A stretch of DNA of 33,946 nt from Sulfurovum sp. (lineage in GTDB: Bacteria; Campylobacterota; Campylobacteria; Campylobacterales; Sulfurovaceae): assembly GCA_026983515.1 (NCBI GenBank), contig JALWHT010000175.1:1-33946 (forward strand), written 5' to 3'. The number at the start of each line of letters is the position of its first letter. The stretch's first letter is position 1. Shown here one piece after another: positions 1-33,946 of this stretch. The translations under genes were made by a program, and so were the position numbers. The notes beneath the pieces were generated by a model. It did not search any database and was not told the DNA's origin. It worked only from the letters and a program-made list of their open reading frames with translations.

Positions 1-2
1 AA

Positions 3-122
3 GAGAAAGAACTGCTTTCAGACAAAGCAGCCGGGCTGATGGCTCAAGAGGCACTCAGTCGTGGTATTGAGGCGGTCGATGCCGAAATATTTATGGAATC
101 CCAAAAAGGAGATGAACAGTGA
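3..122 (+). CDS. 3' end of an unidentified CDS truncated by the window edge (…EKELLSDKAAGLMAQEALSRGIEAVDAEIFMESQKGDEQ*)
   Basis: Open frame from the window edge to TGA at 120-122; overlaps the GTG start of the next gene at 119. Confidence 0.5.
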   Translation, partial: EKELLSDKAAGLMAQEALSRGIEAVDAEIFMESQKGDEQ

Positions 123-1576
123 GATTTATATGGAGCGTACTGTTTGCCACGTTGCTGCTGTTTGGTGCTAATGATAAAGAAGATATGACCAAACAGGCTA
201 TTGTGAAGATTTATACGGTGGCGAAAGTACCGAACTATCTTTCTCCATGGGATTCTGCGATGCAAAGTTTTACGGGCTCGGGTGCCATCATCGAAGGCGG
301 CTACATTCTTACCAACGCTCATGTGGTTGCCAATGAAGCCTTTATGGAGGTACAGCGTTACGGAGAGCGCAAACGCTACATTGCTACAGTCTATGCCGTA
401 TCGCACCAGGCTGACCTGGCACTGCTGAAAGTCAAAGACAAGGCATTTTTCAAAGGCGTTACGCCGCTGGAATTTGGCAAACTGCCAGAAGTAGAGCAGC
501 AGATCGTCGTTTACGGTTACCCGATGGGTGGCAGTACCCTTTCGGCAACCATCGGCGTCGTGTCGCGTGTCGAGCACCACACCTACGCCCACAGTGGTGA
601 GATCTTTCTTGCCGTGCAGGTCGATGCTGCGGTCAATCCGGGAAACTCCGGAGGCCCTGCACTCTCTGAGGGTAAAATTGTGGGGGTGGTAATGCAAGTA
701 ATTAGTAAGTCGCAGAATATCGGCTACCTTGTACCGGTAACGATGGTGCGCCACTTCATCGACGATATGAAAGATGGCCACTATGACGGTTTTGCAGACC
801 TGGGTCTTGGTACGCAGAAGCTTGAAAATCCGGCGATGCGACGCTACTACGGACTTGATGACAACATGACGGGCAAGGTTATTGACAAAATTGTCTACCA
901 TTCCCCTGCTGAAGATATTTTAAAAGAGAATGACATCATTACGGCCATCGACGGCCATAATATTGAAAATGACGGTACAGTAGAGTTCAGACGGCATGAG
1001 TATACCAACTTCTACTATTATGTCGACCAGCATCAGATGGGGGAAAAGGTCAGACTCAGCATTATCCGCAATGGCAAGGCAATGGAAGTTGAAGTACCGC
1101 TGACCAGAACCGGAGATGATATGTTCCTTGTCAAGACTACCCGATACGATAAGATGCCAACCTATGCCATTTACGGCGGCTATGTTTTTTCACCGCTGAC
1201 GCGCAATCTTATCCGCTCTACCAACCGTAACCGTCTCAAGCTGAGTTACCTTGCCTCCAAGTGGCAGACCAAAGAGAAAGAGGAGGTGGTAGTATTGCTC
1301 AAGGTGCTTGCCTCGGATATCAGCCGTGGTGACAACAGCTTCGGTATGTGGGTGATTGACAAGGTCAATGGAAAACCGTTTAAGAATTTCAAAGAGTTTT
1401 TTGCCCTGATGCAGAAGAACAAAGACCCCTACTATCTGCTTGAAGACAATGACGGTGTCAAGGTGATCATTGACCGTAAAGAAGCACTGTCAAAACAGCG
1501 TCAGATACTCGAGAAGTACAATGTGGAGTATGACCGGTCAGAAGATTTGAGAGAGTCCACCAGTATTGCACCATGA
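119..1576 (+). CDS. Trypsin-like serine protease with PDZ-type C-terminal part (DegP/HtrA-like)
   Basis: Catalytic motifs TNAHVV, ADLALL and GNSGGP in the translation; N-terminal hydrophobic segment. Confidence 0.85.
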   Translation: MRFIWSVLFATLLLFGANDKEDMTKQAIVKIYTVAKVPNYLSPWDSAMQSFTGSGAIIEGGYILTNAHVVANEAFMEVQRYGERKRYIATVYAVSHQADLALLKVKDKAFFKGVTPLEFGKLPEVEQQIVVYGYPMGGSTLSATIGVVSRVEHHTYAHSGEIFLAVQVDAAVNPGNSGGPALSEGKIVGVVMQVISKSQNIGYLVPVTMVRHFIDDMKDGHYDGFADLGLGTQKLENPAMRRYYGLDDNMTGKVIDKIVYHSPAEDILKENDIITAIDGHNIENDGTVEFRRHEYTNFYYYVDQHQMGEKVRLSIIRNGKAMEVEVPLTRTGDDMFLVKTTRYDKMPTYAIYGGYVFSPLTRNLIRSTNRNRLKLSYLASKWQTKEKEEVVVLLKVLASDISRGDNSFGMWVIDKVNGKPFKNFKEFFALMQKNKDPYYLLEDNDGVKVIIDRKEALSKQRQILEKYNVEYDRSEDLRESTSIAP

Positions 1577-3204
1577 AACTGAACAAAATAGAGAGGCTCA
1601 AGGCGGAACTCAGCCCTTTTGAATACAGACAGAAACTTGATGTACTCGATTTTAGCAATCTCGAGGAATCTGACCGCTTCTATCTTAAAAATTACGGTAT
1701 TTACAACAATAAACTCCGTCCCGAACATTTTATGCTGCGTGTGCGGGTTGCCGGCGGATGTATGGAAGCACAGCAGCTTCTGGAGATTGTAAAAACAGCC
1801 AGAGCCGAAAGTCTTGAAGTGGTGCTGACCGCACGTGCACAGCTTGAACTGCATGGACTGCATGCTGAGAATGTGTTGGCAGTTTGGAAAGAACTGCTCA
1901 ATGCAGGTGTAACGACACTTCAGACACTGACGGACAACTTCCGAAACATCGTTACCGACCCCTACGACGGTCTGCTTTCCTCAAGCCGCATAGAGGGCTA
2001 CCCGCTTATTGCACAGATGCAGGCAACCGTTCTAAACAATCCCGAATGGATGGGCATGCTTCCACGCAAATTCAATACTGCCATCTGCGGCAGTGAAACA
2101 ACCCATACCCACTTTTACGGCAATGACCTTTACTTTGCTCTGGCACAGAAAGGGGAAAGATGGGGGTTCAATCTCTACCTTGGAGGAAAAAATTCCGAAA
2201 GTGCGCAGGCGGCAGATATTTTTGTGCTGCCCCAACAGGTTCCGGATATTTTTCTTGCCGTTGCTAAAACGTTCCGTGAACATGGGTTGCGCCAAAGCCG
2301 TGCGAAAACGCGACTCTTTCATCTCATTGAAGCGGTGGGAATGGCACAGGTTCGCGAATATATTGCCTCTTACTGTGACTTTGCGCTGGAGTGTGCAGGC
2401 AGAACGATGCATCGAAAAAGTGTGCCGCAAACCTTTACACCGCTTCATAATGGTACCTACGGCTGCTGTGTGCAGAGTGTGTACGGAAAAATAGATATAG
2501 AGCAGCTTGAAGCAGTTGCTGCATTTGCCGTAGAAGAGAACTGTTCTATACGTTTTGGGGTAGACCAGAACCTCTATCTTTTGGGTTTGAAAGAGCCGGT
2601 CATCCCTTTCACACCGGTTTCTGCTGCATCTCAGGTAACCGCCTGTGCGGGCAGCCGCTATTGTGCGCTTTCACTGTGGGACATTAAAGACGATACTGCC
2701 TATCTTCCGCTGGAACAGATTGAAAAACACCATATTCAGGTGGGCTTCAGCGGCTGTCTGAAAGGGTGCGGCAGGCACCATCACTGTGACATCGGAGTGG
2801 TGGGGCTGCGTACCAATCTCTTTGGTGACACACAGAAGGCCGCGCGTGTCTATCTGGGTGGTGAGTACAGCAGCGGCGGTGCACCCGCACGGCTCATTTT
2901 TCCCTCGGTGCCACTGACACATCTGCAAGAATTGCTTGAGACGGTCATATCAAGTTTTGAAGCAAGCGGGCAGAAAGACTTTGAAGCATTTTGTGCCATA
3001 TACCTCAACAGCCACAGCAGTGCATTCGTACTGCTGTGGTACCTTTCGCAGCGTTATCTAAAACGGCCGCCGCAATTGGAAAAAGCATCTGAAGAGGTAC
3101 TTTACAAAAGGCTCAAGGCGTGTGAAGATTTCCCCGATGTTGCAGAGAGTGAGAACTATGCAGAGGCGATCAAAGTGATGATGCATGCGTTGTGGGATGA
3201 CTGA
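1573..3204 (+). CDS. Nitrite/sulfite reductase, siroheme/[4Fe-4S] hemoprotein family
   Basis: Duplicated ferredoxin-like plus siroheme-binding architecture; motifs ACAGSRYC and FSGCLKGCGRHHHCDIGVVG; ATG overlaps the upstream stop. Confidence 0.85.
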   Translation: MKLNKIERLKAELSPFEYRQKLDVLDFSNLEESDRFYLKNYGIYNNKLRPEHFMLRVRVAGGCMEAQQLLEIVKTARAESLEVVLTARAQLELHGLHAENVLAVWKELLNAGVTTLQTLTDNFRNIVTDPYDGLLSSSRIEGYPLIAQMQATVLNNPEWMGMLPRKFNTAICGSETTHTHFYGNDLYFALAQKGERWGFNLYLGGKNSESAQAADIFVLPQQVPDIFLAVAKTFREHGLRQSRAKTRLFHLIEAVGMAQVREYIASYCDFALECAGRTMHRKSVPQTFTPLHNGTYGCCVQSVYGKIDIEQLEAVAAFAVEENCSIRFGVDQNLYLLGLKEPVIPFTPVSAASQVTACAGSRYCALSLWDIKDDTAYLPLEQIEKHHIQVGFSGCLKGCGRHHHCDIGVVGLRTNLFGDTQKAARVYLGGEYSSGGAPARLIFPSVPLTHLQELLETVISSFEASGQKDFEAFCAIYLNSHSSAFVLLWYLSQRYLKRPPQLEKASEEVLYKRLKACEDFPDVAESENYAEAIKVMMHALWDD

Positions 3205-3209
3205 GAATA

Positions 3210-3425
3210 TCACTCATATTTTTTGAACTGCTCAAGCCATGCCTTGTCCTCTTCTGAAAGTGTGCCTACGCGCTCAAGCAGTTTGTGTTTGATACCTATG
3301 AGGTCGTTTACGCTCAGATAGACGAGCAGATCGGGGTTGATGGTAGGCTCCTCTCTGCCGTATGCGATCAGTTTTTCGATCTCTTCGAGGAGTTGGGTTT
3401 TGTCTGGTGCATTTTTTTCATTCAT
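3210..3425 (-). CDS. Small conserved-looking hypothetical protein (71 aa)
   Basis: Complete ORF fitting between sir/nir and the divergent bcp gene; charged, helical composition. Confidence 0.6.
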   Translation of the reverse strand: MNEKNAPDKTQLLEEIEKLIAYGREEPTINPDLLVYLSVNDLIGIKHKLLERVGTLSEEDKAWLEQFKKYE

Positions 3426-3443
3426 TTTGATATACTACCGAAT

Positions 3444-3471
3444 AAATTAAAAGGTAAAAATTAAAAAGTAA
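3444..3471 (+). repeat. Degenerate heptamer array upstream of bcp
   Basis: AAATTAA AAGGTAA AAATTAA AAAGTAA. Confidence 0.6.
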
Positions 3472-3488
3472 AACAAAAAGGAGTTTTT

Positions 3489-3959
3489 ATGTTGAGTGTT
3501 GGTGATGTGGTACCTGACTTTTGTCTGCCAAATCAGGATGAGGAGGAGATCTGCTTTAGAGATATCAAGGGCAAGTGGATCGTGCTCTACTTCTACCCTA
3601 AAGACAACACCCCTGGCTGTACGACCGAGGCGATGGAGTTTACCGAAGCGCTGCCCGATTTCGAAGGCCTCAATGCACTGGTACTCGGTGTAAGCCCCGA
3701 TTCTCCCAAAAAACACCGTAACTTCATCGAGAAAAAAAACCTGAAGATCACACTGCTTGCTGATGAGGAGAAAGAGGTGTGTCAGCTGTTTGGTGTATGG
3801 CAGCTGAAGAAAAACTATGGGCGTGAGTATATGGGCGTGGTACGCTCCACGTTCATCATCGACCCTGACGGCAAGATCGCCGCAAAGTGGGAAAAGGTGC
3901 GTGTCAAAGGGCATGTTGAAGCGGTCAAGGAGAAGCTTGCCGAGCTTCAAAACGCCTGA
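3489..3959 (+). CDS. bcp: Thioredoxin-dependent peroxiredoxin (Bcp/PrxQ family)
   Basis: Motif FYPKDNTPGCTTEAMEF; AAGGAG SD upstream. Confidence 0.93.
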   Translation: MLSVGDVVPDFCLPNQDEEEICFRDIKGKWIVLYFYPKDNTPGCTTEAMEFTEALPDFEGLNALVLGVSPDSPKKHRNFIEKKNLKITLLADEEKEVCQLFGVWQLKKNYGREYMGVVRSTFIIDPDGKIAAKWEKVRVKGHVEAVKEKLAELQNA

Positions 3960-3968
3960 TCTCCTGCC

Positions 3969-3994
3969 ATTCCGGTCTCTCCACCGGAATTTTT
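3969..3994 (+). terminator. Rho-independent terminator after bcp
   Basis: ATTCCGGT-CTCTCC-ACCGGAAT perfect 8-bp stem followed by TTTT. Confidence 0.85.
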
Positions 3995-4029
3995 AACCCC
4001 ATTTCAAAAAATATTAACATACATTTGGG

Positions 4030-4035
4030 TATAAT
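4030..4035 (+). promoter_or_regulatory. Putative sigma70 -10 box (TATAAT) for rpsB-tsf
   Basis: TATAAT about 150 nt upstream of rpsB and just after the bcp terminator; no clear -35. Confidence 0.55.
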
Positions 4036-4071
4036 CGCGTTCCCAATTCTGTACGAGTTGGAAAATACACA

Positions 4072-4150
4072 TGTAGTTATTCCTTGAACGGTTGCGCATT
4101 ATGCGTTAAGGACTACAGAGGGCTCAAACCACTGTGAAGCGATCGGCTTC
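4072..4150 (+). promoter_or_regulatory. Structured rpsB 5' leader (two hairpins)
   Basis: TGTAGT(4072-4077)/ACTACA(4112-4117), CCTT(4082-4085)/AAGG(4108-4111), inner CGCA-TTA-TGCG(4095-4105); second hairpin GAAGC-GATCG-GCTTC(4136-4150). Confidence 0.55.
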
Positions 4151-4182
4151 TTACATTTAACAGTTATACCAAGGAGAAAATT

Positions 4183-5181
4183 ATGGTAACAATGAAAGAC
4201 CTACTGGAGTGCGGCGTTCACTTCGGACACCAAACAAGAAGATGGAATCCAAAAATGAAGAAATTCATTTTCGGTGCAAGAAAGAACATCTACATTATCG
4301 ACCTTCAAAAGACACTCAGATATTTTAAATATACATACAACGTTGTTAGAGATGCAGCGGCAGAAGGTCAGACTGTACTCTTCGTCGGTACTAAAAAACA
4401 GGCGCGTCAGGCAGTTAAAGAGCATGCAGAGAGAGCTGGTATGCCTTACGTTGCGACAAGATGGCTCGGTGGTATGCTGACAAACTACCCAACCATGAAA
4501 AAGTCCATCAGAAAACTTGAAATCATCGAGCAGATGGAAGAGAACGGACAGATCGATCTTCTGACAAAAAAAGAAGCGCTGATGCTCAAGAGAAAAAAAG
4601 AGAAACTCAACTCTTACCTCGAAGGTTTCAGACACATGAAAAAACTGCCTGACATGCTGTTTGTCATCGATGCAGTCAAAGAGCACATCGCGGTTAAAGA
4701 AGCAAGAAGACTCGGTATGAAAGTCATCGCGCCACTTGATACAAACTGTGACCCTGATATGGTAGATTACCCGATTCCAGGAAACGACGACGCGATCCGT
4801 TCTATCAACCTCTTCTGTAGAGAGATTGCTGATGCGATTATTGAAGGGAAAGCGGCATACGCAGAAGCTAATGGTGAGGCAGTAGAGGAAGCACCATCTT
4901 CAGCAGAAGTTGAAGAAGTCGTTACAGAAGCAAAAGAAGAAGCAGCAGCTGCACCTGAAGAAGAAGCAGCACCGACCGCTGAGACTAAAGGTGATGACCT
5001 GACTAAGCTCAAAGGTGTAGGCAAAGTCTATGCTGAAAAGCTCAACAATGAAGGGTTCCATACATTTGCGGACGTTGCGAGCATGACTGACGAGCAGATC
5101 AATGTTATGGAAGAGAAGTACAGCTTCAAAGGCGACTTCAAAGAAACAGTCGCACACGCAAAAGAACTGGCGGAGGCGTAA
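4183..5181 (+). CDS. rpsB: 30S ribosomal protein S2 with Ala/Glu-rich linker and C-terminal helix-hairpin-helix-like extension
   Basis: Canonical S2 N-terminus ([28 protein letters not shown]) and core; tail [29 protein letters not shown]. Confidence 0.97.
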
Positions 5182-5182
5182 T

Positions 5183-6235
5183 ATGGCAAATTTCGGACCA
5201 AAAGATATCAAAAAACTTCGTGAAATGACCGATGCGGGAATGATGGATTGTAAAAAAGCCCTCGCTGCCGCAGACGGTGACATGGACAAAGCGGTCGAGT
5301 GGCTCAGAGACCAGGGTATCGGTGCTGCTGCGAAGAAAGCAAGCAAAACCGCTGCTGAAGGTGCCATCGGTGTCAAAGTCGAAGGACCAAAAGCAGTGAT
5401 CGTTGAGATCAACTCTCAGACTGACTTTGTTGCTCAAAATGACAAGTTCAAAAATCTGATGAACGAAGTGATCGAACATGCGTTCGAGAACGAGCTTGAA
5501 GATGCAGAGGCAATCAATGCTTCCGAGATCAATGGACAGCCTTTCAGTGAATTCCTTGCACAGAACATTGCTATTATCGGTGAAAATCTCGTTGTAAGAC
5601 GTGCCGATCTTATTAAAGGTGATGAAAAGACTGCTGTAAGCGGTTACGTACACTCAAACGGACAAAACGGTGTTATTATTGCAGCAGAGTGCGACGATGC
5701 TGAAACTTGTGAAAAGATCACACCTGTTCTTAGAGAGATTGCAATGCACGCAGCTGCAATGGCTCCCAAAACACTGACATATAAAGATTTCGATCCTGAA
5801 TATGTTGCTGAAGAGACTAAAGGTAGAATCGAAGCGATCAAAAAAGAGAATGAAGAGCTTGAGAGACTTGGCAAACCGCTGAAGAACATTCCTCAGTACA
5901 TCTCCAGAGCACAACTGACAGACGAAGTGATCGCAGCTGCCGAAGAGGCGATCAAAGAGGAGCTCAAAGCAGAAGGTAAGCCTGAGAAGATCTGGGACAG
6001 AATCCTTCCTGGCAAACTGGAAAGATTTATCTCTGACAACACAACACTTGACCAAGAACAGTGTCTGCTTGACCAGAAGTTCGTTATGGACGACAGCAAA
6101 ACCGTAGGTGAGTACTTTGAAGAGAAGTCAAACGGAAAAGCAAAGATCACCAAGTTCACGCGTCTTGAAGTGGGTGAGGGAATCGAAGTGGAAGAGGAAG
6201 ACTTTGCAGCCGAAGTAGCCAAACAAATGGCATAA
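5183..6235 (+). CDS. tsf: Elongation factor Ts
   Basis: MANFGPKDIKKLREMTDAGMMDCKKAL…; ATG at 5183 lies 1 nt after the rpsB stop; the ORF-track start at 5102 is an over-extension. Confidence 0.95.
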   Translation: MANFGPKDIKKLREMTDAGMMDCKKALAAADGDMDKAVEWLRDQGIGAAAKKASKTAAEGAIGVKVEGPKAVIVEINSQTDFVAQNDKFKNLMNEVIEHAFENELEDAEAINASEINGQPFSEFLAQNIAIIGENLVVRRADLIKGDEKTAVSGYVHSNGQNGVIIAAECDDAETCEKITPVLREIAMHAAAMAPKTLTYKDFDPEYVAEETKGRIEAIKKENEELERLGKPLKNIPQYISRAQLTDEVIAAAEEAIKEELKAEGKPEKIWDRILPGKLERFISDNTTLDQEQCLLDQKFVMDDSKTVGEYFEEKSNGKAKITKFTRLEVGEGIEVEEEDFAAEVAKQMA

Positions 6236-6261
6236 AATTCCTGCTTCACTGCATCTGCGAG

Positions 6262-6296
6262 GGAGTTTGCTCAGTCACTTACTGTGAGTAAGCTCC
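6262..6296 (+). terminator. Hairpin downstream of tsf (possible terminator/processing site)
   Basis: GGAGTTTGCTCA (6262-6273) pairs with TGAGTAAGCTCC (6285-6296), 12 bp including two G-U pairs; no strong T-tract. Confidence 0.45.
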
Positions 6297-6341
6297 TTCA
6301 CAACAACCCTCACATCTACAGTAAATCAGAAATTTTCTACA

Positions 6342-6369
6342 TTTTAACTTTCAACTTTTAATTTTTAAT
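6342..6369 (-). repeat. Degenerate heptamer array (4 x 7 bp)
   Basis: TTTTAAC TTTCAAC TTTTAAT TTTTAAT. Confidence 0.7.
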
Positions 6370-6425
6370 TTTCCTCTGCCTACGACAAACTAAAAGGTTT
6401 GAAGCTTTTGCTTCACTGAACTTTT

Positions 6426-6446
6426 GAGGGAGTTCTCCCTCGTTTT
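6426..6446 (+). terminator. Terminator-like hairpin in the tsf-lolD gap
   Basis: GAGGGAG-TT-CTCCCTC then G-TTTT. Confidence 0.6.
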
Positions 6447-6487
6447 ATCACCCTAAAACCTATAACAAATCAGAAATTTTCTACACT

Positions 6488-6515
6488 TTTTAACTTTTCA
6501 CTTTTAATTTTTAAT
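6488..6515 (-). repeat. Degenerate heptamer array (4 x 7 bp)
   Basis: TTTTAAC TTTTCAC TTTTAAT TTTTAAT. Confidence 0.7.
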
Positions 6516-6566
6516 TCTCCCACCCCTTTTATGCTAAAATACCCCAAATCCAACAAAGGTGCACCC

Positions 6567-7217
6567 ATGTCTCAACCTCTCCTTGAAGCCAGAGGAATCT
6601 CCCACCGTTTCGATACACTGCTCTTTTCGGATGTCGATGTAACACTGCATCCAAAACAGAGCCTCTCTATTGTCGGACGCAGTGGGTCGGGGAAGTCTAC
6701 ACTGTTGCATATCTGTTCGACTTTTATTAAGCCTGATGAGGGAAGTGTGGCGCTTTTTGGTGAAGAGGTTTATGGAAAAGGTGACAATGCTATTGAGGCG
6801 ATCAGACGGTACGATATCGGCATTGTCTTTCAGTTTCACTACCTCTTCAAGGGGATGACAGCAATGGAGAACATCGAAGTGGCGACACTGCTTGCCCAGG
6901 AGCAGGTCGACAAGACACTGCTTGAAAAGCTGGAGATTGCAGAACTGATGGAGCAGAAGATCGGTGAACTCTCCGGTGGGCAGCAGCAGCGAGTATCTAT
7001 TGCAAGGGTGCTCAGCAAGAAGCCGCGCATCATCTTTGCAGACGAACCCACAGGTAATCTTGACAGCGAAACGGCATCACTGGTGATGGAGGTGCTTTTT
7101 GACTACATCCAGGCACATGATGCCGCACTGCTGCTGGTAACACACGACCTGCAAATCGCTGCACGCTGCGATGAGGTCTACCGTCTTGAAAACCGTACGC
7201 TTTTGGAGGCAGTATGA
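6567..7217 (+). CDS. ABC transporter ATP-binding protein, LolD/MacB-like
   Basis: Walker A GRSGSGKST, signature LSGGQQQR, Walker B IIFADEPTGNLD; likely ATG at 6567. Confidence 0.88.
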   Translation: MSQPLLEARGISHRFDTLLFSDVDVTLHPKQSLSIVGRSGSGKSTLLHICSTFIKPDEGSVALFGEEVYGKGDNAIEAIRRYDIGIVFQFHYLFKGMTAMENIEVATLLAQEQVDKTLLEKLEIAELMEQKIGELSGGQQQRVSIARVLSKKPRIIFADEPTGNLDSETASLVMEVLFDYIQAHDAALLLVTHDLQIAARCDEVYRLENRTLLEAV

Positions 7218-7348
7218 AAATTGATTTGATGCAAATACTGTACACCGTCATTATGGTGATATTGGCATTTCTTGCCGCCGTTGTTGTAACCAAGACATTC
7301 TCAAAGTGGCTGAAGCTTGATGAAAAGAATCATGAAGAAGAACTGTAG
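7214..7348 (+). CDS. Small single-TM protein (44 aa) MKIDLMQILYTVIMVILAFLAAVVVTKTFSKWLKLDEKNHEEEL
   Basis: ATG overlaps the ABC ATPase stop (ATGA); hydrophobic core plus charged C-terminal tail; below the supplied ORF-track length cutoff. Confidence 0.6.
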   Translation: MKIDLMQILYTVIMVILAFLAAVVVTKTFSKWLKLDEKNHEEEL

Positions 7349-7366
7349 GGTGCGTAGCCACGCACC
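7343..7366. repeat. REP-like palindrome, GTGCGT variant
   Basis: CTGTAGGGTGCGTAGCCACGCACC; differs at 2 of 24 positions from 23583-23606. Confidence 0.75.
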
Positions 7367-7386
7367 TTATAGAGGATGAATAAAAG

Positions 7387-8481
7387 TTACTTCGCCTGTG
7401 CGATCAGTACACCCTCAAGCAGTTTGTCAATGTCGCCGTCAAGGATGGCATCGACGTTGGTAAAGGCCTGGTTGCTTCGGGTATCTTTGACCTGCTGATA
7501 GGGTTGGAGGACGTAGGAGCGGATCTGATGCCCCCAGCCGATTTCACTTTTTTCTACCCCATCGATCTCCGCCTGCTTCTTCTCCATCTCATACTCGTAA
7601 AGACGTGATTTGAGCATCTTCATTGCTGAGGCTTTGTTCTTGTGCTGGCTTCGGTCATTCTGGCACTGTACGACAATACCGGTAGGGATATGTGTGATAC
7701 GGATGGCCGAGTCGGTGGTGTTGACGTGCTGTCCGCCTGCACCGCTTGAGCGGTAGGTGTCGATACGGATATCTTTCTCCTCAATTTCAATGTCGATATC
7801 ATCATCGATCTCAGGTGAAACCATCACTGAGGTAAATGAGGTGTGGCGCTTGGCATTGGAGTCAAAGGGACTGATGCGCACCAGACGGTGGATACCGTTT
7901 TCGACCTTAAGGTAGCCGTAGGCATTCTCTCCCTTGATGATAAAACTGACATCCTTGATACCCGCTTCTTCTCCGGGCTGGTAATCAAGCACTTCGGTTT
8001 TAAACCCGTGGCGTTCTGCCCATCGCAGATACATACGGTAGAGCATACTCGCCCAGTCCTGACTCTCTGTACCGCCCGCTCCGGGGTGGATGGAGACGAT
8101 GGCATTGTTACTGTCGTGTTCGCCGCTAAGCATCATCTGTACCTCAAGTGCTTTGATGTGTGATTCAAGGTTTTCGGCATCTTCAAAGAGCATCTCGAGT
8201 GTCTCTTCATCTTTTTCCGACTTGGCAAGTTCAAAGTACTCTTTGGCATCGGCAAGTGCATCATTAGCGTTGTTGTATGTTTCCAAAATACGCTCAGTAC
8301 GTGTTTTCTCCTGTGAGATCTTTGCTGCTTTTGCCGCATCATTCCAGAAGTCCGGATCCTGCTGCATCTGTTCTATTTCATTAAGACGTTTCTGCAGTTC
8401 GTCGGGTTTGACGATATTGGTGATATTTTCCATTTTGTTGGTCAGTGATTTAAGCAGTTCGCTGTATTCATAAGTATCCAC
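7387..8481 (-). CDS. prfB: Peptide chain release factor 2
   Basis: [44 protein letters not shown]; likely GTG start at 8481 ([13 protein letters not shown]…); the 417-aa ORF N-terminus is translated repeat DNA. Confidence 0.93.
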
Positions 8482-8501
8482 GTGAAAAAGTTCCTTTTCC
8501 C

Positions 8502-8605
8502 CTGTAGGGTGCTGTGCCCCACAGCACCATATAAGTCTGGTACAGTAGTATGCATCATCTATAGTAAAAAGATTTTCGGTGTTGTCTGGGGACAATACCC
8601 TACAG
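8502..8605. repeat. REP/BIME-like composite element (two inverted palindromes)
   Basis: CTGTAGGGTGCTGTGCCCCACAGCACC (8502-8528) and GGTGTTGTCTGGGGACAATACCCTACAG (8578-8605). Confidence 0.8.
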
Positions 8606-8655
8606 TTATATTTTGCTATGATTTTACCAAACAAAAGCAAAATAGAGGGTTAGGT

Positions 8656-9480
8656 ATGGTTATTGCACGTACGGTCGAAGCATTGAAAGAAGCCAGAGCA
8701 TCACTGCAGGACAGTGTAGGGTTTGTACCGACGATGGGGGCACTGCATCAGGGACATCTTTCTCTTATTCAGCATGCAAAAGATGAGAATGATGCGGTGA
8801 TCGTATCGGTATTTGTCAATCCCACACAGTTTCTTGAGGGGGAGGATCTTGATGCCTATCCAAGACGGGAAGAGGCAGACAGGCTGATTTGTGAACGGGC
8901 AGGTGTGGATGTGCTCTTTATGCCGACGATCGATCAGATGTATGAAAAAGATGAACTCTGTATCGGTGCGCCTGCCATTCGAGGCTATATTCTTGAGGGA
9001 GAGAAGCGTCCTGGACACTTTGACGGGATGCTGCAGATTGTGATGAAGTTACTCAATCTGACACAGGCAACACGGGCTTACTTTGGCAAGAAAGATGCCC
9101 AGCAGCTTGCGCTGGTCATGCAGATGGTCAGAAATTATTTTATGGATGTCGAAATTATTCCCTGTGAAATCGTGCGAGATGAAAAAGGGCTGGCACTCAG
9201 TTCGCGCAATGCCTATCTGACTCCCGAAGAGAAAGAGCGTGCGCTCTGCCTTTCCCGATCGCTGAAACGGGCTACAAAAATGGTGATGGCGGGTGAACTT
9301 GATGCCCAAAAGATCAAATCAGAAATGCTTGAGGTGCTCAAAGAGGCGGATGAGGTGGAGTATGTGGCTATTGTTGACCGTGCTTTCAGGGCTGTTGAAA
9401 AAGTTGAGGTCGGGAACACGATCATTCTTGTCGCCGCGTGGGTTGGCAAACCGCGGCTTATTGACAATATTTGGATCTAA
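8656..9480 (+). CDS. panC: Pantoate--beta-alanine ligase
   Basis: [42 protein letters not shown]; likely ATG at 8656. Confidence 0.95.
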
Positions 9481-9483
9481 GAC

Positions 9484-11508
9484 CTAAAAGAGGTCTGCCG
9501 CATCTTCGATCTGACTTTTGCGGATCTTTGGCACGGCTTTTGGTTTGCGTTTTGGTACAGGAACCACCTTTTGCGGTTTTTCGACAACCGGCTGTTGCGG
9601 CTCTTTCGGTTTGGGCGGCGGTGGCAGGATAGGTGCGGAGACTTCTGTTTCACTGCGCTTTTCTCCGTAGAGCGGTGTATCGCATGCTACTTTCTCTTCG
9701 GCATTTGGATCTGGTATAAGGTAGCCCTGGTCGACCAGAATACGCACGGCATTTTTAAATGTAGGCACAGCAGACTGAGAAGCAAAGTATTTGTGGTACT
9801 TCTTGGCACGGATTACGAGTACGCCAATGGTATATTTGTGTCCTTTTTTATCGTTGGCAAAGCCGTAGAAGCTGCTGTGGTACTCTCTGACATAATGGCC
9901 ATGTTTGGCAATGTGTGCCGTACCGGTCTTCCCTCCGATCTCAAGGCCAGGATACTGTGCTTTGACACCCGTACCCCGCTTAACAACCTCTTTGAGAATT
10001 TCATGTATCTCTCTGGCGGCTTTTTTGCCAATGGGATGTAGATCGCCACGGGTAGGCGGCAGAATATAGTGGTCACCTTTGGCATCTTCAAGATAGTCGG
10101 CAATACGCGGTGTTACTGCTACACCGTTGTTGTTGAATGCCGAGTAGGCTTTGAAAAGTTGAGCAAAAGTCACCACCATACCGTAGCCGTAGGAGCTATT
10201 GGCCCGGTGCATCTGGTTGTTGAGAAGATGCAGCGACTTAATATGTCCGGGAAGATCACGTGAGAGGTCAATACCTGAGGGCTGAGAGAGACCAAATCCG
10301 AGTAGCCCGTCACGGAACTCCTTGCCTGTCAGTCTCCATGATATTTGGGAAATACCGACGTTGGAAGAGTGGACAATGATATCGGTTGCATCGAGTGATT
10401 CGAATTTTTCATCATCACTGATGGTGCGGCGCTTGCCGATTTTTAGCTTTCCATTGAAGGTGTTGAATACGGTATGGGGCGTGACCACCCCTTTATCCAG
10501 AGCAATAGCCAGTGTCAGGGGTTTGATGACGGATCCCGCTTCGTAGGGATATTCTGCAAATTTTGGGCTGAGTGCGGGGATGTCTTTTTGGGTGATGTGC
10601 GAAGGGTCGTAGCGTTCTGTGCTTGCCAGCGCGAGAACATTTCCCGTCTTGCTCTCCATGATGCCCACAAGAATTTCATCAGTATCAATACGCGCTTTCA
10701 TGCTGTCTATCATTTTTTCAACACGCCGTTGCAGTGCAAGGGGAATATTGAGGTGAAGATCCATGCCGTCAACACGTTGTTTTGTGATCGTGTTCTTGTC
10801 ATGAATGATGTTGCCGCCGACATCACGTTTACCCCGGAAATAACCGTCTTTTTTGGATGTGATGTATTTTTCATATTTGCGTTCGAGCCCCTTTTTTCCT
10901 TCAGGGCGGATATAGTGGCCATCATATTTTTTGCCCACGTAGCCTACAATGGGGCTGAGTATATCATGCAGTGGGAAGTGGCGGCTTTCTCCAATCTCTG
11001 TAATATCAAGACCATAAAGCACTTCGATGCCCGAACGGGTTTTTATAGAGTGAAATACTTTCAGCTGTCTTAGCTTGTAGGCAAGTGATTTGAGCTGCAT
11101 TGCCTGTTTTGCATTGAGATGTTTTGAAAGGATAATGTTACCCTTGATCTTGCGGCCTTTTTTATCGAAAAAGCGTTTGTTGAGTTTTGCTTCGGGAATG
11201 CCGCTGTAGATACTGAAAAGTTTAATGAAAAGGGCTTTTCTGTCAGGATCGATACTCTCCCCCCGAATAACTGCCTGGTAGGTTTTGAAGGAAGAGGAGA
11301 GGGTGTAGTGGTCTGCTGAAAGAATGGCACCCCGGAAAGAGCGGTCATGGATAGTGGCAAACTGGCTGGGAATGTGACGGTCTGAAGTAACCGTGTTGAG
11401 TACAGAAGCCAGAAAGATGGACATACCGATGACTAACAGGATGAAGAGTCCTGTGATCTTGCTGGTACGCTGCTGCATCGCCTGATTTTTTATCTCTCTG
11501 TTCATCAT
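9484..11508 (-). CDS. ftsI: Penicillin-binding protein, FtsI/PBP2-type transpeptidase
   Basis: N-terminal TM; motifs SSNVG and KTGTAHIAKHG; convergent with panC. Confidence 0.85.
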   Translation of the reverse strand: MMNREIKNQAMQQRTSKITGLFILLVIGMSIFLASVLNTVTSDRHIPSQFATIHDRSFRGAILSADHYTLSSSFKTYQAVIRGESIDPDRKALFIKLFSIYSGIPEAKLNKRFFDKKGRKIKGNIILSKHLNAKQAMQLKSLAYKLRQLKVFHSIKTRSGIEVLYGLDITEIGESRHFPLHDILSPIVGYVGKKYDGHYIRPEGKKGLERKYEKYITSKKDGYFRGKRDVGGNIIHDKNTITKQRVDGMDLHLNIPLALQRRVEKMIDSMKARIDTDEILVGIMESKTGNVLALASTERYDPSHITQKDIPALSPKFAEYPYEAGSVIKPLTLAIALDKGVVTPHTVFNTFNGKLKIGKRRTISDDEKFESLDATDIIVHSSNVGISQISWRLTGKEFRDGLLGFGLSQPSGIDLSRDLPGHIKSLHLLNNQMHRANSSYGYGMVVTFAQLFKAYSAFNNNGVAVTPRIADYLEDAKGDHYILPPTRGDLHPIGKKAAREIHEILKEVVKRGTGVKAQYPGLEIGGKTGTAHIAKHGHYVREYHSSFYGFANDKKGHKYTIGVLVIRAKKYHKYFASQSAVPTFKNAVRILVDQGYLIPDPNAEEKVACDTPLYGEKRSETEVSAPILPPPPKPKEPQQPVVEKPQKVVPVPKRKPKAVPKIRKSQIEDAADLF

Positions 11509-11592
11509 TCCCCCAGTTTATGTGGAATTTTATCAAAGATATCTGTTATATCTGATAAAATACGGCATTCAACTCTATAAAGTGATACTTCT

Positions 11593-12777
11593 ATGATAGA
11601 CAAACCGCTGCTTGCCGCTGTTATGGTTCTGCTGACACTCTCCCTGGTGATGGACTATTCACTTTCCGTCTATACTGTGCAGCATTTTGGCTATAACGAA
11701 TTTCATTTTTTTATACGTCAGAGCATCGCAGTGTTTGCCGGGCTCACGATGATGGTGATTCTCAGCAGGCTCGACCCGGACAGATGGATCGCCCGTATCG
11801 GGATCGGGCTTTTTGTTCTCTTTTTTCTTTTAATGGTTGTCATGCCTTTTTTGCCGCACTCACTGGTAACAGCGGTCGGAGGAGCCAAACGGTGGATTCA
11901 TCTCGGCCCTGTCTCCATCGCTCCCGTGGAATTTTTCAAGGTAGGGTTTATTGCCTTCCTTGCCTGGAGTTTTAAGCGTAAACTGGGAGATAAAGGGCAT
12001 ATGTCCTTTGGAGAAGAGATACGGCTTTTCGCCCCCTACCTTTTCATCTTTATGGCAGTGGTGGTACTGGTTGCCATTTTCCAGAAAGACCTGGGACAGG
12101 TGGTGGTGCTCGGTGCGGCACTGTTGACACTCTTTCTCTTTGTGGGAAGTTCCTATAAATTCTTTCTGATGCTTCTCTCTTCGGCTTTTGCTGCCGTTAT
12201 TGCACTTATTTTTCTTGCACCCCACAGAATGGCGCGTATCAAAAGCTGGTGGATCAGTGTCCAGGACAGTGTACTCTCATGGCTTCCGTTTAAGCCGCTT
12301 CAGGAGCTTCGGGTAGCGGCAACAGTGAAAGAACCCTGGCAGATCTCCAATTCGCTCAATGCCATTCATAACGGTGGACTTTTCGGGCAGGGGCTGGGCA
12401 ACGGACAGTTTAAACTGGGGTACCTTTCGGAAGTGCATACGGACTTTATCCTTGCAGGTATTGCCGAAGAGCTCGGGTTTATCGGTATCGTGTTTGTGGT
12501 ACTGACTCTGCTTTTTATCATATTCCGTATTTTCAAGATCGCCTCGAAGGTCAAAGACCCCATGTACTACCTTTTCAGCATCGGCGTGGGACTGCTGATC
12601 GCATACGCCTTTTTGCTTAACGCATTCGGGATTGCCGGCATCACACCCATTAAAGGAATCGCAGTGCCGTTCTTGAGTTACGGCGGATCGCATATTATGG
12701 CAACCTGTATTGCAATCGGTATGGTGCTGATGATTTCCAAGAAAGTACCCAGAGATATGCACGGAAGAATACTGTAA
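11593..12777 (+). CDS. ftsW: FtsW/RodA/SpoVE family glycosyltransferase
   Basis: Multi-TM; GGLFGQGLGNGQFKLGYLSEVHTDFILAGIAEELGFIG; next to murG. Confidence 0.9.
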   Translation: MIDKPLLAAVMVLLTLSLVMDYSLSVYTVQHFGYNEFHFFIRQSIAVFAGLTMMVILSRLDPDRWIARIGIGLFVLFFLLMVVMPFLPHSLVTAVGGAKRWIHLGPVSIAPVEFFKVGFIAFLAWSFKRKLGDKGHMSFGEEIRLFAPYLFIFMAVVVLVAIFQKDLGQVVVLGAALLTLFLFVGSSYKFFLMLLSSAFAAVIALIFLAPHRMARIKSWWISVQDSVLSWLPFKPLQELRVAATVKEPWQISNSLNAIHNGGLFGQGLGNGQFKLGYLSEVHTDFILAGIAEELGFIGIVFVVLTLLFIIFRIFKIASKVKDPMYYLFSIGVGLLIAYAFLLNAFGIAGITPIKGIAVPFLSYGGSHIMATCIAIGMVLMISKKVPRDMHGRIL

Positions 12778-12805
12778 TCTGAAGCAGAAAAAGGGAGAAT
12801 GAGAT

Positions 12806-13840
12806 ATGAGTATTGTAATGACAGGCGGGGGAACGGGTGGCCATCTGGCGATCATCCGTGCCGTCAAAGAGGCATTGGTAACAGAGGGAAGTGAACTGAA
12901 ATCTAATGCCAATCTAGTCTATATTGGCTCTGAAAAAGGGCAGGACAGACAGTGGTTTGAGCATGACGATGATTTTGAAGTGAAGTATTTTCTGCAGACC
13001 AAAGGGGTGGTCAACCAGAAGGGGCTTGGAAAAATTCAGTCACTCTGGATGATGTTCAAAGCCTATCTTCAGGCACGAAAACTGCTTAAAGAACATGATG
13101 CGAAAGTGGTTTTTTCCGTAGGAGGTTTTTCTTCGGCAGCTACGGCATTTGCTGCAAAGACAAGCGGAGTGCCGCTGGTGATCCATGAACAGAATGCCGC
13201 TTTGGGATCGCTCAACAAACTGTTGAAACCCTATGCTGATGTGTTTATCAGCTCCTACCTTGAAGAGAGTCCCGTCAAAGCCTACCCTGTCAAGGAGGTT
13301 TTTTTTGACAATGCCCGTATCCGTGAAAACGTAGAAACCATCATCTTTCTTGGCGGCTCCCAGGGTGCACGTGCCATCAATGAGTTGGCGCTCTCCCTTG
13401 CTCCGGAACTCAATGCACGTGGTATCCGCATCATCCATCAGGCGGGTGCGAACAATATCGATGCGGTGCAGCAGGCGTATCGTGAGCTTGGCATCGATGC
13501 GGAAGTATTCGGTTTTACGACAAAACTGGCCGACTATATGCATGAAGCTGACTTCGCTATTGCAAGAGCAGGGGCATCCACACTCTGGGAACTTGCAGCC
13601 ACGGCATTGCCGACACTCTTCATCCCCTACCCGTATGCGGCGAGCGATCATCAGTATTACAATGCCAAATTTCTTGTTGAAAAAGAGTTGGCATGGGTGA
13701 TGCGTGAAAATGAGATAGAGAAAGACAAAGTACTTGCCCTGTTTGATGAAGACCTTTCCCACAAGAGCAGAGGACTGATGGAGAGCATTGAGCGCGACGG
13801 CAGCCGTCAGATTGCCACTCTTTTGGAGCGCTATCTCTAA
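12806..13840 (+). CDS. murG: UDP-GlcNAc--MurNAc-(pentapeptide) transferase
   Basis: TGGGTGGHLAI N-terminus; SVGGFSSAATAFAAKTSGVPLVIHEQNAALG. Confidence 0.93.
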   Translation: MSIVMTGGGTGGHLAIIRAVKEALVTEGSELKSNANLVYIGSEKGQDRQWFEHDDDFEVKYFLQTKGVVNQKGLGKIQSLWMMFKAYLQARKLLKEHDAKVVFSVGGFSSAATAFAAKTSGVPLVIHEQNAALGSLNKLLKPYADVFISSYLEESPVKAYPVKEVFFDNARIRENVETIIFLGGSQGARAINELALSLAPELNARGIRIIHQAGANNIDAVQQAYRELGIDAEVFGFTTKLADYMHEADFAIARAGASTLWELAATALPTLFIPYPYAASDHQYYNAKFLVEKELAWVMRENEIEKDKVLALFDEDLSHKSRGLMESIERDGSRQIATLLERYL

Positions 13841-13874
13841 ACGTTTCACGATTTACCAACAGTTTTTTTTTATA

Positions 13875-13905
13875 GTTCCTTTCCGAAACTGTGTTTGAAA
13901 GGAAC
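13875..13905 (+). promoter_or_regulatory. Hairpin overlapping the RBS of the lipoprotein gene
   Basis: GTTCCTTTC (13875-13883)/GAAAGGAAC (13897-13905) plus inner AAAC-TGT-GTTT; ATG at 13910. Confidence 0.55.
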
Positions 13906-13909
13906 AGAG

Positions 13910-14395
13910 ATGAAAAAAAGATGGATGATGATACTGCTTTTGGGTGTAGCCGCACTGACAATGACCGGCTGCGGGGGCGGCGATAGTTACGATACAGGAT
14001 ATGAAGATGGCTACGATGACGGGTTTTATGATGGGGCACGGGTACCGGTAGACGGTATGACAACGTTGTTTCTGATTGACCTGTCAGGTTTTTCTGCTGC
14101 AGGGGTCCACTATACCTGTGTCGATCCAACCGGTGCTTTGACAGCAGATGCCGTGACTGCTCCCAACGGTGAGTTTTCATTCTATCCCGGTGAGCAGTGT
14201 ACTTTCGATCTGCTTGGTTTCGGCGGTACACCGGATGACCCGCTCTTTATTGAAGATGATATTGGGCAGGGAAAAAACAATATTGCCTACGCATGTGACG
14301 GAGGCGATGCGGGATTGACAGGGTACAATGTTGAGCTGGATAGAGACGGGTTTTTCAATTATCTGCCTGATGATGTCTGTACATTCTCTTTTTAG
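13910..14395 (+). CDS. Putative lipoprotein with two Cys-containing repeats
   Basis: Signal peptide with lipobox LTMTGC; DTGYEDGYDDGFYDG segment; duplicated ~37-aa C…CTF units. Confidence 0.75.
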   Translation: MKKRWMMILLLGVAALTMTGCGGGDSYDTGYEDGYDDGFYDGARVPVDGMTTLFLIDLSGFSAAGVHYTCVDPTGALTADAVTAPNGEFSFYPGEQCTFDLLGFGGTPDDPLFIEDDIGQGKNNIAYACDGGDAGLTGYNVELDRDGFFNYLPDDVCTFSF

Positions 14396-14431
14396 GAAAA
14401 TGTTTCTAATTTCTTCTTCATAACATCTTGG

Positions 14432-14453
14432 AAGCCCCTTCTGCGGGGGCTTT
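14432..14453 (+). terminator. Terminator after the lipoprotein gene
   Basis: AAGCCCC-TTCTGCG-GGGGCTT followed by a short T run. Confidence 0.7.
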
Positions 14454-14510
14454 ACCTCCCAATAACCACAAATTGGCTAAAATATCCCAATTTTTAACGC
14501 AGGATATGCA

Positions 14511-17087
14511 ATGATGGACATCAGAAAATCTTTTTTAGACTACTTCGAGGGGAAAGGACATAAAGTGGTGGAGAGCTCACCGCTGGTGCCTGACGATCCG
14601 ACACTGCTTTTTACCAATGCCGGTATGGTACAGTTCAAGAACATTTTTACCGGGGATGCACCTATCCCCAACCCGCCAAGGGCGACAAGTTCTCAAACCT
14701 GTATCCGCGCGGGCGGAAAGCACAACGACCTAGACAATGTCGGCTATACCGCACGTCACCACACCTTCTTCGAGATGCTTGGTAACTTCAGTTTTGGTGA
14801 TTACTTCAAAAAAGAAGCCATCGCCTATGCATGGGAATTTGTTACTGGCAAGGCGTATTTGGCACTGCCTGTAGAGAAGATCTGGGTAACGGTGCATGAG
14901 AGTGATGATGAAGCGTACGAACTCTGGAAAGAACACATCGCCGAAGAGCGCATTATGCGTTTTGGCGACAAAGACAACTTTTGGCAGATGGGCGATACCG
15001 GCCCGTGCGGCCCGTGTTCGGAGATCTTCTATGACCAGGGTGAGGAGCATTTCAACTCTCCAGAGGATGTGATGGGCGGCGAGGGTGACCGTTTCCTTGA
15101 GATATGGAACCTCGTTTTCATGCAGTATGAGCGTGATGAAAAGGGAGAACTCCACCCGCTGCCAAAACCGAGCATCGATACCGGTATGGGGCTGGAGCGT
15201 GTGGTTGCCATCAAGGAAGGGAAGTTAAACAACTTCCACTCTTCGCTCTTTATGCCGCTGCTTGAAGCCATTGGCAAACTGGTGGGGGCTCCGTATGACT
15301 ACGATGCACCCAACTCCGCAAGTTATCGTGTCATTGCCGACCACCTGCGTGCGGTCAGCTTCCTTTTGGCTCAGGGTGTGAACTTTGACAAAGAAGGACG
15401 CGGCTATGTACTGCGCCGCATTATGCGTCGCGCCATCCGCCACGGCTATCTGCTGGGGCTCAGAGAGCCGTTCATGTACAGACTGGTCGATGACCTTGTT
15501 GCTTTGATGGGTGGACACTACACTTACCTTCAAACAAAATCCGAAGCGATCAAAACCTCTATGAAACTTGAAGAAGAACGTTTCTTCGACACTATCGAAG
15601 CGGGAATTAAACTTTTCAATCAGGAGCTTGAGCATACCAAAGATGTATTCAGCGGCGAAGTGGCGTTCAAACTCTACGACACCTACGGCTTCCCGCTTGA
15701 CCTGACTGAAGATATGCTTAGAGAGAAGGGGATCAGACTCGATATTGAAGGCTTTAATGCCAGGATGGAAGCACAGAAAGCGCAGTCCAAAGCAAACTGG
15801 AAAGGCAGTGGCGATGCTGCGACAACCGGTGACTTCAAGCAGCTTAAAGAGCGTTTTGGAGAGAACACGTTTGTGGGGTATGAAACCACGCAGGTGCAGA
15901 CCAAAGTACTGGCACTGCTCGATGAGAACTTCAAGGAAGTAGAGAGCATTGACGGCAAGGGCTGGGTGATGCTGGAACAGACACCGTTCTATGCGGAGTC
16001 TGGCGGGCAGGTCGGCGACAAAGGTGAATTAAGAGTTAGGAATGAGAAATTAGGAATTAAGGTATTGGATACCAAGAAATTTCTTGATATGAACCTTTCC
16101 GAAGTGGAAGGAAAGCTTGCTGTGGGGGATGAGGTGGAAGCGGTTGTCGATCAGAGCCGTGCGGAGATTGAGAAGCATCATTCGGCAACACACCTGCTGC
16201 ATGCAGCGCTGCGTGCAGTGCTGGGAGACCATATCTCTCAGGCGGGGTCACTCAACGATGACAAGCGTTTGCGTTTTGACTTCTCTCATCCCAAAGCGCT
16301 CACAAAAGAGGAACTGCAGAAAGTTGAAGATTGGGTGAACGACAAAGTACAGCGTGCTATCCCTCGTAAAACGGAGATTATGAGCATCGATGAGGCAAAA
16401 AAATCCGGTGCTATGGCGCTCTTTGGTGAAAAATACGGTGACAAGGTGCGTGTGGTAAGTATGGGTGATGCTTCTGTAGAACTGTGCGGTGGTACCCATG
16501 TGGACAACACGGCACAGATCGGACTCTTTATGATTACCAAAGAGAGCGGTGTGAGTGCCGGTGTCAGACGTATCGAAGCGATCTGCGGCCGCGCGGCGGT
16601 TGAGAAGGTCAAAGGACTCAGAAGTGAGATCGAGCAGATCAAAGAGGAAGTGAAAAACCAGAATCCTCTTGCCGGCATTGCCAAGCTCAAAGAGGAGGTC
16701 AAAACCCTTAAAGGTGAACTTAAAGCAGCCCTCAGTGCGACCAAAAAAGAGCTGACACCTGTTGATGTAAACGGTGTGAATGTTATTGTCGAAGAGGTTG
16801 ATGCGGGTGACATCAAAGAGATGATCGATGAGGCGAAGAACAAATATGACAATATTGCCATTATGCTCTTCCAGAAAAAGGGAGAGAAAGTTCTATTAGC
16901 AGCTGGTTCGAAAAATACGCCTGTCAAAGCGGGTGACTGGATCAAAGCAGTCGCACCGGTAGTCGGCGGCGGCGGTGGCGGACGTCCTGACTTTGCACAG
17001 GCAGGCGGAAAAGATGCTTCCAAGGTCGGCATGGCGATGGAAGAGGCAAAAACCTATCTTGCCGAAATCGTGGAGGGTGGTAACTGA
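14511..17087 (+). CDS. alaS: Alanyl-tRNA synthetase
   Basis: Full-length homologue: [47 protein letters not shown]-terminal DHHA1 [15 protein letters not shown]. Confidence 0.97.
16027..16061 (+). repeat. Degenerate heptamer array (5 x 7 bp) inside alaS
   Basis: AATTAAG AGTTAGG AATGAGA AATTAGG AATTAAG; translated in frame as (E)[11 protein letters not shown]. Confidence 0.7.
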
Positions 17088-17620
17088 TGAAGCAGACAAT
17101 GGTAGAGCTTTTCGGTACCTATGCACATGAAATTGTCTTTACCCACGTGCTTTCCGCCTTTGTCTGGGTGGGTGGTATGATCGCGATCCGTTTTGCGGTA
17201 CATCCGGTGATGCAGAGCATTGAAGACCCAAAGATAAGACTGGGAAAGACACTTCAGATTACCAAAAACCTCTTTCATCTGGTGATTCCTTTTATTATTG
17301 CCATCATTGTTACAGCGGTACTAATGTCAGTGGGGCTTGGTTTTCGTGCTGCAGCAGTTGACGAGAGCGGCAATATTGTCAACCAGACAGCCTACAGCAT
17401 TTACCAGATCGTGCACATCAAAGAGGTGATCTGGATGGTGATGACAGCCAATTTCACCTGGATGTACCTCAAGCGGCAAAAGGCACAGAAGCTTTTTAAT
17501 GCAGGTGATCTGCCCGCTGCCAAGGCGACGGTAGCGATCGTACCAAAGTATCTTCTGCCTGTGAATATGGTGCTTGGCATACTGGCTCTTTGGTTTGGCG
17601 TGACACTTCGGGGGTTTTGA
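17087..17620 (+). CDS. Conserved integral membrane protein (4 predicted TM segments)
   Basis: Hydrophobic profile; ATG overlaps the alaS TGA and its stop overlaps the maf start. Confidence 0.75.
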   Translation: MKQTMVELFGTYAHEIVFTHVLSAFVWVGGMIAIRFAVHPVMQSIEDPKIRLGKTLQITKNLFHLVIPFIIAIIVTAVLMSVGLGFRAAAVDESGNIVNQTAYSIYQIVHIKEVIWMVMTANFTWMYLKRQKAQKLFNAGDLPAAKATVAIVPKYLLPVNMVLGILALWFGVTLRGF

Positions 17621-18183
17621 TGCTTTATCTCTGTTCCCAGTCTCCAAGCCGTGCGCTTCTTTTGGAAAAGTTCGGTATTGCATTCGAGCAGAAACCGGTA
17701 GATTTTGACGAAGATGCCATTACCACGATGGTAGCCAAAGACTTCGTCTATCTGGCAAGCAAGGGAAAACTCGCGGCGGCAGAACAGCACTATGGGCTTG
17801 AAAACCCTCTCTTGACCGCGGACAGTGTCATTGCTACCCAAAGCGGCGAAATTTTGCGAAAACCCAAAGATATTGACGATGCCAGACGTATTTTGAAGCT
17901 GCAAAGCGGTGCGCAGATAAGCATTGTTTCTTCGGTACATTATAAAACCAAAAACCTGCTCTTTATCGATACTTCGGCGACACACTATCTTTTTGCCCCC
18001 TTTGATGAGGATGACCTGGAAGCCTACCTGCAAAGCGGAGAGTGGCAGGGTAAAGCGGGTGGATGCATGGTCGAAGGGTTTTGCAAAAAGTATATTCAAA
18101 CGGTCAGAGGGTATGAAAGTACGGCAATGGGACTTCAAGTTGAGACACTGCTGCCGTGGATAAGGAGAGCCAATGTACACTAA
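17620..18183 (+). CDS. maf: Maf-like nucleotide pyrophosphatase
   Basis: LYLCSQSPSRALLLEKFGI and LTADSVIATQSGEILRKPKD motifs; start at ATG 17620. Confidence 0.85.
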   Translation: MLYLCSQSPSRALLLEKFGIAFEQKPVDFDEDAITTMVAKDFVYLASKGKLAAAEQHYGLENPLLTADSVIATQSGEILRKPKDIDDARRILKLQSGAQISIVSSVHYKTKNLLFIDTSATHYLFAPFDEDDLEAYLQSGEWQGKAGGCMVEGFCKKYIQTVRGYESTAMGLQVETLLPWIRRANVH

Positions 18184-19267
18184 AGAACTCGAAGTCCTCA
18201 AAAAAGCAGGGCGTTTCAGAGAACGACACCTCTATTCTGATATGCTCGATGATTTCGCATCCAATGACTACCTTGGGCTCTCATCAAAAAAGAAGCAGTT
18301 TAAAAAGGCGTGCAAACTGCTCGAGGAGTATACTACTGTCAGTTCCAAAGCAAGTATGCTGGTCAACGGCTACCATCCTATCCATAAGATTTTTGAAATG
18401 GAGATGGCAGAGCAAAACGGTTTTGAAGAGGGTTTGGTGGTCGGTAGCGGCTTTTTGGCCAACTTGGCGCTTATTGAATCGCTGGTACGCAAAGGTGACA
18501 GACTTTTTATGGATGAGGAGTACCACGCAAGCGGGGTAATGGCTGCACAGCTTCTTGGAGACCGTGTGACAATCTTTCGCCATAATGATGCGGAGGATTT
18601 GAAGCAGAAATTGCAAGCCCATCCCGCAAACCGGCAGATTGTCGCGGTGGAAGGGGTCTATTCGATGGAAGGCGATCTCTGTGTCCGGGAGATATTCGAT
18701 GTGGGAGAAGAGAGCGGTGCGCTGCTCATTGTCGACGAAGCGCACAGTGCCGGTGTGCTTGGCAAAAAACTGCTTGGTATCTTTGAATACTACGGCATTA
18801 CACCCAATGAACGGCATATCAAAATGGGTACACTTGGCAAAGCCTACGGCAGTTACGGAGCCTACATCCTCGCTTCCAAAAGTGTCATCAGTTTTCTTGA
18901 AAACCGTGCCAAATCGGTTATCTATACCACAGCACCCTCGGTTTTCGATACGGCACTTGCCTATGTGAATATGAAATACATCCGAAAAAACGCCAAGAAG
19001 TTTCGGGAAAAGATAAAGGCGCGTCAGGAAGTGGCTGAATCGGAGATTGGTAAAAAGACAGAGAGTCTCATTCTGCCTATTGAAGTACCCGATAATGACT
19101 TTGCACTTTTTATGCAAAAAGGGCTGATGGAGCAGAACTATCTTGTGGGTGCCATTCGTCAGCCTACGGTACAAAAACCTATTTTGCGTGTGATCCTCAA
19201 TACCGAAGTATCGATAGAGAAACTTCGTCACCTGTTAAGACTCATTAGACTTAACTTGGTACAATAA
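18173..19267 (+). CDS. PLP-dependent alpha-oxoamine synthase (BioF/KBL-like)
   Basis: DFASNDYLGLSSKKK, DEEYHASGVMAAQL, VDEAHSAGVLG, GTLGKAYGSYGAYI. Confidence 0.85.
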   Translation: MYTKELEVLKKAGRFRERHLYSDMLDDFASNDYLGLSSKKKQFKKACKLLEEYTTVSSKASMLVNGYHPIHKIFEMEMAEQNGFEEGLVVGSGFLANLALIESLVRKGDRLFMDEEYHASGVMAAQLLGDRVTIFRHNDAEDLKQKLQAHPANRQIVAVEGVYSMEGDLCVREIFDVGEESGALLIVDEAHSAGVLGKKLLGIFEYYGITPNERHIKMGTLGKAYGSYGAYILASKSVISFLENRAKSVIYTTAPSVFDTALAYVNMKYIRKNAKKFREKIKARQEVAESEIGKKTESLILPIEVPDNDFALFMQKGLMEQNYLVGAIRQPTVQKPILRVILNTEVSIEKLRHLLRLIRLNLVQ

Positions 19268-19287
19268 AAGTAAAAACAGGTGGGTTT

Positions 19288-21474
19288 GTGTTCAGTCTAA
19301 TCAAAGGTTCCATTATTTTGGCGATGATCTTCGCTGCTGCGCTTATTGCAGCGTTCATCTATGCCTATGAAGAGATTGCTCTCGATGCGGAGAAGCTTAT
19401 ACACTACAAACCCGAAATCTCTTCGGTGGTTTACGACCGCAATGGTGAAAAACTCGCCTATGTCTTCAAAAAACAGCACCGTCTTTATGCACGTTACGAT
19501 GAAATTCCAAGCTATCTTGTCGAAGGGCTCATCGCGATGGAGGATACCAAGTTCTTTGAACATAAGGGGGTTAACCCCGATGCCATTTTACGTGCAATGC
19601 TTAAAGATATCAAAGCAGGGAAGTTTGTTGAGGGTGGTAGTACGCTTACTCAGCAGCTGATCAAAAACAAGGTGCTCAGCAACGAAAAGAAGCTTGCACG
19701 TAAGATAAAAGAAGCGATTTTGGCCATCAAAATAGAAGAGGTACTTACAAAAGAACAGATCATTGAGCGGTATCTCAACGAGATCAGTTACGGAAATAAC
19801 TATTATGGGGTCAAAACAGCAGCAGACGGCTACTTCCATAAGCCGCTTGATCAGCTGACACTGAAAGAGGCAGCAATGCTGGTGGGTCTTCCCAACGCAC
19901 CCAGTTACTATAATCCGCTCAAGCACTACAAACGCGCACTGAACCGTGCCAACAACGTACTTTACCGTATGAAGAGTCTGGGATGGATCAGCGAAGCGGC
20001 ATATCTTAAAGCGGTCAAGGAATCTCCCAAGGTTTACAAAACCTCTCTGCGCCAGAACATCGCGCCCTATATTGTCGATGAAGTGGTACGCCGCTTTAAA
20101 AACAAGCTCGGAGATGTGCGGACAGGCGGATATCAGATCTATACTACGATCGATATGAAGCAGCAGCGTATTGCACGTGAAGCGGTGAAGTATGCGTATG
20201 AAAAGGTACTCAAACGCTATCGGGAAGACCCCAAGAAATCGACGCTCAATGCAGCTTTTGTATCGGTGGACAATGCCACAGGAGATATTCTATCCATGGT
20301 AGGCGGGGTAGATTACAAAAAGTCTGCATTCAACCGTGTAACACAGGCTGAACGTCAGCCCGGTTCTGCTTTCAAGCCCTTCATCTACCAGACAGCACTG
20401 GATATGGGGTACAACCCGGCAAGTCCACTGACTGATCTGGCACGTACCTTCCAGTACTACCAGAACGGCAAACCAAAAGTGTGGTCACCGAAGAACTATG
20501 AACGCAACTTTAAAGGGTTCATCCCGCTGCGTGAAGCGCTGGTGCACTCGCGCAATCTGGCGACGATCAATCTTGTTTCCGACATCGGTGTCAATACGAT
20601 CATCCGGCGTCTTGCTTTTCTCGATGTACCACACATTCCACATGATATGTCCATTGCCCTGGGAAATCTGGGGCTGAGTCCTTTGAAAATGGCACAGATC
20701 TATACGGTATTCTCCAACAAGGGGCATATGATAGAGCCGAGGCTGGTCAGTAAGATCGTTTCTAAGGAAGGCGCGGTCATTTATGAAACCAGACCCAAGG
20801 AGATCGCTAACTTCACCACTCCGGAACAGGCATACCTGATGACAAGTATTCTTGAAGATGTCATTAAACGCGGTACCGGGCGCAATGCACGTGTTAAAGG
20901 GATAGAACTGGCAGGTAAAACGGGTACAACCAACAAAAATGTCGATGCCTGGTTCTGTGGATACTCACCGACGATCGAGACGATTGTGTGGTTTGGACGT
21001 GACAATAACCGTCCCATTGGACGCGGGGCGACAGGCGGGGCAGTGGCGGCGCCGGCTTTTGCCTACTATTACAAACATTTGCTTGCACTCTATCCTAAGC
21101 TCAAACGTACCTTTGACATTCCGGAAGGGGTTTTCATTGGCGAGTATGAGGGGAAGAAGGAGCTTTACACCAAAACTTCACCGCTGCCCAAAGCTCAAAA
21201 GAGCAGCAATATGTTTGATGGACAGGAAGCAGATAGTCCCGGCTATCGTGTAGACGATGACGGTTATCAAATCATGGATGATCCGGGAGAGAATATTGTT
21301 ACAGAAAAAGACACGCCTATTATAGAGAGCAACAGTGACGATACCGGTTATGCGAAGCCGATCAATATTGATGAAGACCCCAATGAAGAGCGTACTGATG
21401 ATGCCGATCCTCTCCATCCGCCGCGCATTGCACCCCAGCAGCCGGCTTCCGATGACAGCGGGACACTCTTCTGA
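19288..21474 (+). CDS. Penicillin-binding protein 1A-type bifunctional enzyme
   Basis: GT51 motifs AMEDTKFFEHKGVNPDAILRA and GGSTLTQQLIKN; transpeptidase motifs RQPGSAFKPF and AGKTGTTN; acidic C-terminal tail. Confidence 0.93.
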   Translation: MFSLIKGSIILAMIFAAALIAAFIYAYEEIALDAEKLIHYKPEISSVVYDRNGEKLAYVFKKQHRLYARYDEIPSYLVEGLIAMEDTKFFEHKGVNPDAILRAMLKDIKAGKFVEGGSTLTQQLIKNKVLSNEKKLARKIKEAILAIKIEEVLTKEQIIERYLNEISYGNNYYGVKTAADGYFHKPLDQLTLKEAAMLVGLPNAPSYYNPLKHYKRALNRANNVLYRMKSLGWISEAAYLKAVKESPKVYKTSLRQNIAPYIVDEVVRRFKNKLGDVRTGGYQIYTTIDMKQQRIAREAVKYAYEKVLKRYREDPKKSTLNAAFVSVDNATGDILSMVGGVDYKKSAFNRVTQAERQPGSAFKPFIYQTALDMGYNPASPLTDLARTFQYYQNGKPKVWSPKNYERNFKGFIPLREALVHSRNLATINLVSDIGVNTIIRRLAFLDVPHIPHDMSIALGNLGLSPLKMAQIYTVFSNKGHMIEPRLVSKIVSKEGAVIYETRPKEIANFTTPEQAYLMTSILEDVIKRGTGRNARVKGIELAGKTGTTNKNVDAWFCGYSPTIETIVWFGRDNNRPIGRGATGGAVAAPAFAYYYKHLLALYPKLKRTFDIPEGVFIGEYEGKKELYTKTSPLPKAQKSSNMFDGQEADSPGYRVDDDGYQIMDDPGENIVTEKDTPIIESNSDDTGYAKPINIDEDPNEERTDDADPLHPPRIAPQQPASDDSGTLF

Positions 21475-22094
21475 TGCCGGTACTCTACTTTGTTGTTGAT
21501 CCGATGTGTTCGTGGTGCTGGGGGTTTGTACCGGTGATAGAAGAGGTACGTCAGAAGCTTTCAGACAGCTATGATATAGAGCTGGTCATGGGAGGTTTAC
21601 GCACTAAAGGGGAAATGCCATGGGATGAGAAAGCAAAAGCATACCTGCGCTACCAATGGCGTCAGGTGGCCGAAAAGACAGGTCAGCCTTTCGATGAAAG
21701 TCTCTTTGAAAAGGCCGTTTTCGAGTACGATACCACGCCTGCCTGCAAAGCGGTGGTGACGGTACGTGAGCTGCTTGGGAGGGATGCTGCCTTTACCTAC
21801 TTGCATAAGCTGCAGCACGCTTTTTATGCACAGGGTATCGACATCACCAACTCCAGGTTGCTTCAGGGTTTTTACGAACAGCTCTTTGGCAACAGCGGGA
21901 AGTTTGCGTTTTTCTTCTTGAGCGAACGTGCCGAGACCCTTACCGAACACGATTTTGCCAAGGCACGTTCGATGGGGGCAACATCGTTCCCGTCAGTCGT
22001 GCTGGTAGACAGTGCAGGCCATATGGTCTGCCAAAAGGGGTACCGAAGCTACCTCGAGATAGAACAGCTTTTAAAGGATGCCGACAATGCATAG
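21474..22094 (+). CDS. DsbA family (FrnE-like) thioredoxin-fold protein
   Basis: DPMCSWCWGF CxxC motif; ATSFPSVVLV cis-Pro region. Confidence 0.82.
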   Translation: MPVLYFVVDPMCSWCWGFVPVIEEVRQKLSDSYDIELVMGGLRTKGEMPWDEKAKAYLRYQWRQVAEKTGQPFDESLFEKAVFEYDTTPACKAVVTVRELLGRDAAFTYLHKLQHAFYAQGIDITNSRLLQGFYEQLFGNSGKFAFFFLSERAETLTEHDFAKARSMGATSFPSVVLVDSAGHMVCQKGYRSYLEIEQLLKDADNA

Positions 22095-23376
22095 TTTTGC
22101 CCCTGAAATCATGCTCATTACCATTTTGAGTCTTGTCATACTCTCTGATACACTGGCCGAGCGCTTGAAGATCCCTTCGGTTTTTTTACTCCTGACAGGC
22201 TCTTACCTTGTCTACACTTACTTCAAGGCTGCCGTTCCTATTGACCTGAGTGAACATTTTGATACACTCATTCTATTCTGTATCCCGCTCATTTTTATGG
22301 GAGATGCGCTTCATTTGCACTTTTCGGACATCAAAAAACATGGTTGGAGCATTTTCTATCTTGCTGTGGTTGCCGTAGCACTCTCCATTGCTGCGGGTGC
22401 GAGCCTTTCCTATTTTGGTGTATTCGAAGGGTTGACACTGGGTGCCTATGTGTCGCTTTTTGCCATCAATATGGCAACCGATGCGGTCAGTGTGCAGTCG
22501 GTACTCTCCCGTTTCAAAGGGATTGGCCATGATATCAAGGTGCTCATTGAGGGAGAATCGCTTGGTAACGATGCTACAGCGGTTATTGCCTTTTTCTTCA
22601 TTGGTCTGCCGTGGATGATGAGCGGTCATATCGATGCAGGGCATGCGGCCATTGAAGCATTGCGTGTTTTCATAGTGAGCATTGGGATGGGACTTGCATT
22701 GGGATACGGTTTTTATATGCTGATGAAACTCTTCTCAGACCGAAGGGGTGAGCTCTTTGCCTTTATCATCGAGGGGTATGCCGCCTATTTGCTTGGCGAA
22801 CACTACCACGCCAGTGGTATTTTGACACTCATTACCGCCATTATTGCTACCAAAGCATGGATTGACATGGATCTTGAAACCATGGAAGCAAAAGAGGGCA
22901 AGAAGCGCAAGAGTTTTTTCAGAAAATTGCGTGCAAGTTCTGTTGTTGCGACGACAAAGGATCGGCTGGAGTATATTTATGAGATGGCCAAAGAGTTTGG
23001 CTACATCGCTGCGGTACTCATTTTCTTTGCCCTCGCGGAAATGGTCGATTTCGGGCAGCTCTGGCAGTATCGGAACGAAATTCTCATCATGTTTTTGGTT
23101 ACCACGCTGATACGTGCACTCTCTATGGCAAAGTTTGCCTATTTTGGCAAGGCGGTCGGTACGGAGGGGTGGTTCATTTTGACCTTCTCTGGAATGAAAG
23201 GCGCACTTTCAATCATTCTTGTACATATGATCCCTGCCGACTTCGCCTACAAAGCGATGTTCGAAGCGGTGACAACCGGGGTGGTCGTACTCTCCATCTT
23301 CGTCTACGGTACCGTGCTCTGGAGCTACTTCACCTTCTTCAAAAAAGAGAAAGAGCCGAAGCTGTTTGTTTCATAA
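22078..23376 (+). CDS. Cation:proton antiporter, CPA1-like
   Basis: Multi-TM; ESLGNDATAVIAFF motif; GMKGALSIIL. Confidence 0.85.
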   Translation: MPTMHSFAPEIMLITILSLVILSDTLAERLKIPSVFLLLTGSYLVYTYFKAAVPIDLSEHFDTLILFCIPLIFMGDALHLHFSDIKKHGWSIFYLAVVAVALSIAAGASLSYFGVFEGLTLGAYVSLFAINMATDAVSVQSVLSRFKGIGHDIKVLIEGESLGNDATAVIAFFFIGLPWMMSGHIDAGHAAIEALRVFIVSIGMGLALGYGFYMLMKLFSDRRGELFAFIIEGYAAYLLGEHYHASGILTLITAIIATKAWIDMDLETMEAKEGKKRKSFFRKLRASSVVATTKDRLEYIYEMAKEFGYIAAVLIFFALAEMVDFGQLWQYRNEILIMFLVTTLIRALSMAKFAYFGKAVGTEGWFILTFSGMKGALSIILVHMIPADFAYKAMFEAVTTGVVVLSIFVYGTVLWSYFTFFKKEKEPKLFVS

Positions 23377-23458
23377 CGCTTTATTTTATTTGGTGCAACA
23401 TGCTTTGGAAGTCTAAATTAATCTATGTCTCTGCGGATAATCCCCTTAGTTCCGAAAT

Positions 23459-23579
23459 CCTGTTTACACCTTAACAGGAGTATTCCGAAAGGGATACACT
23501 TCGATAAGGTCTCGGAGTCCAATATCCTGCCATTCTTGCGAAAACAGGAATCTTAACGCTGTACAGAGATGATGTCTGT
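23459..23579. repeat. Hairpin-rich intergenic tract (five consecutive inverted repeats)
   Basis: CCTGTT/AACAGG; GTATTCC-GAAA-GGGATAC; ACTTCGA/TCGGAGT; ATTCTTG-CGAAAA-CAGGAAT; ACAGA/TCTGT. Confidence 0.55.
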
Positions 23580-23582
23580 TAC

Positions 23583-23650
23583 CTGTAGGGTGCGTAATCA
23601 CGCACCATGCATACAAATGATCCATGAGGTGCGTGGCTATGCACCCTACG
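23583..23650. repeat. REP/BIME-like composite element, GTGCGT variant
   Basis: CTGTAGGGTGCGTAATCACGCACC … GGTGCGTGGCTATGCACCCTACG. Confidence 0.8.
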
Positions 23651-23753
23651 CGTTCTTTTCGTGTATGCTTGTTTAACAATGAAAGAGTCGTTGTGTATTA
23701 AAAAAGAAATAACATCATTGAGAAAATAAATAAGAAAGGGAAGAGAGGAGAAT

Positions 23754-23771
23754 TCCGAGCCGAAGCCCGGA
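23754..23771 (-). terminator. glnA downstream hairpin, UUCG tetraloop on the minus strand
   Basis: Minus strand: TCCGGGC-TTCG-GCTCGGA just beyond the glnA stop. Confidence 0.55.
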
Positions 23772-23778
23772 GAGTGAT

Positions 23779-25212
23779 TTAGCAAGAGTAAGTAGAGATA
23801 TACTCGTATGCTGTTGGTCTGCCTTCGACAGGAATGACATGTCTGTCAAACTGATAGTCAACATAGGTTTTGATGAAGTCTGCATCCATTACAGGTGTAA
23901 GGAAGCTGTAGTCTTCTTCAAGTCCTTCGAGTGCATCTCTGAACGTATTTGGCAGTTCAGGGATACCTCTCTCTTTCAGCTCATCTCTTGTCAGTTCGAA
24001 GAGGTCTTCGTTAAATGGTCCAACCAGCTCGTAACCGCCGTTTTTGATACCATCGATACCAGCCATCATCAGTACAGTGAAGGCGAGGTATGGGCATGAT
24101 GTTGAGTCAGGGAAACGTGTTTCGATTCTGGTTGACTTTTCACCCGCTCCGTAAGGGATACGACATGCAGCAGATCTGTTCTGTGCAGAGTATGTAAGAA
24201 TTCTTGGCGCTTCGAACCCTGGCAGGAGTCTTTTGTAAGAGTTGGTAGAAGCGTTGGTAAATGCTGCAACCGCATCTTTGTGTTTGAAAATACCGCTGAG
24301 GTAGTCAAGCGCTGTTTTGGAGAGGTTTGCGTATTCACCTTCTTTGTAGAATAGGTTTTTGCCGTCTTTCCAGATAGACTGGTGAACGTGCATACCGTTA
24401 CCGTTGTCGTTGTAGATAGGCTTAGGCATGAATGTTGCAGTTTTACCATTGAGGTGTGCAACCATTTTCACGACATATTTGTACTTCTGTACGTTGTCCG
24501 CAGCAGTGATGATGTCACCGAAAACTACACCGATCTCACCCTGTCCCTGTGCCACTTCGTGGTGTCCAAGAACGACTTCAAGACCTACCTCTTCAAGAAG
24601 GAGCATCATTTCTGCTCTGAGATCTACCATTGAGTCAGTAGGCATTACAGGGAAGTAACCACCTTTGATTCTTGGTCTGTGACCCATGTTCCCGATATCA
24701 TCATACTCGGCAGTATCTGCCCAGTGACCTTCATCTGTCTCTACTTTGAAAGACTGGTGGTTGTCATGGTCGTGGATCTTTACATCGTCGAAGATGAAGA
24801 ATTCGTTTTCAGGACCAAAGTATGCAGCATCACCGATACCCTGCTCGTCAAGATACTTGAGTGCTTTTTTCGCGATTGATCTTGGACATTTCGCATACAG
24901 TTCGTTTTTGTAGATGTCATAAACGTCACAAATAACAACTACCGTACTGTCCGCAGTGAAAGGATCGAGGAATGCAGTCGGAATGTCCGGCTTGAGCAGC
25001 ATGTCAGACTCGTTGATCGGCTGCCAGTTTTCGATGGAAGACCCGTCAAACGGAAGACCCGCTTCAAGCATCTCGTCTGTAACTGCGCTCATTCTGTATG
25101 AAATGTGGTGCCATGCACCTTTAATGTCTGTAAAACGGAAGTCTACGAATTCTACTTCGTTCTCTTCACAGTATTTCTTGAACTCTGCAAGGTTGTTCAC
25201 GAATTTACCCAT
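23779..25212 (-). CDS. glnA: Glutamine synthetase type I
   Basis: [59 protein letters not shown]. Confidence 0.97.
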
Positions 25213-25247
25213 GTTGTATCGCTCCTAATTAAAATTTTAGTCCAGTC

Positions 25248-25253
25248 ATTATA
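25248..25253 (-). promoter_or_regulatory. Putative -10 box (TATAAT) for glnA
   Basis: Minus-strand GGTTATAATGACT about 36 nt upstream of the glnA ATG, with AGGAGC RBS between. Confidence 0.5.
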
Positions 25254-25287
25254 ACCATTCTAAAATAAATTGTTTCCCACTTTTTGC

Positions 25288-26076
25288 TTAAAATTTGACC
25301 ATTTCGCGATCTCTGCCTTTAAAGGTAACGGCTCTGTTAAATCCGACCTCTTTGGCAAGGGCGACAGACTCTTCATAGCCGAAACCTACCTGTCCTGGAC
25401 TGTGCGCATCCGAGCCGAATGTGACGGGGATGTCAAGCGCGTACGCCTCCTCAAGCAGCATTTTTGAGGGGTATATCTCTCCTACGGGTTTTCGTAGTCC
25501 TGCTGCATTCAGTTCCAGAACCATGCCACTTTTTTTAATAGCCTCTAAGGATGCTTTTGCCAGCAGGCGTACATCCTGTTTTGGCAGATATTTAAAGACT
25601 TTGATAAGATCGAAATGCCCGACAATGTCAAAATATCCCGACTTTGCCATCGCTTCAATTGCCTCAAAATAAGCTTGCCAGATTTCGTCTACATCGCGAT
25701 TTTTCCATCCGCCTATGAATTCAGGGTTATCAAAACTCCATTTGTCAATGAAGTGTACTGAACCGATGAGGTAGTCCACATTGGCATCCAGTACCCTCTC
25801 ATCCATATGGCCGGGAAGCCAGTCTACCTCGTAGCCAAGCAGGATTTCGATGTCGTCTTTGTACTTCTTTTTTGCAGCCAGAATATCCTGTTCATAGGCA
25901 GCCATCTCTTCAAAGGAGAGTCGATACCCCTCGTCAAAATCCATGGGTGCGTGTTCGCTGAAGCCGTAAATATCGATGCCAAGTGCAATGGCTTTTTGGA
26001 TGTATTCGTCAACGGTGCCCTCGGCATGGTTGCAGCGTGTGGTGTGGTTATGTAGGTCAATACGGGTCGTTTTCAT
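25288..26076 (-). CDS. PHP-domain histidinol-phosphatase (HisK-type)
   Basis: DLHNHTTRCNHAEGTVDEYI, YGFSEHAPMDFD, FGSDAHSPGQVGFG. Confidence 0.88.
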   Translation of the reverse strand: MKTTRIDLHNHTTRCNHAEGTVDEYIQKAIALGIDIYGFSEHAPMDFDEGYRLSFEEMAAYEQDILAAKKKYKDDIEILLGYEVDWLPGHMDERVLDANVDYLIGSVHFIDKWSFDNPEFIGGWKNRDVDEIWQAYFEAIEAMAKSGYFDIVGHFDLIKVFKYLPKQDVRLLAKASLEAIKKSGMVLELNAAGLRKPVGEIYPSKMLLEEAYALDIPVTFGSDAHSPGQVGFGYEESVALAKEVGFNRAVTFKGRDREMVKF

Positions 26077-26168
26077 GACAAGATTTTAGCATAAAACCTC
26101 TCTTTTACCACTAATAGGGTAAAATCATATCCATTTCAAATGTGCAATATCAATAGAGTTGGAGAGAC

Positions 26169-27506
26169 ATGGCAACGAAAAAAGTAGAACTTTTAGCCCC
26201 TGCGGGCAACCTTGAGAAGATGAAGATCGCCCTTAACTACGGGGCGGATGCCGTCTATGGCGGTACAAGCACCTTCTCACTGCGTATCCGTTCGGGCAAG
26301 GAGTTCGATATGGACTCTTTCAAAGAGGGGATTGACTATGCCCATGCACGCGGTAAAAAAGTCTATGCAACAGTCAACTCCTTTCCCTTCAACTCACAGA
26401 TCAAACTCTACGAAAACCACATCGCCAAGATCGCTGAACTTAATCCAGATGCATTGATTGTCTCCTCTCCGGGAGTGGTGAAGATTGCCCACCGCATTGC
26501 GCCGGATATTCCCGTACACCTCTCCACGCAGGCAAACGTGATGAATGCGATGGATGCGGAGGTTTACTACGATCTTGGTGTCAAGCGTATCATCGTAGCT
26601 CGCGAGATCAGCCTTAAGGACTGTGAAGCGATTAAAACCCATCTGCCGGATCTTGAACTGGAAGTTTTTGTACACGGTTCGATGTGTTTTGCCTACTCGG
26701 GACGCTGCCTCATCTCGGCACTGCAGACCGGACGTGTGCCCAATCGCGGCAGCTGCGCGAACGACTGCCGTTTCCCTTACGAGGTTTATGCGCACAACCC
26801 CGAAACGGGTACGACCTTTAGGCTTGACGAAGAGCCCGATGTGGGGACCTACATTATGAACGCCAAAGATATGAATATGGCTTCCCACATCGACGAGATT
26901 CTTGAAAGCGGCGTCATCGACTCACTAAAGATCGAAGGACGAACCAAATCGCCTTACTATGCAGGCGTGGTGACCAAAGCCTACCGCCATGCCATCGATG
27001 ATTTTTACGCGAATGATTTTGAACCCACACGCTATCAACAAGAGTTAAACACAACACAAAACCGCGGTTTTACCGATGCCTATCTGATCTCAAGACCCTT
27101 TGAGCGTAAGGATACGGAATCGCACGGATTTTCTATCCAGTATGGTACCCATCAGGTAGCCGGACTGGTAAGCGAAGATGGGCTTAGCTGGAAGTGCAAG
27201 GATAAAACCTGTGTGGGCGACAGTGTAGAGATCGTGCTGCCCGTAGGGGCTACAGTCGAGCTGGTCGACAATGAGATCGGCAAAATTGATGAGATCAATG
27301 GACAATACTGGCTGACATTCAAAAAGATAGAGACCGTAGAGGGCAAAGAGCGTGAGTGTGTTCACAGCGGCTACCTGGAGCCGATCAAACTGCCGACCAA
27401 ACTGCCGGGCTACACCATCTTGCGCCGCAAGATCGATGAAGCTTTGGAGAAAAAAGGGCTGACAGAAGACTCCACACCAATGAAGATGGAGCCAAAGTGT
27501 GACTAA
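26169..27506 (+). CDS. Peptidase U32 family protein (YegQ/TrhP-like)
   Basis: ELLAPAGNLEKMKIALNYGADAVYGG; CFAYSGRCLISALQTGRVPNRGSCANDCRFPYEV. Confidence 0.92.
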   Translation: MATKKVELLAPAGNLEKMKIALNYGADAVYGGTSTFSLRIRSGKEFDMDSFKEGIDYAHARGKKVYATVNSFPFNSQIKLYENHIAKIAELNPDALIVSSPGVVKIAHRIAPDIPVHLSTQANVMNAMDAEVYYDLGVKRIIVAREISLKDCEAIKTHLPDLELEVFVHGSMCFAYSGRCLISALQTGRVPNRGSCANDCRFPYEVYAHNPETGTTFRLDEEPDVGTYIMNAKDMNMASHIDEILESGVIDSLKIEGRTKSPYYAGVVTKAYRHAIDDFYANDFEPTRYQQELNTTQNRGFTDAYLISRPFERKDTESHGFSIQYGTHQVAGLVSEDGLSWKCKDKTCVGDSVEIVLPVGATVELVDNEIGKIDEINGQYWLTFKKIETVEGKERECVHSGYLEPIKLPTKLPGYTILRRKIDEALEKKGLTEDSTPMKMEPKCD

Positions 27507-27530
27507 ACAAATCAAAAAAGGAAATGATAA

Positions 27531-28025
27531 ATGAAATTTGTATCGATTATTATGGGAAGCAAGAGTGACTACACGATTATGGAAGAGTGTGCAAAGACAC
27601 TGGAGAAGTTCGGAGTGCCTTACGAGCTGATCATCTCCTCTGCCCACAGAAGTCCGGAGAGAACCAAGAACTACATCAAGACAGCCGAAGAGAAGGGTGC
27701 GCAGGTATTCATAGCAGCTGCTGGAATGGCAGCCCACCTTGCAGGTGCTGTAGCGGCAAGCACGACCAAACCGGTATTGGGCGTTCCTATGGAAAGCGGA
27801 CCACTCAAGGGTGAAGATGCGCTGCTAAGTACGGTGATGATGCCTGCGGGTATGCCTGTGGGTACACTGGCGATCGGCAAAGCAGGTGCGGTCAACGCTG
27901 CCTATCTTGCCATCCAGATCATGGCGCTGCAGGATGATGAGCTGCATGTAAAACTTCAGGAAGACCGCATCAGCAAAGCCAAAAAGGTGGAGCTTGACTC
28001 AAGTGAGATTGAAGTCATCCTTTAA
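27531..28025 (+). CDS. purE: N5-carboxyaminoimidazole ribonucleotide mutase
   Basis: [48 protein letters not shown]. Confidence 0.96.
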
Positions 28026-28058
28026 ATTAGTGAAGCGTTAATAGATAATAGTGAATAG
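28024..28058 (+). repeat. Degenerate heptamer array downstream of purE
   Basis: AAATTAG TGAAGCG TTAATAG ATAATAG TGAATAG; the last three units are clearest. Confidence 0.55.
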
Positions 28059-28065
28059 TTTAGGT

Positions 28066-28086
28066 AAGCGGTGCGTGGCTCCGCTT
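28066..28086. repeat. Degenerate REP-half hairpin
   Basis: AAGCGG-TGCGTGGCT-CCGCTT; GGTGCGTGGCT (28070-28080) is identical to 23628-23638. Confidence 0.5.
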
Positions 28087-28109
28087 CTATTTTGATATAA
28101 AGGCAACCA

Positions 28110-29168
28110 ATGGAACTTCAACTTAAAAATATCGGGATGATTAAAGAAGCCAATGTCAAGATTGATGGGCTTACCGTAATCGCAGGTGAGAATGATACAG
28201 GGAAGAGTACGGTTGGTAAAATGTTATTTTCTTTGGTTAAATCTGACAATATTGCCTATAAACAAAAAGCTTCAGGTGGTGATATCAATCATATTCTAGC
28301 AACAAGATTGAATTTGGTTTTTGATGGAAATATATCATTTGATGGTAGTGCGAAACTAATTGATAATCATGCTCATAAGGATAAATTGGTTATTGACGTA
28401 AAGATTCGAGATAAAAATTTTATTTCAAAAATTCAATTTAATCGAGAAAATAAAAATAGATTTTTTGATGCAACTTTTGTGCAGTCACCTTTGGTCTTTG
28501 ATCTAGTTGATTTTTTTAATAGTGTATCTAAGATGAGAGAACGAAAAAAATATGATTATGGATTGGACTTTGATATATCATATCCTTATATGATGTGGGA
28601 CTTATACGATAAATTATCAAAAGATAATCCTTTCCCACATGCTAAACGTCAACGAAAAATTGATGAATTAATTACTGAAGTAATATCAGGGAAGCTCCAA
28701 TTTGATAATTCAAAGTTTTATTATCTCAAAAGGGTGCATAATAGTGAAATACAAGTTGAGATGGAAAATACGGCAACTGGTATTAAAAGTTTTGGTATTA
28801 TCCAAGTTTTAAATAACAATAAATTTTTTACAAAAAAAAATATATTGATTCTAGATGAACCTGAAGTTCACCTTCATCCTAAGTGGCAATTAAAGATGGC
28901 TAAATTAATCGTTATGCTTGTTGAGAAAGGAATGACAATAATTGTCAATTCACACAGTCCATATATGATAGAAGCTTTAAAACAATTTAGTCAAATGCAT
29001 TCTATAGAGAAGAAAACAAATTTTTATTTAGCAGATGATGGCATTATAAAGCAGTTAAATAATGAAAATTCAGAGACTCTGGAAGAAATTTTTGAAAAAT
29101 TATCTGAACCATATGATTTTTTTGAAGAATTGGATAGTAAGCGTTTGGAGAAGTTTTTAAATGGCTGA
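28110..29168 (+). CDS. AAA/ABC-type ATPase, SMC/OLD/RecF-like (AAA_15/AAA_21-type), cassette gene A
   Basis: Walker A GENDTGKST, ABC-signature-like TATGIKSFGIIQVL, Walker B ILILDEPEVHLHP, H-motif NSHSPYM; strongly AT-rich. Confidence 0.9.
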   Translation: MELQLKNIGMIKEANVKIDGLTVIAGENDTGKSTVGKMLFSLVKSDNIAYKQKASGGDINHILATRLNLVFDGNISFDGSAKLIDNHAHKDKLVIDVKIRDKNFISKIQFNRENKNRFFDATFVQSPLVFDLVDFFNSVSKMRERKKYDYGLDFDISYPYMMWDLYDKLSKDNPFPHAKRQRKIDELITEVISGKLQFDNSKFYYLKRVHNSEIQVEMENTATGIKSFGIIQVLNNNKFFTKKNILILDEPEVHLHPKWQLKMAKLIVMLVEKGMTIIVNSHSPYMIEALKQFSQMHSIEKKTNFYLADDGIIKQLNNENSETLEEIFEKLSEPYDFFEELDSKRLEKFLNG

Positions 29169-29691
29169 TGTTGGTCAACTATTAAAAGCATATGCAGAGT
29201 ATAGAAGTACTTTTAAACAGACAAGTTATGATAGTCAAAACAATGAATATCTTTGTTATGATGAAACCCAAGAAGTTCTTGCATTTGATGATATTGTTGC
29301 AAAAAAATATCCTGTTAGCAATGAAAGACCAAAATCATTTGATGCTATTTATATACAAGGAAATAATATTTTTTTAGTCGAATTCAAAAACGAAAAGAAG
29401 CCTGACAAAAAAGAGATAGAAGAGAAATTAAAAGATGGTAAAGAAGAGTTAACTGCAATATTGAAGGCATTAAAGATTCCTAAAAAAGGTTATCGATTTG
29501 TATTTTGTTTGGTCTATAAGAAATATGTCCCAAAACATGAACGATACAAGCAGGGGTTATTTAAAAGTATCAGTTATGAATTTCTTGAAAAATACAAAAA
29601 AGATGGAACAGTAGATGAAATTTTCACAGAAGATGTAGACTTTTTTACAAAGCAATTCAAAAAAAATTTTCAAAAGGAATTAATGTGTTAA
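29161..29691 (+). CDS. Putative PD-(D/E)XK-like nuclease, cassette gene B (176 aa)
   Basis: [20 protein letters not shown]61-x12-E74-x-K76 in a predicted beta-hairpin, followed by a Lys-rich helix; overlaps gene A by 8 bp. Confidence 0.65.
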
Positions 29692-30566
29692 CATTTAGCG
29701 AACTACTACTAAAACTTCAGCAATTCTGGGCAGAGCAGGGGTGTAATATCGTCCAGCCTTACGACATTCCTGCCGGGGCGGGGACGTTCCATCCGGCTAC
29801 GTTGCTTCGAAGCCTCGATAGTAAGCCGTGGAGTACTGCCTATGTAGCACCAAGCCGCCGTCCAACCGACGGGCGTTATGGGGAAAACCCGAATAGACTT
29901 GGAGCGTACTATCAGTTTCAGGCACTCATCAAGCCAAGTCCGGACAACATTCAGGAGCTCTATCTGAAGTCTTTGGAGTATCTGGGGCTCAACCTCAAAG
30001 AGCATGACATCCGTTTTGTCGAGGACAACTGGGAGTCTCCGACACTGGGCGCATGGGGGCTTGGATGGGAAGTGTGGCTTGACGGGATGGAGGTAACACA
30101 GTTTACCTACTTCCAGCAGGTTGGCGGCATTGCTTGTGATCCGGTGGCAGTTGAGATCACCTACGGTACAGAGCGTCTGGCAATGTACCTGCAGGGAGTT
30201 GAAAGTGTCTTTGACATTGTCTGGAACCGCAACGGTGATGAGGTGACCACCTACGCCGATGTACACAAAGAGAGTGAGTATGAGTTCTCCAAGTATCACT
30301 TCGAAGTGGCAACGGTAGAGAAGCTCTTCAGACATTTTGATGATGCCAGTGATGAGTGCCGCCTCTGTCTTGAAAAGGGACTGCCGCTGCCTGCATATGA
30401 CGAGTGTATGAAAGCTTCTCACGCATTCAATGTGCTCGATGCCAGAAAAGCGATCTCCCAGGCACAGCGCCAGAACTACATTCTTAAAGTACGTGAACTT
30501 GCCATTGGGTGTGCACAGCTTTACAAGGCGCAGGAAGAGGAACGCAATAAGAGGGTGAAGGGATAG
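29685..30566 (+). CDS. glyQ: Glycyl-tRNA synthetase alpha subunit
   Basis: [39 protein letters not shown] start at 29685 inside cassette gene B. Confidence 0.97.
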
Positions 30567-30574
30567 TGTATATT

Positions 30575-30654
30575 CCGTAGGGTGTTGTGCCCTCACAACA
30601 CCTCTTTATATTTTAATATTGATGTGGTGTTGTCAGGGGACAACACCCTACAGG
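30575..30654. repeat. REP/BIME-like composite element
   Basis: CCGTAGGGTGTTGTGCCCTCACAACACC … GGTGTTGTCAGGGGACAACACCCTACAGG; close relative of 8502-8605. Confidence 0.8.
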
Positions 30655-30700
30655 CTATAAGTATATTTACAGCAAGATGTATCATAAAAAAGAGGCGAAG

Positions 30701-31453
30701 ATGACCCTGCAAGAAATTTACAATCACTTAGATACCATCAGCCCCTTTGAACTTCAGGAGAAGTGGGACAATTCCGGACTGATTGTCGGTGATATGCGAC
30801 GAGAGGTATCTCAAATCGTGGTTTCACTTGATATTGATGAATCGATGATCGATGAAGCCAATGAAGGGATACTTTTTATTGTGCATCACCCGCTCATTTT
30901 CGGAAAGCTTTCTGAACTTGATTTCGCAGCTTATCCTGCCAACCTCATAGAGAAGCTCATTCTCAAACGCCAATCGCTCATCGCGATGCATACCAACTTT
31001 GATCAGACACATCTGAACCGGTTTGTATTTGAAAAGGTACTCGGATTTGAGCTGGAACGTCAGGAGCCTTTTTTGTGTTACACAAGCACGGAGTGGAGCA
31101 AAGAGGCGCTTTATCGTCATCTTCAGGAGAAATTGGGACTGGAATGTATCAAAAGCGTAGCGCCAAAAGAAAAGATTGAGAGTATCGCGCTCTGTACCGG
31201 AGCAGGGGCTTCGTTGATGGATGAAGTGGAGGCTGACTGTTTTTTGACAGGTGACATCAAATACCATGATGCGATGAAAGCAGAGAGTCTCGGTTTGATG
31301 ATGGTGGATATCGGGCACTATGAGAGTGAGCGTTTTTTTCCGGAGATTATGGCCGAAGAATTGAAAGTTTTACCAATTTTGGCTATAATTGCGAATTCTA
31401 AAAATCCGTTTCATTTTGAAACACCCCTCAAAACCTTAAAGGATAGAGATTGA
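30701..31453 (+). CDS. Nif3-like dinuclear metal centre hexameric protein (YbgI family)
   Basis: DNSGLIVGD, VHHPLIFGKL, AMHTNFDQT, TGDIKYHDA motifs; likely ATG at 30701. Confidence 0.9.
   Translation: MTLQEIYNHLDTISPFELQEKWDNSGLIVGDMRREVSQIVVSLDIDESMIDEANEGILFIVHHPLIFGKLSELDFAAYPANLIEKLILKRQSLIAMHTNFDQTHLNRFVFEKVLGFELERQEPFLCYTSTEWSKEALYRHLQEKLGLECIKSVAPKEKIESIALCTGAGASLMDEVEADCFLTGDIKYHDAMKAESLGLMMVDIGHYESERFFPEIMAEELKVLPILAIIANSKNPFHFETPLKTLKDRD
31361..31389 (+). promoter_or_regulatory. Putative internal sigma70 promoter within the nif3-like CDS
   Basis: TTGAAA (31361-31366), 17 nt, TATAAT (31384-31389), upstream of the zinc-ribbon gene. Confidence 0.5.
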
Positions 31454-32169
31454 ACAAACATCTTAAAGAACTGATAGAGCTTTCAAAAATAGATAAAGCT
31501 ATCGACAGTTACAACCCGCAGATCGAAGCCGCGGATAAAAAAATTGCCAGAGTACAGCGCAAGATCGATGCGGTACAGGCGGAGCTGGACAAGCTTAACA
31601 GAGAGATTGAAGAGAACGAAGAAAAGATCAAAGCTTTTGAAGAGCAGATCAAAGTACTTAACGATCAGCTTGCAGACAATGCAAAGAAGGCAAAAGAGAT
31701 CTCTACTGAGAAAGAGATGAAAGCGCTGCAGCTTGAAGAAGAGATTGCCAAAGAGAAGCTGACTTTTGCCAATGAAGAGATTGAAAGACTTCAGGGGATT
31801 AATGAAACCAAGCGTGAACTTGCCAAGGAAGAAGAGGCTAAACTTGCCGAACTTCAGGAAACTTTCAATGAAGTTAACAAAGAGGTGACAGCAGAAAAAG
31901 AAGCCATTGAAGCTTCCAAAGCGGAACTCTTCACCAAACGTCAGGAACTTAGCCGGAACATCGAGCAGAAAGTGCTTGCTTTCTATGAAAAAATCCGTGT
32001 CTGGGCAGGCAATACGGCAGTCGTTCCTGTTAAGAAGCAGGCATGCTACGGCTGTTATATGAAACTCAATGATAAAACCTATTCGGAAGTCATCAAGGCC
32101 GATGAAATTGTCAACTGCCCGCATTGCGGTAGAATCCTCTATATCGAGAGCGTTACCGAAGAGGCATAG
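31450..32169 (+). CDS. Coiled-coil protein with C-terminal C4 zinc ribbon
   Basis: Long heptad-rich helix, then CYGCYMKLNDKTYSEVIKADEIVNCPHCGRILY; TTG start overlapping the upstream TGA. Confidence 0.85.
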   Translation: MNKHLKELIELSKIDKAIDSYNPQIEAADKKIARVQRKIDAVQAELDKLNREIEENEEKIKAFEEQIKVLNDQLADNAKKAKEISTEKEMKALQLEEEIAKEKLTFANEEIERLQGINETKRELAKEEEAKLAELQETFNEVNKEVTAEKEAIEASKAELFTKRQELSRNIEQKVLAFYEKIRVWAGNTAVVPVKKQACYGCYMKLNDKTYSEVIKADEIVNCPHCGRILYIESVTEEA

Positions 32170-32180
32170 TAACAAAGAAA

Positions 32181-32208
32181 CGTTCAGCATTCAGTGTTGA
32201 GCGTTCAG
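32181..32208 (+). repeat. Degenerate heptamer array
   Basis: CGTTCAG CATTCAG TGTTGAG CGTTCAG. Confidence 0.7.
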
Positions 32209-32238
32209 ATGAGGGCTTCGCGCTCAATTGGGGGCATT

Positions 32239-33408
32239 GTGAATAAGTTGTTTTTTCTCTTCTATTCCTTTGTTTCCATTCTCATCTATATCATTGTACT
32301 TCCCTTTCTTTTTCTCCTTTCATTTAAAACAAAATATAGACAATCCATCCCGGCACGTTTTTTTCTATGGAAAAATCCGCCCTTGAAGCCCGATGGTATC
32401 TGGTTTCATTCATGCAGTTTTGGTGAAGCAAAAGCTATTGCACCATTGATTGAAGCACTGCCCAAAGCGCTGCTTCGGATGACGACAACCACCCAAACAG
32501 GAAAAAGTGTTATCGACACCTATACGAAGCAAAGCCGTTATTTGCCCTTTGAACCGCTGCTCTTTGGCTGGTTGCGGCCGCAAAAGGCATTGGTGGTAAT
32601 GGAAGCGGAGTTTTGGTATCTGCTTTTTGCTTTGGCCAAACACCGTGGAGCACGGACACTGCTTATCAATGCGCGTATGAGTGACCGTTCTTTTCCAAAA
32701 TACCTTAAAATGGTATGGCTATACCGGCAGATATTCCGTCATATCGATGCGGTTTATGCTCAGACACCCAAGGACAAGGTGCGTTTGGAACAGCTTGGTG
32801 CAAAGAATGTAACGGTTATAGGAAACATTAAACTGGCAATGCTTCCGAAGCCTACCAAACGTTTTGTAAAACCCAAGGATTTACTGGTATGTGCGGCAAG
32901 CACACACAAGGGAGAAGAGGAGATAGTATTGGATGCCTTCGGTGTATTTTTGCAGGAACATCCGGAGGCAAAATTGGTGGTAGTCCCACGCCATCCGGAG
33001 CGCTTTGATGAAGCGGCACAGCTTGTCGAAGCCTTTGCTGTCAAAAGAGGCGTAAGCTGGCACCGCTACTCGCAACAGGCAGACTTTGAAAGCACCGTTA
33101 CGCTTGTGGATGCGTTGGGGGAACTGGTCAATATTTATGCCATCAGTGACATTGTGATACTTGGCGGTGCTTTTGTACCCGTTGGCGGTCACAACGCCGC
33201 CGAAGCAGCACAGTTTGGTTGCCGCATTCTCTCAGGAGCGCATTACTTTAACCAAAAAGATATTTTTGAAGCGGTGGAGGGGATTGCCATTGTAGAACCC
33301 TCCACCCTTGGACGAAGGCTGTTGCAGTATGGACAGATAAAAGCGGCAAGCCTTCGCTGGCATACCGACCTTGCCCCGATTGTAAATGAGCTTAAGGCGC
33401 TGATTTAG
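32239..33408 (+). CDS. waaA: 3-deoxy-D-manno-octulosonic acid transferase
   Basis: GIWFHSCSFGEAKAIAPLIEAL, TTTTQTGKSV, GGAFVPVGGHNAAEAAQFG; likely GTG start at 32239. Confidence 0.9.
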   Translation: MNKLFFLFYSFVSILIYIIVLPFLFLLSFKTKYRQSIPARFFLWKNPPLKPDGIWFHSCSFGEAKAIAPLIEALPKALLRMTTTTQTGKSVIDTYTKQSRYLPFEPLLFGWLRPQKALVVMEAEFWYLLFALAKHRGARTLLINARMSDRSFPKYLKMVWLYRQIFRHIDAVYAQTPKDKVRLEQLGAKNVTVIGNIKLAMLPKPTKRFVKPKDLLVCAASTHKGEEEIVLDAFGVFLQEHPEAKLVVVPRHPERFDEAAQLVEAFAVKRGVSWHRYSQQADFESTVTLVDALGELVNIYAISDIVILGGAFVPVGGHNAAEAAQFGCRILSGAHYFNQKDIFEAVEGIAIVEPSTLGRRLLQYGQIKAASLRWHTDLAPIVNELKALI

Positions 33409-33526
33409 TTCGGATTTCTTCTCAGCCAGCCTATACTTTCTATTGGACGTTTTGGCTGTACCCCATAATGAGGAAAAAGGGGTAAATGCAAATTTATGGT
33501 ATCCTTTCACTATTGGAAGGCAGAAA

Positions 33527-33814
33527 ATGTTTTACGAAATCGATGATAATGAAGTAAGTTTGCGCATCAAGGCGCAGCCTGCAGCGAGCAGGAATGAATT
33601 TTGCGGTCTGTACGGTGATGAGGCGGTGAAAGTGCGTATCAAGGCACCGGCAGTCGAAGGTGCGGCGAACAAGGAGCTTTCAAAGTTTCTTTCCAAAAGT
33701 TTCAAAGTTCCCAAGAGCGCGGTTGTCTTTAAAAGCGGACAGAACAGCAAGATCAAGATTGTTGCTTTTCCCTTGACACCGCAATTTGAAGCATGGTGTG
33801 AAACGGTACGGTAA
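33527..33814 (+). CDS. DUF167 (YggU-like) family protein
   Basis: VSLRIKAQPAASRNEF, VKVRIKAPAVEGAANKELSKFLSK; likely ATG at 33527. Confidence 0.85.
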   Translation: MFYEIDDNEVSLRIKAQPAASRNEFCGLYGDEAVKVRIKAPAVEGAANKELSKFLSKSFKVPKSAVVFKSGQNSKIKIVAFPLTPQFEAWCETVR

Positions 33815-33862
33815 AACCATGCATTGTATAGAGCGTTACATCAGAAAAAAAGAAAGAGAATA

Positions 33863-33946
33863 ATGGCAAGAGATAAAGCGTATAAAGTATTGGCCCGTCA
33901 AAAAGGGCTTTCGAACAACAAGGCAAAAGAGCTCATTGACAGAGGA
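33863..33946 (+). CDS. 5' end of a probable RluA-type pseudouridine synthase (S4-like N-terminus), truncated by the window
   Basis: MARDKAYKVLARQKGLSNNKAKELIDRG…; position after waaA matches the remembered Campylobacter gene order. Confidence 0.55.
   Translation, partial: MARDKAYKVLARQKGLSNNKAKELIDRG

Follow-up and report, generated by a model that had tools for sequence, protein, structure and literature searches.

An OLD/PtuA-type ATPase and a predicted PD-(D/E)XK nuclease form a probable defence cassette in a recurrent slot upstream of glyQ in Sulfurovaceae

Two overlapping genes, A and B, lie between purE and glyQ in a contig of Sulfurovum sp. (JALWHT010000175.1; "the window" below is the whole stretch of 33,946 nucleotides that was analysed) and encode an OLD/PtuA-type ABC ATPase and a predicted PD-(D/E)XK-type nuclease. 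We consider the pair to be, probably, an abortive-infection-type two-gene cassette with a sensor insert, a nuclease docked on the ATPase tail, a fixed slot upstream of glyQ, and exchange of parts between cassettes. G and L numbers are our handles for genomes and loci.

Results

The gene pair between purE and glyQ

The features of the locus are collected in Table 1. An earlier sequence-only reading of this DNA had given the boundaries of both ORFs, the lengths of their products and their 8-bp overlap, all of which proved exact. It had also reported a sharp shift in base composition, which was confirmed (10 of 60 bases are G or C at 28801-28860 versus 32 of 60 at 27781-27840) and agrees with the values for whole genes, where G+C content is 29.2% in A and 27.9% in B versus 51.1% in purE and 51.6% in glyQ, and GC3 is 0.22 and 0.19 versus 0.56 and 0.57, respectively. 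As the ORF pair is kept in many genomes, it is not a chance pair of ORFs. The window contains no tRNA gene as an insertion target, and a scan of the left junction yielded 0 terminator-like sites. Promoter-like matches numbered 14, versus 9.1 (sd 3.3) in shuffled sequences, and were left unused.

Table 1 Features of the cassette and its flanks in the window
Feature	Position	Strand	Remarks
purE	27531..28025	+	left flank of slot
leader at left junction, TAGTGAATAGTTTAGGTAAGCGGTGCGTGG..., retained from empty site; partial palindrome	28026..28109	+	
gene A, OLD/PtuA-type ABC ATPase, 352 aa	28110..29168	+	Pfam, PADLOC, AlphaFold model
Walker A GENDTGKST, A residues 26-34	28185..28211	+	largely invariant, 20 relatives
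hypervariable insert of A, residues 47-215, proposed sensor	28248..28754	+	~20% mean identity among relatives
ABC signature-like TGIKSFG, A residues 223-229	28776..28796	+	largely invariant, 20 relatives
Walker B/D-loop ILILDEPEVHLHP, A residues 245-257	28842..28880	+	largely invariant, 20 relatives
H-loop region NSHSPYM, A residues 280-286	28947..28967	+	largely invariant, 20 relatives
C-terminal helix of A, residues 319-352, proposed nuclease docking tail	29064..29165	+	follows nuclease type
gene B, predicted PD-(D/E)XK-type nuclease, 176 aa	29161..29691	+	model, weak fold matches
putative catalytic motif D61...E74-F75-K76 of B	29341..29388	+	invariant, 13 relatives
overlap GTGTTAA, glyQ GTG start within end of B	29685..29691	+	
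glyQ	29685..30566	+	right flank; native start (MNNNAI...) and AGAGAGAGA leader absent

Gene A encodes an OLD/PtuA-type ABC ATPase

The product of gene A carries the full motif set of an OLD/PtuA-type ABC ATPase; the four motifs that the earlier reading had picked out are all present and conserved as listed in Table 1. It matches the Pfam families AAA_15 (1.4e-13) and AAA_21 (1.3e-10), both over their curated cut-offs, and its best PADLOC matches are defence ATPases, namely HEC-02A (1.7e-31, the best), PD-T4-4_A (2.5e-28) and NsnB (4.6e-23), followed by weaker matches to PtuA, AriA, Old and GajA. The AlphaFold model, built on 20 sequences, has a pLDDT of 85.0 and a pTM of 0.85, and when compared with the PDB it was closest to Septu PtuA (E 2e-9), then to retron PtuA and to SMC/Rad50 heads. 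A helix is modelled at the C-terminus (residues 320-350), with low confidence beyond about residue 330. A Pfam-type family search recognised no DNA-binding domain in A or B.

Gene B encodes a predicted PD-(D/E)XK-type nuclease

Among 13 relatives of B, the residues D24, D43, D61, E74, F75, K76, N77 and others are invariant, and these include the whole D61-x12-E74-F75-K76 motif on which the earlier reading had based its assignment. In the AlphaFold model (pLDDT 83.4, pTM 0.81), E74 and K76 lie within a strand and D61 immediately before the preceding strand. A Foldseek search of the PDB with this model yielded no match below E 0.001, the best having E 0.007 and a TM-score of ~0.3; the top fifty were mostly PD-(D/E)XK nucleases, and the matches include the cap-snatching endonucleases of bunyaviruses and arenaviruses, Avs4, Holliday junction resolvases (Hjc), N.BspD6I and Cdn1. 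Taken together, the motif, its invariance and the consistent weak fold matches indicate a PD-(D/E)XK-type nuclease, and the possibility that B is a non-nuclease lacking conserved D, E and K residues is contradicted by their conservation and by the nuclease-like predicted fold.

At the level of sequence, B matched no family above cut-off in Pfam, NCBIfam or PADLOC; NERD (0.099) and DUF4259 (0.018) were considered and rejected, both being below cut-off. The B sequence also found no match among viral contigs and plasmids, and distant relatives were reached through the A sequence instead. The B nuclease groups are missing from the defence libraries.

A preferred slot upstream of glyQ

Most Sulfurovaceae loci that extend to purE have the slot between this gene and glyQ. 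Among 108 Sulfurovaceae-type glyQ loci, a tally that takes in partial contigs and in which the family of the public contig JALUKQ is unchecked, 39 carry an ATPase-nuclease cassette or a remnant of one immediately upstream of glyQ; the remainder comprises 64 empty slots, 2 with other cargo (G251, G516) and 3 that are not judgeable. No cassette was found at the neighbouring yegQ-purE boundary in the 84 loci showing both genes. The glyQ slot is also occupied outside the Sulfurovaceae (G038, G046), and pairs are found at other sites, namely beside mraY/murD (G345), rho/murI (G067) and guaA (G421, G046), in front of a DNA ligase-like gene (ligA, G423) and elsewhere; guaA was identified by tblastn, and the remaining neighbours carry provisional names based on sequence. 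It follows from these sites that the glyQ slot is preferred in this lineage, not required.

The slot houses partners of the types B1 (that of the window), B2, B3 and B4, all of which have D-x(12-14)-E-x-K. BLAST groups B1 with B3 and keeps B2 and B4 apart, giving three secure sequence groups. Profile comparison joins B1 with B3, B4 and the partners from a gut phage and Acinetobacter (probability 89.6-97.6) and detected no link between B1 and B2; what ties B2 to B1 is that they have motif, gene order and slot in common, their sequence relation being undetectable.

Some cassettes stand in tandem (G457, G445, G462). Beside guaA in G046 (L018, contig C83, 6909-12077), a partnerless ATPase is followed by an A2-B2 pair, an A1-B1 pair and an ATPase at the contig end; over 764 nt, this last ATPase gene shows no difference from the first, which may reflect tandem amplification or an assembly artefact. 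Other ORFs were also observed in the slot. Those of 133 and 137 aa in L156 (G516) and L134 (G514) have weak Ricin_B_lectin matches (E ~8e-6, under the curated cut-off); the ORF of G516 occurs without an ATPase, and that of G514 follows an ATPase with a B3-type tail and has no nuclease gene. In several Sulfurovaceae genera, an 84-aa ORF, labelled glutaredoxin-like from its sequence alone, precedes glyQ or the cassette (L105, L109, L171 and others).

The module across genomes

A and B form a real module. A relative of B is present in 10 of the 60 relatives and in 18 of the 397 genomes of the phylum, and in every case with readable upstream DNA, A is the immediately preceding gene, in the same orientation. 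The 8-bp overlap recurs in nearly all pairs of the window type, among them a pair from a gut phage record, and measures 16 bp for the B2 type and 7 bp for B4. The pair thus co-occurs far beyond this locus, which settles the earlier concern that it might be confined to it. In the pairs tested, dN/dS was well under 1, which supports gene function. In three genomes (G067, G358, G255), B is cut or frameshifted and A is still open, a pattern that fits B being the costly part of the pair; nuclease remnants were seen in L117 (G067, 5136-5348), L115 (G358) and L110 (G255), with an internal deletion, truncation and frameshift. No other defence genes adjoining these cassettes were noted. Near the A-B pair of L116 (G252), a second, fragmented set of ATPase-like ORFs is found at 400-4950.

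More distant ATPases followed by a small protein are encoded on plasmids of Acinetobacter, Klebsiella (5.9 kb), E. coli (4.8 kb) and a cyanobacterium; the small protein matches PD-T4-4_B in the E. coli plasmid and HEC-02B in the cyanobacterial one. The mobilisable Klebsiella plasmid pMB6975_2 (L119) encodes at 3382-5347 a related ATPase and a 222-aa partner, which has a weak profile match to B1 (probability 37) and no match in PADLOC.

Junctions with glyQ

The empty slot of G534, whose flanking proteins are 99% identical to those of the window, shares the leader of the left junction (41 of 45 positions identical) and continues with the native start of glyQ, AGAGAGAGACATGAATAATAATGCAATT. The window lacks the last part of the empty site, and its GTG start of glyQ lies inside ATGTGTTAA at the end of B. 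Most B1 cassettes end in the same way and replace the native glyQ start; cassettes of the B2, B3 and B4 types stop ~9-20 bp ahead of the conserved part of glyQ and do not replace it. From the overlap of B and glyQ, we infer that glyQ may be translationally coupled to B.

Exchange of inserts, tails and nucleases

Lineages have exchanged parts of their cassettes. In a set of 36 window-like ATPases, identity is ~20% in the insert (residues 47-215) and ~73% and ~66% in the cores on either side of it. The insert is no more alike within a nuclease type than between types (identity 0.201 within, 0.199 between; permutation p 0.43), whereas the C-terminal tail is (0.561 within, 0.253 between; p 0.0005), these p values being indicative only, as the labels are unbalanced (30 B1, 3 B3, 3 B4) and the sequences related by descent.

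The clearest case is that of the window and G438, whose ATPases have inserts that are 92% identical and tails that are 32% identical, and whose nuclease types differ, the nuclease gene of G438 being broken by an assembly gap. Third positions agree between the two genomes at 79 of 164 codons in purE and 211 of 445 in yegQ; within A, they agree at 12 of 30 (codons 1-30) and 29 of 60 (241-300), and at 140 of 180 for codons 61-240, the pattern expected for an insert exchanged by recombination. The reverse case is found in G006 and JALUKQ, where B is 92% and A 53% identical. Between G224 (glyQ slot) and G345 (mraY-murD site), two genomes of different families, identity is 82% for B and 50% for A, and a stretch of 800 bp is 82.75% identical as DNA. 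These exchanged inserts support a role of the insert in sensing, and the association of tail and nuclease independently supports docking of the nuclease on the tail.

Relation to known systems

The closest described plan is that of WonAB from the WASA-1 prophage of V. cholerae, an operon of an OLD-type ABC ATPase and a small PD-(D/E)XK nuclease. Its phage defence depends on wonA and wonB alike and on the ATPase and nuclease residues of their products; a prediction places WonB on the C-terminal extensions of WonA in dimerised form, and WonB, whose toxicity needs WonA, stops translation and leaves the genome undegraded (PMC12137116). Both pairs have the ATPase before a small nuclease and a similarly placed catalytic lysine (K71 in WonB, putatively K76 in B), and the modelled C-terminal helix of A may correspond to the C-terminal extension of WonA. 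However, WonB is smaller than B (16.1 kDa), WonA is longer up to Walker B (E300 versus E250 in A), and WonAB resides in a prophage, whereas the A-B pair resides in a housekeeping operon. By analogy, the pair would work like the WonAB-type systems of an OLD-ABC ATPase and an REase-fold nuclease, B being likened to WonB by plan, not by sequence. Operons of an OLD-ABC ATPase and a novel REase, described in an ABC-ATPase survey cited in PMC12137116, share this two-gene plan by their description, and PMC12137116 gives their frequency as 0.96% of bacterial genomes.

PD-T4-4 and PADLOC PDC-M47 have the gene order of A-B, and HEC-02 likewise has two genes; A matches the ATPases PD-T4-4_A and HEC-02A. 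Neither PD-T4-4_B (PADLOC at E 1) nor the HEC-02 partner (PADLOC) was matched by B, and profile comparison with one member of each family was negative (hhalign probability 0.1 and 0.2, respectively, a weak negative as these profiles are single-sequence). Either label was rejected for the pair, only the ATPase matching. Septu (PtuAB), including the PtuAB of retrons Ec78 and Ec83, offers the closest solved fold to A, yet A (352 aa) is shorter than the matched PtuA chains (456-551 residues). The second gene of Septu encodes an HNH nuclease (PMC10952713), whereas B matches no HNH family and has a predicted PD-(D/E)XK-like fold. Gabija and PARIS, too, combine an OLD-type ATPase with a nuclease, but in Gabija the ATPase contains a Toprim domain and is accompanied by a helicase, and AriB of PARIS is a predicted Toprim protein (PMC10952713); A has no Toprim match, no UvrD-like helicase lies beside it, and B has no match to AriB (DUF4435/Toprim) in PADLOC. 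The pair is therefore not Septu, Gabija or PARIS by its second gene, nor PD-T4-4 or HEC-02 by the nuclease test.

The sequence-only reading of the pair as a horizontally acquired, defence-type module of an ATPase and a PD-(D/E)XK nuclease is supported; its suggestion of novelty holds for B, which belongs to no library family, and not for the general kind, already described in WonAB, PD-T4-4 and HEC-02. What is new is the fixed glyQ slot, the at least three nuclease groups that share it, and the exchange pattern of inserts and tails. The slot, the swapping of inserts and nucleases, and the takeover of the glyQ start lay beyond the view of that reading.

Discussion

We infer a role of the A-B pair in phage defence, together with its trigger, docking and substrate, as follows. 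A would probably dimerise on ATP, and its hypervariable insert (residues ~47-215) would sense the invader. B would dock on the C-terminal helix of A, which would release or activate it; B would then cut nucleic acid, most likely RNA required for translation, as proposed for WonB, and growth would stop. At the slot upstream of glyQ, cassettes have passed between lineages both entire and part by part, sensor and effector separately.

The target could instead be invading DNA, with the pair acting as an ATP-dependent restriction or nuclease module like Septu or Gabija. PtuA and the SMC/Rad50 heads, the nearest folds to A, include several solved with DNA, PD-(D/E)XK folds often cut DNA, and Hjc and N.BspD6I are among the matches of B. 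We nevertheless regard DNA cleavage as unlikely: WonB, of the same plan, spared genomic DNA and stopped translation (PMC12137116), neither protein has a recognised DNA-binding domain, and the cassette has no modification partner.

The pattern of decay, with B lost and A open as for a costly effector, would also suit a toxin-antitoxin or addiction pair without a role in defence, held by its position beside an essential gene, where the overlap with glyQ makes deletion risky. Such a pair appears distinctly improbable, as the toxicity of WonB needed WonA, contrary to simple sequestration (PMC12137116), and hypervariable, exchanged inserts suggest the sensing of changing targets.

Occupation of 39 of the 108 glyQ loci, the overlap of the glyQ start by most window-type cassettes and the suspected cleavage of tRNA or rRNA by WonB (PMC12137116) might point to glycyl-tRNA synthetase itself, with B cutting tRNA-Gly or a related RNA and coupled GlyQ buffering or reporting the damage. 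We give this little credence: plasmids and a phage record also carry related pairs, others lie beside mraY/murD, rho/murI, guaA and ligA, the slot is vacant at most glyQ loci, glyQ is otherwise ordinary, and cassettes of the B2, B3 and B4 types do not replace its start. A glyQ-specific function was downgraded because pairs occur at other sites. Finally, a vertically inherited housekeeping pair for DNA repair or RNA processing, suggested by its place in housekeeping operons, is scarcely credible and was rejected, being strongly disfavoured by the patchy distribution (18 of 397 genomes of the phylum) and mosaic sequences, with low G+C content, clean empty sites in close relatives and exchange between families also against it.

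Returning to the abortive-infection-type cassette, we are nearly evenly divided, leaning slightly against, on a broader reading of its setting: that the slot upstream of glyQ may be a modular immune locus, a recurrent home for cassettes in the Sulfurovaceae in which inserts and nuclease-plus-tail units are exchanged separately through recombination within cassettes and from one cassette to another, no mobile element of their own being involved, and where most window-type cassettes secure their place as they supply the start of an essential gene.

Which part senses the phage and which holds the nuclease is an open question for WonAB-type systems, and the natural swaps (window and G438; G006 and JALUKQ; G224 and G345) allow both roles to be tested in OLD-ABC ATPases. 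Our findings also suggest that housekeeping operons harbour a defence niche likely to escape searches that start from defence islands or mobile elements.
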